Part shown: piece after piece, positions 1 through 64,000 of the stretch
Position numbering within the stretch: position 1 is the stretch's first letter
Layout: each line of letters begins with the position of its first letter
From: Erysipelothrix sp. HDW6C
GTDB taxonomy: Bacteria > Bacillota_I > Bacilli_A > Erysipelotrichales > Erysipelotrichaceae
NCBI RefSeq assembly: GCF_011299615.1
Contig: NZ_CP049861.1
Location: forward strand, 1,550,001 to 1,614,000
Direction of reading: 5' to 3'
Length of the DNA: 64,000 nt
Position numbers and translations under genes: made by a program
The notes under the pieces: generated by a model
What the model was told of the DNA's origin: nothing
The model's database searches: none
What the model saw: the letters and a program-made list of their open reading frames with translations, nothing else

Positions 1-564
1 ACCATCAATCAAGATATGTGGATCAAACACCCACTGATAAATGGAATCAAAGGTTCCGTCGAGAAAGTTAATGACATGCACTAAGTGTTCTCCGTTAACC
101 TCGATTTGATAAGCATAGTCAAATGCATCTGTTGAACCTTCTTCATAGTAATCATCTGAAAATTCTCGCAAACGATAAGGATGATGGCAATCAACAATGA
201 TGTGATCGGATACGCCGACCATCGTAGTGATAAACCGTTGCAAATCCTCAGGGGTGAGTATGTAATTGGTACTGTCACCAATGCACGCAACGGTATCAAA
301 CTTTTGATCACTTGAATAATCTAAAAAATCGCCCACACTGACTTTATCAGCAAGATGCGGAAACTTCACCGGAACCTGTTCGATCATTTCAGGGTCAATA
401 TCGATCCCTGTCACAGCAAATGTCGGTGCGAGCATGTTCAATACATCACCCGTTCCGCATGCAAACTCGAGCAAGGTATTGCCAACTGCATGATCTTTAA
501 CAAAGTTAAAGTAACGACGTGCCCCTGCTTCATCGTAGAATAATGCATCATAATACGATTTCAT
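1..564 (-). CDS. SAM-dependent methyltransferase, C-terminus cut by window edge
   Basis: The 188 codons visible run off the left edge without a stop. The N-terminal half has a class I methyltransferase fold signature: the glycine-rich motif I LLEFACGTGDVL near residues 31-42, then an acidic motif II (GIDIDPEM) that would bind the ribose of S-adenosylmethionine, and a motif IV-like stretch VACIGDSTNYI. The substrate cannot be read from the sequence. The ATG overlaps the rsfS stop as TAATG, so it is probably translated by coupling as the last or near-last gene of the purB-rsfS operon. Genes of this kind beside rsfS are common in Firmicutes and are usually annotated only as class I methyltransferase. 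Confidence 0.8.
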   Translation of the reverse strand, partial: MKSYYDALFYDEAGARRYFNFVKDHAVGNTLLEFACGTGDVLNMLAPTFAVTGIDIDPEMIEQVPVKFPHLADKVSVGDFLDYSSDQKFDTVACIGDSTNYILTPEDLQRFITTMVGVSDHIIVDCHHPYRLREFSDDYYEEGSTDAFDYAYQIEVNGEHLVHVINFLDGTFDSIYQWVFDPHILIDG

Positions 565-884
565 TAGATGAGATCCTGATAGAGTTTTTCAAGGTTGTAA
601 TGACCACGTTCTTCCGTTAAGAATAGATGTACAACAACATCAAACGCATCAATTAGAATCCATGTAGACTCACGTTCACGCTCGATATGCTTTACACCAA
701 ATCCAGCTTTCTCAATGGCATCCACAACATCTTCAGCAACCGCATTGATTTGTCGCAAACTTGGTGCATCCGCGACCACAAAATAATCATACAATGGGTT
801 TTCTTGTTTAAAATCAATCACAACAATATCATTTGCTTTTTTAGCATCCAATGTTGTGGTAATAATATCTAATAATTTACTCAT
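564..884 (-). CDS. rsfS: ribosomal silencing factor RsfS
   Basis: This is the Iojap/YbeB/RsfS family, which binds L14 (uL14) on the 50S subunit and blocks joining with 30S when nutrients are short. The family pattern is clear: an N-terminal helix LLDIITTTLDAKKA, then IVVIDF, YDYFVVADAPS and later WILIDAFDVVVHLF. At about 106 residues it has the usual length. I chose the ATG at 884 (MSKLL) because AAAGGAG lies 7-8 bases upstream; the frame stays open further upstream to another ATG at 908. The start overlaps the end of the nadD-yqeK gene by 8 bases. Confidence 0.93.
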   Translation of the reverse strand: MSKLLDIITTTLDAKKANDIVVIDFKQENPLYDYFVVADAPSLRQINAVAEDVVDAIEKAGFGVKHIERERESTWILIDAFDVVVHLFLTEERGHYNLEKLYQDLI

Positions 885-1899
885 GGGTACTCCTTTTTCT
901 CTGTTCATAGGCTGCTTGTTGTCGTTTCAATTGACGAAAAGCAGCGTTTAAATCAACTTTACTTAAAGCAATTAGTGCTTCATTATCATGAGGCCGTCCG
1001 CGCTCACACTTGTCAGCAATGTAAAGAATCATACCAAGCGGATGATGCGACGCCCCAGTAACATGACCGCGAATGGCACTCAACACCTGTTTATTTCGGA
1101 TATAATAGCGGGTTGAGAGTTCATGGGCTGCTGCAAATCCATGATAGATTGCAGGGGCAAGACTAATTTTATCCGGATACGATGCACGCATTGCACGTGT
1201 TAAATCCTCCAAAGAATCCTCTTTGCACAGATCATGACACATCGCAGCTAATGCAATTGTTTCCTTTTTCAAACCATAATGTTCGCCAATTTCGAGCGCA
1301 AGATCACGAACACGAATGACATGTTCGGCACGAAACTCTGAGAGTCGACTTCGAATCATCACTTCCAAATAAAGCCCCTTTTCCATCATATAGCGTAGAA
1401 TTGACGGCTTTGTTTGTGTTGTGTGACCGTTTCGAATGGCAGTGGAACTGACGTCCATTAATGCCCCCACAATGAGTGGATACGGGCTATCAACGATATC
1501 CTGATCGCGTGCATAGACAATGAAATTAACCTTTTCTTTTAATGTATCAAAAGACTTCCATTCATGCATTCTTGGTAATTGATCTGCGCCAATGAGCCAA
1601 TCAAAGACCGTATCAGGATGCAACTTCCGCAATGCATTAACAGTGTCTATAGAGTATGAAGGGCTTGGCAGTGAGTTCTCAATTGTTTCAACACGAAAGG
1701 AATCAAAACCATAGGTCATCATCTTTATCATTGCAACTCGATCCTCAAAGGAACTCGAACCTGTTTTAAAAGGATTCAATTTACTTGGTATAAACCATAA
1801 CTCATCTGCATGGCGCTGACGTAGGGCTTGTTTCGCCATTTCCAAATGACCGTAATGAATGGGGTCAAAACTCCCCCCAAACAAAATTACATGTCTCAA
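877..1899 (-). CDS. nadD: NadD-YqeK fusion: nicotinate-nucleotide adenylyltransferase plus HD hydrolase
   Basis: One 340-residue frame carries two enzymes that are separate adjacent genes in Bacillus. Residues 1 to about 175 are NadD, which adenylates nicotinate mononucleotide in NAD synthesis: GGSFDPIHYGHL (8-19) is the nucleotidyltransferase motif and SSTAIR (151-156) is the second ATP-binding motif. Residues from about 181 are YqeK, an HD-domain protein; H193, C221-H222-D223 and later GHVTGASHH and IADKCE supply the metal ligands. YqeK homologues have been reported to hydrolyse Ap4A symmetrically (established knowledge). Fused NadD-HD proteins are known in mollicutes. There is no stop between the halves. 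The start overlaps the yhbY stop by 4 bases. Confidence 0.93.
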   Translation of the reverse strand: MRHVILFGGSFDPIHYGHLEMAKQALRQRHADELWFIPSKLNPFKTGSSSFEDRVAMIKMMTYGFDSFRVETIENSLPSPSYSIDTVNALRKLHPDTVFDWLIGADQLPRMHEWKSFDTLKEKVNFIVYARDQDIVDSPYPLIVGALMDVSSTAIRNGHTTQTKPSILRYMMEKGLYLEVMIRSRLSEFRAEHVIRVRDLALEIGEHYGLKKETIALAAMCHDLCKEDSLEDLTRAMRASYPDKISLAPAIYHGFAAAHELSTRYYIRNKQVLSAIRGHVTGASHHPLGMILYIADKCERGRPHDNEALIALSKVDLNAAFRQLKRQQAAYEQRKRSTHE

Positions 1900-2180
1900 A
1901 CTTTAATGCGACCCTTTGCGTTGTAACGATAGAAAACGACCACACGCCCTACTTTACTAATGGTATAGGCACCAAAACGATCTTCTATTTCAGCAATTAA
2001 TGCTTCTTTCGTCGTTTCAGAGTTTTTTTGAATGGATACTTTCACCAAGTTATGGGCTAAAAGTGAAGCCTCGAAACTCTCAAGCAGTGTCGGTGTTAAA
2101 CCATTCTTTCCTACAGATACCAACGCATTCTCATGATGGGATAAGCGTCGTAACTCTTTTAATTGATCTTTATTTAACAT
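1896..2180 (-). CDS. yhbY: YhbY-family ribosome-associated RNA-binding protein
   Basis: A 94-residue CRS1-YhbY domain protein, an IF3-C-like RNA-binding fold that associates with pre-50S particles. It begins LNKDQLKELRRLSHH, followed by the conserved GKNGLTPTLLES, which carries the GxxG-like RNA-binding loop, and ends in VGRVVVFYRYN, the typical family C-terminus. Its stop overlaps the nadD start and its ATG overlaps the yqeH stop (TAATG), so it is translationally coupled to both. The yqeH-yhbY-nadD-yqeK-rsfS order is the same as in Bacillus, minus aroE. Confidence 0.95.
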   Translation of the reverse strand: MLNKDQLKELRRLSHHENALVSVGKNGLTPTLLESFEASLLAHNLVKVSIQKNSETTKEALIAEIEDRFGAYTISKVGRVVVFYRYNAKGRIKV

Positions 2181-3202
2181 TAAATTATCGCCTTTCTGAT
2201 GACAATCTCACACGATTTGTCAAAGTTTGTTTCTATTTCAAGTGTTTCACCTTGAATGGTAATAAAACCAATATCAAATATTTCGATATCAATTCGATCG
2301 CCCATTTTCGGCCATTTCTTTTTCTTGTATTCCGGATTGTGAATCATAAAGTCATGATCCAGCGCAAGATTGGCTTCCATCCGTTCCGGCCTAACCCGTT
2401 TTAATGGAAATGGAATGTATGAAATGACATTGACCGTTTTTTGTGGGGTTAATGTAATGGCGCCAAGATTTCCAAAAACAATGGTTTGTTTTTCATAAAG
2501 TTGAAAAACAACGGGCTTGATTGTCTTTTGTGGTGATAATGTCACCAGAGCTTGATCATCAAATTTTGCAATTAACGCTGTCTCATTGCTCAATCCTGGT
2601 GTGTCATAAACATTGCCAATTCCAGTTTCGATTTTGAGAACGTCTGCAGTCGTCGATGCAACTGGAGAAACCGATAAGTCTTCATTTCCCAGTAGTGCAT
2701 TTAAGAGCGATGACTTCCCTGCATTAACACATCCTACAAAAGCACAGTCATCATTTTCTAAATATTCAAGCATGGGCTCAAGTGTCTGACGTTTAAGCGC
2801 TGATACAAACATAACTTCCATCAGTTCAACATCTTCATCGCGAAGTGAGCGCATGAGTGATTGTTCAAGTTTATTATTCGATACACTTTTTTGAAGTAGA
2901 TCACGTTTATTAACAACGAGAACAACTTTTTTATTACGCAACGAGCGCATCAATCCTGTGTGCAAACTTTGGTTTAAATGCATAATATCGATAACCCAAA
3001 AAATATTCCCTTTGAAATTATCAATGAACGCTAATGTTGCACCATCATCAACTTCCGCCTTAACTCGTTTAAAATCACGATAGTGTCGTAATCTAAAACA
3101 TGATTGACAGTAATCGTTATCGAGTGAGCGCGCATAACCACGGGCATCACTATTATCAATTTGTAAGATGCTTCCGCAACCAATGCATTTCTTATTTTCC
3201 AT
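2180..3202 (-). CDS. yqeH: circularly permuted ribosome-biogenesis GTPase YqeH
   Basis: YqeH is needed for assembly of the 30S subunit in Bacillus. The protein starts with a treble-clef zinc finger (C6, C9, C32, C35: CIGCG and CQSC). Its GTPase motifs are in permuted order: G4 (NKRDLL) comes before the P-loop G1 (GCVNAGKSSLLN) and G3 (DTPG). A C-terminal RNA-binding region follows. The length of 340 residues is close to Bacillus YqeH. The start overlaps the end of purB by 11 bases and is preceded by AAAGGGTAGGA. Confidence 0.96.
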   Translation of the reverse strand: MENKKCIGCGSILQIDNSDARGYARSLDNDYCQSCFRLRHYRDFKRVKAEVDDGATLAFIDNFKGNIFWVIDIMHLNQSLHTGLMRSLRNKKVVLVVNKRDLLQKSVSNNKLEQSLMRSLRDEDVELMEVMFVSALKRQTLEPMLEYLENDDCAFVGCVNAGKSSLLNALLGNEDLSVSPVASTTADVLKIETGIGNVYDTPGLSNETALIAKFDDQALVTLSPQKTIKPVVFQLYEKQTIVFGNLGAITLTPQKTVNVISYIPFPLKRVRPERMEANLALDHDFMIHNPEYKKKKWPKMGDRIDIEIFDIGFITIQGETLEIETNFDKSCEIVIRKAII

Positions 3203-4496
3203 GGATTCCTACCCTTTCAAAGATTGTATCAACTTGTTTCAAAAAGAAATCCAAATCAAAGCAATCGTTCAGCTGTTCTGGTGTCAAGGTCGCTGAAATT
3301 ACCGGTTCCTCGCGAACGAGTGTTCTAAAATCAACATGCGTACTATATGCGGTCATCGCAAGGGGTTGAACCACATCATAGGCATCCTCACGGCTGAATG
3401 CACCTTGATCGATTAGTACAGTCATAACACGTTGTGCGAAGATAACGCCATGGGTTAAGTTAATATTGGCCAGCATACGCTCTTCATAAACGACCAAACC
3501 ATCAAGTATACGATTGAAACGATTTATCATGTAATCAAGAAGCATGATGGCATCTGGAAATATAATACGTTCTGCACTTGAGTGCGAAATGTCACGTTCA
3601 TGCCACAAAGCAACATTTTCAAAGGCCGTAACCATATAACCACGAATAACCCGTGCACAACCACTCATATTCTCACTACCAATCGGATTCCGTTTATGCG
3701 GCATTGCTGAAGACCCTTTTTGGCCTTTATTAAAGAACTCTTCCAATTCACCGACTTCTGTTCGTTGTAAGTGACGAATCTCAGTGGCCATCTTTTCAAT
3801 TGATGTCGCAATGAGCGCTACTACTGACATATAGGCAGCATGACGATCACGTTGCAAGACTTGAGTTGAAATATTAGTTGAAGTCAAACCCAATTTCTCA
3901 CAAACATAATCTTGAACAAACGGTGCCGTGTTCGCAAAGTTTCCGACTGCACCACTGATTTTCCCTGCCTCGATATCGCGTCTCGCTGTTTTAAAGCGTT
4001 CAAGTTGGCGTTCCATTTCGTCATACCATAACGCAAACTTCAGTCCAAAACTTGTTATGTCAGCATGGATCCCATGAGTACGACCAATACACGGCGTATT
4101 TTTATAACGTATCGCTTGTTTTTTTAGTGTCGCAATCATTGCAACAATATCCTGTTCAAGAATGTCATTGGCACGTTTATAAATTACACCGTATGCAGTA
4201 TCGACAACATCGGTACTTGTTAGTCCATAATGGATCCATCGTTTTTCATCGCCCAGTGTTTCACTTACAGCACGCGTGAACGCAACAACATCATGGCGTG
4301 TTTCTTGTTCAATTTCATATATTCTCGCAATATCGAAAGATGCATTACGACGCAGTTTTTCCATATCTTCATGGGGAATAATGCCCTGCTTCGCAAAAGC
4401 TTCAGCAGCATACAGTTCAACGTTGAGCCACGTTTCGAAGCGAAAGGCATCCGTGAACAAAACTTGCATTTCCGGTCGTGCATAGCGATCTATCAT
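3192..4496 (-). CDS. purB: adenylosuccinate lyase
   Basis: PurB cleaves SAICAR to AICAR and adenylosuccinate to AMP plus fumarate, so it serves both de novo purine synthesis and the IMP to AMP step. The fumarase/aspartase superfamily signature GSSAMPHKRNP is at residues 261-271, with catalytic histidine candidates H68 (TRHDV) and H141 (GRTHG). At 434 residues it is full length. The ATG is preceded by AGGAGAAAATT. It is the first gene of the operon ending in rsfS and the methyltransferase. No other pur gene is in the window, so it may serve mainly the AMP branch or salvage here. Confidence 0.97.
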   Translation of the reverse strand: MIDRYARPEMQVLFTDAFRFETWLNVELYAAEAFAKQGIIPHEDMEKLRRNASFDIARIYEIEQETRHDVVAFTRAVSETLGDEKRWIHYGLTSTDVVDTAYGVIYKRANDILEQDIVAMIATLKKQAIRYKNTPCIGRTHGIHADITSFGLKFALWYDEMERQLERFKTARRDIEAGKISGAVGNFANTAPFVQDYVCEKLGLTSTNISTQVLQRDRHAAYMSVVALIATSIEKMATEIRHLQRTEVGELEEFFNKGQKGSSAMPHKRNPIGSENMSGCARVIRGYMVTAFENVALWHERDISHSSAERIIFPDAIMLLDYMINRFNRILDGLVVYEERMLANINLTHGVIFAQRVMTVLIDQGAFSREDAYDVVQPLAMTAYSTHVDFRTLVREEPVISATLTPEQLNDCFDLDFFLKQVDTIFERVGIHGK

Positions 4497-4503
4497 AATT
4501 TTC

Positions 4504-4577
4504 TCCTGACTTTCATAAGGTCCGATGGAAGCACATCATCCAACCAAAATCAGGCAGAATTAAATGCTTCATATCAC
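4504..4577 (-). promoter_or_regulatory. structured purB 5' leader
   Basis: About 80 bases separate the predicted purB transcription start from its ATG. The leader can fold: GAAGCA near the start pairs with TGCTTC about 33 bases later, extended by ATG with CAT across a bulged C. No U tract follows, and the sequence matches no purine riboswitch that I recognise. It may be only an untranslated leader. Confidence 0.3.
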
Positions 4578-4583
4578 CTACCA

Positions 4584-4612
4584 ATTATACAGAAAAAACA
4601 TGCAAACATCAA
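4584..4612 (-). promoter_or_regulatory. sigma-A promoter of the purB operon
   Basis: Read on the minus strand, TTGATG at 4612-4607 and TATAAT at 4589-4584 are separated by exactly 17 bases. This is a near-consensus housekeeping promoter just downstream of the stop of the 163-residue membrane protein gene. Confidence 0.85.
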
Positions 4613-4639
4613 AGGTCAGCATGCATTCTGCATTGTTTA

Positions 4640-5131
4640 TCAATCAATCTTATCCCGTTGGTAGTAAATCGCAAAGAAATCTTGAAAATCAGTGGGTTTG
4701 AAGTCCATTTTCATCATGCGCCAATACTCATAATCGTTAAATGTACGCTTCGTCAATGGAACAAAGAAATTGTAAGTTTTTAGCTGAACCACAAAGAATT
4801 CCAGTTGATGTGTAGCATAGAATCTCTGGTATGCGTGGTCAGGATCAACGAAGCCGAAAGTTTGATTGTCAGTTCTGCACAATGCGTACGCACTGTCTTC
4901 CCACAACCACATTGGAAGTCTAAGATTGCCATCATATTCCATGGGTTGGCATGTATCGGTTGCTGGTCTCGGACGGTCAAGATGATAACGAACCCCAGCT
5001 GTTATCGTAGTAAATACAACAGCCATTGAGCACATAAAATAGATACAACGTCGCAATATTTTTCGATTCTTAAGCAATCGATAGGCACAATAAGCAACTA
5101 AAAGATTTATGATTATAAATAATGTTCGCAT
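4640..5131 (-). CDS. unknown small membrane protein
   Basis: I do not recognise this 163-residue protein. Two hydrophobic segments sit at the N-terminus (about residues 2-19 and 30-48), separated by a basic stretch RLLKNRKILRR that should face the cytoplasm. The remaining 110 or so residues are soluble, rich in aromatic residues (WRMMKMDF, FFAIYYQ) and contain two cysteines, and would lie outside if the hairpin topology is right. The upstream parC gene ends at a strong terminator, and a perfect 15-base palindrome lies in the intergenic space. It is a single-gene unit between parC and purB. Confidence 0.6.
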   Translation of the reverse strand: MRTLFIIINLLVAYCAYRLLKNRKILRRCIYFMCSMAVVFTTITAGVRYHLDRPRPATDTCQPMEYDGNLRLPMWLWEDSAYALCRTDNQTFGFVDPDHAYQRFYATHQLEFFVVQLKTYNFFVPLTKRTFNDYEYWRMMKMDFKPTDFQDFFAIYYQRDKID

Positions 5132-5188
5132 GAACTTACCCTTTATCTTCCTTTAAGTAAAGCATATCAGACAAATCGGTTTTAATTT

Positions 5189-5203
5189 ATGACAGATTGT
5201 CAT
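5189..5203. repeat. palindrome ATGACA-GAT-TGTCAT, operator-like
   Basis: A perfect 6-3-6 inverted repeat lies 58-72 bases upstream of the start of the 163-residue membrane protein and just beyond the parC terminator. Its size and place suit a dimeric repressor site, but no regulator is known for it. Confidence 0.35.
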
Positions 5204-5211
5204 ATTTCGTG

Positions 5212-5240
5212 AAAAAAGAACTCACATTTTGCGAGTTCTT
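5212..5240 (-). terminator. Rho-independent terminator after parC
   Basis: On the minus strand AAGAACTCGC pairs with GTGAGTTCTT (one G-U pair) across an AAAAT loop and is followed by a run of six Ts. Confidence 0.9.
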
Positions 5241-5249
5241 CATTAAATA

Positions 5250-7718
5250 TTATAAATCAAATTTTATGGGTTCTGCATCATGCACAACACTTTCAGCTGG
5301 TTTTTCTACCATTTGAACGTGGGTGTGTGATCGTAAAACAACAAAATCAGATTCGGAAGTAACATTTGAGAATGTTGCATCGGCGCTCATTAGCGGGATA
5401 TCCTTCACGAATACAAGACTCAAGTGATCGTTGTAGATATAGAAGTCATCTTGAATGTTTCCAACCAGTACATCACGAATCATATGCGGATTGCTCTTGA
5501 TTGTTTTTGCAATCGGCGACCCTTGTGTTGCACGGTTATTTACAGGGATATCATCATGTTTGAATCGTTTAAACTGCCCACGATCTGAGACATACATGAT
5601 TTCTGATTGATTGTGCAAGATATTACTTGCGACGACACTATCTCCAGCACGCAGTTTCATTCCGATAACACCCTTGGCACGTACACCAATCGGATTGACT
5701 TCAGCAAGATCAATACGCATCCCTTGCCCAAGCTTACTTACCATCAACAAGTGATCGTTTTCAGATGCAATCGATGTGCCAACCAATACATCATCCTTAC
5801 TCAATTTCATAATATCGTACAGACGACCCGTTCGTTTAATTTCAAGTTCAGCAAGCAATGTTTTCTTGATGACTCCTTGCGCTGTGGCAGTAACAACAAA
5901 CTGATAAGAATCAAATGTTTTAAGCGTAAAGGCAGCAATTACACGCTCATCCGGATCAAACTTCATGTATTGGTTCATGTGTGAACCAACATCACGCCAT
6001 CGCGCCTCTTCTATTTCGTGAACTAAGATGACACCATAGCGTCCTTTCGATGTTGTAAACACCAAATAGTCAGTGGTTTCAACTTCCGAGCTGAACACAG
6101 GACGATCTTCTTCCATTAAAGCGATTTGATCTTTTTGACTGGATGAATACGAACGCAATGAAACACGTTTGAGGTATCCATCGCGAGATAATGTCACCAT
6201 GACTTGTTCATTGGAAATTAGACTGAGGTGATCCACTTCAAGTTCGGAAATTTCATCTTCAATCTTCGAACGACGGGGTGTATCAAACTCTTCCTTCATT
6301 TCATTGAACTCTTTAATAATCATACTATTTAACATATCAACATTATTAATAATCAAATCAAGGTAATCCAATTCATTCGCAAGTGTTGCGAATTCATCAC
6401 GTAGTGCATTAATATCGGTTGATGATAAGCGGTAGAGTTGTAAATCTACAATTGCACTTGCTTGTTCATGCGTAAATCCGAATTCCTTCATGATATTATC
6501 ACGTGATTCACCACGATTGTTTGACGCACGAATGACAGCAATAATTTCGTCCAAAATTGAAGTTGCTTTCATGAGTCCTTCCAGGATATGAATGCGTTTT
6601 TCCTTTTGTGCATAGCGATAACGGCTTCGATTTAGAACAACCTCTTGACGGAAGTCTAAGTATGCATCCAAAATTTCAAGAACACCACACACTTTTGGGC
6701 GTTGGTTAACAATCGCGACCATATTCGCATTGTAATAGACTTGAAGTTCTGTTTGTTTGTAAAACAAGTTCAAAATGCTTTCAACATCAGCATCACGTTT
6801 GCAATCAATAACAATCCGCAATCCATTACGGTCGGATTCATCACGAACATCCATAACATCACCAAAACCTTCATTGGCTTTGGTAAATCGAAGATCATCA
6901 ATCTTACGCACAACATTTGATTTAATGACTTCGTAAGGCAATTCGGTAACGACAATTTGCTTCATCGTTTTGCTTTCGACAATTTCTGCTTTTGCACGAA
7001 CGACAACGCGTCCCTTACCTTTGCGCAAAATCTCTTCAATACCATCGCGGCCTTGAATAATTGCGCCGGTTGGAAAATCAGGGCCTTTCATAAGAGTCAT
7101 GATTTCTTCTACCGAACAATCCGGATTGTGAAGACGGTAGGTAGCCGCCGCCATAACTTCTTGGAAGTTAAAAGGTGGAATGTTTGTAGCATACCCTGCT
7201 GCAATACCCGTTGAACCATTTATTAGTAAGTTTGGGTATCGCGCTGGAAGTACCGATGGCTCTTGATCTGTATCATCAAAGTTAAGTACAAACGGCACAA
7301 CATCTTCGTCAATATTTTCCATTAAACGATGTGACAACTTCGCAAGTCGTGCTTCAGTATATCGCATCGCCGCAGCGGGATCATCATCAATACTCCCGTT
7401 ATTTCCTTGCATGTCAATGAGTGGCATGTTGTATTTCCAATCTTGTGACATACGAACCATGGCATCATAAACAGAACTATCGCCATGGGGGTGATAGTTA
7501 CCAATGACCAAACCTACGGTTTTTGCTGACTTCCGATAGGGTTTATCAAAATGGTTGCGATCATGTTGCATCGCATAAAGAATTCGACGTTGTACTGGTT
7601 TCAATCCATCTCGAACATCTGGAAGTGCCCGCTCTTGGATGATATATTTGGAATATCGTCCAAAACGTTCACCCACAATATCTTCGAGTGGTAATTTAAT
7701 AATTCCCTTATCCGACAT
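5250..7718 (-). CDS. parC: DNA topoisomerase IV subunit A
   Basis: ParC cuts and rejoins DNA to decatenate daughter chromosomes, with ParE. The breakage-reunion domain starts at MSDKGIIKLPLEDIVGERF. The quinolone-resistance region GNYHPHGDSSVYDA has serines at 81-82 and D85, which is the usual sensitive form. The catalytic tyrosine is Y120 in AAMRYTEARL. The C-terminal beta-pinwheel is present, giving 822 residues. It overlaps parE by 11 bases and has GGAGGA before its ATG. Assignment as ParC rather than GyrA rests on the parE-parC pairing, the length and the absence of a clear GyrA box; GyrA remains a minor alternative. Confidence 0.93.
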   Translation of the reverse strand: MSDKGIIKLPLEDIVGERFGRYSKYIIQERALPDVRDGLKPVQRRILYAMQHDRNHFDKPYRKSAKTVGLVIGNYHPHGDSSVYDAMVRMSQDWKYNMPLIDMQGNNGSIDDDPAAAMRYTEARLAKLSHRLMENIDEDVVPFVLNFDDTDQEPSVLPARYPNLLINGSTGIAAGYATNIPPFNFQEVMAAATYRLHNPDCSVEEIMTLMKGPDFPTGAIIQGRDGIEEILRKGKGRVVVRAKAEIVESKTMKQIVVTELPYEVIKSNVVRKIDDLRFTKANEGFGDVMDVRDESDRNGLRIVIDCKRDADVESILNLFYKQTELQVYYNANMVAIVNQRPKVCGVLEILDAYLDFRQEVVLNRSRYRYAQKEKRIHILEGLMKATSILDEIIAVIRASNNRGESRDNIMKEFGFTHEQASAIVDLQLYRLSSTDINALRDEFATLANELDYLDLIINNVDMLNSMIIKEFNEMKEEFDTPRRSKIEDEISELEVDHLSLISNEQVMVTLSRDGYLKRVSLRSYSSSQKDQIALMEEDRPVFSSEVETTDYLVFTTSKGRYGVILVHEIEEARWRDVGSHMNQYMKFDPDERVIAAFTLKTFDSYQFVVTATAQGVIKKTLLAELEIKRTGRLYDIMKLSKDDVLVGTSIASENDHLLMVSKLGQGMRIDLAEVNPIGVRAKGVIGMKLRAGDSVVASNILHNQSEIMYVSDRGQFKRFKHDDIPVNNRATQGSPIAKTIKSNPHMIRDVLVGNIQDDFYIYNDHLSLVFVKDIPLMSADATFSNVTSESDFVVLRSHTHVQMVEKPAESVVHDAEPIKFDL

Positions 7719-9618
7719 TTAGGTCCTCCTCCAGTGTAAATTCTACATTGGTTTCAATCCAATCACGACGGGGGTCAACTTTATCTCCCATCAAAATAGA
7801 GACACGTTTATCCGCAGAAAGGAAATCGTCAATTTGTACTTGAATGAGCGAACGCGTTGATGGATCCATGGTGGTTTCCCACAATTGATCCGCGTTCATT
7901 TCTCCCAACCCTTTGTAGCGTTGAATTTCGATTTTACCATATTGTTTACGGTATACATCCAATTCTTCTTCTGTATAACAATAGTGCATGTTTTTCCCCG
8001 ACTTCACACGATAAAGTGGTGGTTGGGCAATATAAACATAACCACCTTCTACAAGTGGGCGCATGTGTCTAAAGAAGAATGTTAGTAACAATACTTGAAT
8101 ATGGGCACCATCGGTGTCCGCATCGGTCATGATAATAACTTTTTTATAATTGCTGTCTTCCAAATCAAAGTCTTTACCAACACCCGCACCCACACAGTGG
8201 ATAATGGTATTCAATTCTTCATTCTTTAAAATGTCTTCGAATTTTGCTTTTTGAGTATTAAGAACCTTACCGCGCAGTGGCAAAATAGCTTGAAACTTAC
8301 TATCACGTCCTTGTTTCGCTGAACCACCCGCTGAATCACCCTCAACCAAGAATAATTCATTTTTATTCTTGTTGCGTGTTTGTGCATTGGCAAGTTTTCC
8401 CGAAAGCAAACGTTCAATCTTACTCTTTTTCCCAGAACGTGCTTGTTCACGTGCTTTACGAGCCGCTTGACGTGCATGAGCTGCCTTTTGAATCTTGGTT
8501 ACAATCTTCATAGCCTCTTCATGATGCGTATCGAGGTAGTATGGTAATTGTTCAGAAATAACGGTATCAACAACCATACGCGCACTTGGTGTACCAAGTT
8601 TTGATTTTGTTTGACCTTCAAATTGTAGAATATGTTCAGGAATGCTAACTGAGATAATGGTTGATAAACCCTCACGGATATCGCCACCTTCAAAGTTCTT
8701 TTCCTTTTCTTTCAATAAATTATGCTTTCGCGCATACTCATTGATAACTTTTGTGAAGCCACTTCTAAAACCAGCAACATGGGTTCCACCATCATGGGTT
8801 CGAACCAAGTTAACATATGAATACGTATCTTCGTTATAGCCTTCGTTATACTGTAGTGCAATACGTACTTCTATCTCTTGATCTTCACCATTGAGAACAA
8901 TAACATCACTTAAAACATCCGTGTCTTCATGGATGTAGTTCATAAAGGCATGCAATCCATCCTCGTACATGAATTCACGAACAGTATCCGTTCGCTCATC
9001 GACGACAATGAATTCAATCCCTTGTAATAGGAACGCACTTTCTTGAACGCGTTCACAAATCGTATCATAGTTAAACTTACAGTTTTTAAAGATCGTGTCA
9101 TCCGCTTTAAAACGAACATAACTACCGATCGGTCCTTTTTCATTTAATTTTTCCAGTGGACTTGCATCTTTACCACCATTGCTAAACATCATTTGATAAG
9201 TGGCATCTTTACGATAAACCTTAACCTCAACAAACTCACTTAATGCATTTACAACTGATGCTCCAACTCCATGGAGTCCACCACTTGTTTTATACCCACC
9301 TTCAGATGAGAATTTCCCACCAGCATGGAGAACCGTAAAAATAACCTGGAGTGCACTGACACCACTTTGATGTGTCTCAATCGGCATTCCACGTCCTTGG
9401 TCTCTTATTGAAATTGTCATATCGTCTTCAATAACGATTTTGATGGATTGTCCATAACCGTTCAACGCTTCGTCAATGGCATTGTCCATAACTTCCCAGA
9501 CTAAGTGGTGTAATCCACGTTGGTCTGTTGAACCAATATACATACCTGGACGCTTACGAACAGCTTCCAATCCTTCAAGAATTTCAATACTTGATGCTGA
9601 ATAATCTTGTTTGCTCAA
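7708..9618 (-). CDS. parE: DNA topoisomerase IV subunit B
   Basis: ParE supplies ATP hydrolysis for topoisomerase IV. GHKL ATPase motifs are visible: MDNAIDEAL, DQGRGMP, and GLHGVGASVVNAL. The TOPRIM domain has the glutamate motif LVEGDSAGGSAKQGRD and the metal-binding DADTDGAHI. At 636 residues it matches other ParE proteins. The start is a TTG codon (SKQDYSASS follows), with AAAGGAG 10 bases upstream; no ATG fits the conserved N-terminus. Transcription is from an extended -10 promoter that diverges from plsY. Confidence 0.95.
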   Translation of the reverse strand: MSKQDYSASSIEILEGLEAVRKRPGMYIGSTDQRGLHHLVWEVMDNAIDEALNGYGQSIKIVIEDDMTISIRDQGRGMPIETHQSGVSALQVIFTVLHAGGKFSSEGGYKTSGGLHGVGASVVNALSEFVEVKVYRKDATYQMMFSNGGKDASPLEKLNEKGPIGSYVRFKADDTIFKNCKFNYDTICERVQESAFLLQGIEFIVVDERTDTVREFMYEDGLHAFMNYIHEDTDVLSDVIVLNGEDQEIEVRIALQYNEGYNEDTYSYVNLVRTHDGGTHVAGFRSGFTKVINEYARKHNLLKEKEKNFEGGDIREGLSTIISVSIPEHILQFEGQTKSKLGTPSARMVVDTVISEQLPYYLDTHHEEAMKIVTKIQKAAHARQAARKAREQARSGKKSKIERLLSGKLANAQTRNKNKNELFLVEGDSAGGSAKQGRDSKFQAILPLRGKVLNTQKAKFEDILKNEELNTIIHCVGAGVGKDFDLEDSNYKKVIIMTDADTDGAHIQVLLLTFFFRHMRPLVEGGYVYIAQPPLYRVKSGKNMHYCYTEEELDVYRKQYGKIEIQRYKGLGEMNADQLWETTMDPSTRSLIQVQIDDFLSADKRVSILMGDKVDPRRDWIETNVEFTLEEDLNVG

Positions 9619-9643
9619 GTTACCCCAACTCCTTTACTGCGTA

Positions 9644-9652
9644 ATTATAGCA
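9644..9652 (-). promoter_or_regulatory. extended -10 promoter of parE-parC
   Basis: TGCTATAAT on the minus strand is an extended -10 element about 26 bases before the parE start. No good -35 is seen 17 bases upstream, as is usual for this promoter class. Confidence 0.6.
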
Positions 9653-9691
9653 CGATAAGAAGCGAGTTGATAAGACTTCAATTGATTTCTT

Positions 9692-9721
9692 TTGCATGTT
9701 TGCTTTATCATGCGCTATAAT
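9692..9721 (+). promoter_or_regulatory. promoter of plsY
   Basis: TTGCAT and TATAAT are separated by 18 bases, 35 bases before the plsY ATG. It is back to back with the parE promoter. Confidence 0.65.
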
Positions 9722-9755
9722 TGGAGAGTATTTTAAAAATATCAGAGGTGAAAAT

Positions 9756-10358
9756 ATGAATTATATACTCGCTAGTGTCATTGGATACCTTTTAGGATCC
9801 ATCCCTTTTGCGCTAGTCATTGGAAAAGTTTTTTATAAAGTTGACATTCGTGAACACGGTTCGGGGAACCTTGGCGGTACCAATGCGGGCCGTACCTTAG
9901 GGAAAGAAGCAGGAATTGCTGTTACAGTATTTGACGTTCTAAAAGCGGCAATTGCAATGATGATTACCATGACATTTTCATACGATGCCATGATCTATGC
10001 TGGTTTCTTCGCAACAATTGGACATTGCTTTCCAATCTTTGCGAAATTCAAAGGTGGAAAAGCAGTTTCAACCGCGTTTGGTTTCTTGTTAAGCGTGTCG
10101 ATTTTTATTACTAAAAATCCCTTGTTACACTTCGTACTACCGCTTGCTATATTCTTCGCTTCGTTATACCTAACCAAACTTGTGTCATTGTCTTCCATGA
10201 TTGCTGTTACATTCGCTGCAATCGTCTTGGCTTTAACGCAAAATGATATGCGTGTTACGTTGGCTATGGCAATTATCGCAATGATTGTAATTGTGCGTCA
10301 TCGCGCCAATATCGGTCGCATTCGTCGTGGCGAAGAACGAAAAATTACGTGGATGTAG
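9756..10358 (+). CDS. plsY: glycerol-3-phosphate acyltransferase PlsY
   Basis: PlsY is the integral membrane enzyme that transfers acyl groups from acyl phosphate to glycerol-3-phosphate, the first committed step of phospholipid synthesis. Its signatures are visible: GSIPFA in the first membrane helix, the active-site loop GSGNLGGTNAGRTLG, and GHCFPIFAKFKGGKAV. It is 200 residues with about five membrane spans. I chose the ATG at 9756 (MNYILAS) because GAGGTG lies 6-7 bases upstream; the longer open frame from 9696 lacks a site. The substrate would come from GpsA, whose gene in this window appears frameshifted. Confidence 0.96.
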   Translation: MNYILASVIGYLLGSIPFALVIGKVFYKVDIREHGSGNLGGTNAGRTLGKEAGIAVTVFDVLKAAIAMMITMTFSYDAMIYAGFFATIGHCFPIFAKFKGGKAVSTAFGFLLSVSIFITKNPLLHFVLPLAIFFASLYLTKLVSLSSMIAVTFAAIVLALTQNDMRVTLAMAIIAMIVIVRHRANIGRIRRGEERKITWM

Positions 10359-10384
10359 AGAACTCAATGGAGTTCTCTTTTTTT
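10358..10384 (+). terminator. terminator after plsY
   Basis: GAGAACTC pairs perfectly with GAGTTCTC across an AATG loop and is followed by seven Ts; the hairpin starts at the last base of the plsY stop codon. Confidence 0.92.
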
Positions 10385-10419
10385 GTGTGTTAAACTTTAC
10401 ACAGTTAATAGGAGGATTT

Positions 10420-11268
10420 ATGGCACATACATATACATTAAAAAGGAAGGGCCTTTTCGCAACACCTTTCAGTCCACAAGACATACAAAAAATTGCCCAA
10501 CCAGAATTTCAGTTTTCAAGTTTCGATGGCAGCTACCGAATAACCGAAACTCTTGATTTCCAACATGAAGTCGCAGTTTGGACACCAGAAACAATCGGAC
10601 GTGGCTTTGGAGTACAATTTAAAGGAAAAGAGATTCTTGTACGCATGAATTATCTCGTTACCGAAAACGATATCAATGACACCTTCAGGTTCATTAACTT
10701 AATCATGGACAATTTTAAGGTGAATGTCACAGGAGAGGATGGACAATCATTTCCTACAAAGCAAACTTTAGAAAAAGAGAACCAGCGACAAAATGACTTC
10801 AATTTGCGATATGTTGCTGGAGAGGATAAAGTGTTTACCATTTTTGCAGTTAAGAATCCCATAACACTCAATTTCTCGGATTTCTCAAACGATCCGAAGC
10901 AACGAATGAAAGAATATACCGAATATCTGGATGCTAAGCAAAATTTCGACTATTACACCATGGCTCCGCGTTTTTATGAAGATAAGGATCAAAACCTCCA
11001 CGCAGTATATGTCATGACAACAGGAGTCTTATCAATCATCCCTATTGAACCCTACATCATGATGGCACGACCAGAATTTGAAGAAGCTATTAAGGATGCG
11101 TCAATCGGATTCTTTGACTACGACACCGAGGAGCGCGTCGGCCAACTTCCCTACTCGGAATTCGCTAAGTCACTTTCGTCATTGGAAAAGTATGATGAAT
11201 ACAACCTCATCCATCCTGGGATAACACGCGCAGAAATTGATATACTCCTTGATGCATATTCGGAGTAA
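10420..11268 (+). CDS. unknown soluble protein, possibly DUF4299 family
   Basis: A 282-residue protein without signal peptide or membrane segment. From memory of length and composition it resembles the DUF4299 family of Firmicutes, which has no known function; I could not test this. It starts MAHTYTLKRKGLF after a good AGGAGG site; the frame extends upstream of this ATG through the plsY terminator, which argues against a longer product. Blocks such as VAVWTPETIGRGFG, YYTMAPRFYEDKD and GVLSIIPIEPYIMMA are of mixed polarity with no catalytic motif that I can name. Its own promoter is not obvious in the 35 bases after the terminator. The ABC exporter genes follow on the same strand. Confidence 0.7.
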   Translation: MAHTYTLKRKGLFATPFSPQDIQKIAQPEFQFSSFDGSYRITETLDFQHEVAVWTPETIGRGFGVQFKGKEILVRMNYLVTENDINDTFRFINLIMDNFKVNVTGEDGQSFPTKQTLEKENQRQNDFNLRYVAGEDKVFTIFAVKNPITLNFSDFSNDPKQRMKEYTEYLDAKQNFDYYTMAPRFYEDKDQNLHAVYVMTTGVLSIIPIEPYIMMARPEFEEAIKDASIGFFDYDTEERVGQLPYSEFAKSLSSLEKYDEYNLIHPGITRAEIDILLDAYSE

Positions 11269-11351
11269 ATTAAATCTGTCGATATTGTGCCACAAGTATA
11301 GTACAACGTTACAATTTATGGTACACTGTACTCATTAAAAGGAGAAAGAAT

Positions 11352-12068
11352 ATGATTTCAATAAAAAATGTTACGAAAGTATACAGCGGCGGTCATAAGG
11401 CAGTCGACGATTTAACACTTACAATTGAACCTGGGGAAATCGTTGGTTTTATCGGACCAAACGGTGCTGGTAAAACAACAACGATAAAAATGTTGACGGG
11501 GATTCTTGCCCCAACATCCGGTGCCATTGACATCAATGGTTTTGATATTCAAAAAGATCCTCTCGGTGCAAAACGTCAATTTGGTTATGTATCCGATGAT
11601 CCCAATGCGTTCTTAAAGCTTAAGGGTATTGAGTATTTAAACTTTGTTGCGGACATTTATGGGGTCGACAATAAAGATCGCATGGAACGCATCCGCCACT
11701 TTGCTGAACTTTTGAAAATGGAAGAAGCCCTTGATGATAAGATTAGCTCTTACTCACATGGGATGCGTCAAAAAATCATGGTTATGGGTGTTCTTATTCA
11801 CGACCCTTACCTGTTAATTCTTGATGAACCTCTGACAGGACTTGATCCACAATCATCATTTGTCCTTAAGTCACTCATGCGTGAGCGCGCTGATTCTGGC
11901 AAGACCGTTTTCTTTTCCACGCACGTCCTTGAGGTAGCGGAGAAGCTTTGTGATCGTATCGCAATTATAAATCATGGGAAGATTGTTTATACCGGTACAT
12001 TGGAAGATCTCAAGAAAGAATACAATGAGCTTTCACTTGAAGAAGTATTTTTGGAGTTAACGAAATGA
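11352..12068 (+). CDS. ABC-2 type exporter, ATP-binding subunit
   Basis: A 238-residue ABC ATPase with Walker A GPNGAGKTT, signature YSHGMRQKI, Walker B LLILDEPLTGLDP and the switch histidine in STHVLE. The signature YSHGMRQ and the short C-terminal tail resemble the ATPases of ABC-2 exporters such as EcsA-like or bacteriocin-immunity transporters. The site AAGGAG precedes the ATG. The last four bases overlap the ATG of the membrane subunit. The substrate cannot be deduced. Confidence 0.92.
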   Translation: MISIKNVTKVYSGGHKAVDDLTLTIEPGEIVGFIGPNGAGKTTTIKMLTGILAPTSGAIDINGFDIQKDPLGAKRQFGYVSDDPNAFLKLKGIEYLNFVADIYGVDNKDRMERIRHFAELLKMEEALDDKISSYSHGMRQKIMVMGVLIHDPYLLILDEPLTGLDPQSSFVLKSLMRERADSGKTVFFSTHVLEVAEKLCDRIAIINHGKIVYTGTLEDLKKEYNELSLEEVFLELTK

Positions 12069-13744
12069 AACGCGTCATCGCGCTTACACGGGTTATTCTA
12101 AAATCTTCTCAAGATCAAATATTCAACACGGGGAAATCTAAGAAAAAACGCAATTCCCTTCTAACAAAAATTGGATTTGGATTTTTATTTGTGTATCTCG
12201 GCGGAATTGTAATGTTTATCTCTTATGCGATGGTACAAGCGCTTGTTAATATTGGCCAACCAGGGCTTGGAATACAACTTGTATTCACAGGGATTAACAT
12301 GTACCTCTTCTTAATGGGGATACTCATCATTCCTACCATCTTCTATTTTGCCAAAGATGTGGAACGCTATTTAGTCATGCCACTCAAACCATGGGAGATC
12401 ATGACCGCTAAGTTTCTTGCGAGCTTGATGTCAATGTATATGACAATGGCGATAATTACCATTCCTTTTGGAATCAGCTACTTCCTGGTTGCAAAACCTG
12501 GATTCCTATTTATACCCTTATATTTAATTGCGAATGTGTTCTTGCCCCTCTTACCTCTTATTATTACGGTGGCATTCACAATTCTCTTGTTCACATTTAT
12601 TCCCTTTTTCAAAAACAAAGATGTCTTTACATACGTCTCTGCTGCGATTGGAATTGCAATTGGGCTTGGATTTGCATTTCTTGGACAATCATTTGGTCCA
12701 GAAACGGGTGATTTCTTTACAAGCATCCTTTCCTCGCTTGAAAGTGGCGACAATGCCATCGTAAATGTTCTTAATACGATTTTCCCAAGCGGGGATCAAC
12801 TTGCTCGTGGAATTGTTTATCATGACTTTGTTGCCTTTCTTATTGGTATAGTAATATCTGTTGGTTCTGCAGCAATTGGTATCTTCCTAACCCAAGGCCT
12901 TTACTTCAAAGGCGTTATTGGAATTGGCGAAGGAAATGCAAAGAAACGACGTCTTTCTAATTCTGAGACATACAGTCGCAGTACAAGTAAAAAGCCACTC
13001 ATGGCAATCATGGAGTATGACTTTAAAAACATCATGAGAACGCCTGTGTTTGCGATGAACTATTTTGTAATGATTGTTATTATGCCTGTAATTATGTTCT
13101 TGCCGCTTCTTATGAGTGGTGGCATGACCAGTATTGTTGGTGCAATGCCAGAGATTCGTTCATTCTTGGATGCTATCCCTTTGGAATACTATCTTATGGG
13201 AGCAGTCTTTGGTGGTTTCTTCTTTGCCTTTGCACTCAGTGCATTCGGAACGATGACATCCACTGCTTTATCACGAGAAGGTCGCGCATTACTTCAATTC
13301 ACAGTCATGCCAATAGGACTCGATACAATTGTGAAAGCCAAGATACTTCTTGGAGCAATTTGTATGAGTGTTGTACCCATCTTATTTGGAATCGTAATTA
13401 CCATTATGTTCCGACTCAACATTCTTTATCTCGTACTTTATATCATCGCAGCGCTTGTCGGTGCTCTTTGTGAGAATGTATTGGCCATTGTATCTGATGT
13501 ATATGCTCCAAAACTTGATTGGGAAGACGAGCAACAAGCCATCAAACAAAACTTCCTTGCCGTCGTGCCAATGTTTGCGGTCATGGGAATCGGAATTGGA
13601 ATTGGCTTCTTTGCTTTCAAAGTTGGACCTGCTTTAGGTTTACCAATCGCGATGGTTCTTCTTATAGTTGTTGCAATTGTACTTTATCGTGTTTGTCTCA
13701 AAGTCGCGACAACACGTTTGTCTTTAAAACTCGAAGAACTATAA
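12065..13744 (+). CDS. ABC-2 type exporter, membrane subunit
   Basis: A 559-residue polytopic membrane protein with about twelve hydrophobic segments in two sets divided by a soluble basic stretch (KKRRLSNSETYSRSTSKK, around residues 298-315). This is twice the size of a simple ABC-2 permease and resembles the large putative ABC exporter permeases of Firmicutes. The start ATGA overlaps the ATPase stop, so the two are made together. A bidirectional terminator follows. The substrate is unknown; lipids, peptides or drugs are all possible. Confidence 0.87.
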   Translation: MKRVIALTRVILKSSQDQIFNTGKSKKKRNSLLTKIGFGFLFVYLGGIVMFISYAMVQALVNIGQPGLGIQLVFTGINMYLFLMGILIIPTIFYFAKDVERYLVMPLKPWEIMTAKFLASLMSMYMTMAIITIPFGISYFLVAKPGFLFIPLYLIANVFLPLLPLIITVAFTILLFTFIPFFKNKDVFTYVSAAIGIAIGLGFAFLGQSFGPETGDFFTSILSSLESGDNAIVNVLNTIFPSGDQLARGIVYHDFVAFLIGIVISVGSAAIGIFLTQGLYFKGVIGIGEGNAKKRRLSNSETYSRSTSKKPLMAIMEYDFKNIMRTPVFAMNYFVMIVIMPVIMFLPLLMSGGMTSIVGAMPEIRSFLDAIPLEYYLMGAVFGGFFFAFALSAFGTMTSTALSREGRALLQFTVMPIGLDTIVKAKILLGAICMSVVPILFGIVITIMFRLNILYLVLYIIAALVGALCENVLAIVSDVYAPKLDWEDEQQAIKQNFLAVVPMFAVMGIGIGIGFFAFKVGPALGLPIAMVLLIVVAIVLYRVCLKVATTRLSLKLEEL

Positions 13745-13745
13745 A

Positions 13746-13778
13746 AAAAAAAGCAGGTTTCATAAGAAATCTGCTTTT
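13746..13778. terminator. bidirectional terminator between the ABC exporter and the LEA-like gene
   Basis: The hairpin AGCAG-TTTC / GAAA-CTGCT has A runs on its left and Ts on its right, so it can end both convergent transcripts. Confidence 0.85.
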
Positions 13779-13786
13779 CATTTGTA

Positions 13787-14209
13787 TTATTTTAACGCGT
13801 CTTTTGCTTTTTCTGTTAACTCAGCAGCTTTATCTTTTGCTTCATCAACAGCCTCTGCTGCTTTTTCTTTCAAATCAGCAGCTTTTGTTTTTGCTTCACC
13901 AATTGCTTCGGCAGCAGCGGCTTCAGCTTCATCCGCTTTAACTTTTGCAGTTGCTACAGCATCATCGGCTGCTTCAGCAGCTTTCTTAGCGGTTTCTTCT
14001 GCAGAGTCTTTTGCTCCATCAAAGAAATCACCAACTTTTTCTTTTACGTCTTCAGCGACATCCCCTGCTTTTTCAACAACGTCTCCGACAACTTCTTGTG
14101 CTTTCTCAACGAAATCACCTGTTGCATCTTGAGCCTTGTCTACAAAGTCCTCAGTTGAGTCTTTTGCTTTCGTAAATAATTCTTTTGCTTTATCTAAAAT
14201 GTTACCCAT
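13787..14209 (-). CDS. LEA/apolipoprotein-like 11-residue repeat protein
   Basis: A 140-residue protein made almost wholly of Ala, Lys, Glu, Asp and Val, with no Cys, Trp, Tyr, Pro or His. From residue 15 it can be laid out in 11-residue units: AKDSTEDFVDK, AQDATGDFVEK, AQEVVGDVVEK, AGDVAEDVKEK, then looser copies to the C-terminus. This 11-residue period is that of group 3 LEA proteins and of apolipoprotein-like amphipathic helices. There is no signal peptide or membrane span. A role in desiccation or stress protection, or as a membrane-surface helix, is inference only. The gene has its own promoter and a G-rich ribosome site (AAAAGGGGG). Confidence 0.8.
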   Translation of the reverse strand: MGNILDKAKELFTKAKDSTEDFVDKAQDATGDFVEKAQEVVGDVVEKAGDVAEDVKEKVGDFFDGAKDSAEETAKKAAEAADDAVATAKVKADEAEAAAAEAIGEAKTKAADLKEKAAEAVDEAKDKAAELTEKAKDALK

Positions 14210-14234
14210 TTAGGCACCCCCTTTTGATACTTAT

Positions 14235-14263
14235 ATCATATGCCTATCAAACTGAGGGTGCAA
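14235..14263 (-). promoter_or_regulatory. promoter of the LEA-like gene
   Basis: TTGCAC and TATGAT are separated by 17 bases on the minus strand, about 25 bases upstream of the ATG. It looks like an ordinary sigma-A promoter; no general-stress sigma-B motif was seen. Confidence 0.6.
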
Positions 14264-14296
14264 CTAATGTGATTATAAAATAGTCGTGAAAAAGAA

Positions 14297-15583
14297 TTAA
14301 ACGTACCCTTGTGCCTTCATCGCATAGGCAACTTTAGCATACGCAACATGGTTGGCTCCTTTTAAGAAGTTTGTTGGTTCACCAAGTTCTTTTGCAGTGT
14401 TGCGAATTTGAACGTAGATGGACTCCATAATTGCTTTTAACTGCGTATCCACTTCTGCGAAAGTAAACGCACGCATTTGGGCATTTTGACTCATCTCGAT
14501 GCCCGACACTGCAACACCGCCGGCATTGGCTGCTTTCCCTGGTAAGTAAAGTATGTCGGATGCTTGAATTGCATCGACTGCTTCTTTTGTGAGTGGACGG
14601 TTTGCACCTTCCGCAATAATCTTGCAGCCATTGATTGCGAGCGCCTTGATATCACGTTCATTGATTTCACCCTCGGTAGCACATGGTAAAGCAATATCAC
14701 ACGGTACCGACCAGATTGGCAATTCATGAACAAATCGTGCACCCGTAAAGGTTTCAAGGGGTTCACCTTTTAGCTTATGATCGATGATGGCTTGTAGTTC
14801 AAGTCCCGCTTCATCATAAACGTAGCCACTGCGATCACTCATCGCAATAACACATGCACCCTCGGCAATAGCCTTCTCTGCAGCATAAATTGCAACGTTA
14901 CCCGATCCAGAAATTACAACACGCTTTCCTTCTAGGTCTTGTTTAATATCACGCAACAGCGCATTAACAATGTAAATTAATCCATAACCTGTAGCTTCTG
15001 TACGCCCAAGCGCACCACCAAATGCGATGTCTTTTCCAGTAAGTACGCCTTCGAAAGAATGTGTCAAGCGTTTGTAGGCACCAAACATGTACCCCACTTC
15101 ACGCTTTCCAACACCTTTATCACCAGCAGGAACATCGATTGTAGCACCAATGTGACGGTGAAGTTCAATCATGAAGTTTTGACAAAATTTCATGATTTCC
15201 GCATCTGTTTTACCCTTAGGATTAAAATCTGAACCACCCTTGGCACCACCCATCGCGATACCTGTAAGTGCATTTTTAAAGGTTTGCTCAAATGCAAGTG
15301 TCTTAAGAATATCCAGATTCACACTTGGATCGAATCGTAAACCACCTTTATAGGGACCCAAAGCACCATTGTATTGAACTCGGTATCCATAGTTAGTTTG
15401 TGTTATGCCATCACGATCAATCCAAGGAACACGAAACATAATAATGCGTTCGGCATGCAGTAATTGTTCAAGAATGGTTGGTTCAACCTCAAAACTCAGC
15501 GAACTGAAGAATTCTTGAGTCGCTTCAATAAAATATGATTCATGAGGATATTTTGCAAGAACGCGTTCAAGTGTTGTATGCAT
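14297..15583 (-). CDS. gdhA: glutamate dehydrogenase (probably NADP type)
   Basis: It interconverts 2-oxoglutarate plus ammonia and glutamate. The dehydrogenase signature region GPYKGGLRFDPSVN, the catalytic-lysine segment AMGGAKGGSDFNPKG and the downstream GRTEATGYG are all typical of the hexameric bacterial enzymes. The nucleotide-binding fold VVISGSGNVAIYAAEKAI follows. It is 428 residues from the ATG at 15583, slightly shorter than E. coli GdhA. I prefer this ATG because AGGTG lies 6 bases upstream, inside the end of yebC; a GTG at 15592 is the alternative. Cofactor preference is a guess from family resemblance. It is the last gene of the pheS-pheT-yebC unit; no clear terminator is seen after it. 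Confidence 0.93.
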   Translation of the reverse strand: MHTTLERVLAKYPHESYFIEATQEFFSSLSFEVEPTILEQLLHAERIIMFRVPWIDRDGITQTNYGYRVQYNGALGPYKGGLRFDPSVNLDILKTLAFEQTFKNALTGIAMGGAKGGSDFNPKGKTDAEIMKFCQNFMIELHRHIGATIDVPAGDKGVGKREVGYMFGAYKRLTHSFEGVLTGKDIAFGGALGRTEATGYGLIYIVNALLRDIKQDLEGKRVVISGSGNVAIYAAEKAIAEGACVIAMSDRSGYVYDEAGLELQAIIDHKLKGEPLETFTGARFVHELPIWSVPCDIALPCATEGEINERDIKALAINGCKIIAEGANRPLTKEAVDAIQASDILYLPGKAANAGGVAVSGIEMSQNAQMRAFTFAEVDTQLKAIMESIYVQIRNTAKELGEPTNFLKGANHVAYAKVAYAMKAQGYV

Positions 15584-15584
15584 G

Positions 15585-16307
15585 TTATTCACCTACCGAA
15601 ACATTGTGATAGACATTTTGAACATCTTCAACTTCATCAAGCATGGCAATCAATTTATCAAATGCTGGCATATCATCGGCTTCAATCATGACATAGTCAT
15701 GAGGTAGGTATGTAATCTCTAGTACATCAAATTGGATTTCACCAAGTTTTGACTCAATGGCTTCTTTCGCTTTATGAAGACTTGTTGTATCAACCGTAAC
15801 AGTGATTGAACCTTCTTCTAACTCAATATCTTGAAGTTCAACATCATTTTCTAACAGAACTTCCATGATTTCTTCTTCGTTGTCATATGGGAATGAAAGA
15901 ATACCCACGTGGTCATAGCCATGCATTACCGAACCACTAACACCAAATTTACCTTTAGTTTTTGTGAAACAGTTACGAACTTCACCCACAGTACGGTTGT
16001 CGTTGTCGGTTAAGCATTCAACAATAAATGTCGAAGCCCCAGGTCCAAACCCTTCATAGCTAACAGCGTGATAGCTCTCTTCAGATCCGCCTTTCGCCTT
16101 TTCAACTGCTCTCTTAATAATATCAGCCGGCACTTGTTTTGCACGGGCCTCATCGATAATACGACGTAACCCTGTATTCATTTCAGGGTCAGGCACGCCT
16201 GCCTTTGCTACCATGTAAATTTCTTTACCATAGCGTGAATATACTTTTGTTTTTGCTGCGGATGTTTTAGCCATCGCAGCCTTTCTAACTTCAAATGCGC
16301 GTCCCAT
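15585..16307 (-). CDS. yebC: YebC/PmpR family protein
   Basis: A 240-residue member of the YebC (TACO1-like) family, long annotated as transcription regulators and more recently linked to translation through difficult peptide motifs. The conserved N-terminus MGRAFEVRKAAMAKTSAAKT and the acidic C-terminal half are typical. The variant without the usual GHSKW start corresponds to the second family branch (YeeN type). AAGGAGG precedes the ATG. The gene sits 16 bases after pheT, and its stop is 1 base from the gdhA start. Confidence 0.92.
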   Translation of the reverse strand: MGRAFEVRKAAMAKTSAAKTKVYSRYGKEIYMVAKAGVPDPEMNTGLRRIIDEARAKQVPADIIKRAVEKAKGGSEESYHAVSYEGFGPGASTFIVECLTDNDNRTVGEVRNCFTKTKGKFGVSGSVMHGYDHVGILSFPYDNEEEIMEVLLENDVELQDIELEEGSITVTVDTTSLHKAKEAIESKLGEIQFDVLEITYLPHDYVMIEADDMPAFDKLIAMLDEVEDVQNVYHNVSVGE

Positions 16308-16323
16308 GGGGATTCCTCCTTCT

Positions 16324-18696
16324 TTAGCGAACTTCTACGCCAAATCGGCTCGTAAGTTCATCAGTAATTGATTTCATTATATCATTAATCTCTTCAACCT
16401 CGAGAGTTCGGTTTTGTCCAAACGATAATTCGAAGGCAATTGATTTTTTATCACCCAGTTTTTCAGATGTAAAGACATCAAAAACATTGAGGTCAACGAG
16501 ATAACGACGGGATGCTTTTTCAATCGCTTGAATCAAATCTTGAACTTTGATTGATGTATCGCAAAGGATTGCCAAGTCACGTTTCATAATTGGATATTTT
16601 GCAACTGGCGTCGCTTTTACAGCACCACTTTTTTGTGAGAGTAAGAAATCAAGATCAATTTCGACATAAACGGCATCTTTTAGATCCAATTCTTTGGCAA
16701 GTGTTGGGTGAATGTGTCCAATGACCCCCAAATGCTTGCGATTCAAAAGAATCTCCGCAGATTTATACGGATGGAGTGATGTTTCATCGATATTTTTGAC
16801 TTCAAATGAGAAACGTTTCTCACTGTAACCCAGTTTATCGAAAAGAGCCATTACAAGGCCTTTTAGGTTATAGAAATCGAGACTAACTGTTGTTTTAGTC
16901 CAGTTATCGTCAAACAATTGTCCTTGACCAATAATTCCCAAGCGCCATGTTTTTGCACCTTCAGCATAAATTGCACTGTGTTCAAAATACAAACCATCGA
17001 CAACTTTGTGTGAATTATTGTATGCCAGTACTTCCAACATTGATGGGAACAGTTGTGTACGAAGATAAGCTCGCTTATCACTGATCGGGCTCATTAAGCG
17101 AATTGCAGTTCCCAATGATTCCATTCCTTTTGTTTTTGCTTCATCAACGAGTGTATAGGAATTGATTTGATTTGCACCAAATCCAAGTAATGATGACTCA
17201 ATCAATCGGATTGATGTTTGAAAAGCACTCAGACTTCCTGAAGTTAAGTCCATTAATGGCAGGGTCTCTTCAAGAACATCATACCCAACAACGCGAATGA
17301 CTTCTTCAATCAAATCAACATCAATTGCAATATCCTTACGGAATGAAGGGATCGTACATGTTATTACATCTCCCTGTAATTGCGGTTCAAAGAACAATCG
17401 TTGGAATACATCAACAACCACATCTTGGCTCAAGGATGTTCCCAAATAGTCATTAATCCGTTTGGTTGTGATGGATACAGTTATCGGCGTTGTATCAAGT
17501 GAACCATATTTCACAGTTTCTTCGATTAACGAAGCATCTGCATAGTCAATTAAAAGTTGAACGGCACGGTCAACTGCCTTCTGTGTTCCTTTGTTATCCA
17601 TTGGTTTTGTAAAACGTGCCGACGCTTCACTGTTTAGACCCAAACGTGTTGCTGTCTTACGGACCGAAACATTATTAAAACGTGCTGCTTCAATAATGAT
17701 CCCACGCGATGTGCTTTGAATCATCGAGTTGCCCAACCCCATAATTCCCGCAATTCCGACAGGTGTTTCATCATTCATAATCATCAAGTCACCTGCTTGA
17801 ACCGCATATGTATTATCGTCAAGGGCTGCAAATTCTCCCGAGATATCATCACGAACACTTAACGTTTGATTTGCAAGGAAATCAATATCATAGAAATGGA
17901 GCGGTTGGCCCGTTTCCAACATTACAATGTTCGAAATATCAACCACATTATTAATCGGTTTCATTCCAGAACCAATTAGAGCTTCACGAATCCAAGCCGG
18001 TGATTCTTTGATTGTTACTGAACCAATAACCTTACCGTAGAACAACGGTGCTTTTTCAGTCTGCGAACTAATTTTTAATTGTGATGGTTTCCCAATATCA
18101 CTCTTGCCTTCATAATCTGGTATCGTCAATTCGCGGTTAAATAAGGCACTAATTTCATGTGCGATCGCGAAAATCGATAAAAAGTCCGAACGGTTTGGTG
18201 TTTGGGAAACATCCATGATTTCATCATCAAGACCCAATGCTATGGCAGGGTTGCTACCAGGTTCCGCTTTTGGCAAGACGACAATACCTTCCTTTTGTGC
18301 TTCAGTTTGGAATTTCTCTGCAACACCCAATTCATTAAGGGAGCAAATCATCCCTTTTGATTCAACACCACGAATGGTTGTTTCTTTAATCGTTAAATCT
18401 TTGAGTTCCGCACCCACAGTAGCAACAACAACATATTGACCTTTCGCAATATTACTTGCACCACATACAATTTGTTCGACATGCGTTCCCAAATCAACCT
18501 GTGTCACATTCAAGTGATCACTGTCAGGATGTGGTTCACATTCGAGAACATGACCTACAACAAGTTTGGTTCCTTGAATTAGTGTTGAAATCCCTTCAAC
18601 TTCAATTCCGGCATTGGTTAATGTGTCAGCGATTTCTGCTGTAGCAATGCCATCAATATTGACATAACGTCCTAATAATTTTCTACTAACTAACAT
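16324..18696 (-). CDS. pheT: phenylalanyl-tRNA synthetase beta subunit
   Basis: PheT forms the alpha2-beta2 enzyme with PheS, and carries editing and tRNA binding. Domain order in 790 residues: N-terminal tRNA-binding EMAP/OB domain (VVGHVLECEPHPDSDHLNVTQ near residues 46-66), B3/B4 editing region, B5 domain (RINDYLGTSL), catalytic-like core, and the C-terminal ferredoxin-fold anticodon-binding domain (KYPIMKRDLAILCD). TAGGAGGAAA precedes the ATG. It begins 9 bases after pheS. Confidence 0.97.
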   Translation of the reverse strand: MLVSRKLLGRYVNIDGIATAEIADTLTNAGIEVEGISTLIQGTKLVVGHVLECEPHPDSDHLNVTQVDLGTHVEQIVCGASNIAKGQYVVVATVGAELKDLTIKETTIRGVESKGMICSLNELGVAEKFQTEAQKEGIVVLPKAEPGSNPAIALGLDDEIMDVSQTPNRSDFLSIFAIAHEISALFNRELTIPDYEGKSDIGKPSQLKISSQTEKAPLFYGKVIGSVTIKESPAWIREALIGSGMKPINNVVDISNIVMLETGQPLHFYDIDFLANQTLSVRDDISGEFAALDDNTYAVQAGDLMIMNDETPVGIAGIMGLGNSMIQSTSRGIIIEAARFNNVSVRKTATRLGLNSEASARFTKPMDNKGTQKAVDRAVQLLIDYADASLIEETVKYGSLDTTPITVSITTKRINDYLGTSLSQDVVVDVFQRLFFEPQLQGDVITCTIPSFRKDIAIDVDLIEEVIRVVGYDVLEETLPLMDLTSGSLSAFQTSIRLIESSLLGFGANQINSYTLVDEAKTKGMESLGTAIRLMSPISDKRAYLRTQLFPSMLEVLAYNNSHKVVDGLYFEHSAIYAEGAKTWRLGIIGQGQLFDDNWTKTTVSLDFYNLKGLVMALFDKLGYSEKRFSFEVKNIDETSLHPYKSAEILLNRKHLGVIGHIHPTLAKELDLKDAVYVEIDLDFLLSQKSGAVKATPVAKYPIMKRDLAILCDTSIKVQDLIQAIEKASRRYLVDLNVFDVFTSEKLGDKKSIAFELSFGQNRTLEVEEINDIMKSITDELTSRFGVEVR

Positions 18697-18705
18697 AATT
18701 TCCTC

Positions 18706-19737
18706 CTACTCGTATCGTTTAAATTGTTCAATAAAGCGTTTGTCATTGATGTAGAACGAACGAATATCTTCAATTCCATATTTTAACATTGCAATGCGCT
18801 CGGCTCCCGCTCCAAATGCGAAACCTGTCAACTTTGGATCCTCGTATCCCGCATCACGCAATACTTGTGGGTGGACCATTCCGGCACCAAGAATTTCAAT
18901 CCAGCCTGTGTGTTTACAGACATTGCATCCTTTACCATCACAGATATGACACGAGACATCAACTTCAACTGATGGTTCTGTGAATTGGAAGTAAGATGGT
19001 CGGAAACGAATGACACGTGTTTCACCAAACATGCGTTTTGCGAAAAGTGACAGTGTTCCCTTTAGATCTGCAAGTGTGATACCATGACCGACTACCAAAC
19101 CTTCAACTTGAACAAATTGATGGGAGTGCGTTGCATCATCGTCATCACGTCGGTATACCTTACCTGGACAAATGACTTTAACCGGCACGCTTGGTGCATA
19201 GGCTTCAAGAGCACGTGTTTGAATTGCAGTGGTATGCGTTCTTAACAATGTGTGTTCGTCAATGTAGAACGTATCTTGCATTTCACGTGCTGGGTGATCG
19301 TGGGGAATATTTGCCCGTTCAAAGTTATAGAGGTCAAGTTCAACTTCATCCCCTTCGACAACCTTGTATCCCATTTCTTGAAAGAAGGTTTCGATTTCTC
19401 TTTGAATGAGAACCAATGGGTTTTGAGCGCCCATAACAAACTTGGTTCCTGGCAATGTTACATCAATTGCATCCCGTTGCATGTCTTCCTTAAGTTTCAA
19501 TGCCTCAAGTGTTGCAACTTTTGCTTTGAGTGCCGTTTCTAAAGCTTCTTTAACTTCATTAACGCGTTTCCCAAATAATGGTTTTTCTTCATTCGAAAGA
19601 TCCTTCATTTGACCCATCGCTTTGGTGAGAGCACCTTTCTTACTGAGAAACTCAATACGAACATCATTGAGTGTTTCGAGTACATCTGCAGACTCAATTG
19701 CTTGAAGGCCTGCTTCCATAATTTTCTTTAAATCCAT
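18706..19737 (-). CDS. pheS: phenylalanyl-tRNA synthetase alpha subunit
   Basis: PheS is the catalytic subunit charging tRNA-Phe. It has the N-terminal coiled coil (residues 1-90), class II motif 2 region (VYRRDDDDATHSHQF), and motif 3 GFAFGAGAERIAMLKYGI. A four-cysteine cluster CHICDGKGCNVC sits in the conserved position. At 343 residues it has the usual length. AAGGAGGAGAATT precedes the ATG. Expression is governed by the T-box leader directly upstream. Confidence 0.97.
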   Translation of the reverse strand: MDLKKIMEAGLQAIESADVLETLNDVRIEFLSKKGALTKAMGQMKDLSNEEKPLFGKRVNEVKEALETALKAKVATLEALKLKEDMQRDAIDVTLPGTKFVMGAQNPLVLIQREIETFFQEMGYKVVEGDEVELDLYNFERANIPHDHPAREMQDTFYIDEHTLLRTHTTAIQTRALEAYAPSVPVKVICPGKVYRRDDDDATHSHQFVQVEGLVVGHGITLADLKGTLSLFAKRMFGETRVIRFRPSYFQFTEPSVEVDVSCHICDGKGCNVCKHTGWIEILGAGMVHPQVLRDAGYEDPKLTGFAFGAGAERIAMLKYGIEDIRSFYINDKRFIEQFKRYE

Positions 19738-19756
19738 AATTCTCCTCCTTAAACAT

Positions 19757-19970
19757 AAAAAAATACCGCACGTCCAGGAACGTCGAGCGCGGTACCATCC
19801 TGATTTATACTTTTGTATACATCTCTAGTCGTTTTTAACGCAAACGGTACGAGAGTGATTAGCTCCTCTTCAAGGTGAATTCGCAAACACTACCATCAAC
19901 AACTCTCATCTGTGTTGTTGTTTCTGTAAAAGTGACCTGTTTGTTACTATTCCTTTTCAACGATTTATAT
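19757..19970 (-). promoter_or_regulatory. T-box riboswitch of pheST (tRNA-Phe responsive)
   Basis: The leader has the T-box consensus AGGATGGTACCGCG (19801-19788), whose UGGU would pair with the uncharged ACCA end of tRNA-Phe. It overlaps a terminator: UACCGC (19794-19789) pairs with GCGGUA (19769-19764) over an inner ACGU/ACGU stem and a U run. A likely specifier codon TTC (Phe) occurs in GCGAATTCACC, and AGTAAC/GAGAG-like stem I elements lie nearer the 5' end. Uncharged tRNA-Phe should favour the antiterminator and switch pheST on. Confidence 0.93.
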
Positions 19971-19977
19971 CTTCTCT

Positions 19978-20006
19978 ATTATACCGACTTTACCCTTATT
20001 ATTCAA
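19978..20006 (-). promoter_or_regulatory. promoter of the pheST T-box leader
   Basis: TTGAAT (20006-20001) and TATAAT (19983-19978) are 17 bases apart. The -35 lies inside the last codons of the upstream hydrolase gene. Confidence 0.82.
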
Positions 20007-20640
20007 GGTACTCTTCCGAAAGGAAAGAATTATAAAATGATGTCAGTTTTTCTGCGAGCAATTTCGGATTATCCTCATTTACTGCATGACCTGAATCATC
20101 AACTTCGACATACCCATGCCTAGTAAATGAACTCAGCATGTATGATGATTTCTTATTTGCTTTATCCTTGCTCCCACACATAACACAAGACGGAAAATTG
20201 AACGGCGTGAGTCGATTACTAAAATCCAATGGGGCCATAGACTGTGTGAGTGTGAGAACATCATGCTTGTTAAAACCCATAGTTTTAAATGCACGTTGTG
20301 GGAGCAGTCTGAAAATGGTATTTTGGACACTCATAAGAGCTCTTGGCATTTTGAACTGAGGTGCAATCAACACAAGAGACGCGATTCTTTCCGGATAATC
20401 AAGAGCATAGTTTAATGCAAGTATCGCTCCAAGCGAGAGTCCGCATAGATGTATTTTTTTTTGGTTCTGTGACCACGCCAAAACACAGGATTCATAGAGG
20501 TTTGTATAGGTGACCGGTTTTCCATTCAATAGTTCCAAAAAATCAGGTGTCTGAACTGAATCATACTGGTTCAGTTGCACAAGCGTTCTCTCCCACGCTT
20601 GGCATGTCTGTCCCAATCCATGGATAAATACAAAGGTCAT
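19999..20640 (-). CDS. alpha/beta hydrolase
   Basis: A 213-residue alpha/beta-hydrolase fold protein of unknown substrate. The oxyanion motif FIHGLGQT is at the N-terminus, the nucleophile elbow is GLSLG with serine, and the late DDSGHAVNED carries the catalytic histidine; the acid is likely the Asp in CGSKDKAN. The ATG at 20640 is preceded by GAGGA 7 bases upstream; an in-frame GTG at 20667 is less likely. No signal peptide is seen, so it should be cytoplasmic. Its 3' end overlaps the pheS promoter. MenH-like or lipase-like esterases are the nearest functional guesses. Confidence 0.85.
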   Translation of the reverse strand: MTFVFIHGLGQTCQAWERTLVQLNQYDSVQTPDFLELLNGKPVTYTNLYESCVLAWSQNQKKIHLCGLSLGAILALNYALDYPERIASLVLIAPQFKMPRALMSVQNTIFRLLPQRAFKTMGFNKHDVLTLTQSMAPLDFSNRLTPFNFPSCVMCGSKDKANKKSSYMLSSFTRHGYVEVDDSGHAVNEDNPKLLAEKLTSFYNSFLSEEYLE

Positions 20641-20709
20641 AGGAGTATCCTCATTTCTCATCTTCACCCATTTTATGCTAATTTAGCGCTTAGCGGGTGT
20701 ATTCTAAAA

Positions 20710-20735
20710 GAAAAAACCACGACCGCATCGTGGTT
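20710..20735 (-). terminator. terminator after znuB
   Basis: AACCACGA pairs with TCGTGGTT across a five-base loop and is followed by Ts on the minus strand. Confidence 0.88.
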
Positions 20736-20740
20736 AATAC

Positions 20741-21547
20741 TTATAGTTTACGGATACTGCGCGTAATGGATTTATAAAGAAGCAACAATACAAGTACCAC
20801 AACCCCAGTCATCACAATCGTTCCTCCGGGTGCTAGATCCAAATAGTACGAACTCGCAAGACCACCCCAAACAAACAAGAGTGAGAACGCGACAGCATAG
20901 AGCATTGTTGATTTATAACTTTTCCCAACCTGCATTGCACACGCGGTTGGCAATACCATTAACGACGAAACAATAAGGGCACCTACAATTCTTGACGCAA
21001 CAGATACTGTAATAGCTGTCAAGATCATGAAAATAAGATTCATGCGATTTACACTAATTCCTGATAAGTGTGCCGATGTTTCATCAAATGCAATGAAGAA
21101 GAATTCCCGATAGAAATACAAGGATGCGGCGATGACGACAATGCTAAGTATTACCGCTAACATATTATCCGTTCCACCAATGGCAACGATACTTCCAAAA
21201 AGAAAAGAGTTGAAATTTGCGGGATTCGAAACAAATCCTAAAAGAATTGCTGAAAGCCCAATTCCAAAGGACATAATGATAGCAATCGCCAATTCTGAAT
21301 ACTTCCCAAAACGCTTTTGAATGAACTCAATACTAATTGCAGCAATTAATGACATAACGATTGCCCCTAAAAGTGGGTTTACATTGACAATCAATCCGAT
21401 TGCAATTCCACTAAGGGATACATGTGACAACGCATCACCAATCATCGACATGCGTTTGAAAACAACTACAACACCGATGAGAGGAATAATTACCGCAAGC
21501 AATCCCCCTACCATAAAGGCAGTTCTCATAAATTCAAATTTAAACAT
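20741..21547 (-). CDS. znuB: zinc/manganese ABC transporter permease
   Basis: A 268-residue ABC-3 family permease with about eight membrane helices, including the conserved segments GDALSHVSLSGIAIG and SSLMVLPTACAMQVG. It forms the membrane channel of the importer with the ATPase and the His-rich binding protein encoded just upstream. The start overlaps the ATPase gene by 8 bases. Zinc rather than manganese is preferred because of the His/Asp-rich loop in the binding protein and the Zur-like site. Confidence 0.93.
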   Translation of the reverse strand: MFKFEFMRTAFMVGGLLAVIIPLIGVVVVFKRMSMIGDALSHVSLSGIAIGLIVNVNPLLGAIVMSLIAAISIEFIQKRFGKYSELAIAIIMSFGIGLSAILLGFVSNPANFNSFLFGSIVAIGGTDNMLAVILSIVVIAASLYFYREFFFIAFDETSAHLSGISVNRMNLIFMILTAITVSVASRIVGALIVSSLMVLPTACAMQVGKSYKSTMLYAVAFSLLFVWGGLASSYYLDLAPGGTIVMTGVVVLVLLLLYKSITRSIRKL

Positions 21548-22214
21548 GCGATACCTCCGTTACGTGGCGGTCAGCAACTTCAAAGACACGATTGATGTGC
21601 GCCTTCTCATCAGCACTATGCGTAACCATCACGATGGTAATCTTGTGCACTGAGTTAATGTGATCTAAAAGCTCAAACAAACTTTCGATTGAAGCCTTAT
21701 CCAATCCACTTGTCGGTTCGTCAAGGAACATAACCTCAGGATCCATCATAAGTTCACGTGCAATAAGAACACGTTGGAGTTGTCCACCTGATAGATTTTC
21801 AATTAGGTCGTGCGCCTTGCCTTCCATGTCAACATGGCGCAACGCCGCCATCGCTTTGGTAACACGCTTTTTACTCGAGAAATTAAAGAAATTTCCGTTT
21901 TTCATTCGCAAGAGAACAATCTCCAATGCAGTTGCCGGAAAGGATGCAACTTTCAATAACCCTCCCTGTGGTACATAGCCAATTGATGAGAAGTTAATAA
22001 GGTCTTGAACATCAGAGCCAAAAAGCTTAATGACGCCTGTATTGGGAACATTAAACCCCAGCATTGCTTTCATGAGCGTTGACTTTCCCGATCCATTTGC
22101 GCCAACAAGCGCTACAAAGTCACCACGATTAATGGTAAGATTTACATTTTTTAGAATGTCCTCTTTCTCATATCCAAAGGACATATTTGAAATTTCAATG
22201 ACTGGCATCGACAT
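21540..22214 (-). CDS. znuC: zinc ABC transporter ATP-binding protein
   Basis: A 224-residue ABC ATPase: Walker A GANGSGKST, Q-loop YVPQGG, signature LSGGQLQRV, Walker B VMFLDEPTSGLD and switch histidine in VTHSADE. It powers zinc uptake through ZnuB. The ATG is preceded by AAGGAGGGG, which lies within the last codons of znuA; the two genes overlap by 20 bases. Confidence 0.94.
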   Translation of the reverse strand: MSMPVIEISNMSFGYEKEDILKNVNLTINRGDFVALVGANGSGKSTLMKAMLGFNVPNTGVIKLFGSDVQDLINFSSIGYVPQGGLLKVASFPATALEIVLLRMKNGNFFNFSSKKRVTKAMAALRHVDMEGKAHDLIENLSGGQLQRVLIARELMMDPEVMFLDEPTSGLDKASIESLFELLDHINSVHKITIVMVTHSADEKAHINRVFEVADRHVTEVSHV

Positions 22215-23118
22215 CGGTTAACCCCTCCTTCAAGGACTCTATGTTCTTTTGCATGAGTGTAAAATAATCTTGTTTGTCTTTAATTTGATCTCCGGTCAGA
22301 CTCTCAATCGTATAAAGTGGTAATACCGTCACACCCGTCTCTTTGACAACAACGTCCACAACTTTCGATGATTCAGTCGGAACCGCAAAAATCACCTTAA
22401 TATTGTTGTTTTCGATGTATTCAATCGCTAATTCAAGTTCTTTCGGCGTTGGTTCTTCACTTAACAGTCCTTGAATAACCCCTTTTTGAACCAAATCATA
22501 GTCATGGGCAAGATAAGCAAATGCAAGGTGGTCGACGAGAAACTCACGCGTTTGGACGCCTTCAATTGCAGTTCGGAAGTCTTTGTCCAAAGTTGACAAT
22601 GCCGTTGCATATACATCATAGTTCTTCGTGTAATATGCAGCATTATCCGGATCAATTTCTACGAGTTTGTCTTTTACAATCGCCATTTCTTTTTTAGCGT
22701 TCGTAGGGCTAAGCCATGTGTGGGGATCACTGACACCGTGGTCATGATCATCATGGTCGTGATCATCATGGTCTTGATTTTCAAGTAAAACTACACCATC
22801 ACTCACCGCTACTGTGGGAATATTCTTATCCGATAATGATTTTAGAACTGTTGGAACCCATGCTTCCAAACCTGCACCATGATAAATAAACAGATCCGAT
22901 TCTTGAATCGCAACCATATCTTTTGGACTGGGTTCAAAACTGTGGGCGTCTACACCATTTGGTAAAACGTTATGAACGCTTACTTTGTCGCCTCCAATTT
23001 TTGTTGCAAAATCATAAAGCGGATAAAAGCTTGTTACAATGTTAATTGTGTTGTTAGGTTTTGTTTGTGAACACCCCACCAAGAATAAAAGTGAAAGTGC
23101 AATGAGTCGTCTTTTCAT
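22195..23118 (-). CDS. znuA: zinc-binding lipoprotein of ABC importer
   Basis: A cluster A-I (ZnuA/AdcA/TroA) substrate-binding lipoprotein of 307 residues. The signal peptide ends in the lipobox LVGC (acylated Cys16), so it is anchored outside the membrane. Metal-binding histidines are seen in DAHSFEPSP, DPHTWLSP and VDHLAFAYLAHDY. A His/Asp-rich loop (DHDDHDHDDHDHG, about residues 117-129) is the hallmark of zinc-specific members. AGAT-GGAG precedes the ATG. Transcription starts at a consensus promoter whose start site is overlapped by a 7-1-7 inverted repeat that looks like a Zur box. Confidence 0.95.
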   Translation of the reverse strand: MKRRLIALSLLFLVGCSQTKPNNTINIVTSFYPLYDFATKIGGDKVSVHNVLPNGVDAHSFEPSPKDMVAIQESDLFIYHGAGLEAWVPTVLKSLSDKNIPTVAVSDGVVLLENQDHDDHDHDDHDHGVSDPHTWLSPTNAKKEMAIVKDKLVEIDPDNAAYYTKNYDVYATALSTLDKDFRTAIEGVQTREFLVDHLAFAYLAHDYDLVQKGVIQGLLSEEPTPKELELAIEYIENNNIKVIFAVPTESSKVVDVVVKETGVTVLPLYTIESLTGDQIKDKQDYFTLMQKNIESLKEGLTDVDASH

Positions 23119-23130
23119 AATATCTCCATT

Positions 23131-23145
23131 TGCAAATCATTCGCA
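23131..23145. promoter_or_regulatory. Zur-like operator (7-1-7 inverted repeat)
   Basis: TGCAAAT-C-ATTCGCA is an inverted repeat with one mismatch, in the 7-1-7 layout used by Fur-family repressors. It covers the predicted znuA transcription start, where a bound repressor would block polymerase. The identity of the regulator is inferred from the zinc genes it precedes. Confidence 0.65.
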
Positions 23146-23151
23146 ACAACA

Positions 23152-23180
23152 ATTATAGATACTCGTGTAATCTTTGTCAA
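23152..23180 (-). promoter_or_regulatory. promoter of znuACB
   Basis: A perfect TTGACA (23180-23175) and TATAAT (23157-23152) lie 17 bases apart. Such a strong promoter fits a repressor-controlled operon. Confidence 0.9.
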
Positions 23181-23232
23181 ACGAAACAATTCTATTTGAT
23201 GCAAATGCATACCAAGTTAGACATTTTTGAAC

Positions 23233-23238
23233 TATAAT
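23233..23238 (+). promoter_or_regulatory. -10 element of NADH oxidase promoter
   Basis: TATAAT lies 30 bases before the ATG; the -35 position is poor (ACCAAG), suggesting an activator or a weak promoter. A palindrome ATGCA-AA-TGCAT lies further upstream at about 23199-23210. Confidence 0.45.
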
Positions 23239-23267
23239 GTAGCAGTACATTTAAGGAGGTTATATGT

Positions 23268-24617
23268 ATGAAAGTTGTTGTTATTGGATGTACTCACGCA
23301 GGGACATCCGCAGTTAAAGCAATCTTAAAAGAAGCACCTGAGGCAGAGGTAAAAGTCTTCGAACGTAATGATAATGTATCATTCCTATCTTGCGGAATTG
23401 CACTCTATGTTGGTGGTGTTGTAAAAAATGCTCAAGAGCTATTTTACTCAAACCCAGAAGAATTAAAATCATTGGGTGCCAACGTAAACATGGAACACAA
23501 CGTAACAGACATTGATGTTGAAGCAAAGACTGTTGCAGTTACAAACATGCTTACAAACGAATCATTCACTGAGAGCTACGATAAACTAGTATTGACTACA
23601 GGTTCATGGCCAATTACCCCACCGATCCCAGGAATCGATGCGGAAAACATCTTGCTTTGCAAGAACTACAATCAGGCCAAAGAAATTATCGCACGCAAAG
23701 AAAAAGCAAATCGCATCGTCGTTGTTGGTGGTGGATACATTGGTATCGAACTTGTTGAAGCATTCGTTGAATCCGGTAAAGAAGTTACACTTATTGACGG
23801 ACTTGACCGCATTCTTAACAAGTACCTTGATCCAGAATTCACAGACTTACTCGAAGCAGATTTAAAAAACCGCGGTGTTAACATCGCCTTGAACCAAAGT
23901 GTTCAAGAATTTACTGCAGATGAAAATGGCAATGTGAAAACAGTTATTACATCAGCAGGCGAATTTGAAACAGACATGGTCATCATGTGTGTTGGATTCC
24001 GTCCAAGCAATGAACTTATTCAAGGAAAAGTCGACACGCTACCAAATGGCGCACTTCTTGTTAATGAGTACATGCAAACAAGTCGCCCTGAAATTTATGC
24101 AGCAGGCGACAACGTAGCGGTACATTATAATCCAAATGGCGAGCACGCTTATATCCCACTTGCAACAAATGCAGTTCGTATGGGAACCCTTGTCGGACGT
24201 AACATTGTTGAAAACAAAGTCAAATACCGTGGTACACAAGGTACATCCGGTCTTTACCTCTTCGGTTACAACATTGGTTCAACTGGTGTTACAGTTAACT
24301 CTGCACCGCACTTTGGTTTGGATGTTGATTCGGTTCTTGTTACAGACAACTACCGCCCTGAGTTCATGCCAACAACTGAAGAAGTCATGATGAAACTTGT
24401 TTACGAAAAAGGAACAGGTCGAATCGTTGGTGGACAAGTCATTTCAAAATATGACATTACACAATCTGCAAATACATTATCACTTGCAGTCCAAAACAAA
24501 ATGACAATTGAAGATCTCGCATACGTTGATTTCTTCTTCCAACCTCATTTTGATCGTCCATGGAACTACTTAAACATTCTTGCACAAGCAGCTGTTGAAA
24601 AAGAAAATTCTAAATAA
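23268..24617 (+). CDS. nox: NADH oxidase (water-forming) / CoA-disulfide reductase family
   Basis: A 449-residue FAD-dependent pyridine nucleotide-disulfide oxidoreductase. It has the FAD-binding VIGCTHAGTSAV at the N-terminus, a single redox-active Cys42 in SFLSCGIALY, an NADH-binding IVVVGGGYIGIELVE, the second FAD motif EIYAAGDN and the C-terminal dimerisation domain. A single active cysteine with this spacing is characteristic of Nox and Npx enzymes, which use NADH to reduce oxygen to water and regenerate NAD in bacteria without full respiration. CoA-disulfide reductase is the alternative. TAAGGAGG precedes the ATG; it is monocistronic and divergent from znuA. Confidence 0.93.
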   Translation: MKVVVIGCTHAGTSAVKAILKEAPEAEVKVFERNDNVSFLSCGIALYVGGVVKNAQELFYSNPEELKSLGANVNMEHNVTDIDVEAKTVAVTNMLTNESFTESYDKLVLTTGSWPITPPIPGIDAENILLCKNYNQAKEIIARKEKANRIVVVGGGYIGIELVEAFVESGKEVTLIDGLDRILNKYLDPEFTDLLEADLKNRGVNIALNQSVQEFTADENGNVKTVITSAGEFETDMVIMCVGFRPSNELIQGKVDTLPNGALLVNEYMQTSRPEIYAAGDNVAVHYNPNGEHAYIPLATNAVRMGTLVGRNIVENKVKYRGTQGTSGLYLFGYNIGSTGVTVNSAPHFGLDVDSVLVTDNYRPEFMPTTEEVMMKLVYEKGTGRIVGGQVISKYDITQSANTLSLAVQNKMTIEDLAYVDFFFQPHFDRPWNYLNILAQAAVEKENSK

Positions 24618-24618
24618 C

Positions 24619-24655
24619 AAAAAAAAGACGCGCTCACTTCTGAATGCGTCTTTTC
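24619..24655. terminator. bidirectional terminator after nox
   Basis: AAAAGACGC pairs with GCGTCTTTT across a 14-base loop, with A and T tracts on both sides; it also serves the convergent small membrane protein gene. Confidence 0.82.
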
Positions 24656-24780
24656 TATTGGTTTTTACTATCACGAATTGCATCAAACACTGCCTTATAG
24701 ACAATTTTGTACAGTAACCAAAATCCTGCAGCTATGATTGCGAAATACACACCAATCATCACAATACCACCGTCAATCAT
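24655..24780 (-). CDS. very small membrane protein (41 residues)
   Basis: A 41-residue single-pass membrane protein: an uncharged start (MIDGGIVMIG), one long hydrophobic helix VYFAIIAAGFWLLYKIVY and a charged tail FDAIRDSKNQ. I choose the ATG at 24780 because AAAGGATG lies 8 bases before it and a full promoter lies 22 bases upstream of that; a longer open frame to 24843 has no site. I do not recognise a family. It has its own promoter and terminator, which supports it being a real gene. Confidence 0.55.
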   Translation of the reverse strand: MIDGGIVMIGVYFAIIAAGFWLLYKIVYKAVFDAIRDSKNQ

Positions 24781-24801
24781 CCAATCACATCCTTTACCCC
24801 T

Positions 24802-24829
24802 ATTATACTGTGTTCGCTGGTATACACAA
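24802..24829 (-). promoter_or_regulatory. promoter of the 41-residue protein gene
   Basis: TTGTGT (24829-24824) and TATAAT (24807-24802), spacer 16 bases. Confidence 0.65.
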
Positions 24830-24833
24830 GTAT

Positions 24834-24859
24834 AAAAAAACACTTCAAATTGAAGTGTT
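24834..24859 (-). terminator. terminator after the Zn metallopeptidase gene
   Basis: AACACTTCA pairs with TGAAGTGTT, followed by a run of Ts on the minus strand. Confidence 0.88.
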
Positions 24860-25574
24860 AGTTTCGATTGCTGCGTCCACTGTTAAATACAGCGATGTAG
24901 CGCATTAAGTTTAGAATTGTCGACAACAATGCTGCAACATAGGTTAAGGCAGCAGCAGTAAGCATTGAACGCGCTCCTGACACTTCACTCGGTTCAACCA
25001 AGTTATTGTCATTTAAAATACGCAATGCACGTGCTGATGCATCAAACTCAACCGGCAATGTAACCAATTGGAACAATGCCATCAACGAGAGAGCTGCAAT
25101 ACCAATCCAAAATATTGTTGGATTAGCAAAGAGTCCGATCATTACTGCAATCATTCCGACATTGTTTCCAACAATAGCGAGTGGAAGAATTCGGTTTCGC
25201 AACGCAATAAAAGCATACCCTTGTGCATGTTGAATCGCATGCCCAACTTCGTGGGCTGCAACAGCAACTGAAGCAATTGAATTATTTTGGTAGACTTCTG
25301 GCGACAATGCCACAACTTTCTTTGTTGGGTCATAATGATCACTTAACTGACCACCGGATGACTGAATGACTTGAACATCGGTAATATTATTCAAATCTAA
25401 AATCTTTTGTGCAATCTCAGCACCAGTCATTGACCCCATTGTACGTACTTTACGATATTTACTGTAACTTGATTGCACAAACATTTGTGCACCAAAGGAA
25501 ATAATTGCAGCAATAATAACAAAACCCATTCCTGCAAAGTTGAAGAAACCCATCGGTCCTAAACCATTCATCAT
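24858..25574 (-). CDS. YugP-type membrane zinc metallopeptidase
   Basis: A 238-residue protein of the neutral zinc metallopeptidase family represented by Bacillus YugP. The gluzincin motif HEVGHAIQH gives two zinc histidines and the catalytic glutamate. Membrane segments lie near the N-terminus (FVIIAAIISFGAQM) and in the C-terminal half (IVGNNVGMIAVMIGLF, IGIAALSLMALFQLV, ALTYVAALLSTILNL). The conserved PVEFDASARAL supplies a probable third ligand. I chose the ATG at 25574 because AGGAGGGTG lies 8 bases upstream. Natural substrates are not established. Confidence 0.9.
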   Translation of the reverse strand: MMNGLGPMGFFNFAGMGFVIIAAIISFGAQMFVQSSYSKYRKVRTMGSMTGAEIAQKILDLNNITDVQVIQSSGGQLSDHYDPTKKVVALSPEVYQNNSIASVAVAAHEVGHAIQHAQGYAFIALRNRILPLAIVGNNVGMIAVMIGLFANPTIFWIGIAALSLMALFQLVTLPVEFDASARALRILNDNNLVEPSEVSGARSMLTAAALTYVAALLSTILNLMRYIAVFNSGRSNRN

Positions 25575-25597
25575 AAAAATCACCCTCCTGACATTTT

Positions 25598-25620
25598 AAA
25601 AAAAGAGGAGCAAGCTCCTC
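25598..25620 (-). terminator. terminator after hup
   Basis: GAGGAGC pairs perfectly with GCTCCTC over a TT turn and is followed by seven Ts on the minus strand. Confidence 0.93.
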
Positions 25621-25630
25621 GAATTAGTGA

Positions 25631-25915
25631 TTATTTTACAGCGTCTTTTAATGCTTTAGCTGGTTTGAATCCAACACTGTATGAAGCTGCGATTGGCATT
25701 TTTTCTTTTGTTTGTGGGTTGAATCCGTCACGTGCTGCGCGGAAACGAACTTCAAACTTACCAAATCCTGCCAAGTCAACAGTTCCTTTTTCTTCAAGGA
25801 TACCTTTAACTTCTTCAAGGAATGCATCGATAAATTCGTTTGCTTGTTTCTTGCTGATATCTAATTTGCTAGCTACTGCTTCGCCTAATAATTTTTTGTT
25901 GTATGTTTCACTCAT
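25631..25915 (-). CDS. hup: HU-family DNA-binding protein
   Basis: A 94-residue histone-like HU protein that bends and compacts DNA as a dimer. The family signature GFGKFEVRFRAARDGFNPQT covers the DNA-binding beta arm, with helices at the N-terminus (MSETYNKKLLGEAVASK) and C-terminus. GGAGG precedes the ATG. It has its own promoter and terminator, fitting the high expression expected of HU. Confidence 0.96.
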   Translation of the reverse strand: MSETYNKKLLGEAVASKLDISKKQANEFIDAFLEEVKGILEEKGTVDLAGFGKFEVRFRAARDGFNPQTKEKMPIAASYSVGFKPAKALKDAVK

Positions 25916-25940
25916 ATTGAAACCTCCATTTCATATTGAA

Positions 25941-25969
25941 ATAATATCATTTAATCATTTAAAAGACAA
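25941..25969 (-). promoter_or_regulatory. promoter of hup
   Basis: TTGTCT (25969-25964) and TATTAT (25946-25941), spacer 17 bases, immediately after the gpsA stop. Confidence 0.7.
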
Positions 25970-25970
25970 G

Positions 25971-26968
25971 TTAAAGCGTTTCGGCTTTTAAATCTCTTTG
26001 CATTAACTCACTTATGGCTTTTAGAGGCTCTTTCTCTTCATAAATAACTTGATAAACTTGTTCAGTGATTGGCATCGATACACCTTTCTCTTGTGCAAGT
26101 TCATGAATTACTTTTGCAGCATGAACACCCTCTACCGTTTTGGTATTATTCTTAAAGAAATCACGCGCGGAATTATTCTTCCCAATTTCAAATCCAGCTT
26201 GGAAGTTACGTGAATGCGGACTGGTACAGGTGACAATTAAATCACCAACACCGCACAAACCAAGAAAGGTCGATGCGTTACCACCCATAGCAACCCCAAA
26301 TCGGGTCATTTCAGCCAAACCACGCGTCATTAGCGCTGCTTTGGCATTATCCCCATACCGAGCCCTGTTAGGGCGCCACTGGCAACCGCAACGATGTTCT
26401 TGATTGCAACACCAATTTGTGATCCAATGGTATCCGTGTTTGTATATACTCTAAAATATTCATTCGAAAACAACTCTTGGACTTGAATTGCGAGTGCTTC
26501 ATCTTTTGAAACTGCATTCAATGTTGTCAGTTCACGAAGGACTACTTCTTCAGCATGTGATGGTCCAATCAGACTTACAACCCCCGCGAGTTTTTCAGGA
26601 CGAATTACACGTTCAATTACATCCATCAAAAGTTCGTGTGTTGTTGGGTGTAACCCCTTCGCAACATTAATAATCAACGTTTTCTTCACTAAAGTTTCAT
26701 CAAGAACACGTGATATTTCTTCAATTGCAGCCGTTGGTACCGCGATAAGGATAATGTCTGAATCCATTAGATCTTCAAAATCTTGAGTTGCATCCAGTTT
26801 TTCATTTAATTTAACACCGGGAAAATATGCTTCATTTAGATTGTACAAATGGATATCTACGACTTCATCAAGTTTTCGACCCCAAATTAGAACATCGTGA
26901 TTATTATCAGCGAGGACTTGACCAAGCGCCGTCCCCCAACTTCCTGAACCAATAATACCTATTTTCAT
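25971..26968 (-). pseudogene. gpsA: glycerol-3-phosphate dehydrogenase GpsA, split by a -1 frameshift as given
   Basis: GpsA reduces dihydroxyacetone phosphate to sn-glycerol-3-phosphate for phospholipids. The gene is in two frames. The first (to 26330) has the NAD(P) motif IGSGSWGTALGQ and the lysine region AIKNIVAVASG, then derails after GLGMG into IMPKQR and a stop. The second resumes exactly where the family continues (MTRGLAEM, then GLCGVGDLIVTCTSP and TVEGVHAAKV). Reading one extra G in the run at 26351-26354 restores GMGDNAKAALMTRGL without a gap. So one G is missing, either truly, by sequencing error, or bridged by slippage on GGGG. The stop of the first part overlaps the ATG of the second (TAATG). 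The start chosen is ATG 26968. Confidence 0.88.
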
Positions 26969-26973
26969 TTTGA

Positions 26974-28278
26974 TCACCGCTTTCTGACGAGAATACGGAT
27001 TGGAGTACCCGTGAAATCAAAGGCACGACGCAAGCAATTCTCCAAGTAACGTTTGTATGAGAAGTGGAATAAATCAGGATCACTTACAAAGATTACAAAA
27101 GTTGGAGGCGCAACCGCAACTTGTGATGCATAGAGAACTTTCATACGTTTCCCTGCATGTGATGGCGGTGGCGTCATACGTACTGCATCTTGAATAACTT
27201 CATTCAAAACACTTGTGCTGATACGACGTTGACTGTTTAAATATGCATCTTCGATCATAGGTAACAATGTATGAACACGTTTTTTGGTAAGTGCTGATAC
27301 AAATGCGATGGGTGCATACGGTAAATAGACAAACTCTGCTTCAATTTTCTTTTTAACGTCTTCCATTGCTGTTTCTTCTTTATCGACAGTATCCCATTTG
27401 TTGTAAACAACAATAATTGGCTTCCCAGCTTCATGCGCGAAACCAACAACGTGCTTATCTTGCGCACGGATACCTTTTTCTCCATCAAGGACAAACAATA
27501 CAACATCAGATCGTTCGATTGCACTCATTGCTCTAAGCACTGAATACTTCTCGACATCTTCATATACTTTACCGCGCTTACGAATTCCCGCAGTATCAAT
27601 AACAACATAATCGCGACCATTAAATCGGAACGGTGTATCCACCGCATCCCGTGTAGTTCCCTCAATATCGGAAACGATAACTCGATCTTGATTCAACATC
27701 GAATTTACCAATGAACTTTTCCCAACATTAGGGCGTCCAATGATACAAAATTTTAACTCATCATTATAAAGTGTAATACCCTCTTCTGGCAATTTGCGAA
27801 TAATATCATCCAACAAATCACCAATTCCAATACCATGCAGACTACTTACAGCCTGTGGTTCGTCGTATCCCAATGCATAAAACTCATAAATATCTGATTT
27901 AAACTGAACATCATCTACTTTATTAACTGCAACAATAACTGGTTTATCAGTTTCTCGCAGCAATCGTGCAATATGGTGATCATCTTTTGTGATCCCTTCC
28001 ATAGCGCTAACAACAAAAATAATAACATCGGCCTCATCAATTGCGATTTCAACTTGCATCCCGATCTCATCAGCAAATGCTTGTCCTTCAATTTGAATAC
28101 CACCTGTGTCAATAAAACGTAAATCTTTAGTTAACCATGTTGTTTTTCCGTAAAGACGATCGCGTGTAACGCCCGCTTCTTCGTGAACAATGGAAAGTCG
28201 TTCTCCCATAATACGATTAAACAGGGAAGATTTACCAACATTCGGTCGTCCAACGATTGCAATTACTCCATCAATCAT
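26974..28278 (-). CDS. der: ribosome-biogenesis GTPase Der (EngA)
   Basis: Der has two GTPase domains in tandem and a C-terminal KH-like domain and helps assemble the 50S subunit. Two P-loops with the same sequence, GRPNVGKSS, occur near the N-terminus and near residue 182, each followed by DT(G/A)G and NKxD motifs (NKVDDVQ, NKWDTVD). The C-terminal part has the expected KVLYASQVAVAPPTFVIF. At 434 residues it is full length. The start overlaps cmk by 8 bases. Confidence 0.97.
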   Translation of the reverse strand: MIDGVIAIVGRPNVGKSSLFNRIMGERLSIVHEEAGVTRDRLYGKTTWLTKDLRFIDTGGIQIEGQAFADEIGMQVEIAIDEADVIIFVVSAMEGITKDDHHIARLLRETDKPVIVAVNKVDDVQFKSDIYEFYALGYDEPQAVSSLHGIGIGDLLDDIIRKLPEEGITLYNDELKFCIIGRPNVGKSSLVNSMLNQDRVIVSDIEGTTRDAVDTPFRFNGRDYVVIDTAGIRKRGKVYEDVEKYSVLRAMSAIERSDVVLFVLDGEKGIRAQDKHVVGFAHEAGKPIIVVYNKWDTVDKEETAMEDVKKKIEAEFVYLPYAPIAFVSALTKKRVHTLLPMIEDAYLNSQRRISTSVLNEVIQDAVRMTPPPSHAGKRMKVLYASQVAVAPPTFVIFVSDPDLFHFSYKRYLENCLRRAFDFTGTPIRILVRKR

Positions 28279-28933
28279 TTAAGCCCCTACTCTCTATATA
28301 TCCCATAACTAAATTTACAACCTCATCTACACTGAGATGTGTTGTGTTGATTTCTAACGCATCCGCCACCTTCACTAAAGGTGACTCACTGCGGTTCATA
28401 TCGCGTTCATCGCGTTCAACAAGTTCATCAAACAATGAATCATAATTAACATCAAATCCCGCTGCGCTTAATTCATCAAATCGACGCTTTGCGCGAACTG
28501 CGACATCGGCGGTTTGATAGATTTTAACCTCAGCATCGGGAAGAACGACAGACGTAATATCACGCCCATCCAGAACAAACCCCTTCTTTGCTGCAATCTT
28601 TCGTTGTTTGTCTACAAGTAGCTCACGCACACTTTTAAATTTTGATACTTTAGAAGCACCTTGTGAAACGGCGTCTGTTCGAATCAAACGCGATACATCA
28701 TCGCCATTCACAAAAATCGATCCATCAGTTTTCAAACTGATATCACTGACACGTGCAACATCATAACATGCTGTCTCATTATCCAAATCAACATTACGAT
28801 TCAAACACTCCAATGCAACCGCACGATACATTGCACCCGTATCGATATGAATATACCCAAGCTTCTTGGCTAATTGCTTTGCGATTGTACTTTTCCCAGA
28901 CGCACTTGGGCCATCAATTGCTATATTAATCAC
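28271..28933 (-). CDS. cmk: cytidylate kinase
   Basis: Cmk phosphorylates CMP and dCMP with ATP. The P-loop DGPSASGKST opens the protein; HIDTGAMYRAVA and DGRDITSVVLPDA are the nucleoside-monophosphate binding segments typical of Cmk, and KRRFDELSAAG leads into the lid. It is 220 residues. It sits upstream of der as in many Firmicutes, with its stop inside the der start, and follows the tail-anchored protein gene by 13 bases. Confidence 0.96.
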   Translation of the reverse strand: MINIAIDGPSASGKSTIAKQLAKKLGYIHIDTGAMYRAVALECLNRNVDLDNETACYDVARVSDISLKTDGSIFVNGDDVSRLIRTDAVSQGASKVSKFKSVRELLVDKQRKIAAKKGFVLDGRDITSVVLPDAEVKIYQTADVAVRAKRRFDELSAAGFDVNYDSLFDELVERDERDMNRSESPLVKVADALEINTTHLSVDEVVNLVMGYIESRGLND

Positions 28934-28946
28934 TTCTTCACCTCAA

Positions 28947-29861
28947 TTAAAATGGTAGTTGTGAAACAATCAGTACAAGCACAACGAAAATCGCTAAGAA
29001 TAACAGTGATAAAACAACATTTAGGAGTCGATTGGTTCGGACCATCGTGTCGTTCATATCATCAATATTTCGTTCTTGATCAATGATCTTGTGTTGTAGT
29101 GTTTGTGTTTGCTCCATCAATTCTTTCTTAAATTTTTCTGCATCGAAATCAAACTCAAGTCGATCATCCTCTGCACTGACTTCTTCAATAAAAAGTGGTG
29201 CATCATCAAAGATATCTTCATCGATTTCAATCGATTCGTTTTCGGTATCGACATCTCCAAAATCAATACTATCGACGAATGCCATCGGTTGTGTATCTGC
29301 ATCATCAGGCTCATCAACCATTTCTTGAACTGCCATGGCGATGGTTTGATCCAAATCAAGACTTTCATCGAAGTCTCCACGGAGTGCATTCGCATTAAAA
29401 ACACGAGTCTCTCCAAGATCAGTTGATACATCTTCAATATCATGAGCCAAGTCAGGATCAACTTGACCAAGCACAGATTTCATTGCGACTTCATCGACAG
29501 GTTTTACGACATTAGGAGCAATATTAAGTTCACGAATGATATTCGATTGTGTATTCTCTGTCTCACGATATCCTTTTTTTACATTGTACTCCTTGACTTC
29601 ATCTAAGAAATCTTTGAGATATGTATTTTCAAAGGTATCAAATGTTTCAGCCACCTTTTCTTCAACTGGCTCAACTTCATGTTGGCGTGCACGCGTTGGT
29701 TCTTGATTTGAAACAACAGGTTCCTCCATACGTTTAAACTGATCGTCAATTTGATTCAATCGATTCGCAAAATGCGATAAGTTTGAGTTCTGAATGTCAC
29801 TCTCTGCGTTTGAAGCTAAAGATTCATGTAAATCTTGATTTTTCTTGACACGAGATTTCAT
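28947..29861 (-). CDS. unknown acidic tail-anchored membrane protein
   Basis: I recognise no family in this 304-residue protein. It begins with a basic stretch (MKSRVKKNQ), continues as a long, acidic, low-complexity region rich in Asp, Glu, Val and Asn that is likely largely disordered (for example DFGDVDTENESIEIDED), then has a probable coiled coil (FKKELMEQTQTLQHKIIDQE) and ends in one membrane helix (VVLSLLFLAIFVVLVLIVS) with only a few residues after it. The body should therefore face the cytoplasm. AAAGGAG precedes the chosen ATG at 29861. It is the first gene of the cmk-der-gpsA unit with its own promoter. A role in division or envelope scaffolding is a guess from architecture. Confidence 0.65.
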   Translation of the reverse strand: MKSRVKKNQDLHESLASNAESDIQNSNLSHFANRLNQIDDQFKRMEEPVVSNQEPTRARQHEVEPVEEKVAETFDTFENTYLKDFLDEVKEYNVKKGYRETENTQSNIIRELNIAPNVVKPVDEVAMKSVLGQVDPDLAHDIEDVSTDLGETRVFNANALRGDFDESLDLDQTIAMAVQEMVDEPDDADTQPMAFVDSIDFGDVDTENESIEIDEDIFDDAPLFIEEVSAEDDRLEFDFDAEKFKKELMEQTQTLQHKIIDQERNIDDMNDTMVRTNRLLNVVLSLLFLAIFVVLVLIVSQLPF

Positions 29862-29885
29862 TTTAAGTATCACTCCTTTTGATAA

Positions 29886-29894
29886 ATTATAGCA
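29886..29894 (-). promoter_or_regulatory. extended -10 promoter of the tail-anchored protein-cmk-der unit
   Basis: TGCTATAAT on the minus strand lies 25 bases before the start codon; a good -35 is lacking. Confidence 0.6.
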
Positions 29895-30005
29895 CAGTTT
29901 GCAGTTAAATTTACAGTATAATAACGGCACCTATGAATTCTATATCCCCAGCAGTCTAACCTTTAATAGATTATATTAATTTGGCACAAACTGCAATTGT
30001 TTTAA

Positions 30006-30030
30006 CAAAAAAGAACATCCGAAGATGTTC
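30006..30030 (-). terminator. terminator after ribU
   Basis: GAACATC and GATGTTC enclose a UUCG tetraloop, followed by six Ts on the minus strand; the hairpin begins at the base after the ribU stop codon. Confidence 0.95.
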
Positions 30031-30552
30031 TCACTTAATTTTATCTAACATGGGCTTAACCAAATATAAAACGCCCATCAGTATTGCCCCTTTAACAAGA
30101 TTAAATGGCAAGAATACATTTACAAGCATTGTCAGTGAATCCGCAGATGTCATGCCATAGAGTGGAAATGTAATATAGTAATTTAAAACATGCATTAGCC
30201 CTGCAGCAAAGAATATAGTCGCAATGTAAAGCAGCATTTGCTTCAACTTACCTTTGACTGGAATCATCGCGACGGGCAGCATTATTAATACTGCAAAAAA
30301 GAAATTCGCTAGTTCTCCTGCAAAATGACCATCTTTTGAAATAAACAAGAGATGAATGATATTCTTAATCAGAGCAACAATAATACCCGGGATTGGTCCC
30401 AACATCACTCCAGCTGCAATTACAGGAAAATCACTAAAATCAAATTTCAGTGGCGAACCTGGAATTACGGGAAACTCAAAAAAATAAAACACGATGGCAA
30501 TCGCTGATAAAAACGATATTTGGACCATGTGTCGAGTACTAATTTTTTTCAT
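30031..30552 (-). CDS. ribU: riboflavin ECF transporter S component
   Basis: A 173-residue membrane protein with about six helices. The segment PGSPLKFDFSDFPVIAAG is the RibU substrate-binding signature, and the FMN riboswitch upstream confirms flavin specificity. RibU must dock on a shared ECF energising module (EcfA, EcfA', EcfT), which is not in this window. GGAGG precedes the ATG at 30552 and is itself part of a possible regulatory helix. The gene is monocistronic. Confidence 0.95.
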   Translation of the reverse strand: MKKISTRHMVQISFLSAIAIVFYFFEFPVIPGSPLKFDFSDFPVIAAGVMLGPIPGIIVALIKNIIHLLFISKDGHFAGELANFFFAVLIMLPVAMIPVKGKLKQMLLYIATIFFAAGLMHVLNYYITFPLYGMTSADSLTMLVNVFLPFNLVKGAILMGVLYLVKPMLDKIK

Positions 30553-30561
30553 ATAAATCCT

Positions 30562-30589
30562 CCTTGTGAAAAAAATGTAATACTCAAGG
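30562..30589 (-). promoter_or_regulatory. helix that can hide the ribU ribosome-binding site
   Basis: CCTTG (30589-30585) can pair with CAAGG (30566-30562), and the latter contains part of the AAGGAGG site of ribU. A U-rich loop of 18 bases separates them. This suggests that the riboswitch acts on translation initiation. Confidence 0.45.
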
Positions 30590-30603
30590 CGACCATGAAA
30601 AAA

Positions 30604-30708
30604 ACTTCTTCCATCCAGACTTTAACTGTCGCCACTGGAATCAAACCAGTTCAACCATACGGCTCGCGGGGTTTACCGCCGATCGGGAATTCCACCCTGC
30701 CCTGAAGT
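30604..30708 (-). promoter_or_regulatory. FMN riboswitch (RFN element)
   Basis: The minus strand carries the conserved RFN blocks in order: CAGGGCAGGGTGGAATTCCC, GATCGGCGGTAAACCCCGCG, GAGCCG, then GATTCCAGTGGCGACAGT and the closing AGTCTGGATGGAAGAAG. These are the hallmarks of the six-stem FMN aptamer. It lies between the ribU promoter and start codon, and FMN binding should turn off riboflavin uptake. The remaining part of this 310-base gap (30746-30837) shows nothing I can name. Confidence 0.96.
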
Positions 30709-30716
30709 ACATGACT

Positions 30717-30745
30717 ATTATATTTTAGAACCTATATTATGTCTA
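30717..30745 (-). promoter_or_regulatory. promoter of the ribU leader
   Basis: TAGACA (30745-30740) and TATAAT (30722-30717), spacer 17 bases. Confidence 0.8.
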
Positions 30746-30837
30746 GTACTTCACACTGGTTCACCATCTAAAACTTTGAATTTAGCATTCACTTCCATTC
30801 AATAACACCATTCTTGATAAACCACTGTGAATTCTCA

Positions 30838-30864
30838 CAAAAAAACTACAGTTTCCTGTAGTTT
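30838..30864 (-). terminator. terminator after efp
   Basis: AAACTACAG pairs with CTGTAGTTT across a GAAA tetraloop and is followed by a T run on the minus strand. The hairpin includes the efp stop codon. Confidence 0.92.
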
Positions 30865-31420
30865 ATGCACGACCAGAATATTTTCCGTCGTTTGAGTTAA
30901 TAAGAATAACTTCGCCTTCACTAATGAATAATGGAACACGTACTTCATAACCCGTTTCAACAATCGCATTTTTTTGTGCATTTGTTGCAGTATCACCTTT
31001 AACTGCTGGTTCCGCTGTTGTTACAACCAAAGCAATTTTTTCAGGAAGGTTTACACCTAAAATTTCGTTTTCAAATTGAATTACTGTTACATCGGAATTT
31101 TCCTTCATAAAGTTTAATTCCCATTCCAAACGGTCTTTGGCAATTTCAATTTGTTCGTAGGTTTCTGTATCCATAAAGACAACATCATCACCTGCATCAT
31201 AGAGATATTGCATTGGTCGTTTTTCGATGTGAGCTTGATCAACTTTATCCCCACCGGTAAACGATAATTCGGTTACTGATCCTGTGCGCATATTGCGAAC
31301 TTTTGCTTTAATAATCATTTGACGCATCGCAGTTTTATTATGCGATGTATCGATAACTTGGTAAAGGTTCCCTTCAACCAAGATGGACATACCTGAACGT
31401 AGGTCGTTAGATGAAATCAT
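30863..31420 (-). CDS. efp: elongation factor P with altered tip loop
   Basis: EF-P enters the ribosome E site and relieves stalling at polyproline. The three-domain protein of 185 residues is full length, with the domain I KOW-like core (LYQVIDTSH), RNMRTGSVTE and the C-terminal OB signature (YEVRVPLFISEGEVILIN). The loop that touches the P-site tRNA is unusual: where Bacillus has HVKPGKGAA this protein has HNKTAMRQM with the same length, so the modified lysine position is M32 and its neighbours are changed. GGAGG precedes the ATG. The gene starts 2 bases after the comGG stop, so it is probably in the comG transcript. Confidence 0.95.
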   Translation of the reverse strand: MISSNDLRSGMSILVEGNLYQVIDTSHNKTAMRQMIIKAKVRNMRTGSVTELSFTGGDKVDQAHIEKRPMQYLYDAGDDVVFMDTETYEQIEIAKDRLEWELNFMKENSDVTVIQFENEILGVNLPEKIALVVTTAEPAVKGDTATNAQKNAIVETGYEVRVPLFISEGEVILINSNDGKYSGRA

Positions 31421-31422
31421 AA

Positions 31423-31758
31423 TTAATCCTCCATAGTTTTAAGTTTAAAACTGTCGTCTTCCATTATATCATATTCAAGCCAATATGACATATTTCCAAG
31501 AATAGAAACGAAAAGAATATTTTCATACCGGTATGCAATAACGATATTTTGATTAACGACCCATGCATAATATTCACTTCCCAATCGAATTATAGGGAAA
31601 ATACGCGCTTCAATCGCGATTCTCTGGTCAATAACTTTTAATTTTTGCATGTCATGCATGTAACCGTTATATGCAACCAAAACTGCTTGTGTCCACGATA
31701 TAAACGTAATAAAGACGGCTAAAACTGAGAGAAGAATAGTCCCTCTTTTAGAACTCAT
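31423..31758 (-). CDS. comGG: ComGG-like competence pseudopilus protein
   Basis: Assigned by position as the last gene of a comG operon and by architecture. The 111-residue protein has a short basic N-terminus (MSSKRG), one hydrophobic helix TILLSVLAVFITFISW, then a soluble domain with little recognisable conservation, as is usual for ComGG. No prepilin glutamate at the normal +5 position is clear, again as seen for ComGG. It overlaps the upstream ComGF frame by 11 bases and is followed after 2 bases by efp. Confidence 0.65.
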   Translation of the reverse strand: MSSKRGTILLSVLAVFITFISWTQAVLVAYNGYMHDMQKLKVIDQRIAIEARIFPIIRLGSEYYAWVVNQNIVIAYRYENILFVSILGNMSYWLEYDIMEDDSFKLKTMED

Positions 31759-32158
31759 AACACCGCTCCTTTAAACAGTACCGAATTATTTCGGATTTTG
31801 CTTCAAACACGGTTACCTCTTCTAACAAAATTTCATACCCAGGACTTTTCACAATCCGATTATCACGCATCATGATCTCAAATACTTCATTATCATAATA
31901 GAGCATTAATTTATCGCCAGCATATATAACACAACCCGATCGATTAATCAGCTGTTGGAGTTGCCTTTGAAATATATCATGCTGCTCAATCTGTGGTACA
32001 ACAGTTCGCGTCATTGTCATGAGGATACTATAGATCAAGAGCATAAGGACAGGGATAATTGCAACAGCTACGAGTGTTTCTAAAAGTGTAAAACCACGCT
32101 TATAAGATTCCAGATTATCACCACCATCATTGACAACATTGCCATCGCTATGAGACAT
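31748..32158 (-). CDS. comGF: ComGF-like minor prepilin
   Basis: The prepilin signature KRGFTLLETLVAVAIIPVLM shows a type IV pilin helix with Glu at +5 after the G-F cleavage site. The following domain, with two late cysteines (RYCLKERCYEF), is ComGF-like in length and position. The only standard in-frame start upstream of the signature is ATG 32158, which gives a 21-residue leader and lies inside the ComGE frame without a visible ribosome site, so the true start is uncertain. It would be a minor component of the transformation pseudopilus. Confidence 0.7.
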   Translation of the reverse strand: MSHSDGNVVNDGGDNLESYKRGFTLLETLVAVAIIPVLMLLIYSILMTMTRTVVPQIEQHDIFQRQLQQLINRSGCVIYAGDKLMLYYDNEVFEIMMRDNRIVKSPGYEILLEEVTVFEAKSEIIRYCLKERCYEF

Positions 32159-32184
32159 TCAATTAATAAAAAACCATCATTCAC
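32080..32184 (-). CDS. comGE: miniature ComGE-like prepilin (34 residues)
   Basis: A GTG-started frame of 34 codons encodes VNDGFLLIECLIAMAMLSMM and a further hydrophobic stretch ending at TAG. It has a G-F processing site with Glu at +5, the mark of type IV prepilins, and nothing beyond the membrane helix. GGGAGG lies 7 bases before the GTG, one of the better ribosome sites in this operon. It overlaps the ComGD end by 8 bases and the ComGF frame by 79. ComGE proteins are normally near 100 residues, so this is either a shortened functional subunit or a decayed gene. Confidence 0.55.
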   Translation of the reverse strand: MNDGFLLIECLIAMAMLSMMVVIIWNLISVVLHF

Positions 32185-32470
32185 ATCGATACCTCCCAAA
32201 ACCAAGTTGAATTATGCATGTTTTTCCAAGCACTTCATACGTCCCTGCTCTATTTACGTTCCCATTCGCATTGAACCAAATTCGACTATCATACTTCACT
32301 CGCTTCATTTCATACATTGCATTAATTTGAATTGATAAAATCGATGATGGGCGATCTCGGATTACAATTCTAATTGGAACAATAACGAGTAAACTGAATG
32401 CTGTAATAATGGCAACAACAATTAAAAGTTCACTCAGTACAAATCCTTTATCGTTTGACTGCTTGGCCAT
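32177..32470 (-). CDS. comGD: ComGD-like minor prepilin
   Basis: A 97-residue prepilin with a short leader (MAKQSNDKG), the cleavage site followed by FVLSELLIVVAIITAFSLLV with Glu at +5, and a small C-terminal domain with two cysteines (KTCIIQLGFGRYRCE). Position between ComGC and the ComGE-like frame supports ComGD. I chose the ATG at 32470, which lies 23 bases inside comGC; the ribosome site is weak and coupling is likely. Confidence 0.75.
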   Translation of the reverse strand: MAKQSNDKGFVLSELLIVVAIITAFSLLVIVPIRIVIRDRPSSILSIQINAMYEMKRVKYDSRIWFNANGNVNRAGTYEVLGKTCIIQLGFGRYRCE

Positions 32471-32741
32471 TTGATATTCCGATTGCAGTCCCATCACTAC
32501 ACTGCGTTTGACGTTCGGTGATTAATTGCTCAGACACAAGTTGTGATATGGAATTGGGTATTGCATCATTTTTTAGTTGCCATTGTAAAATCGCCGCATC
32601 GACAACCTTGAGTTGTGCATCACACCCCTTATCATTAACGACATTCAGTGTCTTTTGAATGTTTGGCATAGTTAGAAGAAACAAAACAACAATTACTGCC
32701 ATAACTAATATCATTTCCATAAGTGTAAACCCTTTTTTCAT
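32448..32741 (-). CDS. comGC: ComGC major competence pseudopilin
   Basis: A 97-residue major pseudopilin. MKKGFTLMEMILVMAVIVVL has the classic leader, G-F cleavage site and Glu+5, followed by the pilin helix and a small domain with two cysteines (KGCDAQLK and TQCSDG) like the disulfide pair of Bacillus ComGC. The ATG at 32741 is supported by GGAGG upstream and overlaps the comGB stop as ATGA. The open frame continues far upstream inside comGB but that is a shadow. Confidence 0.9.
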   Translation of the reverse strand: MKKGFTLMEMILVMAVIVVLFLLTMPNIQKTLNVVNDKGCDAQLKVVDAAILQWQLKNDAIPNSISQLVSEQLITERQTQCSDGTAIGISNGQAVKR

Positions 32742-33679
32742 AATACCTCCATTATTTTCATGGGAACCATTAATGCGCTGTAGAATGCAACAACCACAAC
32801 AATTACAAGAAGATAAATCACCAGTTTGACCTTGTCTGTTTGACGTTTTATCATGCGAGAACATAGTGCCCGACTCATCAAGCAATAGCGTTGTAACATC
32901 TCATCAATATTATCTAAGGAATCTGTATAGCGAATTTGTCTACTCAGTGTCATGTCAAAATATGCCGCATCAAAGGCAGTTTGAAATGATTCACCAGATT
33001 CTAAATGCGTCAAAACGGCATAGCTCTGCCACTTTTTAATAGAATTAATGTTTAGTTTATTTATCTGTTCTACGCTTTTTTGCCATGGAAGATTTTCATC
33101 ACGAAGTACCATTAAATCTTCCACAAATGAGAGTGTGCAGATTATCTTTATCAGTGATTGTTTTCGAAACATACCCACACGAATTAGTGGCCATAGTGAT
33201 TTTCTTAGACATAAAACGGTGCTAAGTATAACTATTAAAAGGAGTAAAGCTGTGATGATCAGTACGAAGATTCTTTGAAATATCCATATAGAGGATACAT
33301 CCACGCTATAGCCCACAACCATATCGGATATCATCGTACTCAATCCGAGCACATAGAAAATCATCATAGCTATACTTACCATTCCAAGAATCAGTGGATA
33401 GACCAATTGTGTTGTACATTCCTTAATGAATTGCTTTTTTACTTCGTTTTGTTTACTAAGCAGTTTTAAAATTATGAAAGGTTCAAGCTGCGTTTCGCAC
33501 TGCTTATTCAAGAGCAATTGTGTAAGATCTTCTAAACTTGTGAATGAGGTTTTATGGAGTGTGTTAAACTCTGTAATGTCTGCATTAATATTGAGATGAA
33601 TCACAATCATTTCTAGTTCACTGATAAGCCGCTGTCTTGTCCAATAGTCTTTTAATTGTTTCAATCCCTGCAATTTCAT
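32738..33679 (-). CDS. comGB: ComGB inner-membrane platform protein
   Basis: A GspF/PilC-family membrane protein for pseudopilus assembly. Three membrane segments are visible (LVYPLILGMVSIAMMIFYVL, IFVLIITALLLLIVILST and VKLVIYLLVIVVVVAFYSAL) with soluble domains between, as in other ComGB proteins. I chose ATG 33679, with GGGGAGG 12 bases upstream; a TTG a few codons earlier is possible. The frame overlaps the end of comGA by about 60 bases, more than the usual few bases. Confidence 0.85.
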   Translation of the reverse strand: MKLQGLKQLKDYWTRQRLISELEMIVIHLNINADITEFNTLHKTSFTSLEDLTQLLLNKQCETQLEPFIILKLLSKQNEVKKQFIKECTTQLVYPLILGMVSIAMMIFYVLGLSTMISDMVVGYSVDVSSIWIFQRIFVLIITALLLLIVILSTVLCLRKSLWPLIRVGMFRKQSLIKIICTLSFVEDLMVLRDENLPWQKSVEQINKLNINSIKKWQSYAVLTHLESGESFQTAFDAAYFDMTLSRQIRYTDSLDNIDEMLQRYCLMSRALCSRMIKRQTDKVKLVIYLLVIVVVVAFYSALMVPMKIMEVL

Positions 33680-34499
33680 ACTCAACAATTACCTCCCCAT
33701 CTTGATTACGTTTCATTTCTTGATACACAATACCTTTAAGGATTTCAACCATGTCATAAATACTTGCCCCCAAATCCATAAGTCGTCGCAGTGCTTGAAT
33801 AAGTGAACCAGCATGCATCGTTGCGACCACCAAATGACCACTTAACCCGGCACGAATCAACTCACCAACATCTTCTTCAGAGCGAATCTCACCAAGAATC
33901 ACTATGTCAGGGTCATGACGCAATAATTGTGTCAAAGGCTCTACGTATGATTTAACCTCTATTTGAATCCAATCACTGTTATAACGTTCCACTGGATTTT
34001 CTAACGAATATACTTGGCGCCCCTTCACGGATGACACACAATTAAACAATGTCGTTGACTTCCCACTACCAGTCCGACCCGTAAAAACAATAATACCACT
34101 CTCTTCACTCAATAAATGTGAAATTCTATTGCGATCGGACTCTCTGTACACAGACTGTTCAAATGAAGAAATAGCATTTAAGTTTAATATTCGAACAACG
34201 CCACTCCTTAAGTCAAAAGATTGAACCGCAGCAAAACGGATATAGTATTCCTTGAAATCGACTACAATCGTGAACACCCCTGTTTGTGCCACTGTCTGAC
34301 TTAAATCGAAACGAGCCAAATATTTAAGATGGTTGAATATATGAAGTGCATCGTCATCTATAATACGACGCACGGTTTTCTTGTGACTTCTAAATAGAAT
34401 TTCCTTACGGTCATCACGAATATTAAAATGAATATCACTGACATTCTGTTCGATACTCGCTTGAATCAATTGGTAAACTTTCATTTGTATTTTTTCCAT
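33618..34499 (-). CDS. comGA: ComGA secretion ATPase
   Basis: A GspE/PilB-type ATPase that drives pseudopilus assembly in DNA uptake. Walker A is FTGRTGSGKSTT, followed by the Asp box (SLENPVERYN), Walker B region PDIVILGEIRSEED, and the His box (GHLVVATMHAG). At about 293 residues it lacks the long N-terminal domain and the zinc motif, as do other ComGA. The start could be ATG 34499 or 34484; AGAGGT is near both but ideally placed for neither. No clear promoter is seen between the upstream terminator and the start. Confidence 0.9.
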   Translation of the reverse strand: MEKIQMKVYQLIQASIEQNVSDIHFNIRDDRKEILFRSHKKTVRRIIDDDALHIFNHLKYLARFDLSQTVAQTGVFTIVVDFKEYYIRFAAVQSFDLRSGVVRILNLNAISSFEQSVYRESDRNRISHLLSEESGIIVFTGRTGSGKSTTLFNCVSSVKGRQVYSLENPVERYNSDWIQIEVKSYVEPLTQLLRHDPDIVILGEIRSEEDVGELIRAGLSGHLVVATMHAGSLIQALRRLMDLGASIYDMVEILKGIVYQEMKRNQDGEVIVEYEIAGIETIKRLLDKTAAYQ

Positions 34500-34519
34500 A
34501 CCTCTAAATACCAATACAA

Positions 34520-34545
34520 TAAAAAAAACCTAACGGATTCGTTAG
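34520..34545 (-). terminator. terminator after the MBL hydrolase gene
   Basis: CTAACG pairs with CGTTAG across AATC and is followed by a long T run on the minus strand, overlapping the stop codon of the hydrolase gene. Confidence 0.9.
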
Positions 34546-35165
34546 ATTTTTAAGAAACTATTTGATTTGAGTTCTTGTTCTAAAGTGGTGATTTCACCAT
34601 GCCCAGGATACAACGTAATATCCATACCTGCAAACTCATCAACAAACATTTGTATGGAATCATTCATCACTGCCATGCTTCCCGTTGGTAGATCAGTTCG
34701 TCCTATTGTATCCGCAAAGATAAAGTCGCCATCAATGACATCGTCACCAAAAATGTACGAGATCGACCCGCTGGTATGACCAGGTGTCTTTATAATATCA
34801 AAGGCAAAGGGTCCAATTTCCATAGGTTCGCATTCAATCGGTGTCGCTTCTGCACGAATGACTACCGATTCCGGCATTTGATTCGATAAATTCGCATTGA
34901 TATTTTTGAGATAATGAAGTTCCTCGTGATAAATAAAAACAGGACAGTGGTAAATATCAACGATCGCATCTACTCCAGAAATATGATCGAAATGACCATG
35001 CGTAAGAATAATACCAACAACATCTTTATCTTCTAATGGTTTCAGTAAACGTTTCGCATCATTGTGAGGATCCAAACAAGGATCAACCACAAGAACTTTA
35101 TTATCAATTTCTAAATAATAGGTATTGGTTTGAACATACCCCATAACTTGTTTCTTAATTTTCAT
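34542..35165 (-). CDS. MBL-fold metallo-hydrolase (glyoxalase II-like)
   Basis: A 207-residue metallo-beta-lactamase fold hydrolase. The binuclear metal motif THGHFDH is near residue 55, followed by the further ligands in TPGHTSGS, the bridging aspartate region DFIFADTIGRTDLP and the final LYPGHGEIT. This pattern fits the YqgX/glyoxalase II-like group. The substrate is not readable. GGAGGATAAATC precedes the ATG. It is a single-gene unit lying between rpmG and comGA. Confidence 0.9.
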   Translation of the reverse strand: MKIKKQVMGYVQTNTYYLEIDNKVLVVDPCLDPHNDAKRLLKPLEDKDVVGIILTHGHFDHISGVDAIVDIYHCPVFIYHEELHYLKNINANLSNQMPESVVIRAEATPIECEPMEIGPFAFDIIKTPGHTSGSISYIFGDDVIDGDFIFADTIGRTDLPTGSMAVMNDSIQMFVDEFAGMDITLYPGHGEITTLEQELKSNSFLKI

Positions 35166-35184
35166 GATTTATCCTCCAAGGTAG

Positions 35185-35206
35185 AAAAAAAAGTCGATAG
35201 CGACTT
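35185..35206 (-). terminator. terminator after rpmG
   Basis: AAGTCG pairs with CGACTT across CTAT and is followed by eight Ts on the minus strand. Confidence 0.88.
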
Positions 35207-35354
35207 ATTTTTTTTCTTTATGTAAAGTGTGTTTGCGGTCACGTGGGCAATATTTTTTGATTTCCATACGTTCTAATTGAACTTTTTTGTTACGTGATCC
35301 ATAGTAATTTTCTTCGCCACATTCTGTACATTTTAAAATAGCTTGAGTTCTCAT
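35205..35354 (-). CDS. rpmG: 50S ribosomal protein L33, three-cysteine variant
   Basis: A 49-residue L33 (bL33). MRTQAILKCTECGEENYYGS and KKYCPRDRKHTLHKE are diagnostic. Zinc-binding forms have four cysteines in two CxxC pairs; here the first pair (C9, C12) is intact but the second reads CPRD, so the fourth cysteine is Asp39. GGAGG precedes the ATG. The gene is monocistronic with its own promoter and terminator. Confidence 0.95.
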   Translation of the reverse strand: MRTQAILKCTECGEENYYGSRNKKVQLERMEIKKYCPRDRKHTLHKEKK

Positions 35355-35383
35355 AATTACCTCCATTTACTAATAGCCTAGAC

Positions 35384-35392
35384 ATTATATCA
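35384..35392 (-). promoter_or_regulatory. extended -10 promoter of rpmG
   Basis: TGATATAAT on the minus strand lies 30 bases before the start; the -35 region (ATGAAT) is weak. Confidence 0.6.
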
Positions 35393-35484
35393 TAGTTCTT
35401 TTTTAATTCATATACCATTTGTATAGATTTCTATATCATATTTGTGTGATTTCAGTCCCTTTAGAGTACGTATGAGTACTAAAT

Positions 35485-37524
35485 CTAGCGTCCCATATAG
35501 TAATCAAGAACCTGTGTACTGACTTCACCACACGAGTTTGTGACTCCTGAATTTCTCTCAGTCGCATGTGAATCTGTTACATTTGTCGGCGCAATACATG
35601 CAACGGTAACTCTTGGTTTCTCGTACGGTGCATAGACAATGTACGAATAATTACGAACCATAACGCCATCCAAGTAATCTTGAGCAGTTCCAGACTTCCC
35701 AGCTGAAGTGAATTTTTCTGGCATTGTTGCATACCCTTCATCTGATGATATATACAATCGCATTCCTTCTTGAGCAACACGCAAAGATTCAATATCTTCG
35801 AGCGTATTCAAGAGTTTGACGGGATTCTCATAAACGGTCTTCTTCGTATTTTGATCCAGTCCCTCAATCACAAATCGCGGTGCAACGCGTTTACCATCGT
35901 TGGCAATCGTATTAATGTACTGACTCATTTGTAATGTTGTATAATTATCAAATTGTCCAATCGCAAACTCTAGAAGCGAACCTGGATTGTCTTTATTCCC
36001 TTTGAATCCCGTTTCTTCACGGGGATAATCAACTTGTGTAGGAACCCCAAGACCAAACTGGCTGTAATAGTTACGCATCAAATCATACGTTGCAACTGGA
36101 TCTGGAAATACTAATGGACCATTCTGTATATACTCTGTGTGACCCAATCGAATCGCAACATGGAACATGAAGATATTACTTGATTGCTGCAAAGCAGTCA
36201 CAGCATTAACATTTCCAATACCTTCTTTCCAAGATTCACGCGGTGGCGTTCCTGAGATGAGCATGGGTGTATCGTAGAAATAGTCGTTTTTTGTGATGGC
36301 ACCTTCTGTTAAACCTGCATATACTGTAGCAGGTTTAACTGTTGAACCAACTGGGAATGCAGAAATCATTGGACTTTGAATATCATTGTAATAGGTGCCT
36401 TTTTCTTTATTGTATTTAATGGCAGCAATTGCAAGGACATCCCCTGTATTGGGATCAGAAACAACCATGTGCATCTGTTCCGCCATTTGACGTCGCGGAT
36501 CACGACGCACTTCTTCCAATTTGGCTTGAAGGGCTTCTTCCACATATTTTTGAAGGTCGGTATCAATAGAAATTCTTAGATCAACGCCCTTACGCCCTTC
36601 TTGGCTTAATTCCATATGGCCACTTGTGCGCTCATATTGTGAATCAACACCTGATAGAAGGCGTTCATATTGCGATTCAAGACCGTAAGTTCCAACTTTA
36701 TCGTTATTTTGATAACCGATTGCTGTGTAGTATGCTAGCTTTTCAGCAGGAATATCACCCACACTTCCGATTAAATCGGCAATACGAATATCTTTACTGT
36801 ACTCGCGATCCCATGTCGTTGTATACGAGAAGCCTGGATAGTCCGCAGCATGTTCAGAAATGTAGGCAATTTGTTCATTGGTTGCATCTTCAAGTACCGT
36901 TGCGGACTGACCCATTTGGATATTTTGCATTTTAATGAGCATGTTGAAGGTGTCTTTGGATTCTTCTGTTAATGTTGCAAGTTCAGCATCGGTAATCCGT
37001 GATTTCTTCAAGTTCTCATATGCTGCTTGTGTAATCTCACCTTTTTCAAGTTGTTTAAATTCCTCATCAGTCACCTTGTCAGGACCATAGTCATTTAAAC
37101 GCAACCATAAGACCCGTAAGTCATCATCATTTAAGTTATGCTTGACATTAAATTGCTTGGCAAACCGCCCTGCATTCTCCCATTCATCGGAATCGGATAT
37201 ATTACGGGGACGATAATACACAATAACCTTACTGGCTTTATTCGTTACCAAACTTTTCATATTGCGATCGTAAAACTCCCCACGCATTGTAGGAGCATAG
37301 ATAGGCGGCGTTTGATATTTATCATAAAGCGTCTCGAAATGCTCTGCCTGAAGAATTTGCACGTCGTAAAGACGGTAAATTAATCCCGCCATTATCACAA
37401 GGAGCAAACCGATGAATAGTTTGAGGCGGACATTAATTGTTTTATTGATATTCATGTCTTTTTTAAGATGTTCACTGCTACCACTGTAGTCTTTGACTTT
37501 ATCTTTTCCTTTAGAACTATTCAT
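35485..37524 (-). CDS. class B penicillin-binding protein (PBP2-like transpeptidase)
   Basis: A 679-residue monofunctional transpeptidase that cross-links peptidoglycan. A cytoplasmic N-terminus is followed by one membrane anchor (KLFIGLLLVIMAGLIYRL, about residues 36-53), the dimerisation domain and the catalytic domain with S-T-V-K near residue 394, S-S-N near 448 and K-S-G near 610. An acidic insert lies in the dimerisation part (about residues 145-205). Whether it serves division (PbpB/FtsI) or elongation (PBP2/PbpA) cannot be decided. It is the last gene of the long sigA operon; I chose ATG 37524 after GGAGG. Confidence 0.9.
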   Translation of the reverse strand: MNSSKGKDKVKDYSGSSEHLKKDMNINKTINVRLKLFIGLLLVIMAGLIYRLYDVQILQAEHFETLYDKYQTPPIYAPTMRGEFYDRNMKSLVTNKASKVIVYYRPRNISDSDEWENAGRFAKQFNVKHNLNDDDLRVLWLRLNDYGPDKVTDEEFKQLEKGEITQAAYENLKKSRITDAELATLTEESKDTFNMLIKMQNIQMGQSATVLEDATNEQIAYISEHAADYPGFSYTTTWDREYSKDIRIADLIGSVGDIPAEKLAYYTAIGYQNNDKVGTYGLESQYERLLSGVDSQYERTSGHMELSQEGRKGVDLRISIDTDLQKYVEEALQAKLEEVRRDPRRQMAEQMHMVVSDPNTGDVLAIAAIKYNKEKGTYYNDIQSPMISAFPVGSTVKPATVYAGLTEGAITKNDYFYDTPMLISGTPPRESWKEGIGNVNAVTALQQSSNIFMFHVAIRLGHTEYIQNGPLVFPDPVATYDLMRNYYSQFGLGVPTQVDYPREETGFKGNKDNPGSLLEFAIGQFDNYTTLQMSQYINTIANDGKRVAPRFVIEGLDQNTKKTVYENPVKLLNTLEDIESLRVAQEGMRLYISSDEGYATMPEKFTSAGKSGTAQDYLDGVMVRNYSYIVYAPYEKPRVTVACIAPTNVTDSHATERNSGVTNSCGEVSTQVLDYYMGR

Positions 37525-37536
37525 CAATCAACCTCC

Positions 37537-38865
37537 TTAAATCGACTCTTTTTCCTTTTGGCGTGCACGGGCACGCTCTTTCTTTTGCTCACGTATTTCG
37601 TTGCGAATCATATCGCGACGTTTCTTTTGCATGAGGCTTTCAATTTCCATTTTACGTTTGCGTCGGTATCCAGGTTTTACGGTAACATTCTTACGATGCA
37701 AAATCTGTACAACTTCTGGATCTAGTTGTTTGGTACGTTTTTGAATATTGTAGAATGGTCGCACTTCTTCTAATGTACCATCTTTAATACGTTTGTATTC
37801 AAAGCTAAATCCTTGTTTCATTAACTTCGCAACAGCACTTTGATCCTTTGGACCTACAATACTAATCGCAAACCCTTCACGACCACTTCGCCCTGTACGC
37901 CCTGTACGGTGGGTATAGAAATCAAGATCATGATTTGGCAATCCAGCATTAATAACATGGCTAATTTCAGGAAGGTCAATACCACGCGCAGCCAAATCGG
38001 TTGCAACAATGTATTGAACTTTTTTGCTATTAATTCGACTGATAACTTGTTTACGACCACGGTCACTCACATCACCATGAATTTCAACACAATCAATGCC
38101 ATAGTCACGTAAGTAATTTGCTACTTCAACAGCTTGTACTTTCGTATTTGTAAATACAATCGCAAGGAGTGGATTGATGACACTGAGGACATCCAATACT
38201 GCTTCTGGCATGTTACGATGGCGTTGGTTAACCAAGATGTGTTCGATACGTGGTTTTAAGACTTCTTCTTCTGAGACAATCTCGATTGGATTGTTAAGAT
38301 ATTTCTTTACAAATGCGCGCAACCCCTTAGGGATCGTTGCACTATAAAGCATGAAGAGGGCATTGTTTTGAAGTTTTGAGGCAATTCCATCAACTTCTTC
38401 TAAGAAGCCATAGTCAAGCATCATGTCAGTCTCATCAACAATTAATGTTTTTACATAGTCCAATCGAAGCACGTTCCATGATAAAATATCGACCAGTTTA
38501 CCTGGTGTAGAGATTAAAATATGGGGTTGCTTTGAGACTTTCCCATTAAGGCGGGTGTTGTCCATACCTCCGATTGCAAGGTCAATACTAATAAGTGGTT
38601 CTATCTCCATAATATCCTTGGAGAATTCAAAGATTTGCATTGCCAACTCACGGGTTGGCGCTAAAATTATTGCTTGTGTTTGCACTAAATTGGGATCAAT
38701 AAGTTCTAAAATCGCAAAAAGGAAGGCATGGGTTTTACCAGTACCTGTATCAGATTTAACAATTAAATCACGTTTCTTTGAGATTTCTTTGAGGACTTTG
38801 CTTTGAACTGATGTCAATTCCTTAAAGTTATTTTTCTCAAAAAGTTTTTTATTGAGTAGATTCAT
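37537..38865 (-). CDS. DEAD-box RNA helicase (DETD variant)
   Basis: A 442-residue RNA helicase. It has a Q motif (FKELTSVQSKVL), motif I SDTGTGKT, Ia PTRELA, motif II VDETD, motif III SAT, and motif VI HRTGRTGRSG; the C-terminal tail is strongly basic (RRKRKMEIESLMQKKRRDM), suited to RNA binding. The third position of motif II is threonine, where DEAD is usual. Similar to the CshB/YqfR helicase found near this gene cluster in Bacillus. AAGGAG precedes the ATG, which lies directly after the trmK stop. Confidence 0.93.
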   Translation of the reverse strand: MNLLNKKLFEKNNFKELTSVQSKVLKEISKKRDLIVKSDTGTGKTHAFLFAILELIDPNLVQTQAIILAPTRELAMQIFEFSKDIMEIEPLISIDLAIGGMDNTRLNGKVSKQPHILISTPGKLVDILSWNVLRLDYVKTLIVDETDMMLDYGFLEEVDGIASKLQNNALFMLYSATIPKGLRAFVKKYLNNPIEIVSEEEVLKPRIEHILVNQRHRNMPEAVLDVLSVINPLLAIVFTNTKVQAVEVANYLRDYGIDCVEIHGDVSDRGRKQVISRINSKKVQYIVATDLAARGIDLPEISHVINAGLPNHDLDFYTHRTGRTGRSGREGFAISIVGPKDQSAVAKLMKQGFSFEYKRIKDGTLEEVRPFYNIQKRTKQLDPEVVQILHRKNVTVKPGYRRKRKMEIESLMQKKRRDMIRNEIREQKKERARARQKEKESI

Positions 38866-38866
38866 A

Positions 38867-39517
38867 CTAACACTCCTTTCTTACAATTTCAGAAATTATG
38901 TCAAATTCTTGGCGTAATGACACATCATGATGATGGATTGTTGCCAAATGTTGCATACGTTCTGTTAAATAATTTCGATAGTCATCATTGATGTTTTTTA
39001 TCAATACAGGACCTATCACTGCTTCTGTTTCTGTTAAATCGTGTGAATTCCCGTTTTTTTGAATTACAAGTATAGTGACGGGCATTCCTTTATCAATCAA
39101 AAAGCGTTCATCAATAATGTTGAAGCCATGGTGTGTTACTTGTTTTCGCAACCATGGGTTTTTAGTATTCGATTGAAGAATGATTGTATCCGTTTCTTTA
39201 AACGGATACAATGCAATAATTCCCCAAATGGTTTCCGCGCCCATACCAGCGGCTACGAAGCAATTTGCCTCGCCTTTAAATGGTTCAAGACCATTACCCA
39301 GTACAAGCTCACAACGCTCCTCAAAGCCGAATCGTACAAGATTTGCGCGTGCAGCGTCAAGGGGTTGCTTTGCGATATCCAACCCATAGGCAAATGTACA
39401 GACATTCTCTTCCAAGCACTTTATGATCAGCAAACCATGATCTGTTCCGATATCCGCAAGACGCGAACCAGTCGGTACAAGTTCATAAATTTGGTGAAGT
39501 CGTTTGGATAAGTTCAT
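38867..39517 (-). CDS. trmK: tRNA (adenine-22-N1)-methyltransferase TrmK
   Basis: TrmK methylates A22 of bacterial tRNAs. The 216-residue protein has the family opening LSKRLHQIYELVPTGSRLAD with SAM motif I ADIGTDHGLL, then GLDIAKQPLDAARANL and the conserved VAAGMGAETIWGI and QSNTKNPWLRK. It follows sigA directly (3 bases), as in Bacillus (yqfN next to sigA). Confidence 0.94.
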   Translation of the reverse strand: MNLSKRLHQIYELVPTGSRLADIGTDHGLLIIKCLEENVCTFAYGLDIAKQPLDAARANLVRFGFEERCELVLGNGLEPFKGEANCFVAAGMGAETIWGIIALYPFKETDTIILQSNTKNPWLRKQVTHHGFNIIDERFLIDKGMPVTILVIQKNGNSHDLTETEAVIGPVLIKNINDDYRNYLTERMQHLATIHHHDVSLRQEFDIISEIVRKEC

Positions 39518-39520
39518 AAT

Positions 39521-40906
39521 CTATCGTTTATCGACAAAATCACGCAAGCGTTTTGAACGCGTTGGATGTTTTAATTTGCGCAATGCCTTTGCTTCGATTT
39601 GACGGATACGCTCACGCGTAACGTTAAACTCTTTACCAACTTCTTCAAGTGTTCGTGTACGGCCATCTTCAAGTCCAAAACGCAAACGAAGTACTTTTTC
39701 TTCACGTTCTGTTAAACCTTCAAGGACCATATTGATTTCTTCTTTAAGAAGTTGATTATTTGCATAGTCATCCGGTGATAATGCATCTTTATCTTCAATA
39801 AAGTCACCAAGATGTGAGTCATCTTCTTCACCAATCGGTGTTTCCAATGACACAGGATCCAAGGCAATTTTTTGGATTTCTCGTACTTTTTCAGGGGTCA
39901 TGTTTTCCATTTCCGCAGCAATTTCTTCCGCTGTCGGTTCACGACCTAATGTCTGAACAAGTGATCGTTGAATACGTGTTAACTTATTAATGGTTTCAAC
40001 CATGTGAACAGGAATACGAATTGTGCGCGCTTGGTCAGCAATGGCACGGGTGATTGCTTGACGAATCCACCATGTTGCATATGTTGAGAATTTAAACCCT
40101 TTGGTGTAGTCAAATTTCTCAACAGCTTTAACAAGTCCCATATTTCCTTCTTGGATAAGATCCAAGAACAGCATGCCGCGTCCAACATATTTCTTTGCAA
40201 TCGAAACAACAAGTCTCAAGTTAGCAGAAATCAGAATACGACGCGCTTCAAGACCGTCATAGTATGTTTGTTCACAGTTATCAATGTAGGCTAGATTTGC
40301 TTCATCATCTACGAAGTGGTCTTTCAAGATTTCAAAGATTTCCTCGATTTTGATTGTTTCAAGCAATTCTTCAAACTCTTCATCCGTTGCCTCTTCTGCA
40401 TAACGTTCGCGGTAGATGTTTATAATAAGTTGACGCGCTTCTTCACCTTCTTGCAATCGACGGGCAATTTCTGGCTCATCTTTGGCATCTAAGAGGTTAA
40501 CACGACCGATTTCTTTCAAATACATTTTTACAGGATCGTTAATTCGAACAAGGTTTGCACTTGTCAGCTCATTTTCATACGAACTCAGGTCAACTTTATT
40601 TAGAGAATCATCAAAAGGTCCTTCACCTTCATCATCTCCCTCGCCGAGGTACTCTTCGGCGACATCATCGGCTTCTTCGTCAATGAGATCTTCTTCAAGA
40701 ATCTCAGGAACATCGTCTTCACCATCTGATAGAACAATGCTGTTGTCAGCGAACCATTGAAACAGTTCTTCTGTGTCCTCATCACCCAAACTCAAGTGAG
40801 CAATTGACTTCTCAACATTTTCATTCAACAACACTTGTTTCTTTTCGAACTCTTTTAAGAAACTCTCTTTTACTTCATCCAGAGTTTTTAACTTTTTACG
40901 TGTCAT
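39521..40906 (-). CDS. sigA: RNA polymerase primary sigma factor SigA (RpoD)
   Basis: The housekeeping sigma factor. Region 1.2 ([20 protein letters not shown]), region 2 ([16 protein letters not shown], then [20 protein letters not shown]), region 3 and region 4 with the helix-turn-helix [20 protein letters not shown] are all present. At 461 residues it is longer than Bacillus SigA because of a very acidic linker before region 1.2 (about residues 60-100) and another acidic insert between 1.2 and 2. Its ATG overlaps the dnaG stop (TAATG). Confidence 0.97.
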
Positions 40907-42666
40907 TATCTCTCTCCTTCACGCTTATTACTTCGAATCTGTTTGATTGCTTCTTCAAGCAATCGGGATTGTTCATCAATTTCCATTTTACGACGTCCTT
41001 CATCCTTAAGGCTTCCAATTCCAAGTCTTAAGAGTTCGCGTCGTACCAAATCAATGTTTTGTTGTAAGCTCATGCGGTCAAACTCACCCATGATCTCACT
41101 TGAATCAATTTCTAAAGCGAATTGTCTCATTTTATCATGAATATCAAGTGATAAAATATCGGCAATTTGTATTGTTTCTTGAACACGATAGCGATCAAGA
41201 ATGACCATCGCGAAATCTGTCGCAAGATCTGAGACAAGAAATCCCAATTGATCACGATAGATATGCGCCGCTTCTTTTGAACCTAACATTTGCTTTAAGA
41301 TTGCCCGTTCTGGTAATATCACATCAAAGTGATTGCTTGTTTCTATAACAAGTTTGCCAGGGTTTGCTCGAGGAATCTCGGTTGTAACCTTGTTTTGTAG
41401 CTGTTGTGATAAAACGCCAACATCGAAGTTTGTTTTCTCTGCTAATTTTTTGAGGTAGTAACTTTGTGTTAATTCATCTTCTGTACGAAGATAATCAATC
41501 ATAAACTCAACCACCCGTTTGCGCTTATCAAACGATTCTAAACCATAATTTCCGATTGCATAGCTCATCACAAAGTCGAGCCAATTGGTGCGATCTTCAA
41601 TGCCTTTTTTTACGACATCTTCGCCCAATTTCCGTACGGCGTCGTCAGGGTCAAGACCGCTATCATTATACCATATCGACACAGTACATTGTTCTTGACG
41701 CAATTTCTTACCAATATTGAACGTCGCCTCAAGCCCTGCACGGTCACCGTCAAATGCTAACACAATATTGGAACTGCATTGCTTTAATAGACGAATTTGT
41801 TGTGGGGTACACGCAACACCAAGCATTGAGACAACATTATTAATTCCAACTTTAGTAAAGGCAATCGCATCGGTTACACCTTCTGTAACCAAGACATAAC
41901 CCTCTTTTCGGGACGCGTCCTTGGCATTGTGGAAGTTGTAAACTGTATTTCCCTTAACATAGGTCTCTGTTTCTGAAGTATTAATATACTTTACGGAATT
42001 TGAATCACTCAGTGCACGCGCACTGAATCCAATTGGATGCCCATAGGGATCAAAAATTGGAAACATAATACGATTGTAAAAAACATCCCTGAGCCCATCA
42101 TCACTCATCCGCGATAAATCCGCACGAATGAGTTCCTCTTCTGAGAAACCTTTTGCAATTAAAAAGTTTGTGATCTGATTGTTGCCAAATGCAACACCAA
42201 TTCCAAATTTTCGAATAAGTTCTTGGTTGTAGCCACGTTCTTCTAACTTGACCATTGCTTCTTGACCATCTTTTGTAAAAAGTTGGAACTCAGTGAATTT
42301 CTGCGTTTCATCCAAAGCCTCAAGAAGTCGTTTCTTCTCTTCATTAACAGGAGCAGTTGTCGTTGATTCATACTCTGAAAGATCAATATTGACACGCGAT
42401 GCGGTCTTAATCACAGCTTCGATAAAACTAACCTTTTCAAAATTTTCTACAAACGAGAACACATTACCGCCTGCGCCACAGACAAAGCACTTATAAATTT
42501 GTCGGTCTGGGGATACGGACATTGATGGATCATGATCGTTATGGAAAGGGCAAACACCCCAATAATTCTTACCCTTTTTGGTTAACGTCATATAGTTTGA
42601 AATTGTATCAACAATGTCGCTTTTAGCGCGAACATCATTGATTAAAGCCTCTGGCATTCGCCGCAT
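40906..42666 (-). CDS. dnaG: DNA primase
   Basis: DnaG makes RNA primers at the replication fork. The N-terminal zinc-binding domain (CPFHNDHDP then CFVCGAGG) is followed by the TOPRIM core ([12 protein letters not shown], then [12 protein letters not shown]) and a C-terminal helicase-interacting domain. The length is 586 residues. The ATG at 42666 has GGTGA about 5 bases upstream; an alternative ATG lies 3 codons later. It begins 4 bases after glyS, and its stop overlaps the sigA start. Confidence 0.97.
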
Positions 42667-42670
42667 GCTA

Positions 42671-44047
42671 TCACCCGTATATTTCTTTATGCATCAGTGC
42701 TTTCGCTTCATCAATACTTACACGTTTTTGTTCCATTGAATCACGGAAACGTATTGTAACTTGGTTGTCTTCAAGGCTGTCAAAATCAACAGTGATACAG
42801 AATGGTGTTCCAATCGCATCTTGTCGACGGTATCGTTTTCCAATACCTTGTGTTTCATCGAATTCACATACGAAATCGTTGATGAATTCATGCATGACTT
42901 CCGTTGCTTTTTCCGATAATTTCTTTGAAAGTGGCAAAATTGCAACTTGAACTGGAGCAACTTTTGGTGAGAAACGCATAACAATTCGTTTATCGTCATC
43001 ACCAAGAGCTTCTTCATCATATGCTTCACACATCAATGCAAGCATCAAACGCTCAACACCCAATGAAGGTTCAACAGTATAAGGGATATATTTTTCGTTT
43101 GTTTCGGGATCATGGTATTCCATACTTACTTTGGAGTGTTCTTGATGTTGTTTGAGGTCAAAATCAGTTCTATCTGCGATTCCCCATAACTCATCAAATC
43201 CCCATGGATAACGATATTCAATATCTGATGTTGCCACGGAATAATGTGATAGTTCTTCAGCATCATGCTCACGCATACGCAAGTTTTCTTTATCAAGACC
43301 CAATCCATACAACCAGTTCATTGCAAAGTCTTGCCAGTAAGCATACCATTTCATATCTTCACCGGGTTTGACAAAAAATTCCAACTCCATTTGTTCAAAC
43401 TCTCGTGTTCTAAAAATGAATTGACCGGGTGTGATTTCATTTCGGAATGACTTTCCAATTTGCGCAATACCAAATGGCAGCTTTTTACGCGATGAACGTT
43501 GCACATTACGATAGTTTACAAACATACCTTGAGCCGTTTCTGGGCGCATGTAAATTGTGCTTGCAGTATCTTCGTTAACACCTTGGAACGTTTTAAACAT
43601 TAAGTTAAACTGACGGATTGAAGTGAAGTCATGACCACCACATTTTGGACATGGAATCTTGTGTTCTTCAATATACGCTTCCATTTCTTTATTTGTCATA
43701 ACACCTGCATTAATTTCAACATCACTGAACTCTTCAATAAGCTTATCAGCACGATGGCGTGTATTGCACAAACGGCAATCCATGAGGGGATCGTTAAAGG
43801 TATCCAAGTGTCCACTTGCCTTCCAAACTTGAGGATTCATCAGAATTGCCGATTGAATTCCAACGTTGTATGGATTTCGAGAGACAAACGACTGCCACCA
43901 AAGACGTTTTACATTCTCTTTAAGTTCAATCCCTAGAGGACCAAAATCCCATGTATTTGCAAGACCGCCGTAGATCTCGCTCCCTTGAAAAACAAAACCC
44001 GAGGTTCTAACATGGTTTACTACTGTTTCAAAATCAAATTTTTTCAT
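42671..44047 (-). CDS. glyS: glycyl-tRNA synthetase, single-chain dimeric type
   Basis: This is the alpha2-type class II enzyme of 458 residues, not the two-subunit GlyQ/GlyS form of Bacillus and E. coli. It has the start [20 protein letters not shown], the motif 2 arm around [25 protein letters not shown], motif 3 near [14 protein letters not shown], and the C-terminal anticodon domain ([12 protein letters not shown]). [12 protein letters not shown] / CPKCGGHDF pair may bind zinc. It takes the place in the recO-dnaG interval that glyQ-glyS holds in other Firmicutes. AAAGGTGAT precedes the ATG; no T-box is present. Confidence 0.96.
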
Positions 44048-44068
44048 AATATCACCTTTCAAATTTCC

Positions 44069-44767
44069 TTACATACCACTGATTAACTTCCAACTATTAA
44101 AACGATAATCACCGTGGTACTCAAGGTACTTAACCAATCTCTCGAGTACCGGAGTGAGTTCTATCGTTTCAAGAAATGCATCAATTTCCGCTCCGATGAA
44201 CAAGCCTTTCATCGCCAACAAGAGTTCTTTCGAATCCTTGACATAAGCCGGACTGTGCATCGTACAGAGATAACCACCTCTCTCGATAGAAAACGTATTA
44301 ATATGCTGAGAGCCACAGACTACACATCCTGAGATATCAGGAGTAAAGCCTTGGTGTTTAATAATTCCAACAATAAATTCAATCATTGCTTTCATTAAGT
44401 TATTACTAGAGAACAACAACGCGATGTGATCATAAAAATAGAAATGAGCACTTGGGTCGTATGTACGAACTGTAATTTCACTGGCTAACGACATCATCAT
44501 TAACCACTCCAAGTCCGTACGTTGATGTAAATATCCTTCAATCAATTCGCCATTCAGAATGCGATTCAAACGATTCTCTTGAAAATTGAATCGGTAACGA
44601 ACCTGTGAAAACTCCAAACCCAAACTTCCTTGCTTACTTTTCGGTTTATAGTAGCCGGGTAATACAAAGCGTATGAGCCCATATTCTTTTCCAAGAAAAT
44701 GAACCATACAATCGTGTTCTCGGTAAGGTGTCGTGGATATCACGAAGCCTTCATCACTGTTATTCAT
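44069..44767 (-). CDS. recO: DNA repair protein RecO
   Basis: RecO works with RecR in loading RecA during recombinational repair. The 232-residue protein has an N-terminal OB fold (GFVISTTPYREHDCMVHFL) and a C-terminal zinc-finger-like pair (GCVVCGSQH and later YLCTMHSP), as in other RecO. The start could be ATG 44767 or, upstream within era, ATG 44782; neither has a strong ribosome site, so coupling to era is likely. Confidence 0.92.
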   Translation of the reverse strand: MNNSDEGFVISTTPYREHDCMVHFLGKEYGLIRFVLPGYYKPKSKQGSLGLEFSQVRYRFNFQENRLNRILNGELIEGYLHQRTDLEWLMMMSLASEITVRTYDPSAHFYFYDHIALLFSSNNLMKAMIEFIVGIIKHQGFTPDISGCVVCGSQHINTFSIERGGYLCTMHSPAYVKDSKELLLAMKGLFIGAEIDAFLETIELTPVLERLVKYLEYHGDYRFNSWKLISGM

Positions 44768-45653
44768 ACTCTGTTTCAACATAACCCAATTGATTTAGCA
44801 TTCGACTGCGGTTACGCCAGTTTTTCTCAACCCGAACAAATGTTTCCAAATAAACACTTTCGCCTATGATTGTTTCTAATTCTTCGCGGGCACGAAGCCC
44901 AATTTCACGAATCATTTTCCCTTGTTTTCCAATGATAATCCCCTTTTGTGAATCACGATCCACAAGGATAACAGCATTAATGAGCGTCGAGTTTTTCTTT
45001 TTAACGATTCGCTCAATTGTCACCGCAATAGAATGCGGAATTTCTTCCTCTGTCAATTGCAAGATTTTCTCACGAATAATTTCTGCATAAATAAACTGTT
45101 CGGGATAGGCACTGACTTGGTCTTTAGGATAGTACATCACGCCATCTTCCATATAGTTCAATGTTACTTCCAAAAGTTTGTCAATATTGTCATCCTGCAA
45201 TGCAGATATTGGAATGATTTCTGTAAATTCGAAATCAATGTATGACGCAATCTTCTCAAGCAAGGCTTGCTGATTCATTTGATCAACCTTGTTGATGATT
45301 AGAAATACTGGTATTTTCAGTTTGCGGAGTCGATCGGTTACGAATTGATCCCCTTTTCCAAAAGGTTCTGTCCCATCGATAATATAATAAACGACATCCA
45401 CACCTTTGAAGTGAGCATATGAGGTACTATTCATTCGCGAACCAAGCTCATGCTTTGGTTTATGAATCCCTGGCGTGTCAATAAACACCAATTGATATTC
45501 CTCTTCTGTGAGTACACCGATGATGGCATCACGCGTTGTTTGTGCTTTATCCGACACAATGGCAATTTTTTGACGAACAAGTCGATTGATAAGTGTTGAT
45601 TTCCCAGCATTTGGGCGTCCAACAATTGAAATAAATCCTGATTTAAAATCCAC
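44760..45653 (-). CDS. era: GTPase Era
   Basis: Era is an essential GTPase that binds 16S rRNA during 30S maturation. The P-loop GRPNAGKSTL, switch DTPG and NKVD motifs are in the N-terminal domain; the C-terminal KH domain has the GKQGKMIREIG loop. It is 297 residues. Its ATG overlaps the cdd stop at base 45653, and recO starts inside its end. Confidence 0.97.
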   Translation of the reverse strand: MDFKSGFISIVGRPNAGKSTLINRLVRQKIAIVSDKAQTTRDAIIGVLTEEEYQLVFIDTPGIHKPKHELGSRMNSTSYAHFKGVDVVYYIIDGTEPFGKGDQFVTDRLRKLKIPVFLIINKVDQMNQQALLEKIASYIDFEFTEIIPISALQDDNIDKLLEVTLNYMEDGVMYYPKDQVSAYPEQFIYAEIIREKILQLTEEEIPHSIAVTIERIVKKKNSTLINAVILVDRDSQKGIIIGKQGKMIREIGLRAREELETIIGESVYLETFVRVEKNWRNRSRMLNQLGYVETEYE

Positions 45654-46048
45654 TACTTTAAGTCCTTCTTTCCAAACATCAATGGTAATAATGCTTTCAT
45701 GTTTGTTGTCATGTTTTCAGTTCCGTTTGATAAATATATTGGGGTATCTTCATGTAACAACTCTGAGAGCACTTGGCGACAGATTCCACATGGTCCTGCC
45801 AACAACTCGCCATCCGTTACAATCGCAATCCCAACGATATCGTCCACACGGTATCCATGTGAGTAAGCAGCAAATATTGCGGAACGTTCGCCACAGTTTG
45901 TTGCTCCATACGATGCATTCTCAATGTTTGCACCAATAAAATCATGACCATCTTTTGTACGTAGGCATGCACCAACGTGATAATTTGAATACGGTGCATA
46001 CGCATTATTCATAGCCTCAAATGCTTTTGTTACTAGTTCATCTTTCAT
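45653..46048 (-). CDS. cdd: cytidine deaminase
   Basis: Cdd deaminates cytidine and deoxycytidine to uridine forms. The zinc site is made by the first Cys in TNCGERSA and by GPCGICRQV, with the catalytic Glu in CGE; the substrate segment NIENASYG is also present. At 131 residues it is the homotetrameric type. It works upstream of pyrimidine phosphorylase (pdp), which is also in this window. It overlaps dgkA by 4 bases. Confidence 0.95.
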   Translation of the reverse strand: MKDELVTKAFEAMNNAYAPYSNYHVGACLRTKDGHDFIGANIENASYGATNCGERSAIFAAYSHGYRVDDIVGIAIVTDGELLAGPCGICRQVLSELLHEDTPIYLSNGTENMTTNMKALLPLMFGKKDLK

Positions 46049-46413
46049 AAGATTCTCCCTGCTAAAATTATAAGTGCGACAACAATCGCATAAATTGCTG
46101 CCAGTAAGACTGCCGCAGCGGCAATGTCTTTGATTTCTTTAACATGCAAATCGTACTTCTGAATTAACAAATCACAGACATCCTCGATTGCTGAATTCAA
46201 GAATTCAGTGATAAGAACAACAAATATTGCACTGACGATAAATAACCATTCTACTGCATTCAAGCTCAAGAAACTAAATACAACTACCGTAATAACTGCA
46301 AGAATAACTTGAACCAAGATACTGCGATCATAGAGCAATCCCGCCTTGATGCCTACAAACGCTGAATGGAATTTCTTAACGGTGCGCTTAGCTGTCTTTT
46401 CGAGCGATGCCAT
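46045..46413 (-). CDS. dgkA: diacylglycerol/undecaprenol kinase
   Basis: A 122-residue DgkA-family membrane kinase with three helices. The conserved core is ITEFLNSAIEDVCDL, with the catalytic Glu, preceded by a basic N-terminus. In Gram-positive bacteria this family phosphorylates undecaprenol for wall synthesis (established knowledge). I chose ATG 46413 because AGAAGGA lies 8 bases upstream; the longer frame starts inside ybeY. ybeY-dgkA-cdd-era is the standard Firmicutes order. Confidence 0.92.
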   Translation of the reverse strand: MASLEKTAKRTVKKFHSAFVGIKAGLLYDRSILVQVILAVITVVVFSFLSLNAVEWLFIVSAIFVVLITEFLNSAIEDVCDLLIQKYDLHVKEIKDIAAAAVLLAAIYAIVVALIILAGRIL

Positions 46414-46831
46414 CAAGGATATCCTTCTGTAGTCCAAACATTACTGTTTCTTCTTCTGGAGTATGGTGATCATACCCAAGAAGATGGAGATATCCATGAG
46501 CGACCAGAAAACAAAATTCACGTTTTAAGGAATGACCATAGTCTTCAGCTTGGCGGCGGATTGCATCAACACTGATAATAATATCACCCATCATAAATGT
46601 TTCCTCTTCATAACTGCCGTCTTCAAAGCTTAATACATCAGTTGGACGATCGATATTGCGAAAATCTTTATTCATTTGATGAATTTCCGTGTCATTTACC
46701 AGGACAACATTCACCGTAACATTTTCGTCTGTATCGGTCATTTCCAATGTTTTCGCTAAAATAGGCGATAAATAGCGCTTGTATGAGCGCCATGAGTCTT
46801 CTGAACTATTATTTAAATAGTTGATTTGCAT
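46388..46831 (-). CDS. ybeY: endoribonuclease YbeY
   Basis: YbeY is a zinc-dependent endoribonuclease needed for 16S rRNA processing and ribosome quality control. The metal site HGYLHLLGYDH has the three histidines of the family, and RPTDVLSFED is the second conserved block. The length is about 147 residues. The ATG at 46831 lies after AGGATGTGATAA. It is the first gene of the long operon through sigA, with its own promoter 20-25 bases upstream. Confidence 0.95.
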   Translation of the reverse strand: MQINYLNNSSEDSWRSYKRYLSPILAKTLEMTDTDENVTVNVVLVNDTEIHQMNKDFRNIDRPTDVLSFEDGSYEEETFMMGDIIISVDAIRRQAEDYGHSLKREFCFLVAHGYLHLLGYDHHTPEEETVMFGLQKDILDGIARKDS

Positions 46832-46850
46832 AATTATCACATCCTACCCT

Positions 46851-46859
46851 ATTATACCA
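46851..46859 (-). promoter_or_regulatory. extended -10 promoter of the ybeY-sigA operon
   Basis: TGGTATAAT on the minus strand is an extended -10 element; a weak TGTAAA lies 18 bases upstream. It follows the phoU terminator, so it restarts transcription of the ribosome and replication genes. Confidence 0.65.
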
Positions 46860-46918
46860 TAGCCACAGCGACTTTTTACATCTAAAAACACGAACAATTG
46901 ACCACTTGCACGGACAAT

Positions 46919-46942
46919 AAAAAAAGAGAAGTTTCCTTCTCT
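46919..46942 (-). terminator. terminator after phoU
   Basis: AGAGAAG pairs with CTTCTCT across a GAAA tetraloop and is followed by Ts on the minus strand. Confidence 0.9.
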
Positions 46943-47574
46943 TAGCCAAAATCAACATGTTGCCCTTTGGCAATATAAATTACTTGTTCACAAATGTTCT
47001 TTGCATGATCCCCCGCACGTTCAATATTGCGTAAGATTGCTGTAATCTCAATTGGAAACTTTCCTTGTTTTTCGGCATCATCAACAAACTTGTGCATGAC
47101 TTTTTTGAACGCTTGATCCAGATTGTCATCAAGTTCAGCAGCTTCGTATGCTTTTTTAATATCTTGTGTTTTCAAGACATTGAGCACTTCATCGAAGTTA
47201 CCCAAGAAGATGTTTCCTAACTCTGTAATTTCATCATTCAAGAAGTCTTTTTCAATGTGATTCTTGACAACGAATCGACCAATGTTCTTTGCATAGTCTC
47301 CAATGCGCTCTAAATCTGTCGCAATCTTAATGCCACCAACCAACAAACGTAAGTCTTTGGCAACCGGCTGCATAAGTGAAAGCGTTTGGATTGCAAGGTC
47401 ATTGATGCTTTCATCCATATCATTGATGTATTCATCTTTTTCAATGATTTGGAGTGCTTTCTCTTTATCATCTTCTTTAAGCGCCTCAATCGCCAGCGCC
47501 ATTGAACGACGCACACGAGCTGCCATGTCAAAGAGCTCACTCTCAAATTCGATCATTCTGTCTTCAATTCTCAT
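46942..47574 (-). CDS. phoU: phosphate signalling protein PhoU
   Basis: PhoU links the Pst transporter to the PhoR kinase and damps phosphate signalling. The 210-residue all-helical protein contains two copies of the PhoU motif, seen in DLERIGDYAKNIGRF and NIERAGDHAKNICEQ, which hold metal-binding E/D-x-x-x-D residues. AGGAGAAA precedes the ATG. It closes the pst operon, 8 bases after pstB. Confidence 0.96.
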   Translation of the reverse strand: MRIEDRMIEFESELFDMAARVRRSMALAIEALKEDDKEKALQIIEKDEYINDMDESINDLAIQTLSLMQPVAKDLRLLVGGIKIATDLERIGDYAKNIGRFVVKNHIEKDFLNDEITELGNIFLGNFDEVLNVLKTQDIKKAYEAAELDDNLDQAFKKVMHKFVDDAEKQGKFPIEITAILRNIERAGDHAKNICEQVIYIAKGQHVDFG

Positions 47575-47582
47575 AGTTTCTC

Positions 47583-48335
47583 CTATCCGAATCTTCCGGT
47601 AATGTAGTCTTCTGTTCGCTGATCCTTCGGTGTATGGAACAGAACCTTTGTCTCATCATATTCCACAATCTCTCCAAGCAAGAAGAATGCAGTCATATCA
47701 CTGATACGTGCCGCTTGTTGCATCGAGTGCGTTACAATAACTATAGTATAATCTTTTTTTAGTGCAACAATCAATTCTTCAATCTTCGCCGTCGCAATCG
47801 GATCAAGCGCCGATGTCGGCTCATCCATAAGAATAACCTCCGGCTTTAACGCAATTGCACGTGCGATACACAAACGTTGTTGTTGACCACCTGACAAACG
47901 AAGTGCTGATTGGTGTAAGCGGTCTTTGACTTCCTCATACAATGCTGCTTGTTCCAGTGCTTCTCTAACAACTTGATCAAGAATTTTGCGGTCTTTAACG
48001 CCTTGCACGCGGAGTCCATAGGCAACATTGTCATAAATACTCATTGGAAAAGGATTGGGTTGTTGGAATACCATTCCTACCTTGGTTCGCAAATCAACAA
48101 CATCTGCCTTGGGATCAAATATATTTTGTCCATTGAACGATACATTCCCAGTGATTCGACAATTGGGTATCAAGTCATTCATGCGATTAAAGGTTCGTAA
48201 GAACGTAGACTTCCCACATCCAGATGGACCAATAAATGCTGTAACTTTTTGCTTTTTAATGTTGATGGATAAATCCTTTAAGGCTTGATTATCGCCATAG
48301 AACAAATCCAAATTACTGACTTCAAAACTATTCAT
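47583..48335 (-). CDS. pstB: phosphate ABC transporter ATP-binding protein PstB
   Basis: The ATPase of the high-affinity phosphate importer, 250 residues. Walker [11 protein letters not shown]-loop [19 protein letters not shown] (a PstB hallmark), signature [14 protein letters not shown] and Walker [14 protein letters not shown] are all visible. The start lies 1 base after the pstA stop. Confidence 0.97.
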
Positions 48336-48336
48336 A

Positions 48337-49560
48337 CTAGATACCTAACTTTCTATCAAGACGTTTACTAAAGAGTTTCACTGATACATTAAGGATTAAT
48401 ACTAAGATTAAAATGATAATTGAAATGGCACTGGCAAGTTCGAAGTTTGGTTGTTCATGACTCATTACCGTCCATATATGAACCGCTAATGTGGTACCAC
48501 CTTGTGTGATACGCGGTGCATCATTAATAAATGTCCCCATTGTATAGATAAGTGCTGCAGATTCACCAATAATACGACTGACAGCCAAGAGAATGGCGGA
48601 AAGGATTCCCGGCAGTGCAGACGGTAATATAACCTTAAATATCGTTTGTGTTTGACTTGCTCCTAAAGATAATGATGCCGATCGATAATCTCTTGGAACA
48701 ACTAACAACGACTCTTGAACCGAACGAATAATGACCGGAAGCAAAACAACTGCCATTGTCAATCCACCCAAAAGAATACTGAGTCCATTCACATTAAAGA
48801 ACGCCGTTATTGGATACAACACAACTATCCCCATTAACCCAAAGACGATACTTGGAACCCCCGCTAACATTTCAATGCAGCGTTCGATGAATTGATTGAA
48901 TTTATTCGGACGCGCTATTTCCGTCAAATAGATTGCCGCGAAAATTCCTAATGGTAATGCAAAGAGTAAAGAGATAAATATAAGTTGAATGGTCGCAATG
49001 AGAGAACCCCAGATTCCACCACCCGGTGTTTTGAAATACAAGGATGAGAGATGGCTTGTTGTATCCATTTTCATCACCAACGATTCGGCTTGATCACTAA
49101 ATATTGTTCCCATGCTTACAATTGTTCCAGTCTCATTGACCGCTTCTATTTTTTCAATCTGATCTCCAACATTAATCGTGAACACTTCACCATAACCTTC
49201 ACCTTTTGTAGCATTTGTAGAAGCATTGAAGATTGAATCTTCGGCGATGTAACTGACCCGAATCAGACGTTTCTTTTCATGACTAATTTCATCTGAGAAA
49301 CCAATCCCATATTTGCTACTAAAAACGACTGTCTCATCCAAATGTTCTGGACGCGTAAATGAACCAGAATCACCGCCCGCCCATTCAACAAGATAGTTCT
49401 TTGACCAATAATTATTGGTCAGCATTTCAAGACTTAATGACCCTTTCCCACGAATCACAACAAACGCAAAGATTGCAACGAGAATTATCAATGTCATTGA
49501 GGAAGCAAGATAGGTGAATGCATTTGCAATCCCATCTTTGATGCGACGTGCTTTTGTCAT
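48337..49560 (-). CDS. pstA: phosphate ABC transporter permease PstA with long extracytoplasmic insert
   Basis: One of the two membrane subunits of the phosphate importer. The permease core is typical ([15 protein letters not shown], then the EAA-like loop [16 protein letters not shown], then [15 protein letters not shown]). At 407 residues it is about 100-120 longer than usual. The extra part is a hydrophilic region of about residues 42-165 between the first and second membrane helices, which should lie outside the membrane. Its start overlaps pstC by 4 bases. Confidence 0.95.
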
Positions 49561-50489
49561 TGTCCTTCTGCCCCCACTTTCTTCTTAATGCGATGAATTA
49601 CAAGATTGGAAATCAGAATTGTAATCATTAAAACAATCCCAACACTAAAGCGAATATCATAATCTACGCCCGTCGTCTCTTTCAGACCTGAAAGCATGGT
49701 TGATGTTAAGGTACGCGTGATGTCAAATGGGTTCCAAGTTGGCCCCATTGGTTTATTACCTGCAACCATCGACACCGCAGTAGCTTCACCAAATGCACGA
49801 GCAAGTCCTAAGATAAGCCCGGCAAAAATCCCTGATTTCGCGGATGTTAAGACAACTTTGAAGTTTGTTTGTGTTTTCGAAGCGCCCAAAGCAAGCGACC
49901 CCAACTCAAGTTCAGGTTTTACTGCTTTGATTGCAACAATTGAAAGTGATGTCATTGTTGGAATAACCATGATTGCAAGAAGAATTACTACCGCCAACAT
50001 CGAACGACCACCAAATGTTGAATAACCAAACAGTTGCGCTACATTATCAACCCATCCAACGATAATTCCTGATGCAAAAACCCCATAAACAACCGACGGA
50101 ATTGCCGCAAGCAATTCAATGACTGTTATGAAGATTTTGTCCAACGGTTTCGGCGCAATTTTAACAATAAATAATGCCGTCAAAACTGAGATTGGAAATG
50201 CAATCAACATTGCAAGGAATGCCGTTACGATTGTATTAATAACAATAAAGAGCACCCCGTAGATTTTCTGATCGCTACGCCACAGAAAGCCTGTCATGAA
50301 CTCCCAGAAATTAACCTGGTCGGGTCCATAACTTGGTAAGAAAACCGAAATTCCTTTTTGGAAAATAAAGATAAAAATAAAGATAATCATGGAAGCTGCC
50401 ACGATTCCGGCAAGTTTAAACAACGAACGGAAAATAACATCAATTATTTTCTTTCGTTTTTGATATGATTGTGACCACTGAGTATTCAT
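49557..50489 (-). CDS. pstC: phosphate ABC transporter permease PstC
   Basis: The second membrane subunit of the phosphate importer. The 310-residue protein has about six helices and the signature loop LELGSLALGASKTQTNFKVV, followed by SGIFAGLILGLARAFGEATAV with the conserved GEA motif. It follows the attenuator-like hairpin after pstS by about 25 bases and overlaps pstA. Confidence 0.96.
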   Translation of the reverse strand: MNTQWSQSYQKRKKIIDVIFRSLFKLAGIVAASMIIFIFIFIFQKGISVFLPSYGPDQVNFWEFMTGFLWRSDQKIYGVLFIVINTIVTAFLAMLIAFPISVLTALFIVKIAPKPLDKIFITVIELLAAIPSVVYGVFASGIIVGWVDNVAQLFGYSTFGGRSMLAVVILLAIMVIPTMTSLSIVAIKAVKPELELGSLALGASKTQTNFKVVLTSAKSGIFAGLILGLARAFGEATAVSMVAGNKPMGPTWNPFDITRTLTSTMLSGLKETTGVDYDIRFSVGIVLMITILISNLVIHRIKKKVGAEGQ

Positions 50490-50514
50490 ACTAAAATCCC
50501 TTCTATTCGATACG

Positions 50515-50538
50515 CAAAAAGCTTAGCGGATGCTAAGC
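50515..50538 (-). terminator. hairpin between pstS and pstC, probable attenuator
   Basis: GCTTAGC pairs with GCTAAGC across ATCC, followed by TTTTTG. Placed directly after the pstS stop, it would let some transcripts end there and give more PstS than permease. Confidence 0.75.
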
Positions 50539-51456
50539 CTATTTAACGTCTCCCCATGTTTTCGCTTTACCACTGAAGATTTCCACGAGTTGAGCAGCTG
50601 TTAAGCTTGTAACGCTTGTATTTGATTCAGGAACAACAACGACGACCGCATCTTTTGCGTATACACCGGATTGTAAACCTGCATCGACTGTTTCTTCTGA
50701 TTTGAATGAGCGTGATGCAAAGCCAATATCAATTGCATTAGCACCATCTTTCTCACCGCCAAGAACACGTTTGAATCCATCTCCTGATCCCGTGTGATTT
50801 GGTTCGTATTTGAAGTTTCCAGCCATCGGAATGAATGATTCAATTGCAGCTGTCAATGTCTTTTCAACAGATGTTGATCCACCCGTTTTAAGAACGATTG
50901 CACTGTTATCTTGTTCTACAATAGGATGGTTAACTTTGAGTTCTGCCCATGGTTTCCCTTGTTCAACATCAACAATACCACCTGCTGCGAGGACAATTTG
51001 ACGACCCTCTGTTGAGTTTACGAGATAATCCAAGAATGCAACCACAAGCGCTTCTTTGTCTTCTGAACCAAAGTCACCTGCAGCACGTGTTACATAAGAG
51101 AATGGACGGGCAAGTTTGTATGTCCCATCATTAACAGTTGCAACGGATGGCACAACACCTTCGTATGAAACAGGTGTGAGCTTGTTAGCAGCAAAGTCAG
51201 TAGTTAGTGATACATAGCCAATCCCCGCCGGGCTTGCACTCACTTGATTTGCCATATCACCATTTGATGATGTTTCAGCACTGTTACTCGTTAGTGCTTC
51301 TAACTTGATGATGCTTTCAAACGCTTCACGTGTTCCTGAAGAACCATCACGCGTATATACTTTAATTTCATTGTCTGTTGGTTTTGTTTCCCCACCACCT
51401 GCGGAACATCCAACAAGAACTAATAATGCGACAAGACCGCTTAATAACCTTTTCAT
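50539..51456 (-). CDS. pstS: phosphate-binding lipoprotein PstS
   Basis: The solute-binding protein that captures phosphate outside the cell. A signal peptide ending in the lipobox LVGC (acylated Cys17) is followed by two lobes with the phosphate-contact segments TRDGSSGTREAFE and TGSGDGFKRVLG, and by IDIGFASRSFKSEE. The lobes read like two PstS half-domains, giving 305 residues. GGAGG precedes the ATG. Expression is controlled by the Pho-box array upstream. Confidence 0.95.
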   Translation of the reverse strand: MKRLLSGLVALLVLVGCSAGGGETKPTDNEIKVYTRDGSSGTREAFESIIKLEALTSNSAETSSNGDMANQVSASPAGIGYVSLTTDFAANKLTPVSYEGVVPSVATVNDGTYKLARPFSYVTRAAGDFGSEDKEALVVAFLDYLVNSTEGRQIVLAAGGIVDVEQGKPWAELKVNHPIVEQDNSAIVLKTGGSTSVEKTLTAAIESFIPMAGNFKYEPNHTGSGDGFKRVLGGEKDGANAIDIGFASRSFKSEETVDAGLQSGVYAKDAVVVVVPESNTSVTSLTAAQLVEIFSGKAKTWGDVK

Positions 51457-51509
51457 TAATAATCCTCCATGCAGTATCTTTCTGCTATGGTAATCATAGA
51501 TTATTTGAT

Positions 51510-51556
51510 TGTAAATTAAATCAACACACCGTTAATTGTTTGTTAACAAAAAGTAA
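51510..51556 (-). promoter_or_regulatory. Pho-box array upstream of pstS
   Basis: Five direct repeats near the Pho-box consensus TT(A/T)ACA stand 9-11 bases apart on the minus strand: TTACTT (51556), TTAACA (51546), TTAACG (51535), TTGATT (51524) and TTTACA (51515). One helical turn per repeat is the spacing used by PhoP dimers. The PhoP gene is in this window. The -10 element downstream is not certain. Confidence 0.72.
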
Positions 51557-51571
51557 CAATTCCCACAATAG

Positions 51572-51595
51572 AAAAACTGTACGATTCCGCACAGT
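51572..51595 (-). terminator. terminator after phoR
   Basis: ACTGTGCG and CGTACAGT form a hairpin with a short loop, followed by Ts on the minus strand, directly after the phoR stop. Confidence 0.85.
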
Positions 51596-52807
51596 CTATT
51601 CTTGGTTTAATTCAATTGTAAATGTCGTTCCTTCATTCTCTTTACTGGTTACAGATATTGTCCCCTCATGAGCTTCGATGATTGATTTAGAAATTGCCAA
51701 TCCTAGCCCGCTTCCACCACTGTCACGTGCTCTGGAAGTCTGACCTCGATAGAATCGCTCAAACAAGTGCGGCAGAATTTCTGGTTTGACACCCGTACCA
51801 TCATCAATAAATTCAATTGTTACTTTATGATTACCTGTACTGCAATTGATTTGAATCTTTCCATTCTCAGCATAATTGATTGCGTTGTTAAAGAGATTCA
51901 AAAATACTTGACTCAATCGGAATTGATCTGCTTGAACTTCTAAATTTGAAGCACAGTTAATAACAACTTCAATATTCGCTTGATGAAGTTCTTGGCGGCG
52001 TTCGTAAACAAGACCATCAAAGAACTGTTTCAAATTAAAAACCGTTTTCTCTAAATACACTTGATTGGCGCGCAGTTTTGATTGCAAAAGCAAATCTTCA
52101 ACAATTTTATCGAGCCGGTTGTTCTCTTTCTTAATTTGACCCAAGAATTCAACTTCAGTTTCTTTATCGTCAAAACCTTCTCGTGTCAATATCTCTATCA
52201 TGCCTTTAATTGAAGTAATCGGCGTGCGAAGTTCGTGAGATGCATCTGCAATAAATCGTTTTTGCATTTTTTCACCCTCAACGACACGGGTAACATCTTG
52301 AAAAATAAGCATGCATCCGTTATAGCGGTTCCCCTCCGCAACTAACGGAATGGAAAGTACTTGGAAGTCGATATCTTTGTAGTTGAACTGTCGCACAAAT
52401 TGTTTCTCGTTCAAAAATGCATCCAGAAGTATTTGACGTATTGGTGAATCAATATGAACATCATAGACATCCTTGGATTCTATCTCAATCAATTGATCAA
52501 AATATTGATTGCTGACTTCAAAATCCCCTTTTTGGTTAATATAGACAAGGGGTGAAGGAATTGCATTAATCAATTTAACGAGCTTATCGAATGCGTCATC
52601 CGCACGGACATTGGCCTCAACTTTTTCAATTTCAGCCTTTTTCTTAGCAAAATGAAGGGCATCATTCTGTTTGTAGTGATTGACAATCCAAATGATAATT
52701 TGACATGCAATCAACAAGACGATGGTCGCAGTATTTCGAACCATTAAAGCTAAAATTGAAAAAAAAGCAAAGACAACAATTTGAAAACTATTCTCTTTTC
52801 GCAACAT
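51596..52807 (-). CDS. phoR: phosphate-regulon sensor histidine kinase PhoR
   Basis: A 403-residue histidine kinase. Two closely spaced N-terminal membrane helices (to about residue 43) leave almost no extracytoplasmic loop. A PAS domain follows (PSPLVYINQKGDFEVSNQYF), then the dimerisation domain with the phosphorylated His in ASHELRTPITSIKGM, and the ATPase boxes N (NLFNNAINYAENG), G1 (IDDGTGVKPE) and G2 (GGSGLGLAISK). Lack of an outside sensor fits control through the Pst transporter and PhoU. It overlaps phoP by 20 bases. Confidence 0.92.
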   Translation of the reverse strand: MLRKENSFQIVVFAFFSILALMVRNTATIVLLIACQIIIWIVNHYKQNDALHFAKKKAEIEKVEANVRADDAFDKLVKLINAIPSPLVYINQKGDFEVSNQYFDQLIEIESKDVYDVHIDSPIRQILLDAFLNEKQFVRQFNYKDIDFQVLSIPLVAEGNRYNGCMLIFQDVTRVVEGEKMQKRFIADASHELRTPITSIKGMIEILTREGFDDKETEVEFLGQIKKENNRLDKIVEDLLLQSKLRANQVYLEKTVFNLKQFFDGLVYERRQELHQANIEVVINCASNLEVQADQFRLSQVFLNLFNNAINYAENGKIQINCSTGNHKVTIEFIDDGTGVKPEILPHLFERFYRGQTSRARDSGGSGLGLAISKSIIEAHEGTISVTSKENEGTTFTIELNQE

Positions 52808-53459
52808 AACCCACTCCTCTCAAGGAATTTATCCTTACACTCGACGACTCCAATTTGTTACGCAGTTTAAACACGTGTACATCAACAATACGCGTATCCC
52901 CATCATAATCATAGTTCCAAATTTCTGTCAGAATTTGATCACGAGATAGTACAATGTTTTCATTTTGAAGCAAGTACACAAGTAAATCAAATTCTTTCTT
53001 TGTCAGTTCAACCGTTTCATCCCCAATACTAACACGGTGTTCATCAAGAAAAATCCGTACATCGCCCACTTCAATAAGGTGACTTTGCGCTTGGATTATC
53101 GCACGACGCAAGTGGGCTTTGATCCGTGCAGTCAATTCACGAGGAGAAAACGGTTTGGTAAGATAATCATCAACACCTGCCTCAAACGCCTCAAGAATAT
53201 CACTCTCTTCGTCTTTAGCCGTGAGCATAATTAAAATTGCATCAATACCATCTTTACGAAACGACTCTACCAACTCTACTCCAGAGTAATACGGTAGCAT
53301 CCAATCGATGATAATGACATCATACTTATTTGCTTTCGCAAACTCCATACCTTCTCTGCCATCACGGGCAGAATCTACTTCAAAATCCATTTGACGCAAG
53401 TCGTAACGTAACAACCTACGAATGCCTTCCTCATCTTCGATGATTAGAATTTTCTTCAT
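52788..53459 (-). CDS. phoP: phosphate-regulon response regulator PhoP
   Basis: An OmpR-family regulator of about 223 residues. The receiver has the acidic pair in IIEDEEG, the phosphorylated Asp in IIIDWMLPYYSG, and TAKDEE and KPFSPRELTAR further on. The winged-helix domain ends VDVHVFKLRNKLESSSVRINSLRG, the DNA-contacting part. I chose ATG 53459 (MKKILII) with AAGGGGAT about 10 bases upstream. It lies between phoH and phoR and should bind the Pho boxes before pstS. Confidence 0.93.
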   Translation of the reverse strand: MKKILIIEDEEGIRRLLRYDLRQMDFEVDSARDGREGMEFAKANKYDVIIIDWMLPYYSGVELVESFRKDGIDAILIMLTAKDEESDILEAFEAGVDDYLTKPFSPRELTARIKAHLRRAIIQAQSHLIEVGDVRIFLDEHRVSIGDETVELTKKEFDLLVYLLQNENIVLSRDQILTEIWNYDYDGDTRIVDVHVFKLRNKLESSSVRINSLRGVGYVAKRE

Positions 53460-54414
53460 TATTGCGATCCCCTTCTGCAAATTTCTTCAGAATCTTAATT
53501 ACTAATGGGTGACGGACAACATCTGTGTGTGTCAGCTTTACAAAAGCAATTTCATTAATCCCCTGTAAATATTCATGTGCTACCTTTAAACCGGATAGTT
53601 GGTGACGCGGCAAATCAATTTGATCGACATCCCCTGTAATTATCATTTTCGAATTGCGGCCAAGACGTGATAAGAACATCATCATCTGGGCCTTCGTTGT
53701 ATTTTGCGCCTCATCAAGAATAACCACAGCATCATCCAGTGTACGCCCACGCATATACGCTAAAGGCGCAATTTCAATAACGCCTTTATCTATGTAACGT
53801 TGCGTACGTTCGGGCGAGAACATATCATCAAGTGCGTCATAGAGCGGTCGCAAATACGGATCCACTTTTTCCTTTAAATCACCCGGTAGAAATCCGAGGT
53901 TCTCGCCTGCCTCTACTGCAGGTCGCGTCAGAATAATCTTTTGGATTTCATTTTTCTTCAATTGTTCTGCAGCATAACACACCGCAAGGTATGTCTTACC
54001 CGTACCAGCAGGTCCAATAGCAAATGTCATATCATGCGATTTCATACTATCGATTAATTGTTTCTGCCCCAATGTTTTTGCGCGCACTGGCTTACCATTA
54101 AAGGTACGTGTAAGCAATTCGTCCATGACTTCAATGAATCGGTGGGTTTTACATTCATCAACAAGTGAGAATAAATAATCAAGATCTTGATTATCAATGT
54201 GTTGGTAACGTACCGCAACTTCACTTGCCAGTTCCAAGAACTGCAATGTATGTTCCACATCTTCTTCCAATCCCGTTACTTCCAATACATCACTTTTTTC
54301 ATTAATGCGTACTTTATATTTTTTTTCTACTTCATGAATTGTTTTACTTTCAATACCAACGAGTTGTTGATAGGTTACATTTCTTTCTTTCAAATCAAAA
54401 TTACGAGTTGTCAA
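53431..54414 (-). CDS. phoH: PhoH-family ATPase
   Basis: A 327-residue PhoH (PhoL/YbeZ-type) P-loop ATPase of unclear substrate, thought to be linked to RNA metabolism and YbeY. A small KH-like N-terminal domain is followed by Walker A IGPAGTGKTYLAV, Walker B DDAVVILDEAQNTTKAQM and ITGDVDQIDLP. The start is TTG at 54414 with AAGGAGGG 7 bases before it. In most Firmicutes phoH is directly followed by ybeY; here phoP starts inside its end and the pst-pho genes intervene. Confidence 0.94.
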   Translation of the reverse strand: MTTRNFDLKERNVTYQQLVGIESKTIHEVEKKYKVRINEKSDVLEVTGLEEDVEHTLQFLELASEVAVRYQHIDNQDLDYLFSLVDECKTHRFIEVMDELLTRTFNGKPVRAKTLGQKQLIDSMKSHDMTFAIGPAGTGKTYLAVCYAAEQLKKNEIQKIILTRPAVEAGENLGFLPGDLKEKVDPYLRPLYDALDDMFSPERTQRYIDKGVIEIAPLAYMRGRTLDDAVVILDEAQNTTKAQMMMFLSRLGRNSKMIITGDVDQIDLPRHQLSGLKVAHEYLQGINEIAFVKLTHTDVVRHPLVIKILKKFAEGDRNNEENSNHRR

Positions 54415-54450
54415 TGTGAACCCTCCTTAATAATGAATATATCATAACAT

Positions 54451-54481
54451 AAAAAAACTTGTATCTGCATGAGATACAAGT
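54451..54481 (-). terminator. terminator after rpsU
   Basis: ACTTGTATC pairs with GATACAAGT and is followed by seven Ts on the minus strand. Confidence 0.92.
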
Positions 54482-54496
54482 CTATAATTTAATTTC

Positions 54497-54682
54497 TTAT
54501 TTACGTTTTTTACGACGTGCTTTTTGTGCTGCTTCTGATTTCAGCTTACGACGTACGCCTGGTTTTACATAAAACTCTCTTTTACGGGCCTCAGCAAGGG
54601 TTCCATTACGAGATACTTGACGTTTAAATCTGCGTAATGCATCATCTAAACCTTCGTTCTCTTTAACAACTACTCTCGACAT
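54497..54682 (-). CDS. rpsU: 30S ribosomal protein S21
   Basis: S21 (bS21) contacts the 3' end of 16S rRNA in the 30S platform. The 61-residue protein begins [20 protein letters not shown], continues to [15 protein letters not shown] and ends in a basic tail ([10 protein letters not shown]), all typical. The ATG at 54682 is preceded by AGGGAGG. It has its own promoter and terminator, and precedes phoH as in Bacillus. Confidence 0.97.
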
Positions 54683-54713
54683 GACTAACCTCCCTTCTGA
54701 TGCAAGCATGTTA

Positions 54714-54741
54714 ATTATACCAAATCATTAATGGATTGCAA
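54714..54741 (-). promoter_or_regulatory. promoter of rpsU
   Basis: TTGCAA (54741-54736) and TATAAT (54719-54714), spacer 16 bases. Confidence 0.78.
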
Positions 54742-54934
54742 TGATTGGTTAGGATTAAACACGATTGTAGCAAACTTACTAGGTATGAGTCTGCGTGAGC
54801 GTTTCCTTTTAACTGCCTCATTATTTTAACACATAATATAACAAAATGTAACCTGTTTTTTCATCTGATTTCACTTTTTTTAATAATATCAGTGTATTTG
54901 CAGTATATCACTAAAAAAAACTAATTTAAATGTA
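54742..54934. other. intergenic stretch with no certain gene
   Basis: About 190 AT-rich bases lie between the rpsU promoter and the zinc-ribbon terminator. On the minus strand TTACAT-17-TAAAAT could be a second promoter, giving a long rpsU leader or a small RNA. On the plus strand a 14-codon frame starting ATGAGTCTGCGT exists but has no good promoter. Nothing here is firm. Confidence 0.25.
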
Positions 54935-54970
54935 ATAAAACAGTCCAATCATGTTAGTGATTGGACTGTT
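54935..54970 (-). terminator. terminator after the zinc-ribbon protein gene
   Basis: CAGTCCAATCA pairs with TGATTGGACTG over eleven base pairs and is followed by TTTTATT on the minus strand. Confidence 0.9.
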
Positions 54971-54978
54971 GCTTATAA

Positions 54979-55236
54979 CTAAAGGGTCTCTCCCTTCCAA
55001 CGTTTTAATGTTGGAAAAAGTGTTCTTGAATAAGCAATGGCTTCTTCTTTCGTTACGCCTGCCAAGGAAGCATATTCACCTGCTTGAGCAATTGCTTGTT
55101 CAAGTGTAATATCTTGAATGAAAGCTCCATCTTTAAGACAGTAGACACAATACTCCTCTGAAAGCTTACCATTCATATCTGTACCCTTATTAGCATCATC
55201 GTTTAAAGGCATACCACAACTTTGACACATATTCAT
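54979..55236 (-). CDS. small zinc-ribbon protein
   Basis: An 85-residue protein with two CxxC pairs (C4/C7 in CQSCGMPL and C30/C33 in EEYCVYC), matching the putative zinc-ribbon domain often found alone in Firmicutes. The second half is helical (LEQAIAQAGEYASLAG, then EEAIAYSRTLFPTLKRW). Function is unknown; proteins of this type are annotated as putative zinc ribbon or transcriptional-regulator-like. AAAGGAGAAAA precedes the ATG. It is monocistronic. Confidence 0.8.
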   Translation of the reverse strand: MNMCQSCGMPLNDDANKGTDMNGKLSEEYCVYCLKDGAFIQDITLEQAIAQAGEYASLAGVTKEEAIAYSRTLFPTLKRWKGETL

Positions 55237-55279
55237 GATTTTCTCCTTTTAGCTGTTTAAGCCGAATTACTATGTTCCA

Positions 55280-55307
55280 ATTATAGCATTAACTCAGTAA
55301 ATGTCAC
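55280..55307 (-). promoter_or_regulatory. promoter of the zinc-ribbon protein gene
   Basis: GTGACA (55307-55302) and an extended TGCTATAAT (-10 at 55285-55280) are 16 bases apart. The rest of the 250-base gap to the deoC terminator shows nothing that I can assign. Confidence 0.65.
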
Positions 55308-55434
55308 GGTTACGATGCACGAAATGAATCATGTTGATTCATATTCACGAAAGAATCAACCAATAGCTTACAATTAGATCACCCTTCATTAACTCGCTAT
55401 GCAATAGAATTTATAAAGTATGAGAATTACACAT

Positions 55435-55461
55435 AAAAAGCAACCAATTTTGGTTGCTTTT
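55435..55461 (-). terminator. terminator after deoC, end of the thyA-deoC operon
   Basis: AAAAGCAACCA pairs with TGGTTGCTTTT across a four-base loop, with a T run on the minus strand. Confidence 0.9.
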
Positions 55462-55486
55462 ATGGTTAAAATGTTTAATTGTATTT

Positions 55487-56149
55487 CTAGTATTTGTCTT
55501 GTGACACTTGGCCTTCCATGATGGCAACACCTGATGAAGCACCAATGCGTGTTGCACCTGCTGCAACCATTGCATTAACATCATCAAGTGAACGAATTCC
55601 ACCCGATGCTTTAACCTCAGCACGGTTACCTACAGTTTGTTTCATGATTGCGACATCTTCTGCACGTGCGCCGCCGGAACTGAATCCAGTTGAAGTTTTA
55701 ACAAAATCTGCACCTGCATTAACGACAAGTTGTGAAACAGTAGCAATTTCTTCAGGTGTTAATAAACATGTTTCAATAATAACTTTGAGGATCTTGTCAC
55801 CGACAATTGTCTTAAGTGCACGAATCTCATCTTCAACAAATTGCGTACGACCTTCCTTAAGTGCACCAACATTAATAACCATGTCAACTTCAGTAGCACC
55901 CAGTGCAAGCACTGTTTTTGTTTCAAATTCTTTGACAACAGTTGGTGTAGCACCCAATGGGAACCCTACAACTGTACATACTTCAACACCTGTACCTTTG
56001 AGCAATGATGCAGCAAGTTCAACATGTGTTGGATTAATACAGACACTCTTGAAATTATATTTGATGGCCTCTTCACAAAGCGCCTTAATTTGTGCTTGTG
56101 TTGCCTCAGGTTTTAATAATGTGTGATCAATGTAACGATTTAATTCCAT
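55487..56149 (-). CDS. deoC: deoxyribose-phosphate aldolase
   Basis: DeoC splits deoxyribose-5-phosphate into glyceraldehyde-3-phosphate and acetaldehyde in deoxynucleoside catabolism. The start [20 protein letters not shown], the Schiff-base lysine in [13 protein letters not shown] and the relay lysine in [11 protein letters not shown] are all visible. It is 220 residues. The ATG at 56149 has GGAGGG upstream. It lies 1 base after murE and belongs with pdp, cdd and thyA in pyrimidine deoxynucleoside salvage. Confidence 0.96.
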
Positions 56150-56150
56150 A

Positions 56151-57596
56151 CTATTTCCCTCCATAGTGTTTTTTCAACAACTCGGATGCTGCGACTTCAT
56201 CGCCCATCCAAACTTCTTTACCAAATTCACGGTAGATAAATTTCTCTTCACCTTTACCGATTAAAACAACTGAATCATTGGGTTGTGCCATCAACAATGC
56301 CTTTTCAATTGCATCATAGCGGATGGGCACAAATTCATAATTCTCATTGGGCATTCCCGAAATAATATCACGGGTGATGTCAATCACTTCTTCATTACGA
56401 TTGTCATGTTCCGTTAGGATGACATGATCCGCCATTGTGGAACTGATAAATCCCATTTTTGGACGTTTGAGATGATCGCGTGCCCCAGCAGCTCCGAATA
56501 CTGTAATAATTTTATTCCCAGCTGGAGTAACTTCGCGTACGAACTCATAAACATTCTTCATGCTATCGGGTGCATGACCAAAGTCTACAAACACTTTAAA
56601 CGGTTGACCTTCGTCCACAACCGTCTGACGACCATCCACATGTTCAATATCCTCAAGTTCAGGGATAATGCGTTCAAGTGGGTAACCACGTTTGTGCAGG
56701 ATTGCGATGGCTCCCAGAACGTTGTAGACGTTGAAGATTGCCAGCAAACTCGACTTAACCGGATAAGAAACACCCTCGTACACAAGTGTGAATTCAGTAC
56801 CGTTCTCTTTGAGAACAATATCCTTCGCCATGTAATCGGCGTCATTTTCTATTCCAAACGTTGTCATATGCGGATAATTTTCTGCAATGAGTTTTTGACT
56901 GTAAGCATCATCAGTGTTGAATACTGTGAATGCTTCAGGTTTCATACTATCAAACAACATCTTCTTCGCTGCAAAATAGTTCTCCATTGTTTTATGATAA
57001 TCCAAATGATCGTGCGTTAAATTTGTAAAGGATGCATTGTCGAAATCTATCGATTCCACACGACGCATCGCAAGTCCTTGACTTGAAACCTCAAGACAAA
57101 CCTCACTGACACCTTCGTCGACCATATCACGGAGATAGGATGACAATTCAACAATATCAGGTGTTGTTAAACTTGGCGCAAACTTATGATCATTAAATTC
57201 TACGGAAATGGTACCAATGTATCCAACGTTTACACCAAAGCGCCGGAGCACATTGCGTACTGTCAACATGGTTGTGCTTTTTCCATTTGTACCGGTAATT
57301 GCATACAGATACAACTTCTTGGATGGATTGTCATAAAAAATTGCAGTGATACGATGCAGTTCCGTCATTACGTCTTCAACTTGGATGTACTCAACACCCG
57401 CTTGACGTTCAATGGGGCGTGAATGAACTATGGCCACACACCCATTTGCGACAGCTTGTTGGGCAAAGTCATGCCCATCGACAGTTAATCCATCAAGACA
57501 GAAGAACATGCCATTTTGAACTTTGTCACGAGAATCTAACACGAGCGCATTAATTTCCAGTGTCGATTCCGTATCTATGAAGCGTTTAATATCCAT
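56151..57596 (-). CDS. murE: UDP-MurNAc-tripeptide synthetase MurE
   Basis: MurE adds the third amino acid of the peptidoglycan stem. The ATP site [36 protein letters not shown] and the H-rich [10 protein letters not shown] are typical Mur ligase motifs. The loop that sets amino-acid choice (DNPR in diaminopimelate enzymes) reads EHDNRNEE; ungapped alignment puts HDNR there, keeping Arg but changing the rest, so lysine or diaminopimelate cannot be decided. It is 481 residues and starts 1 base after the unknown 245-residue gene. Confidence 0.94.
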
Positions 57597-57597
57597 A

Positions 57598-58335
57598 CTA
57601 TTTCCCTCTTTTATTTGCTTTCGTCCGTTGCTTTTGAATCTTCTTGACGCAACGTGGGTTCAGATACTCCGCTGCGATTAAAAGATCAATGAATGCAGTC
57701 TCATCATTTAAAAGTGCTGTGCTCAATGTCATCACTTTTTCTTTATCAAGCTGCTTTCCTTGTTCAAACGGATAAGTATCACAGATGCCATCACGAATGC
57801 GATAGAAGGTCGCCAATTGGTTATCATACAATACCAATGCATGCTCATCCCCAACTGTATAACGCGCAGATGCCATATTCGCGATAAAGGGTTTTAATCC
57901 ATAAATATCAATTGGAATCAATTTATCCTTAAACTCTTGATACAATTTGAAGTATTGAGGCAATTCAAGAATTGCTGTCTCTCGATCATACAAACTATTG
58001 AGTAACTTTCCAAAAAATGGGATGTATATATTTTGATCATCATCCACAAATTTATGTAATTTTGCTTTAGTTGGCGCAAAGTCACATTTAATAATGAAGT
58101 TGCGTTCTTGAAAAACAAGATTGTCCCACATATCAATGTTCGCATTTCGAATGCGCTCAAATTCTTTTTCAAATGTATCTTTGGTTTTAAGGCCATTTGC
58201 AAAAACAGACATTTTCAAGCAATCAAAGTCATCTTTTAAGTTATATTTTAAATCATAAATCTTGTTAAGGTCGCGATAAGTGTTCATCACCTCACGACTC
58301 AATTGTTGTTTATGGTATTTCTTTAAGATTTTCAT
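57598..58335 (-). CDS. unknown cytoplasmic protein in the murE operon
   Basis: I do not recognise this 245-residue protein. It has no signal peptide or membrane segment. The N-terminal half is charged and probably helical (KYHKQQLSREVMNTYRDLNK, FEKEFERIRNANIDMW), the middle has aromatic-rich segments (YIPFFGKLLNSLYDRE), and the C-terminus is very basic (CVKKIQKQRTKANKRGK), which suggests nucleic-acid or ribosome contact. Its ATG overlaps the rsmE stop by 4 bases and murE starts 1 base after it, so it is cotranslated with essential genes. Confidence 0.65.
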   Translation of the reverse strand: MKILKKYHKQQLSREVMNTYRDLNKIYDLKYNLKDDFDCLKMSVFANGLKTKDTFEKEFERIRNANIDMWDNLVFQERNFIIKCDFAPTKAKLHKFVDDDQNIYIPFFGKLLNSLYDRETAILELPQYFKLYQEFKDKLIPIDIYGLKPFIANMASARYTVGDEHALVLYDNQLATFYRIRDGICDTYPFEQGKQLDKEKVMTLSTALLNDETAFIDLLIAAEYLNPRCVKKIQKQRTKANKRGK

Positions 58336-59033
58336 TTAATCACCTCACATACTGACAGCATATTGCAAATGTAGATACTGGCTGTCTCTGCACGCAATAC
58401 ATGATTACCCAAACTTACTTCTTTAAAACCCATGCGAACAAACGCATCACGTTCATGTTCTGAGAACCCGCCTTCGGGCCCTACAATTGCACTGACTGTT
58501 TCAATGTCATGATGAATAACATCCACAAGATGCGGTCTATCACCAATATCAGCGAAAACATTCAGCTGCGAGAGATGTTCCGGTACGTCCTTAAGCACAA
58601 TGGGGCCCGATACAGGGACTGCAAATTGGCGGTATGATTGCTCGCACGCTTCTTTTGCGATGAGATTCAGGCGTTCTAACTTGCGCTCACCTCGCTTCCC
58701 AAAGTCTCGGACTACACCATGCTCAGCACTGTAAAGCACAATCTCGTCAACACCACATTCGCATGCTTTTTGAATCATCCATTCCAAGCGCTCGGAACGA
58801 ATCATCGATGCAATGACTCTAAGTTTACGTTTTTTCTCTACCCACTCAAGTGGAGCAACAACCTCAAGTTCATCAAGGTCATCATCCACAAATCTTGCTA
58901 GAATCCCTTCACCTTGTCCATTGACGAGGCGAATTTCGTCTCCTTTACGCATACGCAGTACTTTTCGGCACTGATTGCGTTGCTCACCACTTAACCACGG
59001 CGCAGATAGCGAATCTACAAAGAATTGTTGCAC
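58332..59033 (-). CDS. rsmE: 16S rRNA (uracil-1498-N3)-methyltransferase
   Basis: RsmE methylates U1498 in the 30S decoding centre. The 233-residue SPOUT enzyme has the N-terminal PUA-like domain (MRKGDEIRLVNGQGEG) and the knot with VGPEGGFSEHERDAF and SLGNHVLRAETASIY, which are diagnostic. Its ATG overlaps the rluB stop by one base. Confidence 0.95.
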   Translation of the reverse strand: MQQFFVDSLSAPWLSGEQRNQCRKVLRMRKGDEIRLVNGQGEGILARFVDDDLDELEVVAPLEWVEKKRKLRVIASMIRSERLEWMIQKACECGVDEIVLYSAEHGVVRDFGKRGERKLERLNLIAKEACEQSYRQFAVPVSGPIVLKDVPEHLSQLNVFADIGDRPHLVDVIHHDIETVSAIVGPEGGFSEHERDAFVRMGFKEVSLGNHVLRAETASIYICNMLSVCEVIK

Positions 59034-59785
59034 TAAATCTCACCCTTTGCAGTAAGCAGTAATTTCTTGACTTCGAATGGCTTGAGCTCTCGATATTGAC
59101 CGATTCGCAAATCGCTAATATCTAAAGGGCCAATTCCAAAACGATGTAATTTGAGTACGGGTAACTTAAAGTGAGCAAACATCTTACGAATTTGGCGGTT
59201 TTTACCTTCATGTAAAGTGACGGTAAATTGACTGCGATTTTTCTTTTCATCATATTTTACATGCTCAAATTCAATACCTTGGTATACGACATCTTCAATG
59301 GTAACACCAGAGACAAGTTGTTCCGATACTGCACGTGTGAGGCGCCCTTCAACGCTTACACGGTATTTTTTTGACATGTCATAACGAGGATGGGTCATGT
59401 AGTTTGCGAAATTACCATCATTTGTTAGAATCAGCGCGCCGGTTGTTTCACGATCAAGACGGCCTACCGGAAACACTCGCATGTCATTGGGAACAAGATT
59501 GGTAACGGTCTCTCGGTCCTTATCGTCACTGGAACTTGAGACAACACCACGTGGTTTATTCAAAATATAATAAACATGACGTGACTCAGTGGCTATGAGT
59601 TTTCCATCAACATGGACTTCATCACCAGGTTCTATCTGAACACCCATTTCTTTAACGATGACACCGTTAACTTTGACTTTGCCTTTGGCGATTAATTCCT
59701 CCGCTTTACGACGTGAAGCCACCCCGGCTTGGGCTATATATTTTTGTAATCTAATTGTTTGATTTGAAGAGTTCATGTGTTTCAT
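59033..59785 (-). CDS. rluB: 23S rRNA pseudouridine synthase (RluB/RsuA family)
   Basis: A 250-residue pseudouridine synthase with an N-terminal S4 RNA-binding domain (RLQKYIAQAGVASRRKAEEL) and a catalytic domain with GRLDRETTGALILTNDG, whose Asp is the catalytic nucleophile, and HEGKNRQIRKMFAHF. The scpA-scpB-rluB order supports RluB. The start (ATG 59785 or 59776) lies inside scpB. Confidence 0.94.
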   Translation of the reverse strand: MKHMNSSNQTIRLQKYIAQAGVASRRKAEELIAKGKVKVNGVIVKEMGVQIEPGDEVHVDGKLIATESRHVYYILNKPRGVVSSSSDDKDRETVTNLVPNDMRVFPVGRLDRETTGALILTNDGNFANYMTHPRYDMSKKYRVSVEGRLTRAVSEQLVSGVTIEDVVYQGIEFEHVKYDEKKNRSQFTVTLHEGKNRQIRKMFAHFKLPVLKLHRFGIGPLDISDLRIGQYRELKPFEVKKLLLTAKGEI

Positions 59786-60296
59786 CCAACATTTCTAGTT
59801 TAATTTCTGGTAATTCATTGAGCGTTGTCAATTTGAAGACATCCATAAACGATGGCGTGACTTCGTACAGAATGGGACGGCCTGGTGTATCCGCACGGCC
59901 CGATTCATGAATTAAATCAAGTGCTTCCAAGCGACGACACATCATATCTGAATTAACGCCGCGAATTTCTTCGATTTCAATACGTGTAATCGGTTGCTTG
60001 TATGCAATGATTGCGAGTGTTTCAAGTGCAGCTTGAGATAGTTGGCGATTCTTATTAAATTCCAACATATCAGCAATGACTTCGTGAAGATTCGACTTGG
60101 TTATCAGTTTTACCATACCGCCAAACTCTACAAGTTCGAGTCCACGATCGTCATTTTCAAGAATTTCTTTATAATTGATGATTAAATCTACGACCGCCTC
60201 TTCATCGATATTGAGGGCAAGACGTAATTGTTCATGGTCGACACCTTCGTCACCAAACGCGAACAAAATGCCTTCTAATATTGCGTGATTTGTCAT
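59751..60296 (-). CDS. scpB: segregation and condensation protein ScpB
   Basis: ScpB is a winged-helix partner of ScpA in the SMC condensin. The 181-residue protein has the family core QLSQAALETLAIIAYKQPITRIEIEEIRGVN (given here in part: AALETLAIIAYKQPITR), and VDLIINYKEILENDDRG. It overlaps scpA by one base and rluB by 35. Confidence 0.95.
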   Translation of the reverse strand: MTNHAILEGILFAFGDEGVDHEQLRLALNIDEEAVVDLIINYKEILENDDRGLELVEFGGMVKLITKSNLHEVIADMLEFNKNRQLSQAALETLAIIAYKQPITRIEIEEIRGVNSDMMCRRLEALDLIHESGRADTPGRPILYEVTPSFMDVFKLTTLNELPEIKLEMLDETHELFKSNN

Positions 60297-61024
60297 TATT
60301 CAAATGCCCCCTTTAAAAATACATCATCCCCTTGATAACTTACTTTCAACTCACCCATGCGTAACATATCCAAAACAGCGAGAAAGTTAACAAGCAGATA
60401 CTGCAATGAACGCGATTCGCTGAGAAGTTTATCCAGCGTATAAATGGTATTATTACGGAATTTTATGCGCAATTCACCAATAACATCATCGACTGAAAGT
60501 TCAACACGTTCAATCGAGACATCTTGTGGATTTGCAATCCTGAAACGTTCCATTACTTTCGCCATTGCGCTCATTAAATCATACGGTGTTTGCTCATATG
60601 TAATGGTTTCTTTAAGTTCACGCTTTATTTGTTTAAACAAGCCGGCAGAAAGCGGTCTTGAGAATTGTTTTGAGCGTTCTTCATAACGTGTTGCTAATTC
60701 AATGCTTACCTCTTTATAACGTTGGTACTCGATGAGTCGGCGCACCAAATCGTTTTCAGGGTCTTCGACATTCTCCGCATCCAATTCACTTTTATCACGG
60801 GGCAACAGTCGTTTGCTCTTGTATTCAATCAATCCTGCGAGCTCACTTAAGTACTCACTCGCGACTTCAAGTTTTTGATCACGAACTCCATCGAGAAACG
60901 CAATATATTGATCGGCCAGTTCGACAATGTTTAAGTCAAAAAGATCAAGTTTTTTATCCTTGATCAAATAGAGCATTAAATCTAGTGGTCCATTAAATTG
61001 TTCAATCGATATTTCAAAGTTCAT
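60296..61024 (-). CDS. scpA: segregation and condensation protein ScpA
   Basis: ScpA is the kleisin of the SMC-ScpAB condensin that organises chromosomes. The 242-residue protein starts with the typical FEISIEQFNGPLDLMLYLI and LDLFDLNIVELADQYI, and ends in the winged-helix domain that binds the SMC head (LDMLRMGELKVSYQGD). It follows pdp by 20 bases, and an extended -10 (TGCTATAAT) overlapping the pdp stop may add transcription. Confidence 0.95.
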   Translation of the reverse strand: MNFEISIEQFNGPLDLMLYLIKDKKLDLFDLNIVELADQYIAFLDGVRDQKLEVASEYLSELAGLIEYKSKRLLPRDKSELDAENVEDPENDLVRRLIEYQRYKEVSIELATRYEERSKQFSRPLSAGLFKQIKRELKETITYEQTPYDLMSAMAKVMERFRIANPQDVSIERVELSVDDVIGELRIKFRNNTIYTLDKLLSESRSLQYLLVNFLAVLDMLRMGELKVSYQGDDVFLKGAFE

Positions 61025-61043
61025 GTTGTTTCACCTGTCTAAG

Positions 61044-61052
61044 ATTATAGCA
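61044..61052 (-). promoter_or_regulatory. possible internal promoter of scpAB
   Basis: TGCTATAAT on the minus strand overlaps the last codons of pdp and lies 20 bases before scpA. No -35 is evident. Confidence 0.35.
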
Positions 61053-62343
61053 CGTCTGCAATTAATTGTGGTTTCTCAATTGCGTCATTGTCAATGACAA
61101 AACATGCAACTGCATCTGTAATATGTTGTTCATTAATAGGCGTATCACTGTAAAGTGTCGCCAACTTGTCGCCAACATTGATTTCATTACCAACATCTTG
61201 GTTTAAGATAATGCCTGCTTTATAGTCAATAATATCGTCTTTTGTTTCACGTCCCGCTCCCAAACGGGTTGAGACCATTCCAAGTTCCAATGCTTTAAGA
61301 TCATGTAGATGACCGGCTTTTTGAGCAATAACATCAGCATGATATGTCGCTTTTGTAAATGCGTCAAGGTCATCAAACACTGAGATGTCACCACCTTGTG
61401 CTGCAATCCATGTTAAGAAAACATCGTAGGCTTTCTCACTGCGTAATGTTTCCAATGCAAGGTCGTAGCCTGCTTCGGATGAATCGACAAATCCTGCTTG
61501 AAACAACATGTATCCAGCAGCAACTAAGCATAATTCTTCAAGGTCTTTTGGACCTTCATTTTTGAGTGTTAGTATTGCTTCTTCAACTTCTAAAGCATTT
61601 CCAATCGCATTTCCTAAAGGTTGATTCATATTCGTAAGCATTGCGTTCACTTCACGACCAAGATTCTTTCCAATGGCAATCATTGTTTGTGCGAGTTCAC
61701 GCGCATCTTCAACGGTTTTCATGAACGCACCTTCACCATATTTTACATCCAGTAAAATACAGTCAGCACCACCTGCTAATTTTTTAGACATGATTGATGA
61801 TGCAATAAGCGGCAATGCATTCACAGTTCCAGTGACATCACGCAAGGAATAAAGAACTTTATCAGCATAAACAAGGTTGCCTGTTTGGCCAACGACCGCA
61901 ACATTAATATCGTTAACCTGTTTGATAAACGCATCACTTGACAACTCAATATTATACCCAGGAATTGATTCCAATTTATCCAAAGTTCCTCCGGTATGAC
62001 CCAATCCGCGACCACTCATCTTGGCGACTTTAGCACCTGCGGCAGCAACAAGTGGGCTAAGAATGATGGTTGTTTTATCACCAACACCCCCTGTTGAATG
62101 TTTATCTACTTTTTTACCTGCAATGGCTGATAAGTCAATAATATCACCACTGTGTAACATGGCTTCGGTTAGAAATGTCGTCTCCTCAGTTGTCATTCCC
62201 TTAAGCACAATTGCCATCAACAAGGCACTCGTTTGATAGTCTGGAATTGAATCGTTGCTTACGCCCTCAATCCAAAATTTGATCTCTGCATCACTAAGCG
62301 CAAGACCATCACGTTTTTTTTCAATTATCTCTACCATTCTCAT
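61045..62343 (-). CDS. pdp: pyrimidine-nucleoside phosphorylase
   Basis: Pdp splits uridine, thymidine and deoxyuridine with phosphate. The 432-residue protein has the phosphate-binding segment DKHSTGGVGDKTT and the family signature SGRGLGHTGGTLDKLESIPG. Pdp rather than a thymidine-only phosphorylase (DeoA) is likely in Firmicutes, but the sequence alone does not decide. It joins cdd and deoC in salvage. The ATG is preceded by GGGAG within the end of dfrA. Confidence 0.93.
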   Translation of the reverse strand: MRMVEIIEKKRDGLALSDAEIKFWIEGVSNDSIPDYQTSALLMAIVLKGMTTEETTFLTEAMLHSGDIIDLSAIAGKKVDKHSTGGVGDKTTIILSPLVAAAGAKVAKMSGRGLGHTGGTLDKLESIPGYNIELSSDAFIKQVNDINVAVVGQTGNLVYADKVLYSLRDVTGTVNALPLIASSIMSKKLAGGADCILLDVKYGEGAFMKTVEDARELAQTMIAIGKNLGREVNAMLTNMNQPLGNAIGNALEVEEAILTLKNEGPKDLEELCLVAAGYMLFQAGFVDSSEAGYDLALETLRSEKAYDVFLTWIAAQGGDISVFDDLDAFTKATYHADVIAQKAGHLHDLKALELGMVSTRLGAGRETKDDIIDYKAGIILNQDVGNEINVGDKLATLYSDTPINEQHITDAVACFVIDNDAIEKPQLIADVL

Positions 62344-62349
62344 AAATTA

Positions 62350-62802
62350 TTACTCCCTCTCATAAATCATTAGTTTGAATGATTCTCTTTCCTCTTCTGC
62401 AATCAGTTTAAATTCATTGGAATCAATACGTGGGAAAAAAGTATCGCCAACAGTATCGTCATCAATAACGGATAACACAATACGCTTTGCGTATGGCAAA
62501 CTCTGTGCATAAATTTCCCCACCACCAGCGACATAGATGACTTCATCACTCGCTGCATGTGCTTCAAGAAACGCTTTTAAGTCCGTAACCGCATTGGGAA
62601 TATCTGCATTGCGAGTCACCACGTAGATATCGCGCTTATCCAGTTTTTTAGGCAATCCCATAACTGTTTTGCGACCCATCAATAATTTGTGATTTAGCGT
62701 TGTTGCGCGGAAATGTTTGAGGTCCTCAGGATTATGCCAGGGCATACTCCCTTCAAGACCGATTGTGCCGTGTTTGTTGGCCGCTGCAATCAAGACTAAC
62801 AT
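62350..62802 (-). CDS. dfrA: dihydrofolate reductase
   Basis: DHFR reduces dihydrofolate made by ThyA. The 150-residue protein has the start LVLIAAANKHGTIGLEGSMP, with W in SMPWHNPEDLKHF, GRKTVMGL and YVAGGGEIYAQSLP, which is the NADPH-binding region. The start ATG at 62802 overlaps the thyA stop (TGATG). thyA-dfrA is a common pair. Confidence 0.96.
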   Translation of the reverse strand: MLVLIAAANKHGTIGLEGSMPWHNPEDLKHFRATTLNHKLLMGRKTVMGLPKKLDKRDIYVVTRNADIPNAVTDLKAFLEAHAASDEVIYVAGGGEIYAQSLPYAKRIVLSVIDDDTVGDTFFPRIDSNEFKLIAEEERESFKLMIYERE

Positions 62803-63668
62803 CAAACACTGACCTTCGCCTTGATAAGCGGATGAGGATCATACCCCTTTAACTCGAAGTCTTCATATTTGAAGTCTTCAATGGAATCATGTTTCCCATG
62901 AATTACAAGTTCCGGTAAAGCACGGGGTTCACGTTCTAATTGCGTTGCCACTGCATCAAAGTGATCTTGGTAGATATGAAGATCGCCAAATGTATGGACA
63001 AATTCCCCAACCTCCAAATCACAGACATGTGCAATCATATGAACCATAAGCGCATACGATGCAATGTTAAATGGGACACCCAAGAAAATATCCGCACTGC
63101 GTTGGTACAACTGTAAGGACAGTTTGTTTCCAGATACATAGAATTGTAAAAAGGCATGACATGGTGGTAACGCCATATCTTCAAGTTCGGCAGGATTCCA
63201 AGCATTGAGAATAATCCGTCGTGAAGTTGGATTATTTTTGATTTGATCTATGACCGTTGCCAATTGATCAACACCATTGAAATCACGCCATTGCTTTCCA
63301 TAAACAGGACCCAAGTCGCCATGCTTTTTCGCAAACGCATCATCAGACTTGATCAATTCCACAAAATCTGCCAATGTTTCACCTTGGTAGTCCTCACTCT
63401 TTGTGAATTTTTGATATGGCCATTCGTTCCAAATCCTAACATTATTATTTACCAACCATTGAATGTTGGTATCGCCGCTAATAAACCACAGCAACTCTTT
63501 TGCAACAGATGCAAAGTGGACTTTCTTCGTAGTAAGCAATGGAAAACCTTGACTTAAGTCATGACGCATCTGATAACCAAAAACACCTTTTGTTCCGGTT
63601 CCAGTACGATCATCACGCAAGTCGCCATTCTCCAATACATAACGCATCATATCTAAATAGTTTTTCAT
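62802..63668 (-). CDS. thyA: thymidylate synthase
   Basis: ThyA methylates dUMP to dTMP using methylenetetrahydrofolate. The 288-residue protein has the catalytic cysteine in [12 protein letters not shown], the phosphate-binding [10 protein letters not shown] and the [19 protein letters not shown] segment. The starting [14 protein letters not shown] is also typical. AGTAGGTGATAA precedes the ATG. It appears to be the first gene of the operon running to deoC. Confidence 0.97.
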
Positions 63669-63685
63669 TTTATCACCTACTCATT

Positions 63686-63691
63686 ATTATA
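63686..63691 (-). promoter_or_regulatory. -10 element before thyA
   Basis: TATAAT lies 18-23 bases before the thyA ATG, preceded by a run of Ts; the -35 is poor, so this assignment is tentative. Confidence 0.4.
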
Positions 63692-63714
63692 CAAAAAAAC
63701 AGGCTCAAATGATA

Positions 63715-64000
63715 CTACTTAAGGTGTAAGAACTCAATATGTTCTGCAACTACAATGACTTCATCATCAATTCGTTCAAGTCGTCCCTTTACAGAAATTA
63801 AATCATCAACTTTGGCAGTTTTCATTATGGTTGCACTGGCACCACGCCACAATTGCACAGGATAGCGTGTTTCTTGAAAAACACCTGTAGCATCTCTGAA
63901 ATTTGCGATGACCTCTACCTCAAATCGAGAATACGCTTTAGCACTGGCTTCTTTCGTCGTTTGGGGAAGGTTGGCAATATAGCCGACAAGTTGAACAACA
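63715..64000 (-). CDS. SSB-like OB-fold protein, N-terminus cut by window edge
   Basis: Ninety-four codons of an OB-fold protein end at TAG 63717. The visible segments VVQLVGYIANLP, FEVEVIANFRD, ETRYPVQLWRGASATIMKT, and the final strand DDEVIVVAEHIEFLHL look like a short single-stranded DNA-binding protein without the usual acidic C-terminal tail. PriB or a competence SsbB-like paralogue is possible. The beginning is outside the window, so length and start cannot be given. Confidence 0.7.
   Translation of the reverse strand, partial: VVQLVGYIANLPQTTKEASAKAYSRFEVEVIANFRDATGVFQETRYPVQLWRGASATIMKTAKVDDLISVKGRLERIDDEVIVVAEHIEFLHLK

Follow-up and report, generated by a model that had tools for sequence, protein, structure and literature searches.

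The efp gene of Erysipelothrix sp. HDW6C, which lies in the 64,000-nucleotide stretch of DNA analysed here (the window), encodes an EF-P with methionine at the tip position that is occupied by lysine in Bacillus and E. coli. EF-P assists ribosomes at stretches of consecutive prolines, and in most bacteria its tip lysine is chemically modified. The protein belongs to a well-supported clade of EF-Ps with Met, Arg or Gln tips, and part of the genomes of the order carry a second EF-P with a lysine tip (efpK), directly followed by a dehydrogenase gene and accompanied by a YnbB-family gene. We consider it rather probable that the window-type protein, called native EF-P here, is a working, lineage-specific factor without tip modification, that the lysine was lost once, and that efpK is a separate and probably modified EF-P. 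In the simplest reading, the native EF-P has been freed from tip modification and the lysine version survives as a separable cassette. Why the EF-P tip has to protrude and carry a charge, in most cases on a chemically extended side chain, is not settled. A large lineage without the lysine, in which Met, Gln and Arg tips occur naturally and a lysine-bearing partner is present in some genomes only, offers a ready-made comparison.

The efp gene of the window and its tip loop

The features are listed in Table 1. In a profile search, all three EF-P Pfam domains (KOW-like, OB and C-terminal) scored above cut-off in the window protein, and the bacterial EF-P model TIGR00038 "efp" gave 230.2 bits at a cut-off of 185.8; by score, domains and fold, the protein is a bacterial EF-P. 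An AF2 model of the structure, for which 46 relatives were aligned with the window protein, has a mean pLDDT of 89.6. The top PDB matches of the model are EF-Ps (9a6x with TM 0.95 and 6rk3 with TM 0.91), and the EfpL structure 8s8u gave TM 0.67. As Y181 and R184 are also retained in the alignment, together with D143 and T144, the remainder of the protein is intact, as the preliminary description had stated. A second, canonical efp elsewhere in the genome would have spoken against that description. No second EF-P was found in the 2.36 Mb single-contig genome, which gave one EFP_N match only, in a search that returned a match for 13 of 14 control genomes. Proline runs are still encoded in the window; one of them, TPPPS at 27171, belongs to the ORF 26974-28278, which we take to be the GTPase Der.

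Table 1 Features of the efp region in the window
Feature	Position	Strand	Remarks
efp, EF-P of the non-lysine (NKTA) type	30863..31420	minus	185 aa; only EF-P found in the genome
Asp143-Thr144, domain 3 loop I	30989..30994	minus	equivalent to E. coli D145/T146; retained in the window EF-P
Loop between beta strands 3 and 4, residues 27-35, HNKTAMRQM	31316..31342	minus	from sequence and alignment
Met32 codon	31325..31327	minus	position of Lys32 of Bacillus EF-P and Lys34 of E. coli EF-P
Small ORF ending the comG-like operon	31423..31758	minus	no Pfam match of its own

Residues 27-35 sit between the predicted strands 18-29 and 35-43 of the AF2 model. The alignment to Bacilli EF-Ps is gap-free and places T30, A31, M32 and R33 where these have P30, G31, K32 and G33. 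It thereby bears out the initial reading that Met32 is the tip and that Pro-Gly is absent, and the replacement of HVKPGKGAA by HNKTAMRQM had been given with correct letters and coordinates. A lysine-type EF-P has a tip lysine and a proline two residues before it; the window protein has Met32 and Thr30 instead.

The unusual tip, noticed in one gene, is lineage-wide. Among 112 window-type sequences, a few of which (L077-L080) are probably from outside the order, the tip is Met in 55, Arg in 52, Gln in 5, and never Lys. Two copies of the window sequence (L001 and L032) and two broken copies (L180 of G339 and L181 of G320) were dropped before counting. The loops are NKTAMRQM (42), NKTARAAA (27), NKTARSAM (13), NKQGRLSG (8), NKTAMAKM (7), NKTAQRQM (5) and another five that are less frequent. 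N28 and K29 do not vary at all (112/112); hence, the loop is not the product of chance or of a sequencing error. Although broken copies exist in two relatives (G320 and G339), a decaying gene or an assembly error in the loop is extremely improbable in view of this invariance, the non-lysine tip in every sequence, the full-length ORF, a dN far below dS, and synonymous change at the loop codons. Against five genus members, dN of the window gene is 0.15-0.21, with dS saturated or undefined. In the 42 NKTAMRQM loops, each of R33, T30 and A31 is encoded by four different codons; since these rows were chosen for their common loop, the evidence lies in the codon variation and not in the residue identity.

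The preliminary description offered two ways in which such a loop could function, either without modification or by using K29 or R33. From the sequences, we favour the former, and the conservation pattern argues against the latter. As a replacement modification site, K29 is a poor candidate because it is present in every EF-P class (112/112 window-type sequences, 38/38 efpK, 84/88 others) and is thus about equally conserved where the tip is a lysine. R33 is rejected in the same role as it occurs in only 53/112 window-type sequences. A novel enzyme acting on K29, R33, another loop residue, or R32 in the Arg-tip relatives is improbable on these grounds, even though K29 is invariant in the native type and more than half of bacteria are reported to encode no known modification enzyme (Volkwein 2019, PMC6544042). 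Switching of the tip among Met, Arg and Gln, with four changes, would hardly be tolerable for one dedicated enzyme. The search for EarP gave 0/98 in the order, which also speaks against such an enzyme, but the control genomes gave no EarP match either, and this leaves the proposal some room.

Distribution and phylogeny of non-lysine EF-Ps

Using the window protein as query, we searched 98 genomes of the order and obtained an EF-P match in 93. Of these, 90 have an intact window-type EF-P, two have a broken one (G320 and G339), and one (G223) has the second type only. Five of the 98 genomes gave no EF-P match (G236, G319, G322, G333 and G341). G236 and G319 are not counted as losses because every search across the order, including that for dehydrogenases, came back empty for them; they are rated 98-99% complete and are probably unreadable here rather than without these genes. 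Where the native gene is broken or without match, efpK is present in G320 and G223 but not in G339.

A tree of 246 EF-Ps was calculated with the loop columns removed and 22 near-identical outside rows dropped; it is a quick search without bootstraps. In this tree, the 130 non-lysine rows form one clade (SH-aLRT 98) without any lysine tip inside (68 Met, 57 Arg, 5 Gln, 0 Lys), one of whose rows, L269, is very long. The window EF-P, that of E. urinaevulpis (L062) and those of five same-genus genomes make up a clade of seven. The non-lysine clade covers the order, two Mycoplasma-like families (f5 and f16) and three further families; families f8, f19 and f23 have loops of a similar kind. All five rows of f5 and f16 have Arg tips without proline, and by their in-frame TGA codons and small genomes these two families look Mycoplasma-like. 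Most simply, the lysine would have been lost once, in an ancestor of the order, the two Mycoplasma-like families and the three related families.

On the native EF-P tree, the tip residue changes four times among Met, Arg and Gln. A link between the tip residue and efpK was considered and dropped, as efpK accompanies Arg in 23/52, Met in 13/34 and Gln in 0/4 with no clear pattern. Other loop forms were seen as well. An odd loop, VLQNK-VA, is one residue shorter and lacks PGKG; it is found in L085, L101, L134, L261 and L264, i.e., in one record labelled Acholeplasmatales, two other records and f21 genomes. Further tips in the class are VKSARSAA, VKSANSMA (Asn tip), [ML]KTAK[AS]GA (Lys tip lacking the Pro) and V-PTKRG, in which the loop is shortened (rows L256, L258, L260, L263, L266, L271 and L268).

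A second EF-P with a lysine tip

efpK is present in 38/98 genomes of the order, together with an intact native copy in 36, with a broken one in G320 and with none in G223. An intact native EF-P without efpK is found in 54/98. The efpK loop is VKPGKGAA in 38/38 with invariant KPGKG, and all efpK copies fall into one clade on a long branch of the tree.

A short-chain dehydrogenase gene lies directly downstream of efpK on the same strand in 38/38, starting 2-70 nt past the last aligned efpK residue. None of the other 203 EF-P loci has a downstream dehydrogenase; at least 800 bases of downstream sequence were present at 196 of 200 of these 203 (88/90 native, 29/30 class-level and 79/80 named). Relatives of the dehydrogenase with at least 68% identity occur in exactly the 38 efpK genomes, and the next match has 44% (G303).

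PF06838, the YnbB family, is likewise present in 38/38 efpK genomes. It scores 490-526 bits in all but G329, where the copy is truncated at a contig end. Its distance from efpK is at most 1 kb in 25 genomes and at most 5 kb in 35; in 37, both genes are on one contig. The PDB structure nearest to the PF06838 protein of L149 bears the name "YNBB B.subtilis ortholog". Without efpK, full-length PF06838 was found in one of 60 genomes (G322, in which no EF-P was found); the 59 genomes lacking both include G236 and G319, which had no candidates in any search. The presence of efpK changes 20 times on the best native EF-P tree. Ten independent contrasts lie on supported branches, and the YnbB family tracks all 10 (sign test, p 0.002).

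A search of 392 genomes from the phylum gave close relatives of efpK in 22 order genomes and in G051 (f17). Outside the order, an EF-P, the dehydrogenase and a YnbB-family gene occur together in G051 and in G146 (f20). In two efpK neighbourhoods (L149:690-4539 and L175:990-4431), the dehydrogenase is downstream and the YnbB-family gene is convergent; the upstream gene encodes a PnuC-like transporter in the former and an EamA transporter in the latter.

Modification genes

YnbB is reported to be needed for the 5-aminopentanol modification of Bacillus EF-P. The linkage of efpK to the dehydrogenase and the YnbB family therefore suggests that efpK is the EF-P that undergoes modification; in some relatives, the native EF-P is accompanied by this second, probably modified EF-P. 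In the genus of the window, no full-length YnbB-family gene was found (0/6 genomes; best partial match 29.5 bits in G321), nor efpK and its linked dehydrogenase (0/6). Since the native EF-P occurs in genomes with and without the cassette and the genus lacks it, the native type is independent of that pathway.

In B. subtilis, ynbB, ymfI and gsaB are reported to be required for the 5-aminopentanol modification. The genome of the window does not have this set: its best PF06838 match is 21 bits, and TIGR00713 gave no match. Its best match to the YmfI model is 203 of 238 bits, which does not discriminate because no order genome (0/98) reaches the cut-off. Two efpK-linked dehydrogenases scored 153 and 164 bits on the YmfI model, below the curated cut-off of 238 and below their best FabG models. 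We therefore do not call the dehydrogenase a YmfI ortholog; it is "YmfI-like" by position and fold only.

The full Bacillus pathway does not apply to efpK. YwlG is above cut-off in 3/98 order genomes and in 0/38 efpK genomes, with a weak match of 19.7 bits in G298. GsaB/HemL is above cut-off in 11/98 order genomes, including 3/38 with efpK; the other efpK genomes have weaker matches (21) or none (14). With the dehydrogenase and the PLP enzyme of the YnbB family, the efpK cassette names two candidate enzymes of a modification pathway that may be shorter.

The codon-contact pair in domain 3

D143 and T144 are retained in native copies (110/112 and 112/112, respectively). In E. coli EF-P, D145 and T146 contact the E-site codon (Sieber 2024, PMC11611912). 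efpK has Ala-Pro in place of this pair in 38/38, with a one-residue deletion nearby. The efpK relatives outside the order have GNT (G051) and GAS (G146) at the site.

In two-copy cells, the lysine and the codon-contact pair are on different proteins, which would fit a division of labour. Tentatively, the work of EF-P in Erysipelotrichales-like bacteria may be split such that the native protein contacts the E-site codon and has an unmodified Met, Arg or Gln tip, while efpK would supply an enzyme-extended lysine and lack the codon pair. efpK, the dehydrogenase and the YnbB-family enzyme would then be gained and lost as a unit with a shorter route than in Bacillus, and the genus of the window would be a natural strain without the lysine half.

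Function of the native EF-P

As other EF-Ps do, the window EF-P would bind the empty E site beside the P-site prolyl-tRNA. Its intact domain 3 loop would contact the E-site codon, and the backbone and side chains of the unmodified NKTA(M/R/Q) loop would steady the CCA end of the tRNA in place of the extended lysine. In this way, the Met-tip protein could relieve proline stalls. In relatives with the efpK cassette, a second and probably modified EF-P joins the native protein, whereas Erysipelothrix-like genomes have the native EF-P only.

Published data bear on this in both directions. EfpL of E. coli has an Arg tip that is unmodified by mass spectrometry and active (PMC11611912), and Arg32 of T. 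thermophilus EF-P reaches C75 (PMC2821294). Substitutions of K34 in E. coli EF-P with Ala, Met, Asn or Gln, however, are inactive, as are substitutions of P32 and G33, and in two species, EF-P had an inhibitory effect when unmodified (Volkwein 2019, PMC6544042). These tests used single changes in a lysine-type loop or the EF-P of other species and not a native NKTA loop; for the NKTA type itself, we found no experiments among the open-licence papers in PubMed Central.

The inactivity of Met and Gln tips in E. coli EF-P (PMC6544042) could also mean that relief of proline stalls has been abandoned by the native EF-P in favour of another E-site task, such as acting at certain E-site codons or on the com genes upstream of it, with the stalls left to efpK where it is present and to ABC-F or YebC-type factors elsewhere. 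The retention of the codon-contact pair while the tip changes agrees with this, as do the further stall-relieving factors reported for B. subtilis (PMC11990639) and the occurrence of efpK without a native match in G223 and with a broken native copy in G320. We nevertheless regard such a change of task as rather unlikely, for the native protein is the only EF-P found in 54/98 order genomes, general EF-P features are strongly conserved, and the Uup/YfmR-type C-terminal domain in the genome of the window is weak (27 bits, below cut-off). This sole match lies at G000:C1:1333045-1333233 in a frame of 198 residues. Compensation by ABC-F proteins was also considered across the order and rejected, since matches to the C-terminal domain occur in 95/98 genomes (79 of them above cut-off) and the groups are not told apart by it.

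Comparison with known EF-P systems

Lysine-type EF-P of Bacillus and Staphylococcus (5-aminopentanol at Lys32): The window EF-P is 45-48% identical to the S. aureus structures 6rji and 6rk3 and is alike in its three domains and loop length. It differs in that the tip is Met instead of Lys and Pro-Gly is gone, and its genus has neither a full-length YnbB-family gene nor the efpK-linked dehydrogenase.

EfpL (YeiP) of E. coli: Here, an Arg33 tip works unmodified. EfpL coexists with a modified lysine-type EF-P, and likewise, the native copy coexists with efpK in 36/98 order genomes, whereas the genome of the window has one EF-P alone. The window protein is not an EfpL; TIGR02178 gave 120.6 bits at a cut-off of 264, there is no loop extension and no proline three residues before the tip, and the gap-free loop has the usual length.

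Arg-type EF-P (EarP-rhamnosylated EF-P, Thermus Arg32, and the SKxGR loops of Mycoplasma-like bacteria): These share with the window protein the absence of proline two residues before the tip, and an Arg tip is also found in 52/112 window relatives and in all five rows of f5 and f16. With Met32, the window protein itself lacks the Arg tip of the EarP type.

Met- and Gln-tip EF-Ps in surveys: Met and Gln tips that lack the proline have been recorded before; Arg, Met, Asn and Gln are listed by Bailly 2010 (PMC2821294). Met and Gln account for 0.77% and 0.6% of 1166 EF-P sequences, and two EF-Ps were counted in 29/1137 genomes (Volkwein 2019, PMC6544042). The tip residue of these surveyed sequences is as in the present clade, and it never occurs with P32; in the parts consulted, the surveys give no clade, partner genes or function for them. 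Set against the open-licence literature in PubMed Central, Met and Gln tips are thus known; apparently new are the clade and how deep it reaches, the cassette of efpK, dehydrogenase and YnbB, and the exchange of residues at the codon-contact site.

The native efp locus

Only 2 nt separate the efp start codon from the stop codon of the small ORF upstream, which is the last ORF of a comG-like pseudopilus operon (31418-31425). In this operon, T2SSE and T2SSF are above cut-off, and of two N_methyl matches, one is above and one just below. EF-P may be co-transcribed with the competence genes. A small pilin-like ORF directly precedes efp in many relatives as well.

In many f2 relatives, the next downstream gene begins like MNKQAITFLTLFSLILVLSVYYI or MANIEYYTYKESPINGD. 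These starts recall SpoIIIAH and YqhY to us, presumably neighbours of efp in B. subtilis as well; by this likeness to the B. subtilis neighbourhood, the native copy looks vertically inherited. Further along the window, an ORF on the minus strand (28947-29930, 327 residues) has no Pfam match and shows, by eye, a C-terminal membrane stretch; the ORFs beside it are, we assume, cmk and der.
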